Of a DNA stretch of 64,000 nucleotides, positions 1 through 64,000 are shown in pieces. The position numbers and the translations under genes are program-made. The notes beneath the pieces were generated by a model that worked only from the letters and a program-made list of their open reading frames with translations, was not told the DNA's origin and did not search any database. The stretch is taken from contig OV696605.1 of the NCBI GenBank assembly GCA_927797885.1, forward strand, positions 2,951,157 to 3,015,156. The letters are read 5' to 3'. Each line of letters starts with the position of its first letter. Position 1 is the first letter of the stretch. This DNA is from Gloeomargaritales cyanobacterium VI4D9. GTDB lineage: Bacteria; Cyanobacteriota; Cyanobacteriia; Gloeomargaritales; Gloeomargaritaceae.

Positions 1-1
1 A

Positions 2-340
2 CTCCTGCGGAAGGGACGCTTTGATGAAATTTTCTTTGTGGATTTACCCGACGAGGTGGAACGGGAGCGCATCTGGCAGATTCATCTCCGCTATCGCAAG
101 CAAGACCCGGCGCAATTCGATTTACCCAGCTTGGTCAAGGCAAGTGAGGGCTTCAGTGGGGCGGAAATCGAACAGGTGGTGGTGGCGGGATTGTACCGCG
201 CCTTGTATATCCAAAAACCCCTGGATACGGCTCTGCTGTTGGCGGAACTGGAACAGACCATTCCCCTATCCGTCAGCCGCCGGGAGGAAATTAGCCACCT
301 GCGCCAATTCGCCCGGGGACGCTTTACCCCGGTACATTGA
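2..340 (+). CDS. AAA ATPase (Ycf46-type), C-terminal part only
   Basis: The 5' part lies outside the window; reading frame 2 is open from the first bases to the stop. The visible 112 residues begin in the second region of homology of an AAA+ module ([11 protein letters not shown]) and continue through the helical lid with the sensor-2-like motif GFSGAEIEQ. This matches the end of cyanobacterial Ycf46-like AAA ATPases, for which a role in photosynthesis regulation has been proposed. The same segment occurs in the broken paralogue at 30568-33074, so two members of this family exist here and only this one looks intact at its end. Its stop lies inside the 3' end of the convergent dxs gene, an overlap of 17 bases. 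Family assignment is firm; the cellular role is inferred. Confidence 0.85.
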
Positions 341-2225
341 CCGCCAGCCCCAGCCCCAAAAATTCCTGAATCCGCGCGCTCATCTGGGGTGGGGTCAGCC
401 CCAAATCCGCCTTGGATTCCTCCGGTTTGGCGTGATCCACCAACACATCCGGCACCCCCAGGCGCAGGAGCGAGACGGTCAACCCCGCATCCAACAAGGC
501 TTCCGCCACCGCACTGCCAAAGCCCCCCGGCAAGCACCCCTCCTCCAAAGTCACCACCCGCCCAATTTCCTGAGCCAGCGGCAGAATCAACTCCGTATCC
601 AAGGGCTTGGCAAACCGGGCATTGATCACGGCGGCATCCACCCCGTGTTCCCCAAGCAGTTCCGCCGTCTGTAAGGCAGGCACCACCATGGAACCGTAGG
701 CGACCAGCAGGACATCCCGCCCGTGCCGCAGGAGTTCCCCTTTGCCGATGGGAAGCGGTTCCCAACCCTCCTCCATTAACGGCACCCCATAGCCATTCCC
801 CCGGGGGTAGCGCAAGGCAATTGGTCCCGCCGTGTACTGAATGCCCGTGACGATCATCCGCTGCAATTCCGCCTCATCCTTGGGCGCCATCAGCACCATG
901 TGGGGCAGGCACCGCAGATAGGCAATGTCATACATCCCCTGGTGGGTCGGCCCATCCGCCCCCACAATCCCCGCCCGGTCCATGCAGAAAAACACCGGCA
1001 ATTTCTGAATACACACGTCATGCACAATCTGGTCAAACGCCCGTTGCAAAAACGTGGAATAAATCGCCGCCACCGGCCGCATCCCCTCACAGGCTAACCC
1101 CGCCGCCAACGTCACCGCGTGCTGTTCCGCAATCCCCACATCAATATACTGGTTGGGGCAATGTTTTTGGAGAATATCCAAGCCCGTCCCCGTCCCCATC
1201 GCCGCCGTAATCGCCACAATCTTCGGGTTATCCTGCGCCAAACGGGTGAGGGTCTGCCCAAACACCTTGGAGTAACTGGGGGGCTTGGGTTTACTCGCCG
1301 GTTTGGGTTTGCCTGTTGCCAAATCAAAGGCATTTTGGGCGTGATACCCCACCTGGTCCTGCTCCGCCACCTCGTAGCCCTTGCCCTTCGTGGTCGCCAC
1401 GTGTACCAGCACCGGTCCACAGATTTGGTGCGCCCGCTGAAACGTATCAATTAATTCCGCAATGTTATGCCCATCCACCGGCCCGAAATAGGTAAACCCC
1501 AACTCCTCAAACACCGCCCCCACCTTCGGCACCGTCAGGCGTTTCATCCCCTCCTTCATGTTGTGCGCCAGGGCTTCATCCACAAAGGGCAAATGCTTAA
1601 ATTGCTCCTCCAGATTTTCCGTCAAAAACTGCATCGGCGGACTCAGGCGCAGTTTATTCAAATAGCGGGGAATCGCCCCCACATTCGGAGAAATGGACAT
1701 TTCATTGTCATTCAACACCACCAGTAACCGGGTTTTGGGTAAATGCCCCGCATGGTTGATCGCCTCCAACGCCATCCCACCGGTGAGCGCCCCATCCCCA
1801 ATGATCGCCACCACCTTAAAATCCTCCCCCCGCATATCCCGGGCAATCGCCATCCCCAGCGCCGCCGAAATACTGGTCGAAGCATGACCCGCCCCAAAAT
1901 GGTCAAACCGACTTTCCGAGCGTTTCAGATAACCGGCAATACCATTTTTTTGGCGCAGGGTATGGAACTGGTGATACCGCCCGGTAATGATTTTGTGCGG
2001 ATAAGCCTGGTGCCCCACGTCCCAGACCACCCTATCCCGGTCCAGGTCTAGGGTTTGGTACAAGCCCAGGGTGAGTTCCACCACCCCCAACCCCGGCCCC
2101 AGATGCCCCCCCGTCGCCGCCACAGTTTGCAGATGTTTTTCCCGAATCTGCCGGGCAATGGCTTCCAATTCCGGGATCGATAAACCATGCAATTGATTCG
2201 GATGGGTAATGTCGCTCAGATGCAC
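324..2225 (-). CDS. dxs: 1-deoxy-D-xylulose-5-phosphate synthase
   Basis: Dxs condenses pyruvate and glyceraldehyde 3-phosphate to DXP, the first step of the MEP isoprenoid pathway that feeds carotenoid, phytol and quinone synthesis. The protein has 633 residues, the usual length. The thiamine diphosphate motif GDGALTGG is at about 143-150, with the paired Asn near 172-174 (LNDNEMSI). The transketolase pyrimidine domain with [15 protein letters not shown] is in the second half, and a C-terminal transketolase domain follows. The start is a GTG preceded by AAGGAG about 10 bases upstream. It is monocistronic here and its 3' end overlaps the convergent AAA ATPase gene. Identification is secure. 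Confidence 0.97.
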
Positions 2226-2357
2226 GCGCTTAGCTCCTTAATACCAAATACCAATCGGATACGCACCGTGACCCAAATCGGGGAATGTCCCTTCCTATGG
2301 TAGCCCACGGCTTCGATTTATTCCTGATTCATAAACGATTGCAACGGACAAAACCGT

Positions 2358-3008
2358 TCACCCGGAACCAGTGATCGGTGCCACCGCCCAGGGAGCCTGC
2401 CCCTGCCGCACCCCCGCCCACCGGGTGAATAACGCCGTCCCCAGACTCAGCCAATCCCGATCCGCCAACCGGGACACCACCCACCCACTCGGAAATGCCC
2501 TGGCTCCCCCATAGGCTCCCAACAAATAGCCCGTCAAAAATAAAGCCAAAGGCGAACGCCCCTGCCGTACCCCCCAGGTCAAGGCGGTCACGGGGTCATC
2601 CGGTGCCAGGGTAAAATCCCCCACCGAGACGGCTAAATCCGCCCAAGATGTGGAATCCGCCAAAGGCTCCCCCACCTGTCCCTGGAGTGCCTGCCCCAAC
2701 ACCAGCGCCCAATCCCCCACCACCGAGGGCAAACCCGCCGTCACCACCACCTCCGTCACCCGTTCCATCTGGGGATAACACAGGGTCAACCCCGGCAGAA
2801 CCAGCACCAACGCTTCCGCCACCGTTTGCGCCGGGGGCACCTGGACAGGGCGACCCCCCCAATAGGCACAGCCTTGGTACAAATACTGCCCCCAAATGCC
2901 CGGCTTTTGAGGTTGCCAAACCCAAGCATCCCAGGGCGGTTCCCCCCAACGCTCCCCCAGGACGGCACCCAACAGACTGCCCTGCAACCGCTCTGCCAGG
3001 GTTAACAC
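2358..3008 (-). CDS. Uncharacterised protein coupled to sqdX
   Basis: A 216-residue protein. I place the start at the GTG at 3008, which overlaps the end of sqdX by 7 bases; the longer upstream open frame is only sqdX read in another frame. The N-terminus (LAERLQGSLLGAVLGERWGE) resembles the start of ADP-ribosylglycohydrolase-fold proteins, but the acidic metal-binding residues of that family are not obvious, so no activity is claimed. It is rich in Gly, Ala and Leu and has no signal peptide. The overlapping start suggests translational coupling with the sulfolipid glycosyltransferase. It may be a member of a cyanobacterial family of unknown function. Confidence 0.65.
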   Translation of the reverse strand: MLTLAERLQGSLLGAVLGERWGEPPWDAWVWQPQKPGIWGQYLYQGCAYWGGRPVQVPPAQTVAEALVLVLPGLTLCYPQMERVTEVVVTAGLPSVVGDWALVLGQALQGQVGEPLADSTSWADLAVSVGDFTLAPDDPVTALTWGVRQGRSPLALFLTGYLLGAYGGARAFPSGWVVSRLADRDWLSLGTALFTRWAGVRQGQAPWAVAPITGSG

Positions 3009-4117
3009 GATGCCGCCACCTGTTGGTAATACTGGCGTAACTGCGCCGTCGCCTGATCCCAACCCCACCGTTCCGCTTCCTGGCGTGCCGAGACCTGCAA
3101 CCGCTGCCGCTGGGCCGGGGAAGCCAACACCTTTTGCACCGCCTCTACCAACCCCCGTTCCTGCTCCGGTTCGTAGAGAAACCCATGCACCCCGTCCTGC
3201 ACCACATCCGTAATCCCCCCCCGCCGTGCCGCCACCACCGGGCAACCCGTCGCCATCGCCTCCAACAGCACCAACCCCAGGGTTTCCGTACAAGAGGGAA
3301 ACACAAATACATCTGCCACCGCAAACGCCTGCGCCAACTGTTCCCCCTGTAAATAGCCAATAAAATGGGTATTCGTACCGGCAAAATACTGCACCAACTG
3401 CTCCCGATGCGGGCCATCCCCCACCAAGGCCAAATGCGCCTCCGGCATTACCGTCACCAGGGGGCGCAGGCGTTCAATTTCCTTTTCCGCCGACAACCGC
3501 CCCACATAGAGTAACAGCGGTGCCTCCGGCTGACCCTGGGTCAAGCGTATCCGGGTCTCCCGTTGATATTGTCCCGGATGAAACAACTCCGTATCCACCC
3601 CCTTTTGCCACAGGGCTAACCGCTCAATGCCATTACTATGTAATTCTTGGATCATGGCGGTGGACGTGCAGAGGTTTAACCGAGCTTGGTTATGCCCCGC
3701 CCGCAGGAGTGCCCACAGCAACCCCTCCAACGCCCCCAGCCCGTAGTGCTGGAGATACCGGGGCAGATGGGTGTGATAGGAAGCCACCAGGGGCAATCGG
3801 TACCATTTGCTAAACAGCAGGCCCCCCACCCCCAACACCGCCGGATTCACTACATGCACCACATGGGGCTGAAATTCCCGCAGTTTTTGCCCCACCCCCA
3901 AGTGCGGCCAGGCTAACTTCAATTCCGGGTAAAGCGGCAGAGGCACCCCCGTCACCCCCACCACCTGCGCCCCACAATACTCCGCCGGTGCACCCGCCGG
4001 GGCAAACACCAGCACCTCATCCCCCATCCGCCCCAACCAACGGATCGTATGGCTCAGACGGGTGACAATGCCATCAATTTTGGGTAAAAACGTCTCCGTA
4101 AACAGGGCAATCCGCAT
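3002..4117 (-). CDS. sqdX: Sulfoquinovosyl transferase SqdX (GT4 family)
   Basis: SqdX transfers sulfoquinovose from UDP-sulfoquinovose to diacylglycerol, the last step in making the thylakoid sulfolipid SQDG. The protein has 371 residues from the ATG at 4117 (MRIALFTETFLPKIDG), an N-terminus characteristic of SqdX/SQD2; a start 21 bases upstream is possible but lacks family support. It has two Rossmann-like halves: the acceptor domain up to about 180, and the donor domain with LLYVGRLSAEKEI and the GT4 signature PSCTETLGLVLLEAMA holding the EX7E pair. It is followed without a gap by the gene at 2358-3008. No sqdB was seen nearby. Confidence 0.92.
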   Translation of the reverse strand: MRIALFTETFLPKIDGIVTRLSHTIRWLGRMGDEVLVFAPAGAPAEYCGAQVVGVTGVPLPLYPELKLAWPHLGVGQKLREFQPHVVHVVNPAVLGVGGLLFSKWYRLPLVASYHTHLPRYLQHYGLGALEGLLWALLRAGHNQARLNLCTSTAMIQELHSNGIERLALWQKGVDTELFHPGQYQRETRIRLTQGQPEAPLLLYVGRLSAEKEIERLRPLVTVMPEAHLALVGDGPHREQLVQYFAGTNTHFIGYLQGEQLAQAFAVADVFVFPSCTETLGLVLLEAMATGCPVVAARRGGITDVVQDGVHGFLYEPEQERGLVEAVQKVLASPAQRQRLQVSARQEAERWGWDQATAQLRQYYQQVAASC

Positions 4118-4184
4118 GGGGGTTAAAGGGCACTTCAAAGCTGATCAAGGGCATCCTAGCGCAAAATGACCCCCGCCACTGCCC

Positions 4185-4559
4185 CTAATACCCATACCGG
4201 GGCGCATTCGGATAAATCACCCAGCCCGGGCCATACACCGGCGTGGTATAGCCGCCCACCGTCGGATACGCCCCCCCCGGAAAGGTAGTAAACCCGTAGG
4301 AAAAACCCGTCTTAGAATTGTAATTCACATAGGGATAGGCGGTCACGGCATAGGGAACCACCGTGCCATACACCGGTTGGGCTTGCAGGGGCGCCACATA
4401 CACCCCCCCATACACCGGCACAGAAGGATAAACTTGCACAAAAGAACCGTAGGGATAGATCACTTGTTTTTGCCCATAGTGATAGGGATTCGCCAGGGCT
4501 GGTGTCCCCATCACCGCTAACCCTAGCCCTACCGCACTTGCTAAAATCACGTTTTTCAT
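4185..4559 (-). CDS. Secreted Tyr/Pro/Gly-rich protein
   Basis: A 124-residue protein starting at MKNVILASAVGLGLAVMG, a clear signal peptide with cleavage expected after ALA near residue 23. The mature part is low in complexity, dominated by Tyr, Pro, Gly, Val and Thr, with repeated short motifs of the type PVYG, AYPYVNY and YTTPVYGPG. It has no cysteine pairs and no recognised domain. Composition suggests an extracytoplasmic structural or surface-associated protein; this is inference. The start is chosen because an upstream Met in the same frame would give a charged extension before the signal peptide. It stands alone between sqdX and the DUF2227 gene. Confidence 0.7.
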   Translation of the reverse strand: MKNVILASAVGLGLAVMGTPALANPYHYGQKQVIYPYGSFVQVYPSVPVYGGVYVAPLQAQPVYGTVVPYAVTAYPYVNYNSKTGFSYGFTTFPGGAYPTVGGYTTPVYGPGWVIYPNAPRYGY

Positions 4560-4642
4560 CACCCTAACTCCCAAAAATGCTTGCGGAACAAACCAGTCTT
4601 GTTACCATTCTAGGATGGTTGCCCCAACGCCAAAGTTCCCCA

Positions 4643-5134
4643 TCAGGAACGCCATCTTTTCAGCGCCGAACTCACCCAGTCACTCAGGGAATGATTCCAG
4701 GCTCCTAGCTCCAAACCCACCCCCACCGCCAACAATTCCGTTTGGTAAAGCGTGCCATACTGGCGCACCCACAGCCCCACCGGCCAGGGTTCCCCCCGCC
4801 AGATGCTGACCCCAAAACCCAACCCCAACGGAATCGCCAACCCCAACCCCAGATAAATTAACCGTCCGAGGGTGCCCACAATCGGCCCATGCGACCAGAA
4901 CGAGCGATGTTTGCAACACTTTTGATAGGGAATCCAAAAAAATTTACACAGCCCCCAACGGTGCCACTGGCGGGAAGGAATATCCAAATCCCCGCTAAAC
5001 ATCAACCCACTAAACACATAACTCCCGGTCACCAAAAGGGGCAGATGTCCCCCCCCCGTCACCTGCCAGGCAATCCCCGCCACCACCGGAGCCGTCCAGA
5101 GAATCAGACGGTCATGCACCGCACCGCTTGCCAT
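4643..5134 (-). CDS. DUF2227 putative metal-binding membrane protein
   Basis: About 163 residues from the ATG at 5134 (MASGAVHDRLILWTAP), which fits the family start MASG-x-HD. The N-terminal His-Asp pair, GDLDIPSRQWHRWG in the middle and the HRSFWSHGP motif are the conserved putative metal-ligand elements of DUF2227, a family found in most cyanobacteria. Hydrophobic segments at about 10-45 and 95-115 suggest an inner-membrane protein of the LexA-independent YdjM-like hydrolase type, but no function is proven. A slightly longer form from 5149 is possible. Confidence 0.8.
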   Translation of the reverse strand: MASGAVHDRLILWTAPVVAGIAWQVTGGGHLPLLVTGSYVFSGLMFSGDLDIPSRQWHRWGLCKFFWIPYQKCCKHRSFWSHGPIVGTLGRLIYLGLGLAIPLGLGFGVSIWRGEPWPVGLWVRQYGTLYQTELLAVGVGLELGAWNHSLSDWVSSALKRWRS

Positions 5135-5196
5135 GATTTTGTTGGGCAATTATGCGTACAGTGTAATTGTATAATAGCTATGCTTAAATATGAAAT

Positions 5197-5313
5197 ACAG
5201 TCTATTTATCAATTAAAGGATGCAAAAAGCCTCGATTATTCCAAAGGCTTACGATGATTGACCTAGGGCAAGTGGGGTTCGACTGTATCCCATAACCACT
5301 CCAAAGACTGTAA
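5197..5313 (+). repeat. Dispersed repeat family D, copy 1
   Basis: About 117 bp with ends TACAGTCT and AGACTGTA forming a short terminal inverted repeat. The interior (AAGCCTCGATTATTCC, GCAAGTGGGGTTCGACTG) recurs, in the opposite orientation, at 29834-29953 and in weaker form at 24535-24642 and 27141-27422. No coding potential. It is probably a decayed MITE-type element. The segment resembling a tRNA T-arm (GGGGTTCGACTG) is part of the repeat and not an RNA gene. Confidence 0.6.
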
Positions 5314-5356
5314 AAACATAAAAAGACATCAGGGCACTTCTCTTGATTGGCATTAC

Positions 5357-5457
5357 TATAGCGATCCTACTTGATTAGCAAACAAGAATTCTCCAGAACC
5401 AGGGACGGGGGCGGTGCCCCTGCGACCCCTGTTCCATTCTTATTTAGGATTGCTATA
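5357..5457 (-). repeat. Dispersed repeat family A, copy 1
   Basis: A 101-bp element with terminal inverted repeats of the type TATAGCAATCCT / AGGATTGCTATA (first copy TATAGCGATCCT) and the conserved core GGGGGCGGTGCCCCTGCGAC. It lies in the reverse orientation relative to most copies. Together with repeat D copy 1 and the short repeats that follow, it fills the 470-bp gap before the SpoIID-like gene; no gene is seen in that gap. Confidence 0.9.
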
Positions 5458-5461
5458 CTTA

Positions 5462-5547
5462 GGAGAGCCCAAATTATCACCTTAAATCTCGGAGAGCCCA
5501 TAAGATCAACACGACCTAGGAGAGCCGCATAAATTGTCTAAGATTGC
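5462..5547 (+). repeat. Three short direct repeats (GGAGAGCC)
   Basis: The octamer GGAGAGCC occurs at 5462, 5491 and 5519, a spacing of 29 and 28 bases. Each is followed by an A/T-rich stretch (AAATTATC, ATAAGATC, ATAAATTG) with partial similarity. The last copy runs into AAGATTGCTATGG, which resembles the end of a family A repeat. They lie 60-145 bases upstream of the SpoIID-like gene. Three units are too few and too divergent for a CRISPR array; they may be a decayed element or direct operator-like sites. Confidence 0.4.
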
Positions 5548-5607
5548 TATGGACAAGCATAATGGGCTGATTTACGATAAATTTAATGGCCACATTGTCA
5601 TGTATTG

Positions 5608-6384
5608 ATGGGTGTGTGGAGCAAATTGATAGGGCTCTTTTTGGTTATAGGCTGGGTTTTGCCTGCCCAAGCGACCCTCATCATGCGGGTTTTTTTGACC
5701 CAGACCGGGGGAGCATTACCATTGGGCAGTTCCACCCCAGCGCAGGTGTTTGACCCCCAGGGGCGTTTGGTGACCAGTCTTGCGCCTATGGAGCGGGTGC
5801 AGAGCCAAGCCAGCGGCGGACAGGTGACTTTGGGGGGGTATAAAGCCCCTTTTTTGTGGCTTCAGCCCAGTGCCGGGGGCTATGTCTATGTGGGGGATGG
5901 CTGGTATCGGGGGCGAGTCCTGCTGTTGGCGCGCAACGGGTTGAGTGTGATCAATTATGTGGATTTGGAGGAGTATCTGTACAGCGTGGTGGGGGCGGAA
6001 ATGTACGCCCATTGGCCCGCATCGGCACTCCAGGCGCAGGCGGTGGCGGCTCGTTCCTATGCGGTGACCAAACGGATTCAGCCGGTGGATAGGTATTACG
6101 ATCTGGGGACGACGGAACGGCATCAGGTTTACAAAGGGGTGCGTTCCGAACAGCCCACCACCCGAGCGGCGGTCAATGCGACCCGGGGGCAAATACTCAC
6201 CTACAGGGGCGGCGTGGTACTGACCCAGTATGCGGCGAATGACAATATCGTTCGCAATGTATTTGGCGGGCGGGGGATGAGTCAACAACGGGCGTATGAA
6301 CTGGCAAAACAGCAGTACAATTACCTGCAAATTTTGGGGTATTTTTATCCCGGTACCCGGTTGGGGCGGATTCATGGGTATTAA
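5608..6384 (+). CDS. SpoIID/LytB-domain protein
   Basis: 258 residues, starting at the ATG preceded directly by TTG. A signal peptide (LIGLFLVIGWVLPAQA) is followed by an extracytoplasmic domain. The segment INYVDLEEYLYSVVGAEM with QAQAVAARSYAV is the hallmark of SpoIID/LytB domains, which in sporulating bacteria are lytic transglycosylases acting on denuded peptidoglycan; cyanobacterial members probably act in cell-wall remodelling. The C-terminal motif GGRGMSQQRAYELA corresponds to the GHGVGMSQ-type motif of the family. Amidase partners are not adjacent. The domain assignment is strong, the activity inferred. Confidence 0.88.
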   Translation: MGVWSKLIGLFLVIGWVLPAQATLIMRVFLTQTGGALPLGSSTPAQVFDPQGRLVTSLAPMERVQSQASGGQVTLGGYKAPFLWLQPSAGGYVYVGDGWYRGRVLLLARNGLSVINYVDLEEYLYSVVGAEMYAHWPASALQAQAVAARSYAVTKRIQPVDRYYDLGTTERHQVYKGVRSEQPTTRAAVNATRGQILTYRGGVVLTQYAANDNIVRNVFGGRGMSQQRAYELAKQQYNYLQILGYFYPGTRLGRIHGY

Positions 6385-6435
6385 GGGGGAACTTTTCGCT
6401 ATGATCAAAGGTGATGTTTATGGGGATGAAAGCTG

Positions 6436-6576
6436 ATGGCCGCAGAAATTTTTAGCCATGCGGGGGTAATCTTTGGCATGGTACTGGTGGGGATCGCCAC
6501 GGGGTTTGTACTGATTAAACTCACTGGCGAATCCTCGGCGGGACGGTTGTTCAAAATTACCGGTAAGGAAGAATAA
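6436..6576 (+). CDS. petM: Probable cytochrome b6f subunit PetM
   Basis: A 46-residue protein with a short N-terminus (MAAEIFSHAG), a single membrane span (VIFGMVLVGIATGFVLIKL) and a polar tail. The pattern E-I-x2-A-x4-G-x3-VG-x-A-x-GFVL matches PetM (subunit VII) of the cytochrome b6f complex, which stabilises the dimer in the thylakoid membrane. The tail is about ten residues longer than usual. It lies 51 bases after the SpoIID-like gene. With such a short protein another small thylakoid subunit cannot be excluded. The following 260 bases before the kinase gene hold no recognised gene. Confidence 0.6.
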   Translation: MAAEIFSHAGVIFGMVLVGIATGFVLIKLTGESSAGRLFKITGKEE

Positions 6577-6836
6577 TTGTCGCTAAAGAAGGGGAGTGAA
6601 AGCTCACTGTTTCTTCCTGATTTGAAGATGGTAATTTGGGAATGTAGCAATCCTCCCTGAATTTTCAACAACGGTTGCAGAGGCACCGGGCGTAGTTTTT
6701 CTGAAAGTTCACGCACCCAGGGGGTAAGATTGTTATCGGTAACGGCGAAATTGCGTCAGTTTACGGAAGTTTCATCGCTTCCTGGTGTTTAAGGTAAGAA
6801 TCAAGCCATATTCATTGACCTGTTCCCACAGTTCTT

Positions 6837-9800
6837 ATGAGTGACCTATCCCCGGATGAAATTACCGCCTACTTTCGGGCAGAAGTGCCGGGATTATTGG
6901 CGGAGTTGGAAACGGGGTTACGCAGGTTGCGACAGGATCATTCCGTTCCAGCCTACTATCGGTTACTGCGGGCGGCGCATTCTCTCAAGGGCGGGGCGGC
7001 CAGCGTTTCCATGTACGGGATTCAAACCTTGGCGCAATGTTTAGAGGATGTGTTTCAAACCCTATTAGCTCAGCCAGATCAGGATATTGAGTCCATCGAA
7101 GATTTGTTATTCCAAGGATTTGATTGTTTACGTCTGCCCTTGTCCCAATGGTTAAAAACGGGGGTGTGTGACTCAGATTTTGCCCTGCGGCGAGCGAAGA
7201 CTATTTATAAGCAATTAACTGATATATTGGGGCCTGTGCCAACCACAATTAAGCCGGTAACTTCAGCAGATTTAGAGGTGGATGTAGCCCAGACTATTTT
7301 TGATAATGACATTGCCCCCAAAATTGCAGAAATCGAAGGGTTATTATCCCAATCTGACCCCGCTTTGTTGTGTGGAGAATTGCGGGCACAGTTTGATGTA
7401 TTAATTGGACTGGGGGAGATGTTAAATTTCCCAGGATTAACCCGGATTGGTCAGGTGGTGGTGCAGGCATTGATTCATCATCCCAGCCATGCCGCTGAGA
7501 TTGCCCGGTTGGCGATCCGGGATTTGCAAGCAGTGATGGGCGGTCAACATCAGGGGGGAGAACCCAGTCCCGAATTACTGGCTTGGGCAAAACCATCCGA
7601 GGACGGAGAAAATCAATTTATTACACAGGAAGAAACCATCCTTAATTGGGGGGAAATGGACGTAGAATCATTTAATGACGTAGGAGGAAATGAAAGCTCT
7701 GTAACGGATGATTTATTCTGGGATGAAATCGGTGAAGTGAACCAGCCCCAGGTTGATTCTCTGACAGCCAATAATTTAGAAAAATCAGATGAAATGCCCA
7801 TACCAGATGGGTCTGATTTTTGGGGAGAAGAAGTTACCGATATTCAATCATTAGAACCACCAATATTATCGCCTTGGAACGAAGTTGAATATGAAACAAC
7901 ACCGCAAATAAGGGATACAGAACCAGTAAATTCTACAGATTCATTTTGGGAAGAGATAGGGGAACTTAGCCAAACCGAACCCCAAGATTTACCAGAATCT
8001 AGCTCGTTTTGGGATGAAGTTGAATATGAAACAACACCGCAAATAAGGGATACAGAACCAGTAAATTCCACAGATTCGTTTTGGGAAGAAATAGGGGAAC
8101 TTAGCCAAACCAAACCCCAAGATTTACCAGAATCTAGCTCATTTTGGGAGGGGGTTAACAATGCTATTACCCCGCCAGTAAACGAAATAGAACCAGCAAA
8201 TTCTACAGATTCATTTTGGGAAGAGATAGGGGAACTTAGCCAAACTGAACCCCAAGATTTACCAGAATCTAGCTCGTTTTGGGAGGAGGTTAACAATGCT
8301 ATTACCCCGCCAGTAAACGAGACAGAACCAGCAAATTCTCCTGATTCATTTTGGGAAGAGATAGGGGAACTTAGCCAAACCGAACCTCAAAATTTGCCAG
8401 AATCTAGCTCATTTTGGGAGGGGGTTAACAATACTATTACCCCGCCAGTAAACGAAACAGAACCAGTAAATTTCACAGATTCGTTTTGGGAAGAGATAGG
8501 GGAACTTAGCCAAACCGAACCTCAAAATTTGCCAGAATCTAGCTCATTTTGGGAAGAAAACCATCCAGAATCAGAACAGAACCCATCTACTCCCCTGTGG
8601 ACGGGGCCAGCGTTACCCCCCACCAGCGAAATCAATTCAGAAGCTCTGGAATTTTTTGCCCAGGAAGCCCAGGATTTATTACAGGAATTGGAATCGGGAC
8701 TATTAACCCTGCGCCAGAACCATGATATTCCCCATATCCATGCCCTGATGCGGGCGGCACATTCCCTCAAAGGGGGAGCGGCTACCGTTGGTTTGACGGT
8801 GATTCAGGTGATTGCCCATCGCTTGGAAAATGCCCTGCAAAAACTTTACCAATGGCCCGGGACGCTGGATGTTCCCCTGGAAGAAGCCCTTTTGCGTGCT
8901 TTTGACACCCTGCGCCAGCCCCTGCAATCCCAGTTGACCAACGGGCATCTTGACCCCGACACCGTACTGCACAATGCAGAACAAGCCTTTTTACTTTTAG
9001 AGGAAATCCTCGGGCCTACCGAACCCACCGGGGTGGATACCTATATGCCCTCGGCGCAGGATTTAGGGGTGGATATGACCGCCACCATTTTTGGGGGGGA
9101 TATTCAGCAGGGGTTGACCCAGTTGAGCGGTCTGCTGGCGCATCCGACGGGGGATTGGGTTGCCGAGGTCATCAGTCAGTTGGAAATTTTTACTAATTTG
9201 GGGGAATTGCTGAATTTACCAGGCTGGCGGTCGGTTTGTCAGGCTGGGTTAACCGCTTTGACCCAGCACCCGGATCAGGCAACTGCCATTGCCCAGGTAC
9301 TCCTGCGGGATTTGCGCCAGGGTTACGATCAGGTGATGGCGGGCGACCGGGAGCATGGGGGCAGGGTTAGCCCAGAGTTGCAAGCCTTTTTGGGCGAAAA
9401 TTTCCAGCCATCGGTGCCCATAGAATTGCTACGAATAGAGACACCAACCGAGATTTTAACTTCAGACAATATCAATACATTATTTGAACAATTACCCCCG
9501 GCGACGGATGTAGCTGAACCCCCAGCGGCTACCCCAAAGGTTTCTGCGGCTCAACCCCAACCAACCCGGGGCGCGGTGGTGCGGGTGGAAGTCAGTCGGC
9601 TGGAGCGGTTGAATAATTTGATTGGGGAATTGGTGATTCAAGAAAATGGTTCTTTATTGCATCAACAACAGTTGCAAAACTTGGTACAAACCTTTGGACA
9701 ACGGTTAAATAAATTTGAAATGCTCAGTCGGATGTTGCAAGATGCCGCCGACCAACTCACCGTAAGAACCCATGCAGAAACTACGCCTCAGAGTGAAGCA

Positions 9801-11420
9801 CATAGTGAATTTGACCCCCTGCAAATGGATTCCTATAACCAGCTTTACACCTGGGTACAAACGGTGATTGAAGAAATTGCCCAGGTGGGGGAAGTCATGC
9901 GGGATATGGGGTTGATTACTCAGCAATCCCAAGAAAGTTTGCGGAAAAAACAACAAACTCTCAAGCAAATTCGGGGGGATTTACTCTGGATTCGGATGGT
10001 GCCTTTGCAGGAAATTTTACAGCGATTTCCCCGCATGGTACGGGATTTGTGTGTTCAGCACCATAAGCAAGTGGAAGTTAAGTTAATCGGAGCCAATACC
10101 CTGGTAGATAAAGCGGTCTTAGAAAAACTCACTGACCCGTTGGTGCATTTAGTCCGCAATGCTTTTGATCATGGGATTGAACCCCCCCAAACCCGCATTC
10201 AACGGGGTAAAAATCCTCAGGGTACGATTGAAATTCAAGCCTATTATCGGGGGAATCAAACCTATATTACTGTTGGGGATGATGGGCAGGGGATTGATTT
10301 AGAACGGGTGCGCCAAAAAGCTATCGAAAAACAAATTCTCACCCCAGAACAGGCGGCGAATGCCAGTAAAGTTGACCTTTTGAATTGTTTATTTACACCG
10401 GGATTTTCAACGGCGGCTGTGGTGAGTGACCTGTCCGGGCGGGGGGTCGGTTTAGACGTGGTGCGCTTGCAAATTCAAGAACTCAAAGGCTCGATTCAGA
10501 TTCATACGGAACCGGGGCAGGGGACGACCTTTACGATTCGTTTACCCTTGACGTTAACCATTACCAAGCTACTGGTTTTCAGTTTAGACCAGCGGCGGTT
10601 TGCCCTGGCGGTGGACAGTTTGGCGGCGATTGTGACCGTGACGGATGCAGCGTTGGTGACCATGCAGGGGCGGCAGTTGTACCGGTGGCAGGGGCGGTTG
10701 GTACCCCTGATTCCCCCCTCGGTGTTGGAGTACCGTTACCCAGTGCGGTGGGGGGCTGGGGAGGGAGCCGGGTTCACCTTACCCGCTGGGCAGGGACGAC
10801 CCCTCCTGCTGTTGAGTGTGGACAATGAGGTTTACGGTCTGGAAATTGACCAGATTTTGTTAGAACAAGACCTGGTGATTAAGCCCTTCAGTGGTCTGCT
10901 GCGCCCCCCTGCCTATGTGTATGGCTGTACGATTTTGGGAGATGGTCGCCTGGTGCCAGTGGTGGATGGGGCAGGGTTGGTCAACCATTGGTTACGCACG
11001 CCGGACGTGGGAGTGGTGGTGCCCAAAACCCCGGTGCGTACCCTAGCGCAAACGGAGATTTTGGTGGTGGATGATTCCCTGACGATCCGGGGAACTTTGA
11101 GCAAAATGCTAACCAAACATGGCTATCGGGTACATACCGCCGCCGATGGTCGGGAAGCCCTGGAATTATTAGCCCAAAATCCCCAAATCCAGGCGGTATT
11201 TTCTGATGTGGAAATGCCCCGCATGAATGGGTTTGAATTTCTCAGTGCCTGCCGCCAAGATGAACGTTATCAAACCTTGCCGATTATTATGCTCACGTCC
11301 CGGGCGGGGGAAAAACACCAAAAAATGGCGCAGAAATTGGGTTGTAATGCCTATTTGACCAAACCTTACCTGGAACCAGATTTGCTGAAAACCCTTAAGC
11401 AATTCGTGTCTTCTTCCTAA
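6837..11420 (+). CDS. CheA-type hybrid histidine kinase, two HPt modules and receiver
   Basis: A 1527-residue kinase of the chemotaxis/phototaxis CheA class. Order of domains: HPt 1 (RAAHSLKGGAAS, His48) with a helical follow-on domain to about 255; an acidic Trp-rich linker holding five 45-residue repeats (about 349-573); HPt 2 (His642) with a second copy of the follow-on domain to about 860; the dimerisation helix pair (about 915-1060); the ATPase domain with N-box LVRNAFDHGIE (about 1100) and G-boxes GDDGQGID and GRGVGLDVV; a CheW-like domain (about 1245-1390); and a receiver domain with phospho-acceptor Asp1457 (FSDVEMPRMNG). Cyanobacterial relatives are PixL and PilL-type kinases of pilus motility. 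No cheW, cheY or receptor gene is adjacent, so the input is unknown. The repeated [HPt + follow-on] unit indicates internal duplication. Confidence 0.93.
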   Translation: MSDLSPDEITAYFRAEVPGLLAELETGLRRLRQDHSVPAYYRLLRAAHSLKGGAASVSMYGIQTLAQCLEDVFQTLLAQPDQDIESIEDLLFQGFDCLRLPLSQWLKTGVCDSDFALRRAKTIYKQLTDILGPVPTTIKPVTSADLEVDVAQTIFDNDIAPKIAEIEGLLSQSDPALLCGELRAQFDVLIGLGEMLNFPGLTRIGQVVVQALIHHPSHAAEIARLAIRDLQAVMGGQHQGGEPSPELLAWAKPSEDGENQFITQEETILNWGEMDVESFNDVGGNESSVTDDLFWDEIGEVNQPQVDSLTANNLEKSDEMPIPDGSDFWGEEVTDIQSLEPPILSPWNEVEYETTPQIRDTEPVNSTDSFWEEIGELSQTEPQDLPESSSFWDEVEYETTPQIRDTEPVNSTDSFWEEIGELSQTKPQDLPESSSFWEGVNNAITPPVNEIEPANSTDSFWEEIGELSQTEPQDLPESSSFWEEVNNAITPPVNETEPANSPDSFWEEIGELSQTEPQNLPESSSFWEGVNNTITPPVNETEPVNFTDSFWEEIGELSQTEPQNLPESSSFWEENHPESEQNPSTPLWTGPALPPTSEINSEALEFFAQEAQDLLQELESGLLTLRQNHDIPHIHALMRAAHSLKGGAATVGLTVIQVIAHRLENALQKLYQWPGTLDVPLEEALLRAFDTLRQPLQSQLTNGHLDPDTVLHNAEQAFLLLEEILGPTEPTGVDTYMPSAQDLGVDMTATIFGGDIQQGLTQLSGLLAHPTGDWVAEVISQLEIFTNLGELLNLPGWRSVCQAGLTALTQHPDQATAIAQVLLRDLRQGYDQVMAGDREHGGRVSPELQAFLGENFQPSVPIELLRIETPTEILTSDNINTLFEQLPPATDVAEPPAATPKVSAAQPQPTRGAVVRVEVSRLERLNNLIGELVIQENGSLLHQQQLQNLVQTFGQRLNKFEMLSRMLQDAADQLTVRTHAETTPQSEAHSEFDPLQMDSYNQLYTWVQTVIEEIAQVGEVMRDMGLITQQSQESLRKKQQTLKQIRGDLLWIRMVPLQEILQRFPRMVRDLCVQHHKQVEVKLIGANTLVDKAVLEKLTDPLVHLVRNAFDHGIEPPQTRIQRGKNPQGTIEIQAYYRGNQTYITVGDDGQGIDLERVRQKAIEKQILTPEQAANASKVDLLNCLFTPGFSTAAVVSDLSGRGVGLDVVRLQIQELKGSIQIHTEPGQGTTFTIRLPLTLTITKLLVFSLDQRRFALAVDSLAAIVTVTDAALVTMQGRQLYRWQGRLVPLIPPSVLEYRYPVRWGAGEGAGFTLPAGQGRPLLLLSVDNEVYGLEIDQILLEQDLVIKPFSGLLRPPAYVYGCTILGDGRLVPVVDGAGLVNHWLRTPDVGVVVPKTPVRTLAQTEILVVDDSLTIRGTLSKMLTKHGYRVHTAADGREALELLAQNPQIQAVFSDVEMPRMNGFEFLSACRQDERYQTLPIIMLTSRAGEKHQKMAQKLGCNAYLTKPYLEPDLLKTLKQFVSSS
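7881..8555 (+). repeat. Five in-frame 135-bp tandem repeats within the kinase gene
   Basis: Units start at about 7881, 8016, 8151, 8286 and 8421, each exactly 135 bases (45 codons). Each encodes a version of TDSFWEEIGELSQTEPQDLP plus ESSSFWEE and a variable segment that is either a VEYETTPQIRDTEP or a VNNAITPPVNETEP type. A diverged FWDEIGEV motif upstream (about residue 300) and another FWGEEV near residue 325 suggest the motif existed before amplification. The units are acidic and carry two Trp-Glu motifs each, like a flexible linker with repeated short binding motifs. Confidence 0.9.
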
Positions 11421-11421
11421 A

Positions 11422-11543
11422 TATAGCAATCCTAAATGAAAATGGAATAGGGGTCGCAGGGGCACCGCCCCCGTCTTGGGTTCTGGAAAATTCTTGTATG
11501 CCTACGGCACGCAAGCTAATGTAAATCAAGTAGGATTGCTATA
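11422..11543 (+). repeat. Dispersed repeat family A, copy 2 (tail cassette)
   Basis: A 122-bp family A element that begins one base after the kinase stop codon. It has the standard inverted ends and the core GGGGCACCGCCCCCGT, plus an extra tail cassette TGCCTACGGCACGCAAGCTA before the right end. It may provide the 3' hairpin of the kinase transcript. Confidence 0.85.
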
Positions 11544-11669
11544 TGTAGCGATAATTTCAAATGATTGATTAGACGATTCATGATATGAATAACAACATTA
11601 CTCAACATCAGGGCGGGGCAATAGCCTGTAACCTTTGATTCTCTACGTATGAAATTCTCTAAGTATGAA

Positions 11670-11808
11670 TTAAGGGCACTTCTAAAAATAGGTCGCGGGG
11701 GCGTAGCCCCCGGCTCTGGTTTTCGATAGCCTGCGTGGCGTAGCCATTAATATGGGCATTTCAGCGAGATAAACTTCAATGGGTGTAAATAAATAGAGGT
11801 GCCCTTAA
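11670..11808 (+). repeat. Dispersed repeat family B1, copy 1
   Basis: A 139-bp element with ends TTAAGGGCACTTCTA and TAGAGGTGCCCTTAA, nearly perfect inverted repeats. It is almost identical to 59431-59569 over its whole length. The interior includes the palindromic GCCTGCGTGGCGTAGCC. No open reading frame. The rest of the 505-bp gap between the kinase and the next gene holds only family A copy 2 and unremarkable A/T-rich sequence. Confidence 0.85.
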
Positions 11809-11925
11809 GAAAATAAGAATAAAACTTCTGTTCATAATTCAGATGAGATTACCACATCGGTTTCCCACCTAATTGGGTGGCATTGCGATACATTAGAAGC
11901 AAACGGGCAATTAGGGGGGCGTAAA

Positions 11926-12369
11926 ATGATTCGCTGGCAAATGCTCATCGGTACAGCCTTGGCAATCCATGCGCTGAGTACTGCCGTGCGGGCGGAAATG
12001 GTTGACGTACAGGCAATAGATTTGGTGCGTCAGAGTGAAACTGCCCTCATCCAGGGGGATCAGGTTCGTTCATTGCAATTTTTGGAACAGGCAATCCGGG
12101 GCATGAGTGGGGGGCAAATCCTGGATTTATTGCTCCAAGGTCAACGGCTGTTGCGCCAGGGTCGTACCCAAGATGTGCTGGCTTTGTTGCAGGTGGTATT
12201 GCCTTTACTCCAGGGGCTAATGACCCAAATTCCTGCCGAGTCCCTGCCCGCCGATCCCCAGGTGATAGGCACAGTGGTTGAGCCGCTGATCAAAAACTTA
12301 CCCAAATCCCCCGAAACCCGCCCCATTATGGATATGATGCAAACTCTTTTCAAGCAACTTGGTCGGTGA
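11926..12369 (+). CDS. Secreted protein of unknown function
   Basis: 147 residues with an N-terminal signal peptide (MLIGTALAIHALSTAVRAE, cleavage near residue 24). The mature part is predicted to be mostly helical, rich in Gln and Leu (LLLQGQRLLRQGRTQDVLAL), without Cys. I do not recognise the family; the helical spacing could be TPR-like but no canonical TPR is present. The next gene starts within the stop codon (ATGA-type overlap), so the two are probably co-translated and may act together. Confidence 0.65.
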   Translation: MIRWQMLIGTALAIHALSTAVRAEMVDVQAIDLVRQSETALIQGDQVRSLQFLEQAIRGMSGGQILDLLLQGQRLLRQGRTQDVLALLQVVLPLLQGLMTQIPAESLPADPQVIGTVVEPLIKNLPKSPETRPIMDMMQTLFKQLGR

Positions 12370-12692
12370 TGTTATTGAGTACCACTGATACCTTGGACGG
12401 TCATCCCATTCAAGCCTATTTGGGCATTGTCACCGCCGAGGTGGTCTATGGGAGCAACGCCTTACGGGATTTTTTTGCGGGGATTCGGGATATTATTGGC
12501 GGACGCACCGGCAGTTACGAGCGGGTATTTCAGCAAAGTCAAAACGAAGCGATGAAGGAACTTGAGCAACGGGCGAAAAAATTGGGAGCCAATGGGGTGG
12601 TGGGGATTCGGATCAGCACGGGTTCGATTGAAATCGGGGATGGTGGGGTTTTGCTGTTGGTGACGGCAATAGGTACAGCGGTGAAGATTTAG
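12369..12692 (+). CDS. YbjQ/UPF0145 family protein
   Basis: 107 residues from the ATG that overlaps the stop of the preceding gene. The sequence matches the YbjQ (UPF0145, DUF74) family: the N-terminal strand LLSTTDTLDG, the helix with YERVFQQSQNEAMKELEQRA, and the motif GANGVVGIRISTGSI. The family is a small pentameric fold once called heavy-metal binding; its function is unproven. Length is typical. The overlap with a secreted-protein gene is the only functional hint. Confidence 0.85.
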   Translation: MLLSTTDTLDGHPIQAYLGIVTAEVVYGSNALRDFFAGIRDIIGGRTGSYERVFQQSQNEAMKELEQRAKKLGANGVVGIRISTGSIEIGDGGVLLLVTAIGTAVKI

Positions 12693-12755
12693 TGATACCC
12701 TGATTTTTCACTAGGGAAAACTCCTACACTCAGGCGCAAGCTAAGTTTACACGCC

Positions 12756-13319
12756 ATGACTGCATCCTTAAGCCAATTACTGACAATTGAAGAATTTCTT
12801 AAATTGCCTTACATCGAAGCATCGCCCGCCTGGGAATATAGTCATGGGGTTGCCATCCAAAAACCCATGCCCAGCACCCGACACGCTGTTTTACAGAAAC
12901 GACTTCTAACGGAAGTTGATAAACACAGTCAAGCCTACACAGCATTACCAGAACTGCGCTGTACTTTTGCTGGACGTTCTATTGTTCCCGATATTGCCGT
13001 TATTGCCTGGGAGCGTATTCAAGTGAATGAAGCCGGAGAGCCAGAAGATCATTTTATGCAAGCTCCTGATTGGGTTATCGAAATCCTTTCACCGAATCAA
13101 AAACCAAACCGTGTCATTGACAATCTTTTGCATTGCATACGAAATGGTTCCCGATTGGGCTGGATGCTTGATCCGGATGATTATTCTGTCTTGATTTTTG
13201 TGCCCCACCAAGAACCTAATGTCTGTCGGGGTAATTGCCCACTTCAATTACTAGAAGGAATCCATTTAGAGCTTACATCTGAACAAGTTTTTTCATGTTT
13301 GCAAATAGATAAACGCTGA
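12756..13319 (+). CDS. Uma2/DUF820 family putative endonuclease
   Basis: 187 residues of the Uma2 (DUF820) family with a PD-(D/E)XK nuclease fold. The conserved elements are IEEFLKLPY at the start, SIVPDIAVIAWE (first acidic residue), DWVIEILSPNQ (second acidic residue), and the Lys-bearing helix, here KPNRVIDNLLHCIRNGSRLGW, followed by WMLDPDDYSVLIF. Cyanobacteria carry many copies; their biological role is not settled. This copy is clearly diverged from the tandem array at 33-36 kb and so is not a recent duplicate. It has no obvious partner gene. Confidence 0.88.
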   Translation: MTASLSQLLTIEEFLKLPYIEASPAWEYSHGVAIQKPMPSTRHAVLQKRLLTEVDKHSQAYTALPELRCTFAGRSIVPDIAVIAWERIQVNEAGEPEDHFMQAPDWVIEILSPNQKPNRVIDNLLHCIRNGSRLGWMLDPDDYSVLIFVPHQEPNVCRGNCPLQLLEGIHLELTSEQVFSCLQIDKR

Positions 13320-13343
13320 GAACTCTTCGATCATTTACAACTT

Positions 13344-13467
13344 TAGGGCACCTCTATTAATTCATGACTATTGAGAATGACCCCTAGGTTATTGATAATT
13401 GCCAACGAGAGAATCGGGCTTCCGAGTCTGTCATGTAAGTACAAAAATCAATAGATAGAGGTTCCCC
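13344..13467 (+). repeat. Dispersed repeat family B2, copy 1
   Basis: About 124 bp with left end GGGCACCTCTATTAATTCAT and an imperfect right end ATAGAGGTTCCCC. The interior (TTGAGAATGACCCC, TTATTGATAATTGCCAACG) recurs at 22481, 27240, 39138 and 41938. It shares its terminal bases with family B1 but not the interior. Confidence 0.75.
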
Positions 13468-13565
13468 ATATTCCCCATATTTGTTCTGCCGAACCGCATT
13501 GGCTCGATATTTCTTTAGCGAGTCCCTTCACTTCAATTACGAAATTTTCTAGCCGTTCTATCATA

Positions 13566-13684
13566 TATAGCAATCCTAAATGAGAATGGAACAGAGGGTC
13601 GCAGGGGCACCGCCCCCGTAAAAGAAGCACCTGCGGTGTATGGTTCTGAAAAATTTTTGTTTGAAAATCAAGTAGGATTGCTAT
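13566..13684 (+). repeat. Dispersed repeat family A, copy 3 (middle cassette)
   Basis: A 119-bp family A element with the extra middle cassette TAAAAGAAGCACCTGCGGTG between the GC-rich core and the TGGTTCTG segment, as in copies at 22268 and 30029. With B2 copy 1 it explains about half of the 590-bp gap between the Uma2 gene and the HerA-like gene; the remainder (13685-13911) contains the motif GGCTACGCCACGCAAGCGAA but no supported gene. Confidence 0.88.
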
Positions 13685-13911
13685 GGCATCTTTTTTTAGC
13701 ATCTTTGAGGGAAGAAAGCCAAGGCAGGACGATACTGGAAAGATGTTTTGCGGAATGAATCGTAATTTATCGCCTCGTGTGGCGGGGTTACAGTTTCTAT
13801 TTTGCGCCGGTATATCGAGAACGAAACACCCCCGCCTCTCATCCCGACCCACGGCTACGCCACGCAAGCGAACGTCCTACGGACAGAGGGCGGGGCTTCC
13901 CGGCGGTTTAG

Positions 13912-15555
13912 CTAAAAGCCCAAATCCCGGCGGGCGGACTGGGCACGGGCAAGAATTTTGTCCCGATCCCGTTGGGTATCCAGGTAGCCCAATTCCTGGT
14001 AAAAGGTCATGTCGTAGGGGCGAGTCTGCACCACCACCGGCATGGGCACCGCATGACCCAGCACCAGCGCCTGTTGTTTGGAATCTAATTTCGCCAGCAC
14101 CGAACGCAGTCCCTGACCCCCAGAAACCCCGGTAAAAATGGCATCAATGTCCTTTTCATCATTCAATAACGCCGTGATCCGGGTACCAATCTGGGACATC
14201 ACCTCGTTGTCAATCCCGGAAGGGCGTTGATCCACCACCAACAGGGTGACAAAATACTTCCGCATTTCCCGGGCGATGGTGCCGAAAATGGTCTGGTGCG
14301 CCACCCCTGGGTTCAAAAACCGGTGGGCTTCCTCAATGGTGATCACCAACTGCCGGGGGCGGTCATGCGGGTCTTTACTTTGCAGAAATTTCTCCGCTTT
14401 TTTCACATAGGAACCGTGAATCCGGCGGGTAATGATATTGGTCGCCAACATATAAGCCAACAGGTTGGACTGGGAGCCAAATTCCACCACCACATGGTGC
14501 CCCGCATCCAAGTCCCGCAGGATTTGGTTCACGTAATTGTTCGCCGAACCGGAACGGATATAGGTGAGATTTTCCAACCGTTGCAGTTTGCGTTGCAGAG
14601 CCATGATTGCCGCCGGACTCCCCCGTTTGGTCTGGCAAAATTCCTGAATGTCATCGTTCGACATTTGCAGTAACTGGGCGATCCATTGCTTATTAAATTC
14701 TGCCCGCAGAATGTTGGCATTTTCCAAACTGGCTTCCGAAAGATTTAACACCTCCCGCAGGAGTTCCAAATCCTCCACTTCAATCTGGTCTAAACTAATC
14801 CACAATTCCTGGGCATGGCGCACCCCCCGCCGCTGGGTCGAAGCCGGGTCAAGGGTATAAATTTTAATCTGGTCGGGAAATAATTGCTGTAACCCCTTCA
14901 CCATCGAAACATCCTTGCCCTCCTTCATCGCCTCCCAGCCGTACTCCGAGTGCATATCAAAAATTAAATTCACCGCCGCCTGTTTGTGAATAATGCCGCA
15001 GAGTAATAGGCGGGTCAAAAAGGATTTCCCCGTTCCAGATTTCCCAAAAATGCCGTTGCTCCGCTCCACAAACCGGTCTAGATCAATACAGATGGGCACA
15101 TCCATATCCAAGGGGCGACCGATGGCAAAATTGCGCCGGTGCGGGTCATCCTCCCACCCAAAAACCGAGCGAAAATCCTGCTCCGAAGCATCATAAACCT
15201 GGCTGAAATGGCTGGGTACGGTTTTCACCGGCAGGAGTTCCATCGGCTGGTCCCCATCCCCGGTAATCAGGGTCAACATGGGGCTAAGATTCACCGTCGA
15301 ATAGGTGCCTGTCCCCGCCAAAACCTGGGTGAGGAATTGATTGTGGGGTGCGGGGGGATCGGCGAGAATCCGGGGGCTGGCGGTGCCCAAGACCACATCC
15401 GTAAGCATACAAAAAAACCGTGCCCTGCGTCCCTGCACCACCAAAAATTTACCCACCCGTAAATCCTCAACGGAAATATCAGGATGTAACCGCACTTCTA
15501 AACCTTGGGTGAGTGACCCTTGAATGACAGAACCGAGCGGAGGCATGGTGGTCAT
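13912..15555 (-). CDS. HerA-like ATPase (DUF87)
   Basis: 547 residues. An N-terminal HAS-barrel-like beta region (about 1-150) is followed by a HerA/FtsK-type ATPase core: Walker A GIFGKSGTGKS near 170-180, the switch FDMHSEYGW, and Walker B LVITIEEAHRF near 430, then an arginine-finger region (REMRKYFVTLLVVDQRP). HerA proteins are hexameric DNA translocases; archaeal ones work with NurA in end resection, and bacterial ones also occur in defence islands. No NurA or SIR2 partner is adjacent, and this form is a common cyanobacterial housekeeping type. The start ATG at 15555 gives the typical N-terminus. Confidence 0.88.
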   Translation of the reverse strand: MTTMPPLGSVIQGSLTQGLEVRLHPDISVEDLRVGKFLVVQGRRARFFCMLTDVVLGTASPRILADPPAPHNQFLTQVLAGTGTYSTVNLSPMLTLITGDGDQPMELLPVKTVPSHFSQVYDASEQDFRSVFGWEDDPHRRNFAIGRPLDMDVPICIDLDRFVERSNGIFGKSGTGKSFLTRLLLCGIIHKQAAVNLIFDMHSEYGWEAMKEGKDVSMVKGLQQLFPDQIKIYTLDPASTQRRGVRHAQELWISLDQIEVEDLELLREVLNLSEASLENANILRAEFNKQWIAQLLQMSNDDIQEFCQTKRGSPAAIMALQRKLQRLENLTYIRSGSANNYVNQILRDLDAGHHVVVEFGSQSNLLAYMLATNIITRRIHGSYVKKAEKFLQSKDPHDRPRQLVITIEEAHRFLNPGVAHQTIFGTIAREMRKYFVTLLVVDQRPSGIDNEVMSQIGTRITALLNDEKDIDAIFTGVSGGQGLRSVLAKLDSKQQALVLGHAVPMPVVVQTRPYDMTFYQELGYLDTQRDRDKILARAQSARRDLGF

Positions 15556-15729
15556 AAATTCTTTTCGTACCCAGAATAAATTGGTTCTATACTAATCCGA
15601 ATGGCTCCACTTTGGGGACAATGGCACTGAAAATAACCCCAATTTATAGAAATTTTTCTGTTATCCCCAGGATAAGCAAGCCGGGAAACATCTTCTGCTA
15701 TGGTAAGGATCAGTGACCTGGAGGGTAAG

Positions 15730-16266
15730 ATGGCAGTCCTAGAGCGTGTACCGGATGTGGTGTTCAAAACCCGGGTGCGGGATGAGTCGGTGGGTGGTTC
15801 CAACCCCTTTCGGTGGCAAGACCTGACCACCCAGGATATTTTCGGCGGCAAAAAAGTAGTTTTATTCGCCCTACCAGGAGCCTTTACCCCCACCTGTTCC
15901 AGCACCCATTTACCCCGCTATGAAGAACTTTATGATGAATTTCGTGCCCTGGGGATTGATGCGGTGATTTGCCTATCGGTGAATGATGCCTTTGTCATGT
16001 ACCAATGGGGCAAACAACAGGGGGTAAAAAATGTGTTTTTATTGCCCGATGGTTCCGGGGAATTTACCCGCAAGATGGGGATGCTGGTACGCAAGGACAA
16101 TTTGGGGTTTGGGATGCGTTCTTGGCGGTATTCCATGTATGTGAATGATGGGGTGATTGAAAAAATGTTCATCGAACCCAACTTTAGCGATGATTGTCCC
16201 ATTGATCCCTTTGAGGTGTCCGATGCGGATACCATGTTGAATTATCTCAAATCCCTAAAATCCTAG
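15730..16266 (+). CDS. Peroxiredoxin of the Prx5/PrxII type
   Basis: About 178 residues from the ATG at 15730 ([12 protein letters not shown]); a longer form from 15700 is possible but adds residues not found in relatives. The peroxidatic cysteine is in [13 protein letters not shown], and the downstream Arg/Trp motif RSWRYSMYV is conserved in Prx5. Such enzymes reduce hydrogen peroxide and alkyl hydroperoxides using glutathione or thioredoxin. No fused glutaredoxin domain is present. It is divergent from the HerA gene; the 175-bp space between them must hold both promoters. Confidence 0.93.
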
Positions 16267-16297
16267 GGCATTCGGGTGGGAAGGAGAATTTTAATCA

Positions 16298-16423
16298 TAT
16301 AGCAGTTTCATAAGATGTATGTGAATAAAAAGGTTACTTAGAAGCAGAAATAGGGTTGTGCCCTAAGACTCTTGATTTTCTAAGCATGAAATTTTTACTG
16401 ACTATTCAAACGTGATTGCTATA
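16298..16423 (+). repeat. Inverted-repeat element with family A-like ends
   Basis: About 126 bp bounded by TATAGCAGTTTCA and CGTGATTGCTATA. The ends resemble family A but the interior is unrelated and A/T-rich. Only this copy is seen with both ends; a fragment-like sequence (TATAGCGTGTTTCATA) follows family A copy 5 near 22389. Confidence 0.45.
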
Positions 16424-16574
16424 CGAAACACACCATAAAGTGTTTTATGAACGAATGCAAGAGGTCTATCCTCAGTAGCGTTGAATGTCCGTAACAAAAC
16501 TTAACAGGTCAGAGTTACCCTACCAGGGGCTCTACACCTACCAGTTCCATAAAGGTACAGTGCCTGCCTATTTC

Positions 16575-16675
16575 TATAGCAATCCTAAACAAGAATGGAA
16601 CAGGGGTCGCAGGGGCACCGCCCCCGTCCCTGGTTCTGGAAAATTTGTGTTCGTTAATCAAATAGGATTGCTATA
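16575..16675 (+). repeat. Dispersed repeat family A, copy 4
   Basis: A standard 101-bp copy with intact inverted ends and no extra cassette. The 735-bp region between the peroxiredoxin and RND genes holds this copy, the preceding inverted-repeat element and tRNA-Val; no protein gene is supported. Confidence 0.9.
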
Positions 16676-16885
16676 TCTGTAAATATCGCAACTTATCCAT
16701 AAGTTCATAACGCCACGCAGGCTATCGTTCTTCCTCCAATTTGACCCACTCACGAGGCATAGATTCTGCCCCAAATTTATGTAGCCCAATTCGTGGCTAA
16801 ACTGCCCCAATTAACCCTAACCATACCCAACCCGTACTTACAGGGGCATCCCGTAAAATCCCGATGAAACCCGGGTAAAACCGTA

Positions 16886-16957
<72 letters not shown>

Positions 16958-17001
16958 GCAGGATTATCATCATAGCAAAATTTATCCCAAAACTCGGATG
17001 A

Positions 17002-20000
17002 TTAAACTGGGGGAACCCGCTTGAGGTATCGGGCTTCCAGATTTTTGATGACAATGTACAGCACCGGAACGATAAATAAACTCAGTAAACTGGCAATCCC
17101 CATCCCCCCAACAATACAAGTACCAAGGGAACGCCGTGCCGCCGCCCCGGCCCCCGTCGCAATCCACAGGGGAAATGCCCCAATTAGCGTAGAAAGTGCC
17201 GTCATCAAAATGGGTCGCAAACGTTCCCGACAGGCTTCCAATACCGCCTTAGTGATCCCCAAACCTTCCGCCACCAATTGATTGGCAAATTCCACAATCA
17301 AAATGGCATTTTTACTCGCCATACCAATCAACATGACAAAACCGATTTGGGTGTAAACATCAATGGTCAATCCCCGCAAAAAGACAGTCATTAATGCCCC
17401 CAATACCGCCAGGGGAACGGTCAGCATAATAATCAATGGGTCAATGTAGTTCTCATATTGAGCCGCCAAGGTCAAAAAGACAAATACGACCCCTAGGGCA
17501 AAAATGCCAATGGCTTGCCCCGCCGATTCAATTTCCTCTAGGGATAAACCCGCCCATTCATAACCAAATCCCCGGGGTAAGGTTTGCCTCGCCACCGCTT
17601 CTAGGGCTTGAATGGCTTCCCCAGAAGATTTGCCCCGCCTGGCTACCCCATTGATTTCTACTGAACGGAATAAATTAAAATGACTAATCACCGATGGCGC
17701 TGTAATTTGCCGCACTGTGATCAGATTCCCTAAAGAAACCATTTGATTGTTTTGAGAACGCACATAAAACTGATTTAAGTTCGCCGGATTGGTGCGGAAT
17801 GAACCGTCCGCTTGCACATACACCCGATAGGTGCGTTGGAATTGATTAAAGTCATTTACATAGGTGGAACCGAGCAGGGTTTGTAAGGTGTCGAAAATGT
17901 CCGATACATTGATCCCCAAGGCATTCGCTCGTTCCCGGTTGACCTGCACCTCAATTTGGGGCGTGTTACCACTGAAATCCGCCCGCAGTCGGGTCAATAT
18001 CGGTCGGTCGGGATTCGGAAATTTTTTGGCGGCTTCCAAAAATTGATCGAGCGTTTCACCCAACACCGATAAACCCAGACCCACCCGATCCTGTAAATGA
18101 AATTCAAAACCACCAAAATTACCTACACCTGTAATCGCTGGGGGTGCAAAAGGAATCACCGCCGCTTCTTTGATCCCTAACAATTGCGGGAATAAACCCC
18201 GAGCAGGCGGTGGGAAAAAGCCACCAATCACCCCAGATACAGACTGTTCTGGACGGGGACGTTCTGACCAGGGACGCATGGTCGCAAAAATTAACCCCAC
18301 ATTCGGCGTTGCCCCACTAAAACTAAAGCCCCCCACCGCAAAAATATTGCGAATTTCCGGCTGTTGTTTGAGGATGGTTTCCGCCTTTTGCAAAACCCGT
18401 TCTGTGTATGCCAAGGATACCCCTTGAGGGGCTTGTACAACTGTAATAAAATAACCCTGGTCTTCATCGGGTAAAAAGGCTTTTGGCATCAAATTGTATG
18501 CCCCGTAAGTTAATACCAAAGCCGCACCAAACAAGGCTAAGATCAAGTTCTTTCGTTGCACCACCCATTGCAAACCATCCTGATACTGCTGGCGCAATTG
18601 CTCCAAAAGTTGATTTGTCCAGCGAAAAAACCAGTGATCTGGCACCTGCCCCGGACGAATTAAAAGAGCGGCTAAAGTCGGGGTTAAGGTAATGGCATTA
18701 AACGTGGAAATGGTAATCGCAAAGGCAATGGTGAGGGCAAATTGGCGGTAGAGTTGCCCTGTGGTTCCTGGTAAAAAAGCCACCGGCACAAACACCGTAA
18801 TTAACACAATTGACGTGGCAATCACCGCCCCAAAAAGGGCATCCATCGAAGCCATTGCCGCCGGTAGGGGAGCCATGCCCTCTTCCTGGATTCTTTTGGT
18901 AATATCTTCCACAATCACAATTGCATCATCCACCACCAAACCCGTTGCCAGGGTTAAACCAAACAGGGTGAGGGTATTAATCGAAAAACCAAAAATTTTC
19001 ACAAAGATAAATGTCCCCACCAAAGCAACGGGAATGGCAATGGAAGTAATTAACGCCGACCGCCAATTCTGCAAAAATAGGAAAATAATCAAAACCACCA
19101 AAACGATAGCCAAAATTAAAGAAGTAATGACTTCCTGAGTACCGGCTTCCACAAATAGGGTGGTATCAAACGCAATTTCATATTTCAATCCAGGCGGAAA
19201 ACTTTTTTGTAATTCCCGCATCTGTGCTTTCACCTGTTTGGCAACTGCTAACGCATTACTGCCCAACTGTTGCCGAATCCCCAAACCCACCCCCCGGTGG
19301 GACACCCCATCATCGGACGTAAATCGGAGAATCGAACTGTAATTTTCCGCCCCCAATTCCACCCGTGCCACATCCTTGAGCCGGAGCAGGGAACCATTCG
19401 GTTCGGTGCGAATCACCAACTTGGCAAATTCGTCTGTACTAGCTAACCGTCCCTGCGCCGTTACCGAGTATTGAAATTCCTGTCCGGGGGGCACCGGCGG
19501 CTGACCAATTTGCCCCGCCCCCACCTGCAAATTTTGCTCCCGAATGGCTTGCACCACATCTTGCGGGGTGAGATTCCGAGCCGCCAATTTCAATGGGTCA
19601 AGCCAAATCCGCATGGCATACTGGCGTTCCCCAAAAATCTGCACATTTTCTACGCCCTTAATCCGTTTCAGGGCATCGGTAATATAGAGGTCGGCGTAGT
19701 TACTTAAATAAATATCATCGTAGCGGTCTTTGCCACTCGCATCTGGCTCCGCATATAGCCCAATCGCTAATAGAAAACTACTGTTGGCTTTGGTGACTTG
19801 AATGCCGGTGCGATTCACCAAATCTGGCAAACGGGGTTGCACACTTGACACCCGGTTTTGTACATCCGTTGCCACAATGTCCTGATTCCGATCCAGATCA
19901 AAAGTAAGGGCGATATTACTGGTTCCATCATTGGCACTGGTGGATTTGATAAATCGTAAGCCGTCAATGCCGTTTAATTCCCGTTCCAAAAGGTTAGTAA

Positions 20001-20193
20001 CGGTGGATTCGACCACTTCCGCATTCGCACCCACATAGCGGGAAGTGACGACAATTTGGGGGGGGGTGACATTCGGGTATTGGGCAACGGGTAAGGTGGG
20101 AATACAGGCGGCACCCACAATGAGAATAAAAACCGACAAAACCGTAGAAAAAACGGGTCGGCGGATGAAAAAATTAGCAATAGAAAAGATCAT
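17002..20193 (-). CDS. RND efflux transporter (AcrB/HAE1 type)
   Basis: 1063 residues, the full length of hydrophobe/amphiphile efflux RND pumps. The N-terminal signature is FFIRRPVFSTVLSVFI; twelve membrane spans and two large periplasmic loops are expected; the proton-relay pair is in LATGLVVDDAIVIVEDI near 410, and the second half carries SKNAILIVEFANQL. It exports lipophilic compounds from membrane or periplasm by proton antiport, together with the adaptor encoded just upstream and an outer-membrane factor not seen here. The start ATG overlaps the stop of the adaptor gene by four bases. Confidence 0.95.
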   Translation of the reverse strand: MIFSIANFFIRRPVFSTVLSVFILIVGAACIPTLPVAQYPNVTPPQIVVTSRYVGANAEVVESTVTNLLERELNGIDGLRFIKSTSANDGTSNIALTFDLDRNQDIVATDVQNRVSSVQPRLPDLVNRTGIQVTKANSSFLLAIGLYAEPDASGKDRYDDIYLSNYADLYITDALKRIKGVENVQIFGERQYAMRIWLDPLKLAARNLTPQDVVQAIREQNLQVGAGQIGQPPVPPGQEFQYSVTAQGRLASTDEFAKLVIRTEPNGSLLRLKDVARVELGAENYSSILRFTSDDGVSHRGVGLGIRQQLGSNALAVAKQVKAQMRELQKSFPPGLKYEIAFDTTLFVEAGTQEVITSLILAIVLVVLIIFLFLQNWRSALITSIAIPVALVGTFIFVKIFGFSINTLTLFGLTLATGLVVDDAIVIVEDITKRIQEEGMAPLPAAMASMDALFGAVIATSIVLITVFVPVAFLPGTTGQLYRQFALTIAFAITISTFNAITLTPTLAALLIRPGQVPDHWFFRWTNQLLEQLRQQYQDGLQWVVQRKNLILALFGAALVLTYGAYNLMPKAFLPDEDQGYFITVVQAPQGVSLAYTERVLQKAETILKQQPEIRNIFAVGGFSFSGATPNVGLIFATMRPWSERPRPEQSVSGVIGGFFPPPARGLFPQLLGIKEAAVIPFAPPAITGVGNFGGFEFHLQDRVGLGLSVLGETLDQFLEAAKKFPNPDRPILTRLRADFSGNTPQIEVQVNRERANALGINVSDIFDTLQTLLGSTYVNDFNQFQRTYRVYVQADGSFRTNPANLNQFYVRSQNNQMVSLGNLITVRQITAPSVISHFNLFRSVEINGVARRGKSSGEAIQALEAVARQTLPRGFGYEWAGLSLEEIESAGQAIGIFALGVVFVFLTLAAQYENYIDPLIIMLTVPLAVLGALMTVFLRGLTIDVYTQIGFVMLIGMASKNAILIVEFANQLVAEGLGITKAVLEACRERLRPILMTALSTLIGAFPLWIATGAGAAARRSLGTCIVGGMGIASLLSLFIVPVLYIVIKNLEARYLKRVPPV

Positions 20194-21563
20194 GATGGGG
20201 GAGTGGGAGAAGCGGGTTTTTGTTCCATAATCCAGGTGCAGTTATTTAACTGCAAAATCCCCGTAGGAATCAAACGGCTGTCGGGGGTGATGCCGCTCAA
20301 CACTTCCTGCGTGTTACCAATGATTTTACCTAATTGCACCTGGGTTTGGACGGCAACCCAATCGTTGGGCTGAAGTTGGGGGGGGGGACCCGGATTCGGT
20401 AAAACGGCACTTTTGCATCCGGATTCCCGAAAGGGTTTGGCGACAAACACAAAATTTTGCCCCCCTAACCGGGAAATGGCTGTCACCGGCACAACCAACC
20501 CTGGTCGGGTCGCCCACACCACCCGCACCTGGGCAAATTGGTCACTGCGAAACCGACCTTCGGGATTGGCAAAGGCGGCTTTTACCTGTACGGTCTGGCT
20601 CTGGGTGTTGACCGTCGGCGCAATGAAAAAAACGCTCCCCGTCTGAATCACCTGCCCCTGGGGGGATAACAACTGCACCGGCAAACCCAGGCGCAAATCC
20701 GCCGCCCGCTCTAGGGGAATGTCCAGGCTGAGTTCCAGGTTTTGGTTTTCCGTCAGGGTCAACAGGGGGGTGCTGGTGGTGACGAAATCCCCGACTTTGA
20801 TGGGAATGTTGCCGATTTGACCGCTAAAGGGTGCCCGAATCATGTAGTTTTCCAAATTAGCTTGGGCTTGAGACAAACTGGCTTGAGCTTGGGATAAGCT
20901 GGCTCGCGCCCGTACCAAACGTGCCTCTGCCCTGGCGATGGCGGACTGTTGGGTGCTAACCTGGGCCTTCGCCTGCTCCAGACGGGCTTCAGCGGCACGC
21001 AAACGGAACAATTGCTGGTCTAATTCCTGCTGGCTGGCTGCCCCCTCCCGGTACAATTGCTCAAACCGCTGGTATTCCTGACGGGCTAATTGCCGATCCG
21101 CCGATAATGCTGTTTGATTGGCTTGCACCGCTTTGAGGGTCGCCCGTTCCGCCTGCACATCCGTTTGGGCTGCGGCGACCTCCGCCTGGGCATTTTTGAC
21201 AGCGGCTTCCTGATTGCGTACCTGTGCCTGCTGTTCAGCGGCATCCACCCGCAGGAGCAATTGCCCCGCTTGCACCGTCGCCCCGGATTGCACCAAAATT
21301 GCCTGCACTTGCCCACTGATCCGGGGTTGCAAGGTCACCGATTGACGGGAATCAAACCGACCCACAAACTCCGAGGTTTCCGCCACCGTCTGCACCTGCG
21401 GTCGGGTCACCACCACCGGCGAGGGCTGGGGTTTGAGCCGAATCACCACCAGGAGAATCCGCAAAAAACGGTCGTAGAATAACCAACCTCCCCCCAGCAC
21501 CAACAGCCCCAGGAGCACCCACACCCACCGCTGGCGGGGCAAAGGCAGTCGTTGCAACATCAT
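20190..21563 (-). CDS. RND efflux periplasmic adaptor subunit
   Basis: 457 residues (456 from the second Met). One N-terminal membrane anchor (WVWVLLGLLVLGGGWLFYD) is followed by a lipoyl/biotinyl-type half-motif, a long Gln/Ala-rich coiled coil (about 100-230), the second half-motif (YMIRAPFSGQIGNIPIKVGD) and beta-barrel domains. It links the RND pump to an outer-membrane channel. It is translationally coupled on both sides: its start overlaps the padR stop and its stop overlaps the RND start. Confidence 0.93.
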   Translation of the reverse strand: MMLQRLPLPRQRWVWVLLGLLVLGGGWLFYDRFLRILLVVIRLKPQPSPVVVTRPQVQTVAETSEFVGRFDSRQSVTLQPRISGQVQAILVQSGATVQAGQLLLRVDAAEQQAQVRNQEAAVKNAQAEVAAAQTDVQAERATLKAVQANQTALSADRQLARQEYQRFEQLYREGAASQQELDQQLFRLRAAEARLEQAKAQVSTQQSAIARAEARLVRARASLSQAQASLSQAQANLENYMIRAPFSGQIGNIPIKVGDFVTTSTPLLTLTENQNLELSLDIPLERAADLRLGLPVQLLSPQGQVIQTGSVFFIAPTVNTQSQTVQVKAAFANPEGRFRSDQFAQVRVVWATRPGLVVPVTAISRLGGQNFVFVAKPFRESGCKSAVLPNPGPPPQLQPNDWVAVQTQVQLGKIIGNTQEVLSGITPDSRLIPTGILQLNNCTWIMEQKPASPTPPS

Positions 21564-22108
21564 CCCTGCACCTGGAGGGCAACCGGTTCGTGGGTTGATT
21601 CCCGCTGGAGCAACTCCTGCACCCAGTCCAACTCATCCTGTACCATTGCCACCGCCCGTTCGAGTGCCATCCGCTGGTAGTGATCGGCAAACAACCCCTG
21701 GGTTTCCTCCGCCTGCAAGTGGGTCAACCGGGTTTGGCATTGCTCCAACCGATGCCCCAACAGCAACAACCGCTGTTCCTGGGTCAAATCCCCAAAAAAG
21801 CAAAGCAATACCATAAACCGTGCCCGACTGTTGACCCAGCTTTCCCGGTGCTTTTCTAGCATTAATGCTAACCACCGCTCCCGCCCCTGGGGCGTAATTT
21901 GATAAATCACCCGGCTGGGACCCGCCTCCCCTTTTTGTATGGACAAGCTACTGATATGCCCCCGCTGTTCCAACCGCCGCAATAGGGGATAAATCGCCCC
22001 GTAATTCACGCTGATACAACTGCCCATAAACAATTCCAGCAGTTTGGTCAAACGATAGCCGTGCAAAGGTTCCCGCCGCAATAAACCCAGGGTCGCCAAT
22101 TCCAGCAT
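21560..22108 (-). CDS. PadR-family transcriptional regulator
   Basis: 182 residues from the ATG at 22108 (MLELATLGLLRREPLHGYRL), the typical PadR N-terminus; upstream codons in frame are not conserved-looking. The winged-helix domain continues with NYGAIYPLLRRLEQRGHI and the wing YQITPQGRERWL, followed by a helical dimerisation domain. PadR proteins usually repress adjacent efflux genes until a drug or phenolic ligand binds. Being first in the coupled padR-adaptor-RND operon fits autoregulated control of the pump; the ligand is unknown. Confidence 0.92.
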   Translation of the reverse strand: MLELATLGLLRREPLHGYRLTKLLELFMGSCISVNYGAIYPLLRRLEQRGHISSLSIQKGEAGPSRVIYQITPQGRERWLALMLEKHRESWVNSRARFMVLLCFFGDLTQEQRLLLLGHRLEQCQTRLTHLQAEETQGLFADHYQRMALERAVAMVQDELDWVQELLQRESTHEPVALQVQG

Positions 22109-22267
22109 TGTATCAGGGCGATATACTAAGGGATTGCCCCCAATATAGCACAGCCGCCTGGGGTGAGGTGGTTTGCCCGCTGTCCCCAGCAACTGATAGT
22201 TTTGTGAATGATTGCTTAAGCGTATTTCCGGGACATAACCCCCGTCTTTAACTATGTAAAACACTTC

Positions 22268-22386
22268 TATAGCAATCCTATTTGATTAACCAACAAAAAT
22301 TTCCCAGAACCATACACCGCAGGTGCTTCTTTTACGGGGGCGGTGCCCCTGCGACCCCTGTTCTATTCTCATTTAGGATTGCCATA
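22268..22386 (-). repeat. Dispersed repeat family A, copy 5 (middle cassette)
   Basis: A 119-bp family A element in reverse orientation with the middle cassette, about 160 bases upstream of the padR start. One end has a substitution (ATTGCCATA). It could contribute to the leader or terminator structure of the operon region. Confidence 0.88.
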
Positions 22387-22480
22387 TTATAGCGTGTTTC
22401 ATATGTATATGCTAGGATTAATTGTATTATCGATATGACTCTAATCCCGGTGTTACTAATCTAATCGTCTGTGTGATATT

Positions 22481-22567
22481 TGGGCGCCTCTATTAATTCA
22501 CGGCTATTGAGAATGACCCCTGTATTATTGGTAATTGCCAATAAGAGAATGGGGCTGATGTTGTACT
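22481..22567 (+). repeat. Dispersed repeat family B2, copy 2 (truncated)
   Basis: The left end GGGCGCCTCTATTAATTCA and the interior TTGAGAATGACCCCTG are present; the right half is lost after ATGGGGCTGATG. The wider 22109-22943 gap holds this, family A copy 5 and a family C copy; no gene is supported in the remaining sequence. Confidence 0.65.
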
Positions 22568-22690
22568 GCAATAAACACTCAAAATCATGTCCCATGCCAT
22601 CATTAGCAAGTTGAAACTCTGACTGGACTAATAGGGAGTTGGATTGTTGCGATTCCGTGATGGTTGCAAAGTGGGTAGTGCTACAGCAAA

Positions 22691-22778
22691 CCTATCGGAA
22701 ATTGGAACAGTAACCCCATAAGAAGCACCACGTGATTTCTGTCAATACCTGTTGTGTCATCCTTTAGAATGGTCATAG
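22691..22778 (+). repeat. Dispersed repeat family C, copy 1 (degenerate)
   Basis: The segment CCTATCGGAAATTGGAACAG through GATTTCTGTCAATACCTGTT matches the element at 47222-47321. The left TATAGCAAT end is lost and the right end is degraded (AGAATGGTCATAG). Confidence 0.55.
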
Positions 22779-22943
22779 ATGAATAAAAGTGTCTGATACA
22801 TAAAGTTTTTTGAGGGAGTTGAACGGAAACGTAATCATTTGCTCCAGTTTGATGACAAATTATGTCCGCCCTGGCGGAAATGGGGACAAAAATAGAATGG
22901 CTTTGCTAAGTTGAAATCTCAAGCGCAGTAGTTGGGGCGGGCA

Positions 22944-23258
22944 GTGAAGCGATTAGCGGACGTATGGATTGACCGGTGGTGCCAAGAGCAGGGCTGGACG
23001 GAGTGGGTCGCCCAGGGCGGTACCTACTGGGCTTTCCCTCCCCAGGCCGTGATGCCGGTGCCGATTCCGAGGGAAGCACTACAGGAACTCAAGGCTACCT
23101 ATGGGTTATCGCCCCAGGAGCGTTGGGCGGTGGGAGTGATGCTGGTGAGTACGGCTGTGGCTTTGCTGGGCAGTTGGTATAGTCATTGTCCTCTGCCCTT
23201 AGTGGGAGCGTTTAGCCTGGGGGCACTGCTGACAGCGGCGATGGATGGGGAGCTTTAG
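22944..23258 (+). CDS. Small membrane protein of unknown function
   Basis: 104 residues from the GTG at 22944. The N-terminal half (KRLADVWIDRWCQEQGWTEW, YWAFPPQAVMPVPIP) is soluble and Trp-rich; the C-terminal half holds one or two membrane spans (VGVMLVSTAVALLGSWY, PLVGAFSLGALLTAAM). The pattern appears to be a conserved cyanobacterial hypothetical family, recognised from memory and not named. GTG is preferred over an upstream TTG because the Lys-Arg-Leu start looks conserved. It stands alone. Confidence 0.6.
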   Translation: MKRLADVWIDRWCQEQGWTEWVAQGGTYWAFPPQAVMPVPIPREALQELKATYGLSPQERWAVGVMLVSTAVALLGSWYSHCPLPLVGAFSLGALLTAAMDGEL

Positions 23259-23293
23259 GCTAAAAATCCCTGGTATATTGAATACCGCATAGC

Positions 23294-23390
23294 GAGTTAC
23301 AGCCGAGGGGTTACGGGATAGGGTTGTCATCCCACTGGTTCTAACCTCATCGGGGTCAAGCCTTGGAAACGCAATTTGGAACAAGGAATA
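23294..23390 (+). repeat. Dispersed repeat family D, degenerate partial copy
   Basis: The end TTACAGCC and the internal AGCCTTGGAAACGCAATTTG recall the family D copy near 27141 (CAACCTTGGAAACAAGATT). The right end is not found. Support is weak. Confidence 0.3.
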
Positions 23391-23472
23391 TAGAGCGCAA
23401 CAATAGGGCTTCGCCACGCTTCGCTATCAGATCATCGTCATTGGTTTGCCAGACTTCGCCGTAGGTTCAAAG

Positions 23473-23560
23473 TATAGCAATCCTAAATGAAAATGGAATA
23501 GGGGTCGCAGGGGCACCGCCCCCGTCCTTGGTTCTGGGAAATTTGTGTTCGTTAATCAAA
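23473..23560 (+). repeat. Dispersed repeat family A, copy 6 (lacks right end)
   Basis: A family A copy complete up to GTTAATCAAA, where its right terminal repeat is replaced directly by the left end of copy 7. This gives a head-to-tail pair. Confidence 0.88.
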
Positions 23561-23662
23561 TATAGCAATCCTAAATGAGAATGGAACAGGGGGTCGCAGG
23601 GGCACCGCCCCCGTCCTTGGTTCTGAGGAATTTATGTTTGTTAATCAAATAGGATTGCTATA
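23561..23662 (+). repeat. Dispersed repeat family A, copy 7
   Basis: A standard copy of 102 bp directly following copy 6. The two copies plus the D remnant account for much of the 640-bp region 23259-23896; the rest shows no gene. Open frames there on the minus strand overlap the oxidase gene in another frame and are not credible. Confidence 0.9.
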
Positions 23663-23896
23663 GTAAGGAAATGGTTGGATTAACTCTGGCTCTGTTTACC
23701 AAGTTAAGGGTTAATGAAACCATTAATTCAATGAGGGATTTAATGTTAGCATTACTTACTTGAAACTCTCCGCAATTTTTTGTATTCTTTAATTTGTGAA
23801 CAGGTTGTAGGTCTGGGGATTGCACCCCTGTAACCCATGTTTGACGGTGCGCGTTTTCCCCTCCTGGAACTATTCTCCAGGGCATGGGATTCAGCC

Positions 23897-24472
23897 TTAG
23901 GGGTTAACTGCTTGTACTGTCCATACCTGATCCGCACCTTTTTCATAACGGTAGCGATTTTGAGGATTTCCCTGCAATTCCAGGTGATCCACCTGCTGGG
24001 GACACAACCAGAGCAAACAAAAATGAACAGGCGGGGCGTGGGGGTCTGTGGGTTCGGTTGGGAAATTCCCCTGGCGGGGATGTCCAGGGTGCGGCCAGGT
24101 AAATTGCTGACGACCCGCATCGGATAGGCTATGCCAACGGCGTTGACGAGCAATTTGAGCAACAGGGTCAGGGTGGACACTATCAATAATTTGGACATAT
24201 CCTGCCAAACGAAATTGCTCTCGGGTTTGGGGGAAATACCAACACAATTCCGCCCAAGGTTGCTGATGAATTTGGGCAATTTTTTCACTCCGTTGGTCAG
24301 TAATAAATTCTAGGATATTACTATCTCCAGAAAACCCACGAAACACAATCGTACGATTGTGGGGACGGCCTTGGGCATCAACAGTAGCCAGTTGGGCGTA
24401 GCGGCTATAAATTAAGGAGCGGTTGCGATGGAGGGCACGAGCCAGCGGGGCACGCCAGGGAGCAAGGGTCAT
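23897..24472 (-). CDS. Pyridoxamine 5'-phosphate oxidase family FMN-binding protein
   Basis: 191 residues. The N-terminus (APWRAPLARALHRNRSLIYSR) and the following split-barrel segment (ATVDAQGRPHNRTIVFRGF, FITDQRSEKIAQIHQQPWAELCWYF) fit the Alr4036-type branch of the PPOX family. FMN contacts come from the RTIVFR and DQRSEKIAQI regions. The C-terminus ends with LQGNPQNRYRYEKGADQVW, consistent with the family's PPDRH/RY element. The substrate is unknown; true pyridoxine oxidation is not assured. It is monocistronic. Confidence 0.85.
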   Translation of the reverse strand: MTLAPWRAPLARALHRNRSLIYSRYAQLATVDAQGRPHNRTIVFRGFSGDSNILEFITDQRSEKIAQIHQQPWAELCWYFPQTREQFRLAGYVQIIDSVHPDPVAQIARQRRWHSLSDAGRQQFTWPHPGHPRQGNFPTEPTDPHAPPVHFCLLWLCPQQVDHLELQGNPQNRYRYEKGADQVWTVQAVNP

Positions 24473-24534
24473 AAACCTAATTACAGAGATGGTCGAATTG
24501 TTATCATTCTGCCAGGATTTTCTCTAGTCACACG

Positions 24535-24642
24535 TTACAGCCTGTTCACAGATTAAAGAATACAGAAAATCGCGCTTCCAAGGCTAAGCCTTAAGGTTAG
24601 AGCCGTTGACAACCGTATCCCATAACCCCTTAATAGACTGTA
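24535..24642 (+). repeat. Dispersed repeat family D, copy 2
   Basis: About 108 bp from TTACAGCCTGTTCACAGATT to AATAGACTGTA, with the internal CCGTATCCCATAACC shared with copy 1 (CTGTATCCCATAACC). It lies in the 318-bp gap between the oxidase and TPR genes, in which no gene is seen. Confidence 0.5.
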
Positions 24643-24790
24643 CCTAACCAGAGAATGAAGGTTAGGCTATAATCAACCTGAACATCTTATTCGGCAACGC
24701 TAAAATCCCACGCTGAGAATGACAGGATTCTGGTGCATTCTAGCAAAGGTTTATGGCACAAAGCTATGCTTAGTAATTCCCAATTTAACC

Positions 24791-25633
24791 CTAATCCGTT
24801 AAAAATTTTTTGAGACTTGGTTCTGCCAATAGGGGCTTGGTTGCAGCAATTAACTTCGCCCCCCATAAATTCTCAATTAAGAAGGGGATTTTGCCATAGC
24901 GAGGATCAATTTTCAGAGCTTCTTGCGCCATCTGAATGCCCTTTTGTTTCTGCCCTTGGGTATAGTACAAAACCGCAATCGCTAACATGGGTTCGGCGGC
25001 TTTGGGGTCAATTTTAACTGAAGCTTGCCAATTGCGGCGGGCAGATTCCCGATCCCCCATCTCAAAATTCACCAAACCGATATTATTGATCGCTGGCCAG
25101 AATTTTTTGTCCTGGGCAATCGCTTTTTCATATTGGGCAATCGCCTGGGGATATTGATTTAGTTTCAAATAGGTATTTCCTAGGTTAAATAACCCTTCGA
25201 CATTATCCGGTTTAATCGCTAAACCCGCCTGCAAATAACGCAAGGCTTGGGGATAGTTCTCTTGGCGCAATGAAAGAGAGCCTAAAGTGAATAAAATACC
25301 AGGATTATCTGGGGCAATTTTATAGGCTTCCTGTAGGGCATTGGTAGCCTGTTTCAGGTCATCCTGGCGTAGATATAATTGCGCCAAAATCACCCAGGGT
25401 TCAAAACGATTGGGAGCCAGTTGGGTGGCAAGGCGGGCATTGGCAATCGCCCGTTTCCCATCTAAAGCCTGAACCTCACTCAGCACACCCACTTCCCGTG
25501 CCAGGTCAACACCCTGGGCTTCCAACTGCTCCGGGCGGAGTTCCAACACATAGGGCACCATCGCCTGCCCCGGTAATGCCCAGGCGAGTACACCCAAGCC
25601 CACGACCCAGCCCCAAGTCGGTTTACGCTTCAT
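24791..25633 (-). CDS. Secreted/periplasmic TPR protein
   Basis: 280 residues with a signal peptide (WGWVVGLGVLAWALPGQA). Five to six consecutive tetratricopeptide repeats span about 68-250 (for example NVEGLFNLGNTYLKLNQYPQ and WPAINNIGLVNFEMGDRESA). TPR proteins scaffold complexes; in cyanobacteria similar short ones act in photosystem or pilus assembly, but nothing here decides the partner. The C-terminal tail (KKFLTD) is short. It is monocistronic and divergent from pyrD. Confidence 0.85.
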   Translation of the reverse strand: MKRKPTWGWVVGLGVLAWALPGQAMVPYVLELRPEQLEAQGVDLAREVGVLSEVQALDGKRAIANARLATQLAPNRFEPWVILAQLYLRQDDLKQATNALQEAYKIAPDNPGILFTLGSLSLRQENYPQALRYLQAGLAIKPDNVEGLFNLGNTYLKLNQYPQAIAQYEKAIAQDKKFWPAINNIGLVNFEMGDRESARRNWQASVKIDPKAAEPMLAIAVLYYTQGQKQKGIQMAQEALKIDPRYGKIPFLIENLWGAKLIAATKPLLAEPSLKKFLTD

Positions 25634-25772
25634 CGTTGTACTTCCATGATAATCTTAGTTACTGTTATGATTTTAATGCTTCTCACATTCAAATACCGAT
25701 GCGGAAGCTAACAACCAATCAGCCAAGCTCTGCAGGGGCAAATCCGGGTTGGGAGAAGTGCCCTTAACATAA

Positions 25773-25866
25773 GGACATGATTTATAAACGGAAATTCCGC
25801 AGAACCAGGGATGGGGACATTGCTCGTGTGACCCTCATTCTAACCTCAATTAAGATGGCGATAACT
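25773..25866 (-). repeat. Degenerate family A-like remnant
   Basis: The order AGAACCAGGGATGGGGACAT, GACCCTCATTCTAAC and ATTAAGATGGCGATA follows the reverse family A layout but the ends and core have decayed. It sits just upstream of pyrD. Confidence 0.35.
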
Positions 25867-25874
25867 AATTACTC

Positions 25875-27002
25875 ATGAATTTTTACCCTCGGTTTGTGCG
25901 TCCGTTACTTTTTACCCTGAACCCGGAATGGCTTCATCACACCCTCATTCAACAATTGCATCAACTGAGCAATCAAGAGGGTTTAAGAAGATTTGTTCAT
26001 CAGCAATTTAGTTATAATCACTTGGCATTACATCAACAAATTTGGGACTGTCATTTCCCAAACCCCTTGGGATTGGCGGCTGGATTTGATAAGGATGGTT
26101 TGGCTTGGCATTGGTGGTCGGATTTTGGGTTTGGGTTTGCGGAATTGGGCACGGTTACCCCCACAGCGCAACTGGGAAATCCCCCACCCCGTTTATTTCG
26201 TTTACCCCAGGATCAGGGGATCATTAACCGCATGGGTTTTAATAATCAAGGGGTAGCACATTTAGAAAAACAATTAACCCAGGAAAAATTAATCAATACT
26301 TGGGAACCAGAAAAACGCCAGATTCCCATTGGCATTAATTTGGGTAAGGGTAAAAATACGCCTTTAGACCGGGCATGGCAGGACTATTTATACGGGTTTC
26401 AATGCTTGAAAAACTATGGAGATTATTTTGTAATTAACGTTAGTTCTCCCAATACTCCTAACCTCAGGGATTTGCAGGTTCAGAGTTTATTAAAAACGAT
26501 TTTAGAGGCATTACAACAGGAAAATGGGAGGGAGAAACCGCTTTTGATTAAAATTAGCCCGGACTTGGAAAATGGGGCGATTATTGACATTCTGGAATTA
26601 GTAACTACCTATCATTTAGCAGGGGTGATTGCCACGAATACTACGATTACCCGCCCTCACTTAAAAAGTCCTCATGCTCAGGAAATGGGGGGTTTGAGTG
26701 GTCGTCCCTTGACCCGGCGTTCTACGGAGGTGATTCATTTGATTTATCAGCAGATGCACGGTCAATTACCGATTATTGGGGTGGGGGGTATTTTTAGTGC
26801 GGCGGATGCCTGGGAAAAAATTACGGCGGGGGCTTGCTTACTACAAATTTACACAGGCTGGGTCTATCGAGGTCCAGGTATTGTGAAAGAAATTTTGCTG
26901 GGTTTAGTGGAAAAATTAACCGCATTAAATCTCACCACCATTACCCAGGCGGTGGGTTTGGCGCATCATTCGGATTGGCTCTCCTATAATAATCCTAAAT
27001 GA
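25875..27002 (+). CDS. pyrD: Dihydroorotate dehydrogenase (quinone), class 2
   Basis: 375 residues. It oxidises dihydroorotate to orotate in pyrimidine synthesis, passing electrons to quinone at the membrane. Seen motifs are the N-terminal helix for membrane/quinone contact (FYPRFVRPLLFTLNPEW), FPNPLGLAAGFDKDG, GFGFAELGTVTP, the FMN-site Asn in VINVSSPNTPNLRDLQ with its class 2 catalytic Ser, NTTITRP, and the phosphate loop IGVGGIFSA. The last five codons and the stop lie inside a family A repeat (see findings), so the C-terminus reads SDWLSYNNPK. The core enzyme is complete. Confidence 0.96.
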   Translation: MNFYPRFVRPLLFTLNPEWLHHTLIQQLHQLSNQEGLRRFVHQQFSYNHLALHQQIWDCHFPNPLGLAAGFDKDGLAWHWWSDFGFGFAELGTVTPTAQLGNPPPRLFRLPQDQGIINRMGFNNQGVAHLEKQLTQEKLINTWEPEKRQIPIGINLGKGKNTPLDRAWQDYLYGFQCLKNYGDYFVINVSSPNTPNLRDLQVQSLLKTILEALQQENGREKPLLIKISPDLENGAIIDILELVTTYHLAGVIATNTTITRPHLKSPHAQEMGGLSGRPLTRRSTEVIHLIYQQMHGQLPIIGVGGIFSAADAWEKITAGACLLQIYTGWVYRGPGIVKEILLGLVEKLTALNLTTITQAVGLAHHSDWLSYNNPK

Positions 27003-27085
27003 AAGTGGAATAGGGGTCGCAGGGGCACCGCCCCCGTCCCTGGTTCTGGGAAATTTGTGTTCGTTAATCAAATAGGATTGCTATA
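26985..27085 (+). repeat. Dispersed repeat family A, copy 8 (overlaps pyrD 3' end)
   Basis: A 101-bp copy with a left end of TATAATAATCCTAAATGA; the first bases encode the final pyrD residues and TGA is the pyrD stop. The right end AGGATTGCTATA is intact. Confidence 0.92.
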
Positions 27086-27140
27086 GATTTATAACGAGGT
27101 GAGTATTGGTCTATTTTGAAGAAAGCAAATTTCTGATGAC

Positions 27141-27422
27141 TTACAGCCTATATAAGTAGTTATGGGACACAGGTGCAAACCCATCTGTTTGCCGTCTACT
27201 GATGCTCAACCTTGGAAACAAGATTCTTTGTATCCTTTCAGGGAACCTCTATTTGTTGATTTTTGCCCTTGCACGCCAGGCTCGGAAGCCCCATTCTCTC
27301 CTTGACAATTATCAATAACACAGGGGTTATTCTCAACAGCCGTGAATTAAGATTGAGGTGCCCCAAAGTTGGTTTGCTCAGGGTCTCTACTATACCCCTT
27401 AATTCCTTAACAGGCTGTAAGC
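27141..27422 (+). repeat. Dispersed repeat family D, copy 3, interrupted by B2
   Basis: The left part (TTACAGCCTATATAAGTAGT ... GATTCTTTGTATCCTTTCA) and a right end (AATTCCTTAACAGGCTGTAA) fit one D element. They are separated by a family B2 element at 27240-27364 plus about 35 further bases. The nesting is inferred from the order of matching blocks. Confidence 0.45.
27240..27364 (-). repeat. Dispersed repeat family B2, copy 3
   Basis: About 125 bp in reverse orientation, from GGGAACCTCTATTTGTTGAT to TTAAGATTGAGGTGCCCC. The interior TCAATAACACAGGGGTTATT corresponds to other B2 copies. Confidence 0.75.
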
Positions 27423-27572
27423 ACGCAGTTCAACCGTAGCCCTTGGGATGTTCAGCCGAGCATCCAATTCAAAATTTATGTTCGGTGCCCCTATTCAAGG
27501 TGTTATTTTACACATCCTACACCATAAAGCTAGGAGAGCAGGGCTTATGGCTACGCCCCCCTATGGCTGTAA

Positions 27573-27634
27573 AAGGTCGTCCCCGTACTTGGTTCTAGAG
27601 AGTTTCTGTGGGTCAATCAGTTAGGATTGCTATG
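27573..27634 (+). repeat. Family A right-half remnant
   Basis: GGTCGTCCCCGTACTTGGTT through AGTTAGGATTGCTATGG is the right half of a family A element; the left end is lost. With D copy 3 and B2 copy 3 it explains most of the 27086-27712 gap, in which no gene is seen. Confidence 0.6.
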
Positions 27635-27712
27635 GAGATGCTCGTCAATGAATGATTAATGAGTTAGATAAATGATTAGATAGTAGTAGGACGTAATGCA
27701 AGGGAAACAAGC

Positions 27713-28231
27713 ATGGCCTGGCTGGATGGCAATGGTCGCCTCGGGGGGAAAATCAGCGTGCTTGACCTGGCCGCCCTAGGGGTGGTGCTGTTGGTGGTGG
27801 TGGGCATTTTCCTGGTGCCGGGGGGAACCGGGTCGGTGGCGCAGGTGGGACCGAGTCGGGCGGTGGAAATTGACATGATCGTGCGGGGGTTGAGCATTGC
27901 CCGCCCTGAGGAGTTGGTGCGCCCTGGGGACAAGGCCAATTTCATTGTGCGGAATCAGCCTTCGGGGAGCTTGACCATCAAAAATCTCACCATTTTCCCG
28001 CCCCAGGTGGAGGTGCCCCAGCCGGACGGGTCCGTGAAGTTTGTGGAGGATACCCGTTCCCAAACCCGGTTTCTGCGGGACATGGTGATCACCCTGACGG
28101 GGACGGCGCAGGTGGCGGATGGGGGTGCGGTGGTGGGCAATAGCAAAATCAAGGTGGGGGTGCCGGTGGAACTGGAAGGGGCGCAGTACAACTTGCGGGG
28201 TTCGGTGATGGATGTGCGGGTGGGGGCATGA
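27713..28231 (+). CDS. DUF4330 domain protein
   Basis: 172 residues. The N-terminus DGNGRLGGKISVLDLAALG, a single membrane span (VVLLVVVGIFLVPGG) and a C-terminal extracytoplasmic beta-rich domain match cyanobacterial DUF4330 proteins. Function is unknown; the topology suggests a membrane-anchored periplasmic domain. The next gene starts in an ATGA overlap with its stop, so the pair is translationally coupled, which associates this protein with a LOG-type enzyme. Confidence 0.85.
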   Translation: MAWLDGNGRLGGKISVLDLAALGVVLLVVVGIFLVPGGTGSVAQVGPSRAVEIDMIVRGLSIARPEELVRPGDKANFIVRNQPSGSLTIKNLTIFPPQVEVPQPDGSVKFVEDTRSQTRFLRDMVITLTGTAQVADGGAVVGNSKIKVGVPVELEGAQYNLRGSVMDVRVGA

Positions 28232-29277
28232 ACAGCGACCCCAACCTGGATTTGGAGGCACAACTACTGACCTGGGGGCGGGAACTCGACCAGGCGAAAC
28301 ACGGGAAATGGATGCGGCGGGCTTTGGAGGGCTTGTGGCGGCTCTCCCAGGCGGATTTGGAACGCTTGGACTGGAAAATTATCGCCGGGGTAATCCAGGA
28401 CATGGAGCAGGGGTTTCGGGTGTTTCAGCCCTACCGACGGGTGCGAAAAATCGCCCTGTTTGGCTCCGCCCGGTTGAGTCCCCAGTCGCCGGATTATGAA
28501 TTGGCACGGCAGTTTGCCCGCTGTATGGGGGAGCAAGGGTTTATGGTGATGACCGGGGCAGGGGGTGGCATTATGCAGGCGGGGAATGAAGGGGCTGGTG
28601 CGGAGCATTCCTTTGGGTTGAACATCCAACTGCCCTTTGAACAGTCCAGTAATGCCTTTATCAGCAATAGTCCCCGCTTGATTGATTTCAAGTATTTTTT
28701 CACCCGCAAATTGTTTTTCATCCGGGAAACCGATGCGGTGTGTGCGTTTCCGGGAGGCTTTGGCACCCAGGATGAGGTGTTTGAGGCGTTAACCCTGTGC
28801 CAAAATGGTCGTTGCCCCCCGATTCCCATCGTGTTAATAGATCATCCGGGCAGTACCTACTGGCGGGCGTGGGATGCCTATGTGCGGGAGTATTTCTGGC
28901 GCACCGATTTGATCAGCCCCCACGATGTGGAACTTTACACCCTGACCGATTCGGTGACGGTCGCCTGTGAGACGATTCGCCAGTTTTATCGGGTGTACCA
29001 CTCCAGCCGCTATGTGCGGGATTATCTGGTCTTGCGGCTCCGGCAATGGTTGAGCGATGAAGTGGTGACGCAGTTAAATAGGGAATTTCAAGACATCATT
29101 ACAACGGGAAAAATCGAACAACGGTCGGCGTTCCCGGAGGAATTGGGGGATGACACGGGGGACTTGCCCCGTCTCGCCTTCCGGTTTAACCAACGGGATC
29201 ATGGGCGGCTCTACCAACTGATCCGCCGGGTGAATGAACTGGCGGCAACGGACAATGACCATCCTGAGCAACGTTAG
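28228..29277 (+). CDS. LOG family protein (TIGR00730-type Rossmann fold)
   Basis: 349 residues. The core carries IALFGSARLSP, MTGAGGGIMQAGNEGA and AFPGGFGTQDEVFEALT; the last is the PGGxGTxxE signature of LOG (lonely guy) proteins, which release cytokinin-type bases or hydrolyse nucleoside monophosphates. Extra N-terminal (about 70 residues) and C-terminal (about 100 residues) extensions make it longer than the compact 190-residue LOGs; this long form is common in cyanobacteria. The substrate is not known. Confidence 0.9.
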   Translation: MNSDPNLDLEAQLLTWGRELDQAKHGKWMRRALEGLWRLSQADLERLDWKIIAGVIQDMEQGFRVFQPYRRVRKIALFGSARLSPQSPDYELARQFARCMGEQGFMVMTGAGGGIMQAGNEGAGAEHSFGLNIQLPFEQSSNAFISNSPRLIDFKYFFTRKLFFIRETDAVCAFPGGFGTQDEVFEALTLCQNGRCPPIPIVLIDHPGSTYWRAWDAYVREYFWRTDLISPHDVELYTLTDSVTVACETIRQFYRVYHSSRYVRDYLVLRLRQWLSDEVVTQLNREFQDIITTGKIEQRSAFPEELGDDTGDLPRLAFRFNQRDHGRLYQLIRRVNELAATDNDHPEQR

Positions 29278-29289
29278 GGAAGTCCTGTA

Positions 29290-29560
29290 CTTTTTGACAT
29301 ACTCCCTTCGCTCTAGGCGTTAGCCGTGCCGTTAGGCATTAGCGAGGGGATTCTTGTCCGCTACGCGAACAGCGACCGCACTTACCATTTCAGGTTTCCC
29401 ATCCAGAGGTGCCTGTCTCCCCCTTCCGTAGGTGGCGCAAGCCATAGCGTTCCCCCTTACGGGGCGGTTCCCTGCGTAGCCTGCCGGAGGCACTGCCCTA
29501 AGGTACCGTTGCACCAACCAAAGAAAACTTAGGTTGTTGTTTAGCCGCTAAGCTACCGGG
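29290..29560 (-). mobile_element. Possible IS200/IS605 right-end remnant with guide-RNA-like region
   Basis: Read on the minus strand, this region is rich in nested hairpins and ends with AAGAATCCCCTCGC ... GCGAAGGGAGTATGTCAA, resembling right ends of cyanobacterial tnpB-carrying IS200/IS605 elements, which also encode the omega RNA. No intact tnpB is found upstream; the minus-strand open frame 29564-29764 (66 codons) is not recognisable. Short palindromic units such as GCCTGCCGGAGGC and GCCGTGCCGTTAGGC are embedded. Assignment rests on pattern memory only. Confidence 0.35.
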
Positions 29561-29727
29561 TTTTTAAAGAGGTTGATTACCCTTACCTCTATACGTAGGT
29601 ATAGCACAAAGCCGCCATGCTAGGCGAAGCCGTGCCGAAGGCATTTGGCGGGGCTTTAGACCCAGTTTTTTAGTAAATTCAAGGCCTTCCTGACAAGCGA
29701 ATCTCGCACTACATTTTTTAAGCCAAT

Positions 29728-29809
29728 GTATGGCAATCCTATCGGCGATTGAAACAGCAATCACTCGGGAAGCGCACTGAAAGGTGATTTCTGCAAGTAG
29801 CTGTTGCGG
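29728..29809 (+). repeat. Dispersed repeat family C, copy 2 (truncated)
   Basis: TATGGCAATCCTATCGGCGA, GAAACAGCAATCAC and GGTGATTTCTG match the left two-thirds of the element at 47222. The right end is missing. Confidence 0.6.
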
Positions 29810-29833
29810 AGTCGTTTGGGATTGTGATAGTAA

Positions 29834-29953
29834 TTGGAGTCTTTTGAGTATTTATGGGAGATACAGTTGAACCCCACTTGCCGTAGGTTCATCATGCTGA
29901 GTTCTTAGAGTAATCGAGGCTTTTTGTACCCTTTAATTGATAAATAGACTGTA
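29834..29953 (-). repeat. Dispersed repeat family D, copy 4
   Basis: About 120 bp. AGTCTTTTGAGTATTTATGG begins it, CCACTTGCCGTAGGTTCATC and GAGTAATCGAGGC form the interior, and GATAAATAGACTGTAAA ends it. It is the best match, in reverse, to copy 1 at 5197-5313. Confidence 0.6.
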
Positions 29954-30028
29954 AATTGGAGTTGTGAATAAAATTGTTATACCTCGAAAACTCAGGCTTG
30001 CAGGGCGTAGCCCCGTTTTGGTTCTTAG

Positions 30029-30168
30029 TATAGCAATCCTAAATGAGAATGGAACAGGGGTCGTAGGAGCACCGCCCCCGTAAAAGAAGCACCTGCGGTG
30101 TATGGTTCTGGAAAATTTTTGTATGCCTACGGCACGCAAGCTAATGCAAATCAAGTAGGATTGCTATA
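30029..30168 (+). repeat. Dispersed repeat family A, copy 9 (both cassettes)
   Basis: A 140-bp copy with both the middle cassette (TAAAAGAAGCACCTGCGGTG) and the tail cassette (TGCCTACGGCACGCAAGCTA), and intact ends. It is the longest copy in the window. The 29278-30338 region holds this, the IS200/IS605-like remnant and C and D copies, and no intact gene. Confidence 0.9.
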
Positions 30169-30338
30169 GTTTCGTATTCACATAAATCGTCTGGAATTAC
30201 CGTATCTAAAGTCAATTCAATTGGCATCGGGATGCCCTGGCGAAACGGATTACCCCTTCGGAACCTCTTAGGATAATTAGCTCATCAAAACCTCCGGGAA
30301 ACCCCTTCCTTTAGGGAGGGGAGGGATAGGAGCGGCAA

Positions 30339-30487
30339 TGGAAAAGGCTTTCAGTTACCGCTTTTACCCAACCGCCGAGCAAGAATCCTTGCTTCGCAAA
30401 ACGTTGGGCTGTGTTCGGTTGGTATTTAACCGGGCACTGGCAGCGAGAACGGAACCTCATAATCATTACTTCTCAAGGCAGATTTAA
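30339..30487 (+). pseudogene. tnpB (IS200/IS605) N-terminal fragment
   Basis: The frame begins MEKAFSYRFYPTAEQESLLR and continues KTLGCVRLVFNRALAARTE, the exact pattern of TnpB/OrfB N-termini, then breaks off after about 40 of some 400 residues at a junction near 30470-30480. A hairpin-prone sequence (CCCCTTCCTTTAGGGAGGGG) lies just upstream. RNA-guided nuclease domains are entirely missing, so it is inactive. The junction abuts the truncated HEAT-like gene on the other strand. Confidence 0.8.
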
Positions 30488-30575
30488 TAGCTTCTATACC
30501 ACCGAGAACAGGGCTTAAACTAATTTCCTGCCCACCAATTACCGGGTCATAGTTGCTTGGATGGTTATCACTCAT
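30426..30575 (-). pseudogene. HEAT-repeat-like protein, N-terminal fragment
   Basis: A 49-codon frame starting MSDNHPSNYDPVIGGQ and continuing SPVLGGIEAIKSALRSNDYEV before it runs into the antisense of the tnpB fragment and stops. The Gly-Gly-Ile-Glu-Ala-x3-Leu pattern resembles the start of cyanobacterial HEAT-repeat proteins, but the assignment is tentative. Its ATG overlaps the stop of the AAA ATPase remnant, so both once formed an operon. It was truncated by the rearrangement that brought in tnpB. Confidence 0.5.
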
Positions 30576-30866
30576 AGGAATCCACCTCAATGGGATGCGA
30601 ACCACGTTTCTGAACCAAGTTATTCAGTTCTGCAACCAGATGCTCATCCCGAGAAGCCACCCTTGCCCCTGACTCGGCTGCCCACCGTTTCAACGCCTCA
30701 ATTTGCGGCTTAGCAATACTGGCTAAAGGAACCATTTGGTTGATGCTGTGCAGAATATCCCCCTGCTGAAACTCCCGTGGTGGTTGTTCATTAAACGCCC
30801 GGTGCATCGCATCATAAACACATTGCTCAATCTCCGCACCGCTGAAATCCTCACTGTAACGCGCTA

Positions 30867-31788
30867 TAGCTAAGCAGGCAAAGGTTGGCATATAGAGTAG
30901 ATGACTGAATCTATAAGATCATGAAGATTTTGGGTTGTAGATGTCATGGTTTTTCTAACTCTTTGCTTGATGCCATTGATGCTCGGGAGAGTATTTCGGT
31001 AGATATATCAATTCGCACCCAGCGGCTTCCACAACCTTCCTAACCAGTTGGCAACGATGAAAACTTGCATTATCTAAAACAATTTTCTTCCCTGCTCCAA
31101 TTGTTGGCAACAACATCTCTGTTAACCAGGTAATCAATACTTGCAAATTACAACTACCAATCCCAGTAAATGGTGCAACCATTTTCCCTAAATGATAACC
31201 ACTCATCATGCTTATTCTCTCTCTCTTTTTGCCAGGTCGTTGACCATATATTCTTTGTCCTTTTAGCCCCCAACCATATTCATAAATATCTCGATTATCC
31301 ATCCCAGACTGGTCAATATAGACTAAATCTTCATTCTTTTCCTCTTGCATCATCTTGATAAATTGTTGTCGCTCTTCTTCGTTTTGTTCTTCATAAGAGT
31401 ATGTTTTTTTTTACGGGTAAAGTTGATTTTTTTAAGGGCTTGACCAACGGTTGTATGGCTTACACCGAGAATGACTCCCATTTCTTTTTGCGTCAACCCT
31501 GGATTTGCTTCTACAAATTGGCGAAATTCCTCCCAATCAGTGATCTTAGCACTATGACCCTTTTGATAGTTCTGTTTCGGGCGATAATCACCAGTTTCTG
31601 ACCACATTTTTAACCATCTTTGTACGGTTCTGATGCTAATACCAAATCACTCACTAACCTCAACTAGTTTTGCCCCATTTAAGACTGCTTCGACTGCTTT
31701 TTGACGCAAATCGTAACTGTATGGTCTTGCCATCGCTTTTCTCCAAAACATCTATTCTATAATAGGACGACCTTACCCTGCTTGACTA
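30867..31788 (-). mobile_element. IS630-type insertion sequence, 922 bp, decayed
   Basis: The ends TAGCTAAGCAGGCAAAGG (30867-30884) and the complement of TAGTCAAGCAGGGTAAGG (31771-31788) form an 18-bp imperfect inverted repeat. The element is flanked by the dinucleotide TA on both sides (30865-30866 and 31789-31790), the target duplication of the IS630/Tc1/mariner superfamily. Removing the element and one TA restores the AAA ATPase frame (DEL-ARYSED). The transposase inside is damaged. Confidence 0.92.
30870..31733 (-). pseudogene. IS630-family transposase, degraded
   Basis: The start MARPYSYDLRQKAVEAVL leads into a helix-turn-helix region that is interrupted by an in-frame TGA (VEVSE-stop-FGISIRTVQRW). 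The first frame continues through MWSETGDYRP to NFTRKKKH, where an A-run (about nine A) precedes a switch to the second frame (TYSYEEQNEEERQQFIKMM). Such A-runs are frameshift sites in IS630 elements. The second frame has DDE residues in VYIDQSGMD and KKIVLDNASFHR, and LPKYSPE directly followed by HQWHQ, so the usual LNPIE segment seems deleted. A further shift after HQAK truncates the C-terminus. It is almost certainly inactive. Confidence 0.88.
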
Positions 31789-33238
31789 TAGTTCATCTAA
31801 TTGAAAATCCCGAATCCGACTAGGTCGCACCCGCTCCAGATGCACTCGCCATATCTCTCGCCGCTCTGGCTCAGTTGGTAAATTCAGAAAGAAAATTTCG
31901 TCAAACCGACCTTTGCGTAACAATTCAGCGGGTAAAACCTGGACATTATTGGCAGTTGCTACAATAAAAACGGGCTTGGTCTTCTCTTGCATCCAAGTAA
32001 TCAAACCACCAAAAACTCGCTTACTGGTGCCAGAATCCCCAGAATATTCACCGCCCACACCTCCAAAGGCTTTATCAATTTCATCCAACCATAAAACACA
32101 AGGAGCCATTGCTTCCGCAATTTGGATCATCTGACGGGTTCTGCCTTCACTTTCTCCCACAATACCCCCAAACAAACGACCCGCATCCAAACGTAATAAG
32201 GGCATACGCCACTCTTGAGCAATGGCTTTGGCAGACAGCGACTTACCCGTGCCTTGAATACCCACTAAAAGCACCCCCTTCGGTGTAGGTAAACCATATT
32301 TTGCCGCTTGCTCTCCAAAGCTATTCCGCCGTTGCCTTACCCATTCTTTTAGATTCTCTAATCCCCCCACACTACTCAGGGTTGCAGAAGCAGGATAAAA
32401 CTCTAAAATTTCGGTTTGCCGAATATATTGCTTCTTCTCCTCTAAGACTAAATCAATATCCTTCTCCGTGACCTGATTCTTTTGGGCTAACGCTCTCGCC
32501 AAAATGCGTTGAATCCGCTGACGAGTCAACCCCTGACAAGCCCGAATTAATTGCTCTTGACCTAACCCTTGTATTTTTAATCGCTCTGGCGGAACTGTAG
32601 TTCTAATCAACTCCTGTATTTCCGTCAAACCTGGTAATGGAAAATCAATAATTACCATCTCTTCCTTTAATTCTGCCGGTACTACAGAAACATGGCTCAA
32701 GAGAATTATGGTTTTCGAGAACTGCGTCCCTCCCTCACCAATCTTTTTAACTGTCTAATTACCGGATAATTTTCACTCCGCTGTGAATTTTGTAAAATCG
32801 GTAGCATATCTTTCAAAACAAAAATAGCGGGCTTTTCTGCTGAAAAACTCACAATCCTTTGCAGTGCAGACATCACCTGCCCCTTACACTGCCCATTATC
32901 TTCCCAACCACCGACTAAATCCCAAAACAATACCTCACGGGTGGGTTTGATAATGTTCGCTGTTTGTACAATAGCCTCCTCAACCGGTTCCTCCTCAGCA
33001 CTGACAATTAACAACAGAGGACACCGAGCACGGATTATCAAATCTAAATATGATAATGTTCTTTCATCGAGCATCGGGATTTTTATTAAAGCTTGCGATT
33101 TTATTTTATCTCGTTGGGTCGAATACCCCGCCCTTCTAGGGCGGACTAACTCCCGGGGTTTACCCCGTGGGTTCATACCCTTGATTGCTTTTTGCGCTTA
33201 TACAGCGGGTCTGACAGCATACCTTTGCAGATGAAGCA

Positions 33239-33778
33239 TCACCCCAGCAGTTCATCGGCACTAAAGACCAGTTCCCGGAATTGCAGGGGGGTTAGGGATT
33301 GCCCTGGGCGCAAAATCTCTGATTTCCCTTGGCGGTAAACTTCGAGACAATCTTCATCCAAGTTAATTAACCACACTTCGGGAATGCCTGCTGATAAATA
33401 TAGGGGAACTTTTACCCCCCGGTCGTAGGTAATGGTGGTATCGGCAACTTCAATGACCCAATAAATGTCAGGGGGCGTAGGATGTCCTGTCACGTAAAAA
33501 TCATCCCGCCAACGGACAATCGCCACATCTGGTTGGGGTTCTGAATCCGCCAGAGTAATGGGGTCTTGAATGCGCTTCATTGCTCGCCTCCCCAAACATT
33601 CGAGCAGATAACTGATACGACCACAACAGGCGGCGTGACGACGATTAATCGGGGACATTTTAATAAGCTCTCCATGAATCAACTCCAGCCGGTCATCGGG
33701 GGTAAAAATGCCAGCATCAATCATCTGGTGATATTGTTCAACGCTGAACCGGTGGCGAATCATCTCACTGGTGGACAT
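33239..33778 (-). CDS. Uma2 family nuclease, tandem copy 1
   Basis: 179 residues. PD-(D/E)XK-type elements of Uma2 proteins: SEPQPDVAIVRW (Asp), YWVIEVADTT (Glu) and YDRGVKVPLYLSAGIPEVWL (Lys). It begins MSTSEMIRHRFSVEQYHQMI. Residues about 50-72 (AACCGRISYLLECLGRRAMK) differ sharply from the other array members, while the flanks are almost identical. The C-terminus (LRPGQSLTPLQFRELVFSAD) is also somewhat diverged, making this the most distinct copy. The role of Uma2 proteins is unproven; nuclease activity is inferred from the fold. Confidence 0.9.
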   Translation of the reverse strand: MSTSEMIRHRFSVEQYHQMIDAGIFTPDDRLELIHGELIKMSPINRRHAACCGRISYLLECLGRRAMKRIQDPITLADSEPQPDVAIVRWRDDFYVTGHPTPPDIYWVIEVADTTITYDRGVKVPLYLSAGIPEVWLINLDEDCLEVYRQGKSEILRPGQSLTPLQFRELVFSADELLG

Positions 33779-33867
33779 GGATTTACTCCGTTGGATTGTG
33801 ATGGGTAATTTTCCCGGTTTCTTAGCTGTTTCTTACTCGCAAAAATGACTGTTTTTACATGATTATG

Positions 33868-34416
33868 CTAACCATTTCCTAACAATTCATCCACCCTAAA
33901 AACGAGTTCCGGGAATTGCCGAGGTGCGATGGTCTGCCCCCGGCGCAATATCTCTGATTTCCCTTGGCGATAGACTTCCAAACAATCTTCATCCAAATTA
34001 ACTAACCACACTTCGGGAATGCCCGCTGATAAGTACAGGGGAACTTTTACCCCCCGGTCGTAGGTGATAGTAGTATCGGCAACTTCAATGACCCAATAAA
34101 TATCGGGAGGCGTGGGATGTCCTGCTAAGTAAAAATCATCCCGCCAGCGGACAATCGCCACATCCGGTTGCGGTTCTGAATCCGCCAGGGTAATCGGGTT
34201 CTGGATGCGACATCTAGCTTTTTGCCCCAAACGGTCAAGCAACAGGTAAAGGAGGCGGTCAACCCCAGCGGCGTGACGACGATTAATCGGGGACATTTTA
34301 ATAAGCTCTCCATGAATCAATTCCAGCCGGTCATCGGGGGTAAAAATGCCAGCATCAATCATCTGGTGATATTGTTCAACGCTGAACCGGTGGCGAATCA
34401 TCTCACTGGTGGACAT
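33868..34416 (-). CDS. Uma2 family nuclease, tandem copy 2
   Basis: 182 residues, nearly identical to copies 3 and 4 outside the variable block, which here reads GVDRLLYLLLDRLGQKARCR. It has the same catalytic elements (SEPQPDVAIVRW, VIEVADTT, GVKVPLY) and the same upstream spacer (CATGGATTTACTCCGTTGGA on the plus strand) as copies 1 and 3, so promoter and gene were duplicated together. The unit length to the next start is about 630 bp. Confidence 0.9.
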   Translation of the reverse strand: MSTSEMIRHRFSVEQYHQMIDAGIFTPDDRLELIHGELIKMSPINRRHAAGVDRLLYLLLDRLGQKARCRIQNPITLADSEPQPDVAIVRWRDDFYLAGHPTPPDIYWVIEVADTTITYDRGVKVPLYLSAGIPEVWLVNLDEDCLEVYRQGKSEILRRGQTIAPRQFPELVFRVDELLGNG

Positions 34417-34494
34417 GGATTTACTCCGTTGGATTGTGATGGGTAATTTTTGCGGTTTCTTAGCTACAAAAATGACTGTTTTTACATGATTATG

Positions 34495-35043
34495 CTAACC
34501 ATTTCCTAACAATTCATCCACCCTAAAAACGAGTTCCGGGAATTGCCGAGGTGTGATGGTCTGCCCCCGGCGCAAAATCTGCGGTTCCCCTTGGCGATAG
34601 ACTTCCAAACAATCTTCATCCAAATTAACTAACCACACTTCGGGAATGCCTGCTGATAAATATAGGGGAACTTTTACCCCCCGGTCGTAGGTGATAGTAG
34701 TATCGGCAACTTCAATGACCCAATAAATATCAGGGGGCGTGGGATGTCCTGCTAAGTAAAAATCATCCCGCCAGCGGACAATCGCCACATCCGGTTGGGG
34801 TTCTGAATCCGCCAGGGTAATCGGGTTCTGGATGCGATGTAAGGCTCTTCGGTTTAACCGGTCAGCTAGTAATAAATTCAAACGGTCAACCCCAGCGGCG
34901 TGACGGCGGTTAATCGGGGACATTCTGATAAGCTCTCCGTGAATCAATTCCAGCCGGTCATCCGGGGCAAAAATGCCAGCATCAATCATCTGGTGATATT
35001 GTTCAACGCTGAACCGGTGGCGAATCATCTCACTGGTGGACAT
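34495..35043 (-). CDS. Uma2 family nuclease, tandem copy 3
   Basis: 182 residues; variable block GVDRLNLLLADRLNRRALHR. Minor changes elsewhere are FAPDDR for FTPDDR, LIRMSP for LIKMSP and GEPQILRRG for GKSEILRRG. The C-terminus TPRQFPELVFRVDELLGNG is shared with copy 2 and with the severed tail of copy 4. It looks intact. Confidence 0.9.
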   Translation of the reverse strand: MSTSEMIRHRFSVEQYHQMIDAGIFAPDDRLELIHGELIRMSPINRRHAAGVDRLNLLLADRLNRRALHRIQNPITLADSEPQPDVAIVRWRDDFYLAGHPTPPDIYWVIEVADTTITYDRGVKVPLYLSAGIPEVWLVNLDEDCLEVYRQGEPQILRRGQTITPRQFPELVFRVDELLGNG

Positions 35044-35132
35044 GGATTTACTCCTTTGGATTGTGATGGGTAATTTTCCCGGTTTCTTAGCTGTTTCTTA
35101 CTCGTAAAAATGACTGTTTTTACATGATTATC

Positions 35133-35850
35133 CTAACCATTTCCTAACAATTCATCCACCCTAAAAACGAGTTCCGGGAATTGCCGAGGTGTGATGGTCT
35201 GCCCCCGGCGCAATATCTCTGATTTCCCTTGGCGATAAACTTCCAAACCAGTAGTGTTGAACCCTGCAACAAAAGTTCATAAATTCGAGCCAGGCAAAAC
35301 ACTTAATGAGAAAATTTTTTGTTATAAATGAGAATCTAGCCCCTAAATGACAATGTTTTGTATCATCAGGTTAGATGCACATTTTGGCACAAACCCTCAA
35401 AATCTTAAGATTCAACACTTCTGCTTCCAAACAATCTTCATCCAGGTTAACTAACCACACTTCGGGAATGCCTGCTGATAAATATAGGGGAACTTTCACC
35501 CCCCGGTCGTAGGTGATAGTAGTATCGGCAACTTCAATGACCCAATAAATATCGGGAGGCGTGGGATGTCCTGCTAAGTAAAAATCATCCCGCCAGCGGA
35601 CAATCGCCACATCCGGTTGCGGTTCCGAATCCGCTAGGGTAATGGGGTTTTGGATAATATGTAATGCTTTTTGGTGCAAAAGTCTCCCTAAAATTATGTT
35701 GAGACGATTCACCCCAGCGGCGTGACGGCGATTAATCGGGGACATTTTGACCAGCTCTCCGTGAATCAATTCCAGCCGGTCATCCGGGGCAAAAATGCCA
35801 GCATCAATCATCTGGTGATATTGTTCAACGCTGAACCGGTGGCGAATCAT
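35133..35850 (-). pseudogene. Uma2 family nuclease, tandem copy 4, split by a MITE
   Basis: The gene starts at MIRHRFSVEQYHQMI, lacking the first five residues of its siblings, and carries the variable block GVNRLNIILGRLLHQKALHI. Its frame enters the 175-bp element at 35249-35423 after DEDCLEA and ends there; the severed 3' end (35133-35248) continues ...RQGKSEILRRGQTITP to DELLGNG. Removing the element and one 9-bp duplication restores the frame. The catalytic residues lie before the break, so a shortened protein of about 159 residues with an element-derived tail (EVLNLKILRVCAKMCI) could still be made. Confidence 0.92.
35249..35423 (-). mobile_element. IS4-derived MITE, copy 1 (175 bp)
   Basis: The ends CAGTAGTGTTGAACC and GATTCAACACTTCTG form a 13-15 bp inverted repeat. 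The element is flanked by the perfect 9-bp direct repeat CTTCCAAAC (35240-35248 and 35424-35432). It is the reverse complement of the equally long element at 42144-42318, and the terminal repeat matches the IS4-type element at 46104-47211. It encodes no transposase. Confidence 0.95.
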
Positions 35851-35904
35851 GAGCTACCCCCTGCAACACACCCAGTTGCTCCCTGTTTCCATTCCCAACA
35901 TCGA

Positions 35905-35976
35905 AGCGGGTAACGCGATTCGAACGCGCGACATCAACCTTGGCAAGGTTGCGCTCTACCACTGAGCTATACCCGC
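35905..35976 (-). tRNA. tRNA-Gly (GCC)
   Basis: A 72-base cloverleaf on the minus strand: acceptor GCGGGTA with TACCCGC, D-arm GCTCAGTGGTAGAGC, anticodon stem CAACC/GGTTG with loop TTGCCAA (anticodon GCC), and T-loop TTCGAAT. No encoded CCA. The Uma2 array begins 55 bases further along the transcript direction. Confidence 0.95.
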
Positions 35977-36010
35977 ATAGATTTTTATTTTAACCTGGGA
36001 ATGTACCATG

Positions 36011-36541
36011 TCAAGCACGGGATTCGGGCAAATCCGCCACCCGTGGCAGGGATGGGGCATAAGGGGAACGCAAAGACCGCACCTGCCGCATTAAACTCGC
36101 CATTTCCAGGGCATTCATCGCATATTCCCAGCCCTTGTTGCTTTTCACCCCCGCCCGCTCAATCGCCTGCTGTAAATTATCGGTCGTGAGAATCCCAAAC
36201 ACGACAGGTACGCCGGTCTGAAACCCGGTGGCGGCAATGCCCTTGGCAACTTCGGCGGCTACATAGTCAAAGTGGGGGGTGTCGCCCCGAATCACTGCTC
36301 CCAAGCAAATCAAGGCATCATACCGCTGGGTTTGCGCCAATTGATGCACCACCACGGGAATTTCAAAACTCCCCGGCACCCAAAAATAATCCACCTGGGT
36401 ATCCACATTCACCCCATGCCGTTTGAGGGCATCCTGGCACCCGTCCAACAGCTTGCCCACAATCAGGTCATTGAACCGACCGATGACAATGCCCAGGCGC
36501 AGCCCCTCGACATCGGTAAAGGCACCTTCAAAGACTGTCAT
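36011..36541 (-). CDS. ribH: 6,7-dimethyl-8-ribityllumazine synthase
   Basis: 176 residues starting [20 protein letters not shown]. Lumazine synthase makes the direct precursor of riboflavin. Motifs: [14 protein letters not shown], the substrate loop [27 protein letters not shown] with the catalytic His, and [17 protein letters not shown]. The ATG overlaps the stop of psbZ by one base. The C-terminus has a short extra tail ([20 protein letters not shown]). The longer open frame upstream is psbZ in another phase. Confidence 0.96.
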
Positions 36542-36729
36542 TAGATAAACAATACATCCATTAAGCCGACCGCAATGACTAACAATGTCCAAACCCCGGC
36601 ACCCAGGTAAATGACCCGTTGATACCGTTGCCATTCCCCAGGGGTCGCCAGCACCACCGGCACGCCCACAACCAACACAAAGGACAATACCACCAACGCC
36701 AACACCAACGCCTGAAATAAAATGGTCAT
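36541..36729 (-). CDS. psbZ: Photosystem II protein PsbZ
   Basis: 62 residues, the standard length, with two membrane spans: [20 protein letters not shown] and [20 protein letters not shown]. PsbZ (Ycf9) sits at the PSII edge and affects core stability and antenna interaction. The start [12 protein letters not shown] matches the family; an upstream Met in frame would add eight residues. The stop TAA shares its last base with the ribH ATG, giving tight coupling with a flavin biosynthesis gene. Confidence 0.95.
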
Positions 36730-36860
36730 CGTTTTGCTCCCAACACAGCCCATGTATCAGGCTATCAAAAAGTGCGCCCCAGCAACCAAAACCTCCCCAG
36801 CCCGGACAAACGATATTACAATGCTCAGTAATTTCCCAGTTCCCTCGCTGTAGGTGCGCC

Positions 36861-39050
36861 ATGACCGTTTCCCCCGCCTTTTGTCAGGGTATTGATTATT
36901 TCGGTTCCCCTTGGCACCGGTGGTCGGAGTATGCCAGTGCGGCGGTTGTCAACCCCAAAACCGGGCGGATTGATGACCCCCGTGACCCCCAAGCGGTGTA
37001 CCAAACCCTGGTGGCGGCGGATGCCCTGCGCTATTTGGTGGTGCAAACCACAGCCAGTAAGGCTTCGGGACATCCGGGGGGCTTTGCCAGTTGTGCGGAG
37101 GCGATGGCGGCGTTGGTCATGTTGGGGTACAAAAATATCCCCACCGAGGTCGGGCACCATGCGCCGGGGTTTTATAGCCTGCTGTTTCTGGATGGTTCCT
37201 TGGAAGCGATGGGGATTACTACGGTTGCCCAAATGCGGGAGAAATTTCGGGAACTGCATGGATTACTAGGGCATCTGTCGGGAGCGATTCCGGGGGTGTT
37301 GTCCCCTGCGGGTCCCTTAGGACAAGGTCAGCACTTTGCAATGGCAGGCGCTTATCTCCATCCTGGGGTGCTATTCCCGGTGACGATTGGGGATGGGGGG
37401 TTGGGGGAACCCTATGTGATGAGCAGTTTTCAACATTTCCATACGGCATTTCCCCAGGTGACCAATTTCCTGCCGGTGCTGGTCTGGAATGGGTACAGCC
37501 AAGAGCATCACAGTATGGTGGCGACCCTGGACAATGAACGGATGGAACGGTTTTGGCGTGCCAGCGGGTTTGCAGAAGTAATTTTGGTGGATGCCAAAGC
37601 CTTTGATGACCAGGGGCAACCTGGGGATTACGTTGACAGTACCTTGTTTCGCTTGGAACAACGGTTGAAATTTACCGAGGCGGTCCTCACCGGGCTAGAC
37701 CGGGCGGCACAAAGTGCGTTGAATGGGAATTTAACCGTTTTTATCATCAAGCAATTGAAGGGGGCAGGGGTACACGCCCGGGGTGCCAAATCCCACAATT
37801 TGTACGCCCAACATACCTTACAAAATCCTGACATTATTCAGGCGTTGCAACAGCGGGCATTACCCCCGGAGGCTTGGGCATTGGTGCGGGAGAATTTCCA
37901 ACGGGCGGGGGGCGGTTCAGCTGCACAAGTAGCGGTTACGGAATCGGTGCGGGCGTTGCCAGCCTTACCCCAATTCACCCAGCAGGTGTTCCCGGTGGGG
38001 GACAAGCAGGTGGCGACAACGGCGGTGGGGCATCTGGTGGTGCAATTAGGGCAAAGCGACCCCAAGTTTCTGGTTACAAATGCGGATGGGAACGAGGCTT
38101 CCGGGATTGGTAACATTAACCAAGGCTTGAAAATTATTCACCCCATTGTAGATATGTTGTACAACCAATCGCCCCAGGGACAGGTGTATGAACCTCTAAG
38201 CGAGGATGCCTGTGCGGGGTTGTCGGCGGCGGTGTGTTTGCTGGGGGGGCGTTCCCTGTGGTGTTCTTACGAATCCTTTGCGATTAATGGGCTTCCCATC
38301 TGGCAGACCGTGACCCAGGCGATGGCGGAATTGCGGCGACCGACCCCCTCGACGATTGCCTTGTTTACGGCGGGGGCTTTGGAACAGGGGCGCAATGGGT
38401 GGACGCACCAACGCCCGGAGATTGAGGCGTACTACACGGCGTTGATGCACAACGGCAATGTTTATCCCCTGTTTCCGCCGGATGCCAATTGTGCCCAGGC
38501 GGCGTATCTGTGGGCGGTGCGGACGTTTAATAAAGGAATTGCCATTTTTGCCAGCAAAACGCCCTTGCCGGTGCGGACGACGTGGGAACAGGCGCAGGCG
38601 GGGGTGGAACAGGGAGCCATTGTATTACAGGAAACGCCTGGGGAACGGCTGGTGGTGCTAGCGGTGGTGGGGGATATGGTTCTGTTGCCGGTGTTTGCGG
38701 CGGTGGAGCAATTAAAATCCCAGGGGATTGGTACTCGTATTGTCAGTATGGTGAATTTACGGCGGCTGTGTCGTCCCCAGGATGTGGCGTGGTCAAGTTG
38801 TGCGGAGCCGGACGGGCAGTTTATGGATGATGGGACGTTTGGGCAATTTTTTAACGGGGATGCGTTGTTGGGGATTACGGGCGGACCGGTGAGTACCCTG
38901 GAACCTCTGATGTTGCGTTCCCAGGTGGCACGGCGGGAGATGTTGGGCTGGCAACGGGGGGAAACGACGGCTACGCCAGGGATATTGATGGAGTACAACG
39001 GCTTGAGTGCGGAGCGCATTGCTCAGCGGGCAATGGCTTTGTTGGGGTAG
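36861..39050 (+). CDS. Transketolase-like thiamine diphosphate enzyme, substrate unknown
   Basis: 729 residues. The N-terminal TPP domain has [40 protein letters not shown] and GDGGLGEP followed by a conserved Asn (VTNF) at the right distance for the GDG...N cofactor motif. The central pyrimidine domain contains [18 protein letters not shown] and [17 protein letters not shown]-terminal transketolase domain follows. It is neither a standard transketolase (about 670 residues, different HxGHPG context) nor a phosphoketolase of the usual form. Its reaction is not known to me; a sugar-phosphate conversion is inferred from the fold. It is divergent from psbZ-ribH with 131 bases between. Confidence 0.8.
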
Positions 39051-39137
39051 AGGAAAGTATTATTTTTACTGTACAATGTCAATATACTAAACGCTTTAGT
39101 AGAGGGGTCTTTTATTTATTAATTTCAAATTTCAGCA

Positions 39138-39264
39138 TAAGGGTACTTCTATTAATCCACCGCTATTGAGAATGCCCCCAAGGTTATTGATAATTGCCAA
39201 GGAAAGAATGGGGCTTCCAGCCCTGCCATGTAAGTACAGAAATCAATAAATAGGGGTGCCCCCT
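39138..39264 (+). repeat. Dispersed repeat family B2, copy 4
   Basis: About 127 bp from AAGGGTACTTCTATTAATCC to AATAGGGGTGCCCCCT, with interior TTATTGATAATTGCCAAGGA and GCCATGTAAGTACAGAAATC. It fills over a third of the 352-bp gap before the SYLF gene; the rest shows no gene. Confidence 0.8.
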
Positions 39265-39402
39265 AGTGATTCACATCAATCATCCAAGATTGGCGTAGTG
39301 ATCCGGCAACACGTTGGGGATGCACCCAACCTTGGGGAACTCAAGCGGGGGTCGTTACCGTCTGGAGGACTGATACAAGCAGGTTTTTTGGGAGTGAAGG
39401 AG

Positions 39403-40083
39403 ATGCGTCATGCCATGCTCATGGGGTTGATCCCCGCCGTTGTCATCACCGTGACCCTACCGGCCTACGCCCAGGATGGGGAAGAGCAAATCCAAAATGC
39501 CGCCGACACCTTTGCTTCTCTCATGGCCAACCCCAACCAACGGATTCCCAGCAGTGTAATGCGCCAAGCCCAGGGGATTGCTATTATTCCCAATGTCACC
39601 ACCGCCGGGTTTATTTTTGGCGGCACGGGCGGAGCGGGCATTATCACCGTCAAAGATGAGAAAGGCCGTTGGAGTAACCCCATTTTTGTCAACCTTTCCG
39701 GGGGCAGTTTCGGCCTGCAAGTAGGGGCAAAATCCTCGGATATTGTGCTAGTCTTTATGAACCAACGGGCAGTGCGTACCATTTTGCGCCAATCGTTTAA
39801 TCTAGGTGGGGATGTGGGAGTTGCCGCCGGGCCAGTGGGGAGCAATGCGGTCATGCCCACGGATGCCCCGGGGAATAAGGATATTTTTGCCTACTCCCGC
39901 AGTGCCGGTCTATTTGCCGGGGTCAGTCTCTCCGGCAATAAAATTTCTTTTAACCGGGATCGCACGGAAGCATTTTACGGACGTTCACCCCTGACAGCGC
40001 AAACCGTTTTCAATGACCCCAGCCTCCCGGTGGTGCCGGTGGTGGAGCGACTCCATCAAACCTTAAACCGCTCCATGCAGTAG
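39403..40083 (+). CDS. Secreted SYLF (Ysc84-type lipid-binding) domain protein
   Basis: 226 residues from the ATG at 39403, which has GAAGGAG just upstream and opens a good signal peptide (MLMGLIPAVVITVTLPAYAQ). The SYLF domain covers most of the mature part: IPSSVMRQAQGIAIIPNV, GGTGGAGIITVKDEKGRWSN, GSFGLQVGAKSSDIVLVFMN and the YSRSAGLFAGVSLSG motif. Eukaryotic SYLF domains bind phosphoinositides; bacterial secreted forms are poorly studied. An upstream in-frame extension of 49 codons has no start context. Confidence 0.9.
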   Translation: MRHAMLMGLIPAVVITVTLPAYAQDGEEQIQNAADTFASLMANPNQRIPSSVMRQAQGIAIIPNVTTAGFIFGGTGGAGIITVKDEKGRWSNPIFVNLSGGSFGLQVGAKSSDIVLVFMNQRAVRTILRQSFNLGGDVGVAAGPVGSNAVMPTDAPGNKDIFAYSRSAGLFAGVSLSGNKISFNRDRTEAFYGRSPLTAQTVFNDPSLPVVPVVERLHQTLNRSMQ

Positions 40084-40104
40084 TTTGGGATTGTTTTCTC
40101 CCGA

Positions 40105-41790
40105 TTAAAATACGCCCTGCACACTGAATAACAAGCGGGGGGTTTGTTCAAATTCCGGGGCGAACTTACTTAAAGGAAAGGCCAATTCCAGACGCATTTG
40201 CAGATAGTTACTAATAAATTGGCGCAGTCCCAACCCAGCAGAAGCCAATTCCCGATTCCCCGGTTCCGCCGCCGTAGGTTGTTTCAAAAACACCTGCCCG
40301 TAATCTACAAAGACGTAGGGCTGGCTCACCATCGGAGTTGTCCCGGCTCGATAATTCACTGGCCGTTGCACCTCTAACCGCAACCCATAACCATCATCCC
40401 CCAACACCTGGGAAGGGTTGTAAGCAGAACCAAAACTAGGTCCGCCCAAACCAAACTGCTCCGATACCAACAGGGATGTACTCGCCACCTGTCCCGTCCC
40501 CGTCAGCAGGAGATTCAATTGCTGGGGCAGGGTGAACAACTGGGTAAAATTCAAATTCACCTTGAACCCAGTCGCCTGTCCATTGGCTCGTGAAAGGGGT
40601 GCCCCCTCACTGCCCTCCAACCGCGCCCCGAAACCACTCAACCCCTGGGAGAGCAAAATCGAAGCGGCAGTGAATCCCAAGGCATTGATATTATCCACCG
40701 AAGCCCCTACCCGCACCGAGCGAATCCGGTCTTGGCTGAGAACCACAGGAAACCCCAAAAAACGAGTGGCAACTGTACTATTGGTTAAATCAAATAACCC
40801 ATTTAACGATAAATTCAACTGCCGAGAACGAATCAGGGGATAACTCAAACCAAGATTAAAGTTAAAACTTTCCCCCGTCACTAAAAATGGTGCGACTTCC
40901 GCCCCAGGTCGGGTGCCCGTATAGCTGGTGCTGGTGGCTAAAGTTACCCCATCAAAACCAATGGGAATTTGGAAGTCAAACCGGCCATTCGCCAACTCTT
41001 CAAAATCAACAGGGGTCGTGGCGGCACTAAGACCAAACCGTTCCCCCTGATTGCCCAAGGAATTGAGAAATACCCCGCCTTGCAATCGTACTGGCCCCGC
41101 CGAATAGGGTGCCCAATTATTGATTTCAAAAAAGGGGTCAAATGGGTCATAGGTTAGTTCCAAAGTCAGCACACTGCCCCCAATTTCCTGGCCGGGGTCA
41201 AGCCGCGCCCGCACCTCATAGCCCGCTAAATCATTCATTAATAATAGATTCCGTTCTAGGACAGAGGATTTCAGGGGACGAGAGCGTTGAATCCACTCCC
41301 CAAATCCCCGCAACCGCTGTTCCTGAGCCGGGGTCGCGCCCACAAATTTCACCGCCTCCACAAATCCCTCGATTACCTCAATACGAGCCACGCCCTGCTG
41401 AATGGTTTGTTCCGGCACAAACACCCGAGTCAAGAGATAACCTGCTCGGCGATAAAGATTATTTAATTTATCGGCAATCAGATATAAATCACTAAGGGAA
41501 ATTTCCGTGTTGAGTTTATCTTGGTAAAGCGGTTTTAATTGCTCTGGCGTAAAGGCAGTGGCACCTGGAATTTCTAAAGTTTTTAACACAAAGCGCAGGT
41601 TTTCTGCACCGGGGGGAAGGGTGGGGTCATCCCGGCGGGGGATGGTAATCTCCTCCGGGCGCGTGGGTACCTGCGGCGGTTGCAGTTCCTGTTGAATCCG
41701 GCTGGGGTCAATCGGCCCAACTTGGGCTAAAACTTTCCCATGACCTGCCGCAATTCCGAAGATCATGAGGCTCAAAAACAGCGTTTTCAT
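40105..41790 (-). CDS. Two-partner secretion transporter (TpsB, ShlB/FhaC/HecB family)
   Basis: 561 residues from MKTLFLSLMIFGIAAGHG (signal peptide). A POTRA domain lies at about 50-130 (LETL-like FVLKTLEIPGATAFTPEQLK, YRRAGYLLTRVFVPEQTIQQ), then a beta-barrel with the conserved VRVGASVDN and GLRLEVQRP segments, ending in Phe (LLFSVQGVF) as outer-membrane barrels do. Such proteins export large filamentous TpsA proteins; none is encoded nearby, so its cargo must be elsewhere or it exports something else. It is convergent with the SYLF gene. Confidence 0.9.
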   Translation of the reverse strand: MKTLFLSLMIFGIAAGHGKVLAQVGPIDPSRIQQELQPPQVPTRPEEITIPRRDDPTLPPGAENLRFVLKTLEIPGATAFTPEQLKPLYQDKLNTEISLSDLYLIADKLNNLYRRAGYLLTRVFVPEQTIQQGVARIEVIEGFVEAVKFVGATPAQEQRLRGFGEWIQRSRPLKSSVLERNLLLMNDLAGYEVRARLDPGQEIGGSVLTLELTYDPFDPFFEINNWAPYSAGPVRLQGGVFLNSLGNQGERFGLSAATTPVDFEELANGRFDFQIPIGFDGVTLATSTSYTGTRPGAEVAPFLVTGESFNFNLGLSYPLIRSRQLNLSLNGLFDLTNSTVATRFLGFPVVLSQDRIRSVRVGASVDNINALGFTAASILLSQGLSGFGARLEGSEGAPLSRANGQATGFKVNLNFTQLFTLPQQLNLLLTGTGQVASTSLLVSEQFGLGGPSFGSAYNPSQVLGDDGYGLRLEVQRPVNYRAGTTPMVSQPYVFVDYGQVFLKQPTAAEPGNRELASAGLGLRQFISNYLQMRLELAFPLSKFAPEFEQTPRLLFSVQGVF

Positions 41791-41937
41791 AAAATACACT
41801 CCCCACACCTTATATTTCTAACCTATCTTAAAACAGGGAATGTATGCAATATATTATATGCAATATATTAGAACAATATATAAACACTCAGCCGGTCTAA
41901 TGCCTAAACATCTTTGAGAGTCTCAAGTAAATAATGA

Positions 41938-42046
41938 TGGTCACCTCTACATGATTCATGACCGTTGAGAATGACCCCTGCGTTATTGATAATTGCCAAC
42001 GAAAGAATGGGGTTGCCGAGCCTGCTGTGTAAGTACAAAAATCAAT
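41938..42046 (+). repeat. Dispersed repeat family B2, copy 5 (right end replaced)
   Basis: Starts GGTCACCTCTACATGATTCA and follows the B2 interior to AAGTACAAAAATCAA, where a family A copy begins. The B2 right end is absent. Confidence 0.75.
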
Positions 42047-42330
42047 ATAGCAATCCTAAATGAGAATAGAACAGGGGTCGCAGGGGCACCGCCCCCGTCC
42101 TTGGTTCTGGGAAATTTCTGTTGGTTAATCAAATAGGATTGCTCAGAAGTGTTGAATCTTAAGATTTTGAGGGTTTGTGCCAAAATGTGCATCTAACCTG
42201 ATGATACAAAACATTGTCATTTAGGGGCTAGATTCTCATTTATAACAAAAAATTTTCTCATTAAGTGTTTTGCCTGGCTCGAATTTATGAACTTTTGTTG
42301 CAGGGTTCAACACTACTGAGGATTGCTATA
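42046..42330 (+). repeat. Dispersed repeat family A, copy 10, interrupted by a MITE
   Basis: A standard family A copy whose right terminal repeat is split: AGGATTGCT occurs at 42135-42143 and again at 42319-42327, on either side of the 175-bp element. It shows that the MITE moved after this A copy was in place. The 41791-42359 gap is accounted for by B2, A and the MITE; no gene is seen. Confidence 0.93.
42144..42318 (+). mobile_element. IS4-derived MITE, copy 2 (175 bp)
   Basis: Ends CAGAAGTGTTGAATC and GGTTCAACACTACTG; 9-bp target duplication AGGATTGCT on both sides. The sequence is essentially identical to the reverse complement of 35249-35423. The right 26 bases (AACTTTTGTTGCAGGGTTCA ...) resemble the right end of the IS4-type element (AAGTTTTATTGCAGGATTCA ...). 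Confidence 0.95.
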
Positions 42331-42359
42331 TATCTGAATACAACAAGGTTCGGGTTCGT

Positions 42360-43955
42360 TCAACGATGCAGTCCAGCGGCGCACACCAATTCTTGGGTGT
42401 AGGGATGTTGGGGATGGTCAAGCACGGTTTGGGCGCACCCATATTCCACAATCTGCCCCCTTCGCAACACGGCGATCCGATGGCAAAATTGCCGTGCCAC
42501 CCGCAAGTCGTGGGTGATAAATAAAAACGTTAATCCTAGTTCTTGTCGGAGTTGGGCTAATAACTGCAAAATTTGCACCTGCACCTGGGCATCCAACATA
42601 CTCACCGGCTCATCGCAGATCAATACCTGGGGACGCATGATCAACGCCCGGGCAATCGCCACCCGTTGCTGTTGCCCCCCGGAAAGTTGCTGAGGATAGC
42701 GGGGCAAATACTCTGCCGATAGCCCCACCTGAGTTAATAATTCCCGCACCATGTCCCCTGCCCGTTGCCCCTGGGCTAACCCGTGAATGCGTAAAGGTTC
42801 CCGCAGAATTTGTTCGACGGTCAAAAGGGGATTGAGACAGGCACGGGGGTCTTGGAAAATGATTTGTAAATGGCGGCGGTAGGGGCGAAATTGCCGAGCA
42901 TTGAGGGGAATAATATCCTGATTGTGCCAAAATACTTGCCCCTGGGTAGGATGAATCAGTTTGAGGATAATCCGGGCACAGGTGCTTTTCCCAGAACCGG
43001 ATTCCCCCACCAGCCCTAGGGTTTCCCCCGGTTGCAGACTAAAATTCACCCCGTCCAAAACCGTTAACTGGGGTACAGGTCGCCAGCCCAGCAATTGCAG
43101 GGGGGTTTGTGCCGGGAGCGGGTAGGAATGTTTCAGCTCCTGGACGACCAAACAGGGGACAGCCGGGGTTAACGGCGGGACAGCCAGGGTCAGGTTGGCA
43201 CCCCGCAGGGCTTGGGTGTAGGGGTGTTGCGGTTGGGTGAGCACTTGGGCGGTCATGCCCTCTTCGACAATTTGCCCCTGGTACATCACTGCCACCCGCT
43301 GGCAATACTGGCTCACTAAATGCAAATCATGGGAAATCAGAATCAACGCCGGGGCTAAACGTACTAATAATTGCAGTATTTCCGCCGCCACCGTCGCATC
43401 CAAACTGGTGGTGGGTTCATCGGCAATCACCAAGGGGGGACGCAACAGCAACGCCAGGGCAATTCCGACCCGTTGGCGCATCCCACCGGAAAGCTGATGG
43501 GGATATTGCCCCCAACATCGCTCCGGTAATTGCACCGCCTGTAACATGGCTAACCCAGTCGCTTTGGCTTCGGCTGCCGTCATCCGTCGGTGGGCGTACA
43601 GGGTTTCCCGCAGATGTTCTCCCACCGTCATCAAAGGGTTCAACCGGGTCATCGGGTCTTGGAAGACGAACCCCACCTGTTCCCCCCGCAGGTGACGCAG
43701 TTGTCGTGGGGACAGCGTTAATACATTCACCCCGTCTAAAAGAATTTCCCCCTGCACCCGGCTCCCCTGGGGCAACAAACGCACCAACGCCCTACCCAGG
43801 GTGGATTTCCCGGAACCGGACTCCCCCACCAACCCCAAGCGTTCCCCCGGTGCCAAGGTTAAATGAATATCCTGCAACGCCCAGGGGGAATGGGGATAGG
43901 CGACCCAAAGATGCCGCACCGATAATAAGGGCTTTCCGGTTACACTGGAAGTCAA
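42360..43955 (-). CDS. Peptide/nickel-type ABC transporter ATPase, two fused NBDs
   Basis: 531 residues holding two complete nucleotide-binding domains of the DppD and DppF (OppD/F, YejF-like) type. Walker A: GESGSGKSTLGRAL (about 41) and GESGSGKSTCARII (about 310). ABC signatures: QLSGGMRQRVGIAL and QLSGGQQQRVAIAR. Walker B: PPLVIADEPTTSLD and PQVLICDEPVSMLD. It powers uptake of peptides or similar solutes with permeases and a binding protein not found in this window. The only start in frame near the expected N-terminus is TTG (MTSSVTGKPLLSVRHL). It is divergent from the next gene with 27 bases between. Confidence 0.93.
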   Translation of the reverse strand: MTSSVTGKPLLSVRHLWVAYPHSPWALQDIHLTLAPGERLGLVGESGSGKSTLGRALVRLLPQGSRVQGEILLDGVNVLTLSPRQLRHLRGEQVGFVFQDPMTRLNPLMTVGEHLRETLYAHRRMTAAEAKATGLAMLQAVQLPERCWGQYPHQLSGGMRQRVGIALALLLRPPLVIADEPTTSLDATVAAEILQLLVRLAPALILISHDLHLVSQYCQRVAVMYQGQIVEEGMTAQVLTQPQHPYTQALRGANLTLAVPPLTPAVPCLVVQELKHSYPLPAQTPLQLLGWRPVPQLTVLDGVNFSLQPGETLGLVGESGSGKSTCARIILKLIHPTQGQVFWHNQDIIPLNARQFRPYRRHLQIIFQDPRACLNPLLTVEQILREPLRIHGLAQGQRAGDMVRELLTQVGLSAEYLPRYPQQLSGGQQQRVAIARALIMRPQVLICDEPVSMLDAQVQVQILQLLAQLRQELGLTFLFITHDLRVARQFCHRIAVLRRGQIVEYGCAQTVLDHPQHPYTQELVCAAGLHR

Positions 43956-43982
43956 GGCGGTAATTATCCAAGGAACTCTTCC

Positions 43983-44288
43983 ATGAAATCATACGGGATG
44001 TGGGTGGGGCTGAGTGCCATACTGGTAGGGTGCCTGGGGGGCGCAGAGATGACCTGGGCAAAACCCCGCCAAAAACCCGCCGACGTGATCGAACCGAGCG
44101 GTTTAGAGCCGATTTTGGGTCCTAGCCCTGCCCTGCGCCAGGAAGTGGAATCCTTAAACATTCCCCGCCAACCCGTCACCATTCCGCCCCTGGAAATCCA
44201 AGGCACCCCCCCGAACACCCAGGAATTTGAGTTTCGCATCACCCCCGTCCAAGGTCCTGGGCAAGGTTCTGGACCCGTACCTGATTAA
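43983..44288 (+). CDS. Small secreted protein of unknown function
   Basis: 101 residues with a signal peptide (MWVGLSAILVGCLGGAEMTWA). The mature part is short, Pro-rich and probably disordered (QPVTIPPLEIQGTPPNTQEF, VQGPGQGSGPVPD). A Cys in the hydrophobic core (LVGCLGG) could also be a lipobox-like site, but it is followed by Leu-Gly and the match is weak. No family recognised. Its 3' end is 3 bases from the convergent carrier gene. Confidence 0.55.
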   Translation: MKSYGMWVGLSAILVGCLGGAEMTWAKPRQKPADVIEPSGLEPILGPSPALRQEVESLNIPRQPVTIPPLEIQGTPPNTQEFEFRITPVQGPGQGSGPVPD

Positions 44289-44291
44289 CCC

Positions 44292-45680
44292 CTACTCCAA
44301 CTCCTCCGCCAAGAGTTCCCCCAAAGCCGCCCGGGTGCGTTCGGTAAACAGCTTCACATCCACCGTGCGGAGTAAGGTTGCCGCCGTCAAAAGCAATACA
44401 ATTTGCGTACCAAATACCGGCACATACGCCCAAAAAGTCTCCGCTCCAAACCAATTGCTCCCCAATTCCAGCAATCCCCCACCGCCCAAGGTTGCCAACG
44501 CCCGTGCCAACGCCTGTGCCAGTCCCCACGCCCCGATAAACGTCCCCGCCGTTTCCGCCAGGGTCAAATCCAGCATCAGGGTTAAGGCTCCCGTCGTCGT
44601 TACCCCCGCCGCCACCCCAAAGGCAAACACCATCAGGGTAAACAGCCACACCTGCCCCACCCAGCCCGCCAACATGATCCCCAAAAACCCTAGAGCCGCC
44701 AAACCACAGCCCAAAATCGTGGTCGGACGTTTCCCCAGGCGGGGCACCACCCAAAACCCCGTCACCCCCAGCCCAAACAGCGTCCCCATCCCCCAATAGG
44801 CATTCAACCGGGTTGTGTCGGCAATCGGCATCCCAAACACCTCCCCCCCGTAGGGTTCCAGCACCGGCTCCTGCATAAATAGACCCAGGGTCATGCACAG
44901 CAAAAAACTAAAAAATAAACCGGTTTGCGGACTAGCGGTCAACACCCGCAACGCCCGCCCCAGGGTAATCTGATCCTCCCGTTCCACCACCTGGGAGCGC
45001 ACCCGATAGCGGGAAAATCGGGCTTCAATGCCCGCCGTCGCCCCCACCGCCAACCCCGCCACCCCCAATGGCACCAGGGTAAACAGCCGGTTCACACTCC
45101 CCCGCACCACTGCTTCTGCCGCATCCAATTCCACCTGTTTGAGCAACCAACTGCCTGTGATTGCCCCCGCAATAATTCCCACCATCAACAAAGACCAGAC
45201 CACGCCCACCAATTGGGAACGGTTATCCTCATCGGAAATATCTACTAAAAGAGCCGCAAACGGCGTAGAACTGGCACTCACCGCCAACCCGTACAGGGCA
45301 AACCCCAACCCCAGCAAAGCCACCCACGCCCAGGTCACCCCCGTCCAGCCCAGAGCCATCTGCGCCGCCACCTGCCAGGTGATTTGCACCACCCCCCAAG
45401 CCAACAGGGCAAACACCCCCGCCCCCAGCCACACATAACCCGTGCGGTGCAGTCCCCCCACCGGATGAGCATCAGACATTTGTCCAAACCACACCCGTGC
45501 CGGTGCCACCAACTGGTGCATGGCAATCACCCCCGCCGCCACCAGAGGGGGAATCGCCAACTCACTGATCATCACCCGGTTGAGAATCCCCAACATCAAC
45601 ACCGACATCATCCCCAAACCCGCCTGGAATAACCCCAAGCGCACCATCGTCACCAAGTTAATCCGGGGATATTCGCCCAT
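44292..45680 (-). CDS. PucC/BCD-family major facilitator carrier
   Basis: About 462 residues with twelve expected membrane spans. The start MGEYPRINLVTMVRLGLFQA and the following MLGILNRVMISELAIPPLVA, HQLVAPARVWFGQMSDAHP and GLHRTGYVWLGAG are hallmarks of the PucC (bacteriochlorophyll delivery) branch of the MFS. In cyanobacteria these proteins are thought to help insert or handle chlorophyll or light-harvesting proteins. No pigment gene is adjacent. A longer start at 45698 is possible. Confidence 0.9.
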   Translation of the reverse strand: MGEYPRINLVTMVRLGLFQAGLGMMSVLMLGILNRVMISELAIPPLVAAGVIAMHQLVAPARVWFGQMSDAHPVGGLHRTGYVWLGAGVFALLAWGVVQITWQVAAQMALGWTGVTWAWVALLGLGFALYGLAVSASSTPFAALLVDISDEDNRSQLVGVVWSLLMVGIIAGAITGSWLLKQVELDAAEAVVRGSVNRLFTLVPLGVAGLAVGATAGIEARFSRYRVRSQVVEREDQITLGRALRVLTASPQTGLFFSFLLCMTLGLFMQEPVLEPYGGEVFGMPIADTTRLNAYWGMGTLFGLGVTGFWVVPRLGKRPTTILGCGLAALGFLGIMLAGWVGQVWLFTLMVFAFGVAAGVTTTGALTLMLDLTLAETAGTFIGAWGLAQALARALATLGGGGLLELGSNWFGAETFWAYVPVFGTQIVLLLTAATLLRTVDVKLFTERTRAALGELLAEELE

Positions 45681-46016
45681 GCCCGTTATCCATCTCAAAT
45701 CGCCACGTTTCTATTATGGTGCAGATTCCTGTGGTCAATGTGGGAGAGGGCATGACGGCACCTGGATTCATCAGCAATAACAAAAGTAAACGTTCACAGC
45801 GGCATGGACTCCCTGTTCATACCTACGCCACCCTATCGCTATCAGAATCCCTGCCTATTTTTCCTAGAAGCGTTGAAACAATAATCGCTAAAAATAACAG
45901 TTGCAAAAGATATAGCTAAACACGCAAAGGTTGACATAGATATAGGTCGCAGGGCGTAGCCAAGCGCTGGTTCTCCAGAATTTTTGAGGCGACAACCTAA
46001 CCGTACTTAGCTATAG

Positions 46017-46094
46017 TATAGCAATCCTAACTGAGCTGAGAATAACGGTCGCAGGGGCACCGCCCCCGTCCTTGGTTCTGGAAAATTCCTGTTC
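46017..46094 (+). repeat. Dispersed repeat family A, copy 11 (truncated)
   Basis: TATAGCAATCCTAACTGAGC through the core to CCTGTTC; the right end is replaced after GTTAATCGA, where the IS4-type element has inserted. The 45681-46103 gap also contains a weak A-like core near 45940-45985 (AGATATAGGTCGCAGGGCGT) and no gene. Confidence 0.8.
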
Positions 46095-46103
46095 GTTAAT
46101 CGA

Positions 46104-47211
46104 CAGAAGTGTTGAAAGGTAGGTAAAGGCAGAAAAAGAGGGGTCAAAATATGGTATTCTAATTCATATAAACCAAAACATGAAACAACTATGAAATTCA
46201 ATTCTTTTCCCGGGATTGTCAAATTTTTACTCAAAGACCTGCCAACTAATGATTATCCAGTTCTAAATTCTCGCTTATTTTGTTCAATCTGGTTTGCTGG
46301 CATTTTAGACAAAGGAATCAACAGTTTACGGGACTTATTTTACCAATTAAATCATGCGGGCATTAAGGTTGACTTATCCACGTTTTCTAAGGCGAACAAG
46401 ACAAGAGACCCACAAATTTTTATGCATCTTTATCATAAATTATTGCATTATATTGAGGAAGCTCATCCTGAAAAGAGGTTGGTTTTATGTCCTTTTGATG
46501 CTACCGTAATACCGCTGATGAGTAAGTTATTTTGGCTCCAAGGCTATCGCCAAGTAAAGTTAATAACCACTTTGAATCAAGATACGAAATCTACTGGTCA
46601 TTTAATTGTTAGTCCTGGACAGGCACATGAGATTAATTTTGGTGAAGATATTGTGAAAATGCTACCGGAAAATGGAGTCGCAGTCGGGGATAGAGGGTTT
46701 TGCAGTCACAAAGTATTTGAACAATTTATCGAAAATGATGCCCTTTTTATTATCCGTATTAAGTCGAATTGGAAATGGGATGAAAACTATCATATCACCA
46801 CAGAACGAGGTAAGGCGAGAGTAGTTTGTTTTGGCAATGTTCAACAGAAAGTAGACTATTATTTAGCTACCAATATTCCTGAGGATGTAATGAGTAATGA
46901 AGAGATAGGGGAAGCCTATAGACAACGCTGGGCGATAGAGGTACTATGGAAATTTCTAAAGATGAACTTAAAGCTCGATAAAATGATGAGTAAAAATTTG
47001 AATGGAATTACCATTCAAATTTATGTAATTTTAATAGTTTACTTGATATTGCAACTGTTAAAAGTTCCACGGATGTACGGAAGTAAATTGGCAGATAAGT
47101 TCCGATATATACAAATCTTAATACGGCAGGAGTGGAATTTTGTCCATTGGCTCAATCGGGTCGTCCCACGCCTAAATATGTAAAGTTTTATTGCAGGATT
47201 CAACACTTGTG
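46104..47211 (+). mobile_element. IS4-type insertion sequence, 1108 bp
   Basis: The ends CAGAAGTGTTGAA (46104-46116) and TTCAACACTTGTG (47199-47211) form a 13-bp inverted repeat with one mismatch. The flanking 9-bp direct repeat GTTAATCGA is at 46095-46103 and 47212-47220. It carries one full-length transposase gene and nothing else. The perfect target duplication suggests a recent insertion. Confidence 0.95.
46191..47183 (+). CDS. IS4-family transposase, apparently intact
   Basis: 330 residues with a DDE fold interrupted by a beta-strand insertion, as in IS4 transposases. The acidic residues are in LCPFDATVIPL and GVAVGDRGFCS; the family YREK signature is YRQRWAIEVLWKFLK near residues 242-256. 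There are no stops or frameshifts. Base composition is A/T-richer than the surrounding genes, consistent with transfer. It is the probable source of the enzyme that moved the two 175-bp MITEs, as all share the AGTGTTGAA ends. Confidence 0.93.
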   Translation: MKFNSFPGIVKFLLKDLPTNDYPVLNSRLFCSIWFAGILDKGINSLRDLFYQLNHAGIKVDLSTFSKANKTRDPQIFMHLYHKLLHYIEEAHPEKRLVLCPFDATVIPLMSKLFWLQGYRQVKLITTLNQDTKSTGHLIVSPGQAHEINFGEDIVKMLPENGVAVGDRGFCSHKVFEQFIENDALFIIRIKSNWKWDENYHITTERGKARVVCFGNVQQKVDYYLATNIPEDVMSNEEIGEAYRQRWAIEVLWKFLKMNLKLDKMMSKNLNGITIQIYVILIVYLILQLLKVPRMYGSKLADKFRYIQILIRQEWNFVHWLNRVVPRLNM

Positions 47212-47221
47212 GTTAATCGAA

Positions 47222-47321
47222 TATAGCAATCCTATCGGAAATTGAAACAGCAATCACATGGGAAGTCCGCTGAAAGCTGATTTCTGTCAACACCTGTTGC
47301 GTAATCATTTAGGATTGCTAT
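47222..47321 (+). repeat. Dispersed repeat family C, copy 3 (best copy)
   Basis: A 100-bp element with the same ends as family A (TATAGCAATCCT and AGGATTGCTATG) but a different interior (ATCGGAAATTGAAACAGCAA, CTGATTTCTGTCAACACCTG). Degenerate copies are at 22691 and 29728. It begins immediately after the IS4 target duplication. Confidence 0.8.
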
Positions 47322-47468
47322 GTATTTCCAAAAACGGGATTCTTGGGCGTATTTTGATTTATCAAAAATCCGTGACCCAGGGGTATAACACCCGGATTTG
47401 GTTTGTTCTGTAGAATCATTTGCTAAGGCATGGGGATAGCTATCGAAGTGCCCAAACCTATTCATAAA

Positions 47469-47984
47469 TTATTCATAAGTAATCAGGGTTTCCACCGGAG
47501 CCGGGGGCAGTCGTTTGCGTCCACCCAACCCCGCCAGCTCGATGATAAAACCAAACCCCACCAGTTCCCCCTGCGCCTGATGCACCAATTCCGCCACCGC
47601 CCGGGCTGTCCCGCCCGTAGCCAGGAGGTCGTCCACCACCAGTACCCTTTGGTTGGGCTGGATGCCGTCTTGGTGAATTTCCAGACGATCCGTGCCGTAC
47701 TCCAGGGCGTATTCCCGCTGATGCACCGGCCCTGGCAGTTTCCCCGGTTTCCGCACCGGCACAAACCCACAGCCCAGGGTGTAGGCCAAGGGCACCCCAA
47801 AGATAAAGCCCCGGGATTCCGGCCCTACGATCATATCAATCGCCTGACCCTGGAACCGGCGGGCCAATTCATCAATCGTGAACCGCAACCCCTGGGGGTC
47901 CGCCAACAGAGTCGTGATGTCCCGGAACAAAATGCCCGGTTGGGGAAAATCGGGAATGTCCCGGATCAGGGTTTTCAAATCCAT
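47469..47984 (-). CDS. apt: Adenine phosphoribosyltransferase
   Basis: 171 residues, the usual length. It salvages adenine with PRPP to AMP. Motifs: the start [45 protein letters not shown], and the PRPP-binding loop [15 protein letters not shown]. It follows uvrA on the same strand after a 37-base gap, so the two may be co-transcribed. Confidence 0.97.
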
Positions 47985-48021
47985 AGGGGTAGCCTGGGGT
48001 TCACTCGGTTGTTATTATCCC

Positions 48022-50892
48022 CTATGCGGGCGCATTTGCGGTTAATTCCAGGGGCGGATGTTGCGCCAACACGGTTTTGAGGTAACGCCCCGTGTGGGAA
48101 TGGGGGTGGTTCGCCACCTGTTCGGGGGTGCCCACAGCAACAATTTGCCCCCCCCGCTGTCCTCCCTCTGGTCCTAAATCAATCACCCAATCACAACAGC
48201 GAATCACATCTAAATTATGTTCAATGACCAAAACCGTATTCCCCTTATCCACCAATCGCTGAATAATATCCAATAACCGATGCACATCATAAAACGATAA
48301 CCCCGTCGTCGGTTCATCAATCAAATACAAGGTTTTGCCAGTGGCACGGCGGGATAATTCCGTAGCCAATTTAATGCGCTGGGCTTCTCCCCCCGATAAA
48401 GTGGGCGCTGTCTGTCCCAAGCGAATATAACCCAAGCCCACATCCACCAGGGTTTGTAACCGACTCACCGCCTGGGGAATGGCATCAAAAAAACTACAGG
48501 CTTCCTCCACCGTCATATCCAACACATCGGCAATGGATTTACCTTTATATTTCACTTCTAAGGTTTCCCGACTGTAGCGTTTGCCCTGGCACACATCGCA
48601 CTGCACATATACATTGGGCAGGAAGTTCATTTCAATTACATTCACCCCTTGCCCCCCACAGGCTTCACAGCGTCCCCCCTTGAGATTGAAGGAAAAATGC
48701 CCTGCTTTGTAGCCCCGTTGCTTAGCCGCTGGAGTTTCTGCAAATAGGGCACGAATCGCATCAAAGGTTCCCGTATAGGTGGCGGGATTGGAGCGGGGAG
48801 TACGTCCAATGGGGGATTGGTCAATCACAATTACTTTGTCCAGGGCATCTAACCCGTGAATCGCTTTGAGTTCCTTGGGAAATGGGATTTTATGTCCGAA
48901 ATAATGGGACAACGCCGGATGCAATAATTCATTGATCAAGGTAGATTTTCCTGACCCAGAAACCCCCGTCACACACACAAACATTCCCAGGGGAATTTCC
49001 ACATCAATATGTTGTAAATTGTGGCGATGGGCATCTTTTAAGTAAATCCGTTTGCCATTGCCGGAACGGCGTTGGGCTGGGGTGAGAATGGCTTTGCGGC
49101 GGGATAAATAAGCCCCGGTTATGGAATCAGGATGGTCTAAAATTGCCTGTAAATTTCCTTGGGCAACGATCTGCCCCCCATGCACCCCCGCCCCGGGGCC
49201 AATATCCACCAGGTGATCCGCATTGATAATGGTTTCTTCATCGTGTTCGACCACAATCAACGTATTCCCCAAATCCCGCAGGCGTTTTAATGTGGATAAT
49301 AACCGCCCATTATCCCGTTGATGGAGACCAATACTGGGTTCATCCAACACATACAAAACCCCGGTCAAGCCAGAGCCAATTTGGGTGGCTAAACGAATCC
49401 GTTGTGCCTCGCCCCCGGATAGGGTCATCGCCGCCCGATCCAACGTTAAATAATCCAAACCCACATCCAACAAAAATTGCAGGCGTGCCCGAATTTCTTT
49501 TAATACCAAATGGGCAATTTGTGCCTGCCGGGGCGTGAGTTCCAATCGGTCAAGTAAATGACAACATTCCTGCACAGAAACCTGCGTCAAATCCGTAATC
49601 CGATAGCCCCCCACCCGCACCGCTAAGGCTTCGGGTTTTAACCGGGCACCCTGACACACCGGACAGGGGGAATCTAACCGATATTGATCCAGTTTTTGTT
49701 GCATCAATTCGGAACTTGCCTCCCGATATTGCCGTTCTAAAATGCCTAAGACTCCCTCGTATTTTTTCCAAAATCCCCGGTTCGAGCGATATAGGGAATC
49801 CCCCTCCATCCAAATGGGTTCTTCCGTGCCGTTTAAGATAATTTCCTGTTGTTCTGGGGTCAGTTGGTTCCAGGGGGTAGATAATTCAAACCCATAGGTT
49901 AATCCCAAACTGTGCAGTAAACCCAAATAGTAATCGTGGGGTTTATCCGACCAAGGGGCAATGGCTTGGTATAAAGGTAATTTGGGGTCGGGGATCACCA
50001 ATTCGGCACTGAATCGCCGCAAAAAACCCAGCCCGTGACATTCTGGGCACGCCCCATAGGGAGAATTAAACGAGAATAATCGGGGAGATAATTCCGACAT
50101 CACCGCCCCATGTTCCGGGCAGGCAAAATTTTCCGAAAAAGCCAAATCCCGCCACTGTTCCCCCTCTTGCACACTGACGATAACCACCCCTTCCCCATGC
50201 TTCAAACAGGTGGTCAACGAATCCACCAAACGACTGTATAAATCCGGTTTGATCACCAATCGATCAACCACAATTTCCAGGCAATGATTATGGTTTTTAT
50301 CCAATTGAGGAACATCCGTTAAGGGATAAACCGTACCATTCACCCGCACCCGGGCAAAACCATTTTGGGCAATCTGGGCTAGGACTTTTTGATGGGTGCC
50401 TTTTTTCCCCTTCACCACCGGGGCGAGCAATTGAAACCGGGTGCCTGCGGGAAAATGCAAAATTTGCTCGGCAATTTGATCCACCGTTTGGGGGCTGATA
50501 TTGTGGTCGCAAATCGGACAATGGGGCACCCCCGCCCGCCCAAATAATAGCCGTAAATAATCATAAATTTCCGTCACGGTTCCCACTGTTGAACGGGGAT
50601 TATGGGAGGTGGATTTTTGGTCAATGGAAATGGCGGGACTTAACCCTTCAATGGCATCCACATCGGGCTTATCCAACTGTCCCAAAAATTGGCGGGCGTA
50701 GGCACTCAGGGATTCCACATACCGGCGTTGCCCCTCTGCAAAAATCGTATCAAACGCCAGGGAGGATTTCCCCGAACCCGACACCCCCGTAAACACAATC
50801 AACTGATTGCGGGGCAATTCCAAATCCACATTTTTGAGATTGTGCTGGCGGGCACCCCGAATCCGAATTACATCCCGATTACTCGAACCCAT
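48022..50892 (-). CDS. uvrA: Excinuclease ABC subunit A
   Basis: 956 residues. UvrA is the damage-recognition ATPase of nucleotide excision repair. It has two ABC ATPase modules (Walker A GVSGSGKSSLAFDTI near 36 and GVSGSGKSTLINELL near 640), each split by insertions, with signatures LSGGEAQRIRLA and LSGGEAQRIKLA, and zinc motifs CPICDH near 125, CPECHGLG near 285 and CEACGGQG ... CDVCQGKRY near 740. It lies directly upstream of apt. Confidence 0.98.
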   Translation of the reverse strand: MGSSNRDVIRIRGARQHNLKNVDLELPRNQLIVFTGVSGSGKSSLAFDTIFAEGQRRYVESLSAYARQFLGQLDKPDVDAIEGLSPAISIDQKSTSHNPRSTVGTVTEIYDYLRLLFGRAGVPHCPICDHNISPQTVDQIAEQILHFPAGTRFQLLAPVVKGKKGTHQKVLAQIAQNGFARVRVNGTVYPLTDVPQLDKNHNHCLEIVVDRLVIKPDLYSRLVDSLTTCLKHGEGVVIVSVQEGEQWRDLAFSENFACPEHGAVMSELSPRLFSFNSPYGACPECHGLGFLRRFSAELVIPDPKLPLYQAIAPWSDKPHDYYLGLLHSLGLTYGFELSTPWNQLTPEQQEIILNGTEEPIWMEGDSLYRSNRGFWKKYEGVLGILERQYREASSELMQQKLDQYRLDSPCPVCQGARLKPEALAVRVGGYRITDLTQVSVQECCHLLDRLELTPRQAQIAHLVLKEIRARLQFLLDVGLDYLTLDRAAMTLSGGEAQRIRLATQIGSGLTGVLYVLDEPSIGLHQRDNGRLLSTLKRLRDLGNTLIVVEHDEETIINADHLVDIGPGAGVHGGQIVAQGNLQAILDHPDSITGAYLSRRKAILTPAQRRSGNGKRIYLKDAHRHNLQHIDVEIPLGMFVCVTGVSGSGKSTLINELLHPALSHYFGHKIPFPKELKAIHGLDALDKVIVIDQSPIGRTPRSNPATYTGTFDAIRALFAETPAAKQRGYKAGHFSFNLKGGRCEACGGQGVNVIEMNFLPNVYVQCDVCQGKRYSRETLEVKYKGKSIADVLDMTVEEACSFFDAIPQAVSRLQTLVDVGLGYIRLGQTAPTLSGGEAQRIKLATELSRRATGKTLYLIDEPTTGLSFYDVHRLLDIIQRLVDKGNTVLVIEHNLDVIRCCDWVIDLGPEGGQRGGQIVAVGTPEQVANHPHSHTGRYLKTVLAQHPPLELTANAPA

Positions 50893-50927
50893 AAATGCCG
50901 CCCAGAAGGTTGTCCTATTTTAACCCT

Positions 50928-51284
50928 TTAACCAGCCGCTGGGGTTCGCAAAACCTGAAAGAGAACTGAATTAATTAAACCGAGGACAATCGGGGCAATC
51001 AGGGCACTCACCCAATTTTTGAGCTTGAATCCCTCCACCAAACTAGCCGCCAATCCAAAAATAATTGCATTAATCACAAAGGTAAATAAACCCAGGGTTA
51101 AAATCGTTAGGGGCAAACTCAAAAGCCACAAAATCGGTCGCACCAGGGCATTGAGGAATCCCAAAGCCAAAGCCGTCCACAGTGCCGTGCCAAAACCATC
51201 CAAGGTCACACCCAAGGGCAGTTTAGAAATCAGCCACAAGCTCAACCCGTTTACCACCCACGTGACCAGCAGTTGCGTTAACAT
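50928..51284 (-). CDS. Phage holin family 4-type membrane protein
   Basis: 118 residues with four hydrophobic segments, including LWTALALGFLNALVRPILWL and LGLFTFVINAIIFGLAASLV. This matches the small membrane family (YvlD/holin_4_2-like) with the NALVRPIL motif that is common in bacterial chromosomes. Despite the name there is no phage context. A strong ribosome site (GGAGGGGG) precedes the start. Function is unknown. Confidence 0.85.
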   Translation of the reverse strand: MLTQLLVTWVVNGLSLWLISKLPLGVTLDGFGTALWTALALGFLNALVRPILWLLSLPLTILTLGLFTFVINAIIFGLAASLVEGFKLKNWVSALIAPIVLGLINSVLFQVLRTPAAG

Positions 51285-51338
51285 GGCGTACCCCCTCCTG
51301 CACAGCGTTTATTTAACCTAATTTATTTAAGTTTAATT

Positions 51339-52535
51339 TTAAGACCCCTGAGCTAAAAGCAGTTCCCGCAAATACCCCCGTGCCTGCTGGGGGTCAGTGT
51401 TGTACAATTCCAAAAACCGGGCTTTTTTCTCCGGGGTGTCGAGTAAATCCCGATTGCTGCGGGCAATCGCCTCCCCCGCCCACTGCACCGCCCCCTCCCC
51501 GGAATAAAACTGGCTCCGCACCGATTCGATACATTCTTCCCGACTGGGTTTGTGGTGAAACACCCGGGTATGATTCGCCATCCGCAGGACATCCCTGTCC
51601 GGGTCAATCCGCCAATTGCCCTGTTCATCCTGTTGCCAAAGATTTGCCTTTGCCCCCGCCGCCTCCTGATCCTCCGAGCTAAATTGGCGCATTCCCGCGC
51701 TTCTTCTGATGTTTCCTGCCACCACCGTTGCCGCCGCCTCATCAATCAACAAACAACATTCAATTGAGGTCAACTGCCGCCCCACTGCCCGGTTGAGAAT
51801 CCGTGCCACCCTTGGAAATAACTGCGGGAGCAACGCCGGATTGGCAATCCCCCCAAACCCCTTGAGTACCTCCCCCTTGGGACGCACCTGGCTCACATCC
51901 ACCGTCACCGCCAGCACCGCCCCCGACTGCGGGTCACTCGCCAATTCCAGCAAACTTTGATACGCCTGCACCCAGCCCCGGCGGGAGTCCCCCACCCGCA
52001 CCACCACCCCCTGCCCCTGGCGTTCCACCTGGGTCAATGGTTGCCGTTCCTCAGCGGGTTTGTCCCCCGGTTGCCCCAGCACCGTCACCTCCAAACGGGT
52101 GGTGATCGGGGGTAATTGGCTAACGTATTGCGGCTCCAGCACCGCCCCCGTGCCCGCCCCCTGCATCGCCAAATCCATCATCAACCCAAACCCCCGCCAG
52201 TCCCGAATCCGCTGGGAGGTGCAATTATAGGCTCCCGAAAAATTCTCCGGCTGGTGAATCCAATCCGTTCCGCCCACCCACAACCACCGCCCCGAGGTCA
52301 GTGCCTTTAACTGCTGTTGCATCTCCAACACCAAAGCCTGCTCCGCCGGGGTAAATTTGCCCAAAACCGCCAAATCCCGCACCGTCCGCTCACACACCTG
52401 CTCCCAGGACTCCCGCACCCCCTGAAACCGGCGGCTGTAGGTACGGAAAAACACCGGGTAGGCGCAAGGCGCTTGGAGGGGAGCTACGGCTGTGTCCTGG
52501 GAACAGACTTCGTTACCATCAAGGCGGTCGGACAT
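51339..52535 (-). CDS. nrdJ: Class II (adenosylcobalamin-dependent) ribonucleotide reductase, N-terminal part only
   Basis: 398 residues from the ATG at 52535. It matches the N-terminal half of monomeric, B12-dependent ribonucleoside-triphosphate reductases: the first redox cysteine in GAYNCTSQRIRDW, the substrate/effector barrel region (FGLMMDLAMQGAGTGAVLEP, LKGFGGIANPALLPQLFPRV), CCLLIDEAAATVVAGNIRRS, and VQWAGEAIARSNRDLLDTPE. The frame stops at RELLLAQGS, shortly before the expected NPCGE motif, so the remaining active-site cysteines and the C-terminal redox pair are missing. Family members have about 730-770 residues. No C-terminal half and no intein N-fragment is found downstream; the holin-type gene starts 55 bases after the stop. 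It is either half of a split enzyme or a truncated gene; there are no internal lesions. Confidence 0.85.
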   Translation of the reverse strand: MSDRLDGNEVCSQDTAVAPLQAPCAYPVFFRTYSRRFQGVRESWEQVCERTVRDLAVLGKFTPAEQALVLEMQQQLKALTSGRWLWVGGTDWIHQPENFSGAYNCTSQRIRDWRGFGLMMDLAMQGAGTGAVLEPQYVSQLPPITTRLEVTVLGQPGDKPAEERQPLTQVERQGQGVVVRVGDSRRGWVQAYQSLLELASDPQSGAVLAVTVDVSQVRPKGEVLKGFGGIANPALLPQLFPRVARILNRAVGRQLTSIECCLLIDEAAATVVAGNIRRSAGMRQFSSEDQEAAGAKANLWQQDEQGNWRIDPDRDVLRMANHTRVFHHKPSREECIESVRSQFYSGEGAVQWAGEAIARSNRDLLDTPEKKARFLELYNTDPQQARGYLRELLLAQGS

Positions 52536-52758
52536 GGGCAACCTTTAGAAAACCTGATTAGCACTATAACTTATAGGTAACTTATGGGTACAACATCCCA
52601 GCGGGGGTCAGGAATGCTAGGGGCGCATCCCCGTTGTGGTTCAGGTTAGTATAAATCAACCGGTCAAATCAGCGAAGGGTTCTAAATGCGGGCAAACTTT
52701 ACGATACAGTAATATAAACAATTCTTGTGTCGCTTTTGACAGACACAATTTTCATTTC

Positions 52759-53034
52759 ATGCCCACCCCCATGACCGCTGAATCCTATTTGAACCATCCA
52801 AACTTCGGTTTGTTGTACCGAATTTGCCGTCTAGGGGATGGGAGTGAATTGTATATGACCCTGTACGCCCACCGCCTATTTTTCCATGTCCATTATCTAG
52901 CTGAATCCCTGGAAATCGAACCCGTCAGCCGCAATCAAGCCCGGACATTGGTAGAAATGCACCTGCGGGAACTGCGGCGGCTCGGTAAAACCGAAGAATA
53001 TCAAAAACTACAACAGGTCGAAAAACAAATGTGA
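52759..53034 (+). CDS. pipX: PipX, PII/NtcA-interacting coactivator
   Basis: 91 residues (87 from the second Met at 52771). PipX swaps between PII (GlnB) and the nitrogen regulator NtcA according to 2-oxoglutarate and ADP/ATP. The sequence ESYLNHPNFGLLYRICRLGD and the C-terminal helices (SRNQARTLVEMHLRELRRLG, YQKLQQVEKQ) match the Tudor-like domain plus two-helix layout. It is followed by pipY after one base, an arrangement conserved in cyanobacteria. Confidence 0.95.
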   Translation: MPTPMTAESYLNHPNFGLLYRICRLGDGSELYMTLYAHRLFFHVHYLAESLEIEPVSRNQARTLVEMHLRELRRLGKTEEYQKLQQVEKQM

Positions 53035-53035
53035 C

Positions 53036-53716
53036 ATGAGCGAGGACACCCTCTCCCAACGCCTGCACGCCCTCCAAACCCAAATTCCCCCCCACGTCCG
53101 CCTGGTGGCAGTCACCAAACAGGTGCCAGTGCCGGTCATCCGTCACGCCTACGCCCTGGGATTACGGGATTTTGGGGAAAGCCGTGTCCAAGAAGCCCAA
53201 GCCAAAGCCCAAGCCCTCGCCGATTTACCCGACATCACCTGGCACCTGATCGGTCACCTGCAAAGCAACAAAGCCCGCCCCGCCCTGCACCTATTCCCCT
53301 GGATTCACAGCGTCGATAGCCTCCCCCTCGCCCAAAAACTCGACCAACTCAGCCAAGACCTGCCGCATCCCCCCCACCTGCTTTTGCAAGTCAAACTCCG
53401 CCCCGACCCCCAGAAATACGGCTGGAGCGTGCCCGAACTCTGCGCTGCCCTCCCCGCCCTCAGCCAATTGCACCACGTCAAAATTGTCGGACTGATGACC
53501 ATCCTGCCCCTGGGATTAACCGCAAGCGAACGCCAGCAGGTTTTTAGCGAACTGCCCGCCCTCGGTGCCCAACTCCAAACCCACCTCCCCCTGCGGGAAT
53601 ACTCAATGGGTATGTCCGATGACTACCCCCAAGCCCTTGCCGCCGGTGCCACCATCCTCCGCCTCGGTCGTTGCCTGTTTGGGGAACGTCCCCAGGAAAC
53701 GGATTTTGTATCTTAG
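53036..53716 (+). CDS. pipY: PipY, YggS-type PLP-homeostasis protein
   Basis: 226 residues of the YggS/PLPBP (COG0325) family: VRLVAVTKQVP with the PLP Lys, LRDFGESRVQEAQAK, WHLIGHLQSNKAR, HSVDSLPLA, VGLMTILPLG and YSMGMSDDYPQAL. These are single-domain fold III PLP carriers without known enzymatic turnover, needed for vitamin B6 and amino-acid balance. It starts one base after the pipX stop, so the pair is co-translated. Confidence 0.96.
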   Translation: MSEDTLSQRLHALQTQIPPHVRLVAVTKQVPVPVIRHAYALGLRDFGESRVQEAQAKAQALADLPDITWHLIGHLQSNKARPALHLFPWIHSVDSLPLAQKLDQLSQDLPHPPHLLLQVKLRPDPQKYGWSVPELCAALPALSQLHHVKIVGLMTILPLGLTASERQQVFSELPALGAQLQTHLPLREYSMGMSDDYPQALAAGATILRLGRCLFGERPQETDFVS

Positions 53717-53783
53717 ATAACCATTGCAGTTTAGCGCCTGGGGGATAGTTAGATTTTTATGTATGCAGCCGCATCCTAACTGT

Positions 53784-53797
53784 GTATCTCCGGCTAC
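53784..53797 (+). promoter_or_regulatory. Possible NtcA-type site (GTAN8TAC)
   Basis: GTATCTCCGGCTAC fits the NtcA consensus GTA-N8-TAC exactly. It lies in the 539-bp space between pipY and sepF, about 460 bases before sepF, so its target is unclear; a matching -10 box is not convincing. One chance match in 64 kb is not unlikely. No gene is seen elsewhere in this gap (53717-54255). Confidence 0.25.
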
Positions 53798-54255
53798 ATC
53801 CCTTATGTATCTGTGTAACCCTAGGCACCCAAACATCCCGACTCCCGCCCGTACCAGCCGCCACTGGTGCCCTCAGACACCCTCAACCGAGGCAAAACCA
53901 CCTTAAGAAAAAGTGGAAAATATCCGCCATTTGCCACCTGTCATTAGTACGATTACTTAAATCACCAGAATCAGATAGTATCTATGCCCCTCCAGAGCAG
54001 AAAACTTTGCCATCATATATTGAATTTTGTTAAAAAAACGGTTACTGTTCAAGTATCGGCAATCCTATTGAAGTACATTGGTAGGCTAATACCCACACAA
54101 TCGCCTTCCGTGATTGCGGGTAAACATACGGTGAATAACCGAATCTACCAACTGACTCACCCCAAGCCCCCTCCTCGACACACACTATGTTCCTTACAGT
54201 TGACGTGCTAAATGTTTCTTAGACCCTTTACGCCTGTGGCGGGAGCCTATACCCC

Positions 54256-54834
54256 ATGCAGTTATTGAAACGACTCCGGGACTTGGTGAGCCTGGGTGAA
54301 CCGGTGGAATACGATTATGACCCCGGTCAGCACCAGACCCCTGTGCCCCAACCCCCCACCGCCCATGACTATCGGGAACCGCCCCGACGCCGGGAACGTA
54401 CTCCGATGGCGACCCCTACTGCCGACAACCCTACTCCCCGTAATCCGATGAATAATCCCATGAACAACGTGATTGGTTTGCCCACCGCCCAGCCCAGCCA
54501 GTTTGAAGTGGTCGTGATGGAACCCCGTTCCTTTGAGGAAATGCCCCAGGCGATCCAGGCATTGCGGGAGCGCAAGTCGGTGGTGTTGAATGTCACGCTG
54601 ATGGAGCCGGATTTGGCACAACGGGCGGTGGATTTTGTCGCAGGTGGCACCTATGCCATTGACGGGCACCAGGAGCGGCTGGGGGAAAGCATTTTTCTTT
54701 TTACCCCCAATGGGGTGCATGTGAGTACCCGCAGCTCCGTACCCACTGCGGTTCCCCTGGAATCTCCCAGTACCCTGCGGAATACGCCACCCATCTGGAC
54801 CCCGGAGGCGATGCCCGCTTACTTGGCGCAATAA
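54256..54834 (+). CDS. sepF: Cell division protein SepF
   Basis: 192 residues. The N-terminal amphipathic helix [16 protein letters not shown] can bind membrane; a Pro-rich linker (about 30-80) follows; the SepF/Cdv3 domain starts near 92 ([20 protein letters not shown]) and includes [20 protein letters not shown] and [20 protein letters not shown]. SepF (Cdv2 in cyanobacteria) anchors and bundles FtsZ at the septum. It lies 10 bases before proC and shares the conserved pipX-pipY-sepF-proC neighbourhood. Confidence 0.95.
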
Positions 54835-54844
54835 TCATAATTAA

Positions 54845-55654
54845 TTGATCACCGTGACCCATCGTGTGGGGGTAATTGGCGGGGGGGCGATGGCTTCAGC
54901 CCTCATCCAGGGTTTATTGACAAAAAAAATTTATACGCCAGCGGAAATTTTGGTGAGCCATCCCCGGCTAGAACGGCAGCAATATTGGGTGGAAACCTAC
55001 GGGGTGGGGGTGAGCGAGGACAATCAAAGGGCGGCAGAAGCGACGGAAGTGGTGTTGGTGGCAGTGAAACCCCAGCAATGGGCGCAAGTGGTGCCGGATT
55101 TACAGGCGGTGTCCCCCGAGGCAGTGTGTATTTCGGTGTTGGCGGGAATGCCTCTGCGTACTTTGGAAGCGGCGGTGCCCGGGCGGGCATGGGTGCGGGC
55201 AATGCCCAATACCCCGGTGCAGGTGGGGGCGGGGATCACGGCGTTGGCTTGGGGTACCCAGGTGAACGAACAACAACGGCAATGGGCGGTGCAATTGTTT
55301 GCGGCGGTGGGGCAGGTGGTGGAGGTGCCGGAGCGTTATCTGAACGGGGTGACGGCGGTGGCGGGTTCGGGTCCGGGGTATGTGGCGGTGCTAATCGAAG
55401 CCCTGATTGATGGGGGCGTGTTGGTGGGCTTGCCCCGGGGGTTGGCGACCCAGTTGGTACTGCAAACGGTTTTGGGAACGGCGCAGTTATTACAACAGCA
55501 GGAGTTGCCCCCCGCTACGCTAAAAGACCGGGTGATGAGTCCCGCCGGTACCACCAGTGCCGGACTGCTGTGTTTGGAACAGCAAGGGGTGCGGGGTGCC
55601 CTCATGCAGGCGGTGCAGGCGGCGTACCAACGGGCGCAGGGTTTAGAAGGCTAG
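54845..55654 (+). CDS. proC: Pyrroline-5-carboxylate reductase
   Basis: 269 residues. The enzyme reduces P5C to proline with NAD(P)H. Motifs: the Rossmann loop VGVIGGGAMASALIQGL, VVLVAVKPQQWAQVV, WVRAMPNTPVQVGAGI, VTAVAGSGPGYVAVLIEALI and LKDRVMSPAGTTSAGLLCLE. No ATG is available at the start; TTG at 54845 or GTG at 54854 is likely. The gene follows sepF by 10 bases, so the two are probably one transcript. Confidence 0.96.
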   Translation: MITVTHRVGVIGGGAMASALIQGLLTKKIYTPAEILVSHPRLERQQYWVETYGVGVSEDNQRAAEATEVVLVAVKPQQWAQVVPDLQAVSPEAVCISVLAGMPLRTLEAAVPGRAWVRAMPNTPVQVGAGITALAWGTQVNEQQRQWAVQLFAAVGQVVEVPERYLNGVTAVAGSGPGYVAVLIEALIDGGVLVGLPRGLATQLVLQTVLGTAQLLQQQELPPATLKDRVMSPAGTTSAGLLCLEQQGVRGALMQAVQAAYQRAQGLEG

Positions 55655-55746
55655 GCGAATGAGGCGGTTTTATAGTGCCTTGCGTTAAGATTATCCCGAC
55701 CCCAACCCCTGGGGATCAACGCTAACCCAGTGATGAGCGACCCGCT

Positions 55747-56553
55747 ATGCACGAATCCATGACCCGGATGTATGAATATCGTCTGCCGTTTTTGCGGGGG
55801 GAATTAGCGGATTTGCCGGAACGGTTGACCCTCACGGACTTGCAATCTTTGGATCATTACCATTACTGCAGCACGACGGCGATTGATATAGCCATCGAAC
55901 GGCTGGGGATCACCGCTGAATCCCAGGTTTTGGATATTGGGGCGGGGGTGGGGGGGACGGCTCGTTATCTAGCGCAACAGGTGGGCTGTCAGGTCACTGG
56001 GTTAGAGTTGCAACCCCAGTTTCAACAGATGGCGGTGGAACTTACGCAACGCACCGGGTTATCCCAGCGGGTGACTTTTGTGCAGGGGGATATTCTAACG
56101 GGAATTGCCGGAACGTTTGATGCTTGGTTGTCCCTATTGGTTTTTCTGCATATTCCAGATCGGAAAACCTTATTTTCCCAATGTGCTGTCGTACTGAAAC
56201 CAGGGGGGCGATTTTATATCGAAGACTATGTGCAATTACAACCCCTGACCCCGGTGGAACAAAGGGTTTTAGCCAAACAAATTGCCTGTCCTTACCTACC
56301 TACGCTGGAATCCTATCAACAGGATTTAGCCCGGGCGGGTTTGGGGGTACTTGCTTACGAAAATGTCACCCCGCTCTGGCAAAATTGGGTAAATAAAAGA
56401 TGGCACCAATTTCAAAAAAACCAAGCCCAGTACCGCCAAAAACATGGGGATGACCTGGTGGACAGTTATCTCTGTTTTTATCAAGCGGTGGCGGATTTAT
56501 TCAGCGGGGGTAATGTGGGCGGTGTACGCATTTGGGGACAATTATTACCGTAA
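55747..56553 (+). CDS. SAM-dependent methyltransferase, class I
   Basis: 268 residues. A cap region with SLDHYHYCSTTAIDIAIERL precedes the Rossmann core: motif I VLDIGAGVGGTARYLA (about 60), acidic motif II VTGLELQPQFQ, motif III-IV VTFVQGDILT and LLVFLHIPDRKTLF, and the KPGGRFYIEDYV strand. The arrangement recalls small-molecule N-methyltransferases such as sarcosine/dimethylglycine or phosphoethanolamine methyltransferases, but the substrate cannot be read. It may form the end of the pipX-proC gene group, 92 bases after proC. A small A-like core remnant (GGTCGCAGGGCACCGCCCCG) follows it. Confidence 0.85.
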   Translation: MHESMTRMYEYRLPFLRGELADLPERLTLTDLQSLDHYHYCSTTAIDIAIERLGITAESQVLDIGAGVGGTARYLAQQVGCQVTGLELQPQFQQMAVELTQRTGLSQRVTFVQGDILTGIAGTFDAWLSLLVFLHIPDRKTLFSQCAVVLKPGGRFYIEDYVQLQPLTPVEQRVLAKQIACPYLPTLESYQQDLARAGLGVLAYENVTPLWQNWVNKRWHQFQKNQAQYRQKHGDDLVDSYLCFYQAVADLFSGGNVGGVRIWGQLLP

Positions 56554-56643
56554 TGTTTGAGTCCTTCTATAAATTGAAAATTAGCGGTCGCAGGGCACCG
56601 CCCCGTCGTGGTTTTTAGGGAATTTTGTAACGACCGGATTACC

Positions 56644-57906
56644 CTACTCGCTTCGCAAAGCCACAATCGGGTCAAGCCGAGCCGCGTGTTGCGCTGGTGC
56701 CACCCCTGCCACCAAACCCACGCCAGCGGACAACAGCAATGCCGCCCCAATCGCCCAGGGAGCCAACACCAAGGGAATTTGGAGCATTTGCGCCGCCCCC
56801 CAAGCCAAACCCACTCCCAGCGCCAGCCCAATTGCGCCCCCCGCCAGGGACACCAGCACCGCTTCGGTCAAAAATTGTTGTAAAATTGCCGCCCCGGTCG
56901 CCCCCACCGCTTTGCGGATACCGATTTCCCTTGTGCGTTCCACCACCGAAACCAGCATGATATTGGCAATACCGATGCCCCCCACCACCAGGGAAACGGC
57001 GGCAATTGCCCCGACCATCACCGTCAACAAACCCGTAATCGCCGTAAACGCACTGATAATATCCCCTTGATTATTGATGCGAAAATCGTCCGGTTGGGGG
57101 GGATAAATGTTGTGGCGAATGCGAAGCAGATTGGTAATTTGAAACTGCGCCGCCTCCATTTCTTCCGCACTGGGCACCTGCACCCAAAACCCGCTTAAAG
57201 CCACGCCCTGTAGCGCATTTTGCCCCACAATCCGCCCCGCCATATTTTTCAAGGGGATAAACACCTGGTCATCCTGGTCAAAGCCGCCCGTACTGCCCTT
57301 GGGTGCCATCACCCCAATCACTTCGTACAGGGCGCCCTGAATCCGCACCCGCTGACCCAGGGGGGAATCATTGCCAAACAAATCCCGTGCCACCGTTGCC
57401 CCCAACACCACTAGGGATTGCGCCGTGTCCAATTCCATCGGGGTAAAGACTCGCCCGCTCGCCACCTGAAATTGGCGCACCGACCAAAAGTTGTCATCCA
57501 CCCCATTCACCAGCGTCAGGGTATTTTGGGTGCCGTAGGTCACTTGCCGTTGCCGGGTCAGATAGGGAGCCACCCGTGCCACCGAAGGAGCTTGGGTCGC
57601 TACCGCCGCCGCATCCTCCAAGGTTAACGTTGAGGCATTTCCCGCCCCTTGGCTGATCCCCCGCACCTGGGGCGCACCGGCTTGGATTTGCAAAAGATTC
57701 GTTCCCAGGTTTTGAATTTGCCGCTGGGTAGCCACCTGCACCCCTTGCCCCACCGCCGTCACCAGGATCACCGAGGCAATGCCGATCACCACCCCCAGCA
57801 TGGTCAGCACTGTCCGCAACCGATACGCCTGTAGGGCAGACCAAGCCATCCCTAAAATGTCACCCCCACTCACTCCTGTGGGACGTTTGCGTTTGTGCCC
57901 CATCAT
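56644..57906 (-). CDS. MacB/FtsX-type ABC transporter permease (no ATPase domain)
   Basis: 420 residues. The first span is near 25-45 (YRLRTVLTMLGVVIGIASVI), followed by a large periplasmic MacB-type domain and three C-terminal spans in an FtsX domain with the conserved VVERTREIGIRKAVGATGAA. It probably works as a homodimer with a separate ATPase, moving lipoproteins, peptides or toxins across the envelope through the adaptor encoded just upstream. The ATPase is not in the window. Its ATG overlaps the adaptor stop by four bases. Confidence 0.92.
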   Translation of the reverse strand: MMGHKRKRPTGVSGGDILGMAWSALQAYRLRTVLTMLGVVIGIASVILVTAVGQGVQVATQRQIQNLGTNLLQIQAGAPQVRGISQGAGNASTLTLEDAAAVATQAPSVARVAPYLTRQRQVTYGTQNTLTLVNGVDDNFWSVRQFQVASGRVFTPMELDTAQSLVVLGATVARDLFGNDSPLGQRVRIQGALYEVIGVMAPKGSTGGFDQDDQVFIPLKNMAGRIVGQNALQGVALSGFWVQVPSAEEMEAAQFQITNLLRIRHNIYPPQPDDFRINNQGDIISAFTAITGLLTVMVGAIAAVSLVVGGIGIANIMLVSVVERTREIGIRKAVGATGAAILQQFLTEAVLVSLAGGAIGLALGVGLAWGAAQMLQIPLVLAPWAIGAALLLSAGVGLVAGVAPAQHAARLDPIVALRSE

Positions 57907-59195
57907 CGCCTTGGTCCTAGACCGGGGATCAGCGAGGGAATCTGGGTGCGGGGGCGTTCTCCCCGGGGGAAACTCAGCAGGACTTTGTCCCCCTCTTTTA
58001 AGCCTTCGGTGACGACCGTTTTATCCCGCACACTGGCACCGGTGCGAATGGGTTGAAACCGGGGCGGGTTCTCCGCCAGCAAAACGCCCGCCCGCCGCTC
58101 CTGACGGACAATCGCTACGGTGGGCACCACTAGCGCATTGGGTAGTACCCCCACCTGAAAGGTCACTGCCGCATTCATCCCTGCCCGCAACCGTTGTTGG
58201 GCATCCTCTACCGCCAAGCGTACTTCAAAACTATTGACATTTTGCTCCACCACCGACTGCACGGCAATCTGGATAATCCGCCCGGTGAAGGGCTGTTCCG
58301 GGTAAGCATCGGCAATGATTTTAGCGGTTTGCCCCAACCGCAACTGGGGTAGGCTACTTTCCGGCACCTTCGCCACCACCTGGTTCATCGCCGCCAACGC
58401 CAACACCGAGGAAGAGGTCGCCGAGGATACCGTACTGCCGGAAGTGGTCGGTGTGACAAACGCTCCCGGTTCCGCATAAATCCGGGTCACCACCCCCGTA
58501 AAAGGTGCCCGCAAAATCGTATCATTCAACTGGGATTGAATCACCTGCAAGGTTCCCTGCGCCTGCTGGAGTTGACCCCGAGCTTGGGCAATTTCTTCCG
58601 GGCGAAAACCACTTTTTCGTAAGTCTAAAACCTGTTTGGCTTGCTGTAACCGGGCTAAGGCTTGCTCCCGTTCTGTCAAAGATAATTCTAAATCCTGCTG
58701 GGAAATGGCTCCTTGGGCGAACAGGGTTTGGTTGCGTTTGAGATTCAATTCCGCTTGTTTGAGAGCAGATTGCACCTCTTGCACCTGTGCCTGGGCTTGG
58801 GCAATTTCCTGGGGACGATTTCCAGCCTGCAACCGATTGAGGTTCGCCTGCGCCGCCGCCACCTGCCCCTGGGCTTGGGTCAACTGCCCCCGCAAATTGG
58901 CATCATCCATCCTGGCTAAAATCTGCCCCTGTTGCACCCGATCCCCTTCCCTGACCCGCAATTCCCGCACAATACCGGCAGTTTTGGGACTAATGTTAAT
59001 CGTCCGTTCCGGGCGCACCTCCCCATTCACCTGAATCGTCACCGGTAGCGTTTCCCGTGTCACCGTCGCCGTGCGTACCTGGGGCTGTTTCTGGGAACGG
59101 GGACGGAACCCCCACCACCAAATTCCTCCCGCCAGCAGTACCGATACTCCCACGACAGGCAGAAACCGGATGCTGTTTTTGCGCCAGGTTGGCAC
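57903..59195 (-). CDS. MacA/HlyD-type periplasmic adaptor
   Basis: 430 residues from a GTG start. One N-terminal anchor (FLPVVGVSVLLAGGIWWWGF), a lipoyl-like half motif (IVRELRVREGDRVQQGQILA), a long Gln/Ala-rich coiled coil (about 100-210), the second half motif (ILRAPFTGVVTRIYAEPGAF) and a beta-barrel/membrane-proximal region (VAIVRQERRAGVLLAENPPR). It bridges the permease to an outer-membrane channel and is translationally coupled to it. Confidence 0.92.
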   Translation of the reverse strand: MPTWRKNSIRFLPVVGVSVLLAGGIWWWGFRPRSQKQPQVRTATVTRETLPVTIQVNGEVRPERTINISPKTAGIVRELRVREGDRVQQGQILARMDDANLRGQLTQAQGQVAAAQANLNRLQAGNRPQEIAQAQAQVQEVQSALKQAELNLKRNQTLFAQGAISQQDLELSLTEREQALARLQQAKQVLDLRKSGFRPEEIAQARGQLQQAQGTLQVIQSQLNDTILRAPFTGVVTRIYAEPGAFVTPTTSGSTVSSATSSSVLALAAMNQVVAKVPESSLPQLRLGQTAKIIADAYPEQPFTGRIIQIAVQSVVEQNVNSFEVRLAVEDAQQRLRAGMNAAVTFQVGVLPNALVVPTVAIVRQERRAGVLLAENPPRFQPIRTGASVRDKTVVTEGLKEGDKVLLSFPRGERPRTQIPSLIPGLGPRR

Positions 59196-59289
59196 GCCCC
59201 TTACCCTCCTGCAACCCTACCTGCATTCTAAACGAGCGGCTCGCCTAACCTGTCCATCTACCCGCTACCGATTGGCTGGGGAGCAATGG

Positions 59290-59393
59290 TATATAGGGAA
59301 TTCTAAATGGGAATGGAACAGAAGTCGCAGGGACACCGTTCCCGTACTTGGCTCCGGGGAATTTCCGTTCGTTGATCAAGTAGGATTTGCATA
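59290..59393 (+). repeat. Dispersed repeat family A, copy 12 (degenerate)
   Basis: TATAGGGAATTCTAAATGGG through GTCGCAGGGACACCGTTCCC to AGTAGGATTTGCATA. Both ends and the core carry several substitutions, so this is an old copy. Confidence 0.75.
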
Positions 59394-59430
59394 CGATGAA
59401 GCATTGCTTGGATAGCATTACCCCAATGAG

Positions 59431-59569
59431 TTAAGGGCACTTCTAAAAATAGGTCGCAGGGGCGTAGCCCCCGTCTCTGGTTTTCAATAGCCTGCGTGGC
59501 GTAGCCATTAATATGGGCATTTCAGCGAGATAAACTTCAATGGGTGTAAATGAGTAGAGGCGCCCTTAA
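59431..59569 (+). repeat. Dispersed repeat family B1, copy 2
   Basis: A 139-bp element nearly identical to 11670-11808, with ends TTAAGGGCACTTCTA and TAGAGGCGCCCTTAA. With family A copy 12 it fills the 462-bp gap; a short hairpin (AACCGC ... GCGGTT, 59594-59619) followed by a T-rich run lies beyond it. No gene is seen. Confidence 0.85.
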
Positions 59570-59657
59570 TTGACTTTGTTGGATTACTCAGTAAACCGCT
59601 CTCCTAGGGGGGCGGTTTTAATTTTTTTGCCCCACTTGCTACCAAGATTTGGATGAA

Positions 59658-61412
59658 TTAAGCCAAGGGTTTGTGCTGTGCTTCTAATTGGTAGGTCTGC
59701 CAGAGTTCCTGATACAAACCTGGTTGTTGCACCAGTTCCCAATGGGTGCCCTGTTGTACCACCTGCCCCTGGGCTAAAACCAATACCCGGTCGGCTAAAG
59801 GGGCAATGCCCAGGTGATGGGTCGCCAGGATCACCGTGCGGTCGAGGGCGGTGATGGACTGGATGATTCCCTGGGCAGTCTGGCTGTCCACGCTGGCAAG
59901 GGCATCGTCCAACAGCAGTACCGGTGCGGATACCAACAAGCCCCGTGCCAAAGCCGTGCGTTGCCGTTGCCCGCCGGAAAGGGTAATCCCCCGCTCGCCT
60001 ACCAGAGTTTCGTACTGCGCCGGAAAGGTGAGAATTTCCCCGTGAATCTGGGCTTGAACCGCCGCCCCTTCCACCCGCCCCATGTCCGCCTCCGGTTCAC
60101 CGTAACGGATGTTGTCCGCCAAAGGGGCACTAAACAAAAAACTTTCCTGGGGAACGTAGGCAATTCCCCGCCGCAGGTCGCTCAGATCAATCTGGGTGAT
60201 GTCGTAGCCGTCGAGAAAAACTTGCCCCGGCGCAATGGGCAGTAGCCGACACAGGGCTTGGATGAGCGTGCTTTTCCCAGCCCCCACGGGTCCGACCACC
60301 ACCAGGGTTTCCCCCGGCGACAGGGAGAAACTCACCTCCCGCAAGGCTGGCTGGGTTTGCCCGGGATAGGTGTAGGTGAGATGCCGGACGGTTAATTCCC
60401 CCCGCACTGAGGGCAGGCGTTGGGCGGTCGGGGCATTTTGGATTTGCGGCACCTCCCGGAGCAATGCCTCCACCCGCTCGATACTCACCTGTCCCCGTTG
60501 CAACGCCGTAATCGTAAACCCCAGCAGGGCAGTGGGAAAGACCAGCCGTTCCACATAGAGCAAAAGTGCCACAAAGCCGCCCAGGGTGAGGGTTTGGGCT
60601 TCCATCGCCTGACTCCCCAGCCAGAGCAGTACCAAAAAACTCAGACTGGCAATGCCCCCAAACAGGGGAAACAGAAAACTACGGGTGCGGGCGAGGGCGA
60701 GATTGTCCTGGAGCAGTTCCCGGTTGAGTTGGGCAAAGCCCCGTTGCTCCACCGCTTCCTGGGCATAGATTTTGATCAACGCCATGCCGCTCATGTCCTC
60801 TTGGATCAGGTCGCTCAACTCCGCCAACCGTTCCTGCACCTGTGCCTGTTGCGCCCGCAGGGTATCCCCAAAGGCATACACCAAGAGGAATAGAAAGGGA
60901 TAAACCGCCAACGCCGCCAAGGTCAGGGGCACACTAATGCCCAGCATCACCGGCAAAGTTAATCCGTAGGCTAAAACCGTATTCACCAAACTGAGTACCG
61001 AAAAGCCCACCAACCGGCGCACATTATCCACATCACTGGTGGCACGGCTGATCAATTCCCCCGGCGGATGTTGGCTGAAATAATGCTGGTCTAACCGCAG
61101 AAAATGCTCAAACAGTTTTTGTTTCAGATCAAATTCCACCTGACGACCCACCCCAAAGAGAACCAGGCGGGATACCATGCGAATCAACCACATCAACGAA
61201 GCTAGCCCAATAATGCCCAACCCGTAGCCCAAAATTGCCCTGGGTTCTAGGTTGGTTTCCAATTGGTTAATGGCTCGGCGCAGTACCAGGGGAATCCCCA
61301 CCCCCAGGAGATTGACCACCACCAACGCCCCAATGCCGACCAGTTCAGCCCGCCAGTAGGGTCGGACATAGCTGAGCAGTTTGCGGAGGTGCCCGCGGTG
61401 GGGTTTGGTCAT
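59658..61412 (-). CDS. ABC exporter, fused membrane and ATPase domains (MsbA/MDR type)
   Basis: 584 residues. Six membrane spans occupy about 15-310, followed by an ATPase domain: Walker A VVGPVGAGKSTLIQAL (about 365), Q-loop FVPQE-like YVPQESFLFS, signature TLSGGQRQRTALAR and Walker B PVLLLDDALASVD, H-loop ILATHHLG. It acts as a homo- or heterodimer exporting lipids or drugs; substrate not known. No adjacent partner half-transporter is present. It is divergent from the Ycf23 gene. Confidence 0.93.
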   Translation of the reverse strand: MTKPHRGHLRKLLSYVRPYWRAELVGIGALVVVNLLGVGIPLVLRRAINQLETNLEPRAILGYGLGIIGLASLMWLIRMVSRLVLFGVGRQVEFDLKQKLFEHFLRLDQHYFSQHPPGELISRATSDVDNVRRLVGFSVLSLVNTVLAYGLTLPVMLGISVPLTLAALAVYPFLFLLVYAFGDTLRAQQAQVQERLAELSDLIQEDMSGMALIKIYAQEAVEQRGFAQLNRELLQDNLALARTRSFLFPLFGGIASLSFLVLLWLGSQAMEAQTLTLGGFVALLLYVERLVFPTALLGFTITALQRGQVSIERVEALLREVPQIQNAPTAQRLPSVRGELTVRHLTYTYPGQTQPALREVSFSLSPGETLVVVGPVGAGKSTLIQALCRLLPIAPGQVFLDGYDITQIDLSDLRRGIAYVPQESFLFSAPLADNIRYGEPEADMGRVEGAAVQAQIHGEILTFPAQYETLVGERGITLSGGQRQRTALARGLLVSAPVLLLDDALASVDSQTAQGIIQSITALDRTVILATHHLGIAPLADRVLVLAQGQVVQQGTHWELVQQPGLYQELWQTYQLEAQHKPLA

Positions 61413-61473
61413 ACTGCCAGTCTAACAACCACACGGGTTAAGATGGATGGGGTGATTTTGTGGTGGGTTGACT

Positions 61474-62211
61474 ATGGCACTCTCTTCCCAATGGCGGTCG
61501 GTGTTTGCCCAGAAACGGGCGGTGAAAATTATCAGCGGCATTACCCAGTTTGATCCGCAGGTGGTGGGACGGGTGGTACGGGCGGCCACCCGGGGGGGAG
61601 CCAGCTATGTGGACATCGCCGCTGACCCGGATTTGGTGCGCCTGGCGCGGGAATTGACCCATCTGCCCCTGTGTGTGTCCACCATTGACCCGGAACGGTT
61701 ACCGGCCTGTGTGGCGGCGGGGGCGGACATGGTGGAGTTGGGCAATTTTGACCCCTTCTATGCCCAGGGGGAAACCTTCGATGCGGCACGGGTACGGGCG
61801 TTGACCATCCACACCCGGGAACTGTTACCCGATGTGCCTCTGGCGGTGACGGTACCCCACACTCTGCCCCTGGATGCCCAGGCGGAATTGGCGCAGACGT
61901 TGGTGGCGCTGGGGGCGGATGTCCTCCAGACGGAAGGGAGTGTCAGCCTCCACCCACAAAACCCGGGGGTGTTGGGCTTGATCGAAAAGGCGGCTCCGGC
62001 CTTGGCGGCCACCTATACCTTGACCCGGGCGGTGGCGGTGCCGGTGGTGTGTGCCTCCGGGCTGTCGGTGGTGACGGTGCCGATGGCGCAGGCGGCGGGG
62101 GCGGCTGGGGTCGGGATTGGTCGAGCCGTCAATCGCCTGGAGGACGAATGGGCCATGACGGCGGCGGTGCGAGCCATCGTAGAAGCCCTGGTGCCAACGG
62201 CGGTGGTATGA
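61474..62211 (+). CDS. ycf23: Ycf23 family protein (DUF561)
   Basis: 245 residues from the ATG at 61474 (MALSSQWRSVFAQKRAVKII), the typical start. It has a TIM-barrel-like sequence with VKIISGITQFDPQVVGRVVR, GGASYVDIAADPDL, GADMVELGNFDPFYAQG and VPVVCASGLSVVTVPMA. Ycf23 is conserved in cyanobacteria and some plastids, with unknown function. The next gene begins in an ATGA overlap with its stop, so they are translationally coupled. Confidence 0.92.
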   Translation: MALSSQWRSVFAQKRAVKIISGITQFDPQVVGRVVRAATRGGASYVDIAADPDLVRLARELTHLPLCVSTIDPERLPACVAAGADMVELGNFDPFYAQGETFDAARVRALTIHTRELLPDVPLAVTVPHTLPLDAQAELAQTLVALGADVLQTEGSVSLHPQNPGVLGLIEKAAPALAATYTLTRAVAVPVVCASGLSVVTVPMAQAAGAAGVGIGRAVNRLEDEWAMTAAVRAIVEALVPTAVV

Positions 62212-63335
62212 TGCCTGTGGCAACTGCCATTCCCCAATTTGACCTCACCCGCCAGTACCAACAATTGCAGGATGTGCTAACCCCCCTTGCCCAGAAGATG
62301 TTGGCAGGGGGGGCGTATGTAGGAGGGGAAGCCGTTGTTCGGTTTGAACAGGCGTTTGCGGCTTACATTGGCGTACCCTACTGCGTCAGTTGCAATTCCG
62401 GAACGGATGCCCTGTATCTGGCTCTGCGGGCGTTGCAGATTGGGGCAGGGGATGAGGTGATTACCCCGGCGTTTTCGTTCATTGCCACGGCGGAAGCCAT
62501 CAGTTTGACCGGCGCTACGCCCGTATTTGTGGATGTGGAACCGGAGACGTTTAATTTAGATTTAACCCAGGTGCAACAACGGTTGACCCCCCGCACCAAG
62601 GCGGTGATGCCGGTGCATCTGTTTGGTCGCCCGGTGGATATGACGGCGTTGCAAGAGTTGGCGCAGGCGCATGGTTTAGCGATCATTGAGGACTGTGCCC
62701 AAGCGACCGGCAGTGCTTGGCAGGGGCGACCGGTGGGGAGTTGGGGCACCCTGGGCTGTTTTAGCTTTTATCCCACCAAAAATCTGGGAGCGATGGGGGA
62801 TGGGGGAGCGGTGACCACCCACGACCCGCAGTTGGCGCAACGGTTGCGGGAATTGAAAAACCACGGGCAACGGGAACGGTACTGTTCGGTGACGGTGGGG
62901 GTGAACAGCCGTTTGGATGCCTTACAAGCGGCGTTGTTGACGGCGAAATTAACCTATTTGCCCGAATGGCTGACCCGGCGACGGCGGTTGGCGGTGCGCT
63001 ATCAGGAATTGCTGGGGCAGATGCCGGGGTTGACCTTGCCCCAGGATTGCCCTGGTCACAGTTGGAACCAGTACACGGTGATTTGCCAAAGTCCGACCCT
63101 CAGGCGGGATGACCTGCGGGCGAAATTGCACCAGGCGGGAATTGGTACAGCCGTGTATTACCCGATGCCCTTGCCCCTGCAACCAGTGTATGAATTTTTG
63201 CAGTACGATAAAACGGCTATTCCCCAGGCGGTCGCCCTGAGTGAGCGGGTTTTATCCCTGCCCTTGTTCCCGGAGTTGACCCTGGGGGAGCAGGAGCAGG
63301 TGGCGGCGGCGGTGCGGCGGGGAGTCGGGTTATGA
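62208..63335 (+). CDS. DegT/DnrJ/EryC1/StrS family aminotransferase
   Basis: 375 residues starting MMPVATAIPQFDLTRQYQQL; the much longer open frame upstream is Ycf23 in another phase. It is a PLP-dependent sugar aminotransferase-type enzyme: AYVGGEAVVRFEQAFAAYIG, SCNSGTDALYLALRALQIG, PVHLFGRPVDM, IIEDCAQATGSAWQGRPVGS, and the PLP Lys in CFSFYPTKNLGAMGDGGA. Such enzymes usually form amino sugars for surface glycans, but no glycan genes are visible. It is coupled on both sides by four-base overlaps, which joins it to Ycf23 and a CPBP-type protein. Confidence 0.93.
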   Translation: MMPVATAIPQFDLTRQYQQLQDVLTPLAQKMLAGGAYVGGEAVVRFEQAFAAYIGVPYCVSCNSGTDALYLALRALQIGAGDEVITPAFSFIATAEAISLTGATPVFVDVEPETFNLDLTQVQQRLTPRTKAVMPVHLFGRPVDMTALQELAQAHGLAIIEDCAQATGSAWQGRPVGSWGTLGCFSFYPTKNLGAMGDGGAVTTHDPQLAQRLRELKNHGQRERYCSVTVGVNSRLDALQAALLTAKLTYLPEWLTRRRRLAVRYQELLGQMPGLTLPQDCPGHSWNQYTVICQSPTLRRDDLRAKLHQAGIGTAVYYPMPLPLQPVYEFLQYDKTAIPQAVALSERVLSLPLFPELTLGEQEQVAAAVRRGVGL

Positions 63336-64000
63336 CCGAGGTGGGCATCCCCCGGTGGCGGCGGTTGGGGTTGCCATTGTTGACCCTGGTGGTGGCGGCG
63401 TTGCTGGGCTTGTCCTTACTAAATAGTTGGCAACAGCCCCAGACCCAGAATCTATTGCAACTGCGGGCAGTGGATTTACAATTGCAGGCCAGTGTCTGGC
63501 AGGGACAGGCGACATTTCCCCAATGGTTCAGCCAATCCACTCTGGCGCAGGCGGAACAGATTTATCAGCGGCAACAGCAGGTGGGGCAAAAAGCCCTTGA
63601 CCCGACAGAACCGGAGCAATTGGTGCAATTACTGGGGGTGAACCTGCGTTTGGGGGTGATTCAGGCGGAACGGGGGGAGGTGGCGCAGGCGCAAAGGACG
63701 TGGCAGGAAGTAGTACAACGTCAGCCCGAGGGAACGTTGGGTCAAACGGCGCAGGTGTTGCAGGGGTTGTGGGGGGAACCAGCGCTGATTTACCCCGATG
63801 CGGAAGTGCTGTTGGCGGAACATCTGTCGGGCTGGTTTGAACAGGTGGCTTTACTGCGTTTGTACCGCTTACAACAACGGCAGGCGGAGGAAATGGCTCT
63901 GCTGGAGGAACAACAGGAGTGGGCGGCGGATGCGGTGAATCGCCTGGTGGTGCTGGTGGGACTGCCGGTGGTGGGGGGTATCCTGGGAACTATTCTCCTG
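63332..64000 (+). CDS. Membrane protein, probable CPBP-type protease, N-terminal part
   Basis: The frame is open to the window edge (223 residues visible). After MTEVGIPRWRRLG comes a membrane span (LPLLTLVVAALLGLSLLNSW), then about 150 soluble residues with Gln-rich helices and a TPR-like stretch (LVQLLGVNLRLGVIQAERGE), and another span at the edge (LVVLVGLPVVGGILGTILL). This layout is that of cyanobacterial CPBP (Rce1/Abi) intramembrane proteases with a long N-terminal extension; the protease motifs EExxxR and HxxxN/B lie beyond the window, so the call is provisional. ATGA overlap with the aminotransferase gene. Confidence 0.65.
   Translation, partial: MTEVGIPRWRRLGLPLLTLVVAALLGLSLLNSWQQPQTQNLLQLRAVDLQLQASVWQGQATFPQWFSQSTLAQAEQIYQRQQQVGQKALDPTEPEQLVQLLGVNLRLGVIQAERGEVAQAQRTWQEVVQRQPEGTLGQTAQVLQGLWGEPALIYPDAEVLLAEHLSGWFEQVALLRLYRLQQRQAEEMALLEEQQEWAADAVNRLVVLVGLPVVGGILGTILL

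Follow-up and report, generated by a model that had tools for sequence, protein, structure and literature searches.

Old, copy-specific alpha-1 helix types within homogenised tandem Uma2 genes of a Gloeomargaritales cyanobacterium

Uma2 proteins (DUF820, COG4636; PF05685) are putative PD-(D/E)XK nucleases, for which the structures 1wdj, 3ot2, 6okh and 9y1l are available. In many cyanobacteria theirs is one of the families that have expanded most, and the question of their function dates from at least 2005. In the stretch of DNA analyzed here (the "window", 64,000 nucleotides of contig OV696605.1 from Gloeomargaritales cyanobacterium VI4D9), four Uma2 genes lie side by side on the minus strand, nearly identical over most of their length and markedly different in one short block. 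A sequence-only reading of the window had ascribed this pattern to cassette exchange or to diversifying selection on a recognition surface. How did such a block arise and persist in genes that are otherwise so alike, and what could the encoded segment do?

Four tandem genes and their variable block

The array comprises copy 1 (33239..33778), copy 2 (33868..34416), copy 3 (34495..35043) and copy 4 (35134..35850), which carry block types A, B, C and D, respectively; copy 1 is the last gene of the array. All four ORFs match the Uma2 profile PF05685 with 97-114 bits (cut-off 27), and the active-site motif of copy 1 (H48, P83-D84, E110, K123) is intact. The repeated spacers are about 80-90 bp long, such as that between copies 1 and 2 (33779..33867, minus strand), and contain a GGAG motif shortly 5' of the start codon of each internal copy. 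The genes had been described as four adjacent units of about 630 bp. They are indeed in tandem, with start-to-start distances of 635 and 627 bp, but the third distance is 822 bp, a normal unit plus a 175-bp insertion. This insertion is a MITE (35249..35423, minus strand; terminal inverted repeats CAGAAGTGTTGAA/TTCAACACTACTG, 9-bp target duplication GTTTGGAAG) that interrupts copy 4, the ORF of which starts at 35850 and reads into the element, with a C-terminal remnant below 35249.

A tRNA-Gly(GCC) gene (35905..35976, minus strand) lies directly upstream of the array. Besides Uma2 genes, the annotated neighbors seen are this tRNA gene and ribH on the upstream side and, downstream, an AAA+ ATPase gene that is broken; no paired antitoxin gene was seen among them. 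The AAA+ gene (30568-33176, minus strand) is apparently split into several ORFs around the remnant of an IS630-type transposase; its ATPase part resembles CDC48 and proteasome-activating nucleotidase, with a weaker likeness to the anti-phage ATPase IetA.

The variable block is 57-60 nt long and encodes residues 51-70, except that these are numbered 51-69 in copy 1 and 46-65 in the ORF of copy 4. Type A (CCGRISYLLECLGRRAMKR, residues 51-69 of copy 1) is encoded at 33572..33628, type B (GVDRLLYLLLDRLGQKARCR, copy 2) at 34207..34266, type C (GVDRLNLLLADRLNRRALHR, residues 51-70 of copy 3) at 34834..34893 and type D (GVNRLNIILGRLLHQKALHI, copy 4) at 35656..35715, all on the minus strand. When nucleotide identity is averaged over all pairs in 30-bp windows, it amounts to 83-100% outside the block and drops to 45-52% inside it; the two windows lying across the block edges have 76% and 69%. 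The discrete, sharp-edged block of the sequence-only reading is therefore real, but it is slightly smaller than the 22 residues and 65 bases estimated there, at about 20 residues. Likewise, the copies are nearly identical outside the block, as had been claimed, except that the last ~30 residues of copy 1 have diverged from those of the other three.

AlphaFold2 models of copies 3 and 1 (pLDDT 91-92; 91 for copy 3) have the Uma2 fold. In structural comparisons, the model of copy 3 matches 6okh (Z 20.6, rmsd 2.1 over 164 residues), 3ot2 (Z 19.5, rmsd 2.0 over 163 residues) and 1wdj (Z 17.8, rmsd 3.1 over 166 residues). Further matches at Z 5-8, to type II/IIG restriction enzymes, NucC and Hjc, are taken as reflecting the shared PD-(D/E)XK core only. 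The core helix alpha-1 spans residues 46-63 in the model of copy 3 and 46-65 in that of copy 1, and in both models the block takes up most of this helix and continues briefly beyond its end. Alpha-1 starts with the conserved His48, and the PD, E and K residues of the motif are found elsewhere; the earlier placement of the block on an early helix away from the metal-binding residues is thus borne out by the models. The catalytic pattern (H48, P84-D85, E111 and K124 in copy 3 numbering) is invariant or nearly so among 22 sequences.

Within alpha-1, the variable positions cluster on one face of the helix, opposite a conserved hydrophobic face (100-degree periodicity, 0 of 20000 permutations). Such a periodicity is expected for any helix with a buried face. 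The composition of the variable face is mixed: 25% of its residues are large hydrophobic ones and 21% are lysine or arginine, with arginine the commonest residue. A hydrophobic dimer patch is therefore not clear from composition, by which contact with DNA or with another protein is equally possible for this face.

Helix types are older than the species, gene bodies are homogenised within them

A congeneric genome (G003) contains a syntenic array (ribH, tRNA-Gly and four Uma2 genes) with the same four helix types, A to D, and a third species (G004) has a single Uma2 copy, of type B, at the same place. The tRNA-Gly neighbor of the array is present in both of these genomes, and the locus is therefore syntenic. 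In another genome (G001), a lone B-like copy contains an in-frame TAG inside the block and is probably a pseudogene.

Between species, blocks of the same type show 4 nonsynonymous differences in 177 sites, about half the flank rate; in this array their pN is at most 0.07, and their pS is 0.22-0.56. The flanks of the same genes have a dN of 0.037-0.057 and a dS of 0.37-0.58. Within species, blocks of different types have a pN of 0.31-0.64 and a pS of 0.49-1.1, compared with a flank dN of 0.008-0.048 and a flank dS of 0.12-0.25, or 0.40-0.46 for the pairs that include copy 1 in G000. Flank dS is thus mostly lower within species than between them, while between-type blocks have a high pN; therefore, the gene bodies have been homogenised in each species and the helix types are old. 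The divergence is not drift-like, as the sequence-only reading had held, and its synonymous part is not evenly spread (0.12-0.46 in the flanks versus 0.49-1.1 in the block). The conservation of same-type blocks between species lends no support to the other part of that reading, namely that diversifying selection is ongoing.

Maximum-likelihood trees lead to the same conclusion. Blocks group by type, and a species-wise tree is rejected for them (delta lnL 128, AU p 1e-9); flanks group by species, and a type-wise tree is rejected (delta lnL 153, AU p 3e-59), also when the 5', middle and 3' flank segments are each taken separately. With phylogenies as opposed as these, the block does not simply track the history of Uma2 genes. 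The two flanks of the block also differ from one another in history: copy A groups with copy B on the 5' side, and B groups with D on the 3' side. Exchange is evident in the arrangement of the array. Counted from the tRNA, the types run D, C, B, A here versus D, A, C, B in G003, and the last gene of the array has an older 3' end in both genomes, yet it is of type A here and of type B in G003.

These data show that the four block types predate the species, are conserved within type and have survived gene conversion on both sides, and that the bodies of the tandem copies are near-identical through such conversion. We are highly confident of this pattern of a protected block in homogenised bodies. 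Chance or ordinary drift is ruled out by the block and flank rates and by the opposed trees, and relaxed constraint in the block is ruled out for this array by the conservation of orthologous blocks. Neutral random conversion also fails to account for the pattern: in simulations of such conversion, run without a heterology barrier and matching the observed flank homogenisation, none of the 1500 runs at each of five tract lengths kept four distinct blocks.

The block is nonetheless separable from its flanks by recombination, and to this extent the idea of cassette exchange survives. In one syntenic pair (G000:3090360/G003:1828737), the block has a pS of 0.75 and a pN of 0.42, whereas the flanks have a pS of 0.36 and a pN of 0.15; several other young pairs also have both values raised in the block. 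Because pS and pN rise together, these cases point to an old block in a younger flank, not to rapid amino-acid change. Limited block swapping thus does occur, at a few loci. In the array itself, as represented in two species, neither a new block type nor the import of new cassettes was seen, and the earlier claim is not supported there. In a Uma2 cluster that is syntenic between two species (L091/L096), the helix block of one gene has been replaced, which makes this locus a candidate for direct replacement of a cassette.

Alpha-1 in other Uma2 families

The present genome has about 50 Uma2 genes; the genus has 48-63 per genome, judged from its three best genomes, and other genomes searched have up to 114. 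A common profile served to compare 142 Uma2 genes drawn from five genomes; on this profile, the outer face of alpha-1 corresponds to columns 24, 27/28, 30/31, 34/35 and 38/39. Thirteen families have close paralogs inside one genome, and in 11 of them the 20-column window with the greatest divergence falls on alpha-1 (binomial p ~2e-9, or 2e-8 leaving out this array); the remaining two have no island at this helix, a point against the reading proposed below. On average, paralogs have a mismatch of 0.455 in the block versus 0.094 outside it, and orthologs (31 pairs) one of 0.10 versus 0.061. Some orthologs in other families differ more at block positions than in their flanks, again a point against that reading. 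In distant Uma2 pairs, most other columns are as variable as those of alpha-1, a profile that rules out the notion that the helix is merely the loosest part of the family.

The opposed histories of block and flank also recur. Four clusters (WNRQ-2059, SDH, GTQNH and GSGH) have type-wise blocks and species-wise flanks, both significantly so; in a fifth (WNRQ-995), the block result is present and that for the flank is not significant, and LHG, a pair whose members are dispersed, gives no sign of homogenisation. Beyond the genus, tandem pairs with the island come from an Oscillatoriales genome (L042), another cyanobacterium (G015) and a Chloroflexota MAG (L037); in this last pair the difference reaches further downstream. 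The viral contigs searched for relatives yielded one distant match.

A second Uma2-like array (L132, G000:2913400-2921500) comprises ten tandem genes and has no alpha-1 island, and the same is true of its six-gene counterpart in the congeneric genome (L152, G003:530500-535400). In these genes the nuclease part is almost identical, and what varies is the number of C-terminal coiled-coil-like repeats (QQELIQKEQVLEQT units), a variation that recalls that of the repeats in Rpn nucleases. Repeats of the coiled-coil type are typical oligomerisation elements.

Possible roles of alpha-1 and known parallels

Each gene of the array encodes a putative Uma2 nuclease of the PD-(D/E)XK type, and gene conversion has homogenised its body with those of the other tandem copies. 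We propose that alpha-1 beyond the active-site His serves as an ancient, paralog-specific identity element, with selection acting against the loss of its distinctness. Through the exposed face of the helix, each protein would recognize its own partner, most likely another copy of the same protein in a dimer or oligomer. Many nucleases that are almost identical would in this way be able to coexist without forming mixed assemblies. At a few loci, occasional recombination has joined a helix type to another body. That alpha-1 is a paralog-specific recognition surface, most likely an interface preventing cross-assembly, is a role inferred from the evolutionary pattern, and we hold it to be evenly balanced between right and wrong. 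A broader proposal falls somewhat short of that balance and is offered tentatively: Uma2 proteins may form orthogonal homotypic sets for which alpha-1 is a private assembly code, and selection for distinct codes may have split the arrays of cyanobacteria and Chloroflexota into a converting body and a protected code. By analogy, the arrays that lack the island and vary a coiled-coil-like tail instead would favor an oligomer, and the variable helix of Rpn, as a dimer interface, would favor partner matching.

The main functional rival to partner matching is DNA recognition. In this view the evolutionary regime is the same, but the variable face of alpha-1 would touch DNA, every type would have a target of its own, defined by sequence or structure, and the array would amount to four nuclease specificities. 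A repertoire of specificities would explain why the types are retained, the variable face includes the lysine and arginine content noted above, and the His at the start of alpha-1 has been proposed to bind metal or substrate (PMC551604). However, the block is the portion of alpha-1 beyond that His, the four blocks here lack a strongly basic character, and the second array varies its coiled-coil-like tail and not alpha-1; we consider this explanation unlikely, if the strongest of those that compete with ours.

Two other explanations concern how the block came to be and persist, rather than what it contacts. If the paralogs had once diverged throughout, conversion might have spared only the stretch that was too different to exchange, and the island could persist through this heterology barrier, as a relic with no function beyond folding and no selection for distinctness. 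The differing flank histories (A+B on the 5' side, B+D on the 3' side) imply that conversion tracts end near the block, and the synonymous sites of the block are near saturation, that is, old, both of which suit such a relic. Yet other columns, equally variable in distant pairs, were homogenised, the relic would have to fall on alpha-1 in 11 of 13 families, and the L132/L152 genes form a homogenised array with no such island. A pure relic seems less probable to us than DNA recognition. Least probable, and in our estimation quite improbable, is the view that blocks are imported or swapped and rapidly diversified in a self/non-self system or an arms race with phages. It can draw on the few loci with old blocks in younger flanks, on the block order that differs between the two species and on the inclusion of related proteins in PADLOC as phage-defense candidates (PDC-S03), but it is at odds with the presence of the same four types, with few amino-acid changes, in two species, with the absence of any new block type from this array and with the signature of recombination, not of fast amino-acid change, in several young pairs. 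Mutagenesis of the kind caused by diversity-generating retroelements, which shares with this locus a short variable stretch with sharp edges, is rejected: in the aligned blocks the differences involve all bases, not adenines alone, and the types have stayed stable from one species to the other.

The array compares with known systems as follows. Feder and Bujnicki, who described the Uma2 family along with its tandem copies, proposed that it spreads selfishly by means of recombination (PMC551604), and a 2009 survey of toxin-antitoxin systems lists Uma2 as a likely solo toxin in cassettes of paralogs (PMC2701414). With the family as these papers present it, the array shares its sequence family, fold (Z 16-21), H-PD-EXX-K motif, cyanobacterial expansion and tandem paralog cassettes; it departs from them in having a paralog-specific, trans-species alpha-1 segment in homogenised copies. 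No description of a variable Uma2 helix was found in the excerpted literature on Uma2, DUF820 and TT1808. The Rpn (YhgA-like) toxin-antitoxin nucleases are also PD-(D/E)XK proteins that occur in arrays and have a single variable helix, which is the dimer interface and has been shown experimentally to set partner matching (PMC10327210). Unlike the array, Rpn varies among strains by C-terminal four-residue repeats and makes an intragenic antitoxin; here, it is an internal helix (51-70 of 182 residues) that varies, by substitutions that are conserved between species, and there is no separate C-terminal variable domain. The closest evolutionary parallel that we found is MHC class I. In the partial concerted evolution of the HLA-E type, the residues used in recognition retain their orthology, and the rest of the gene becomes homogenised in each species (PMC1403747). 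This is comparable to the sparing of alpha-1 here, although those are vertebrate immune genes for an unrelated protein and these are tandem bacterial nucleases.

The array is a clear bacterial case, comparable to vertebrate MHC, of concerted evolution that spares one protein segment. In many independent families, evolution marks alpha-1 as the part that needs to differ between copies. The vague question of Uma2 function may accordingly be narrowed to short experiments on these helices, concerning assembly, partner choice and target.

The MITE that interrupts copy 4 has 44 matches in the genome, 14 of them identical and full-length; this count suggests that the element has been active recently. 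A second identical copy lies within the window, at 42144-42318.
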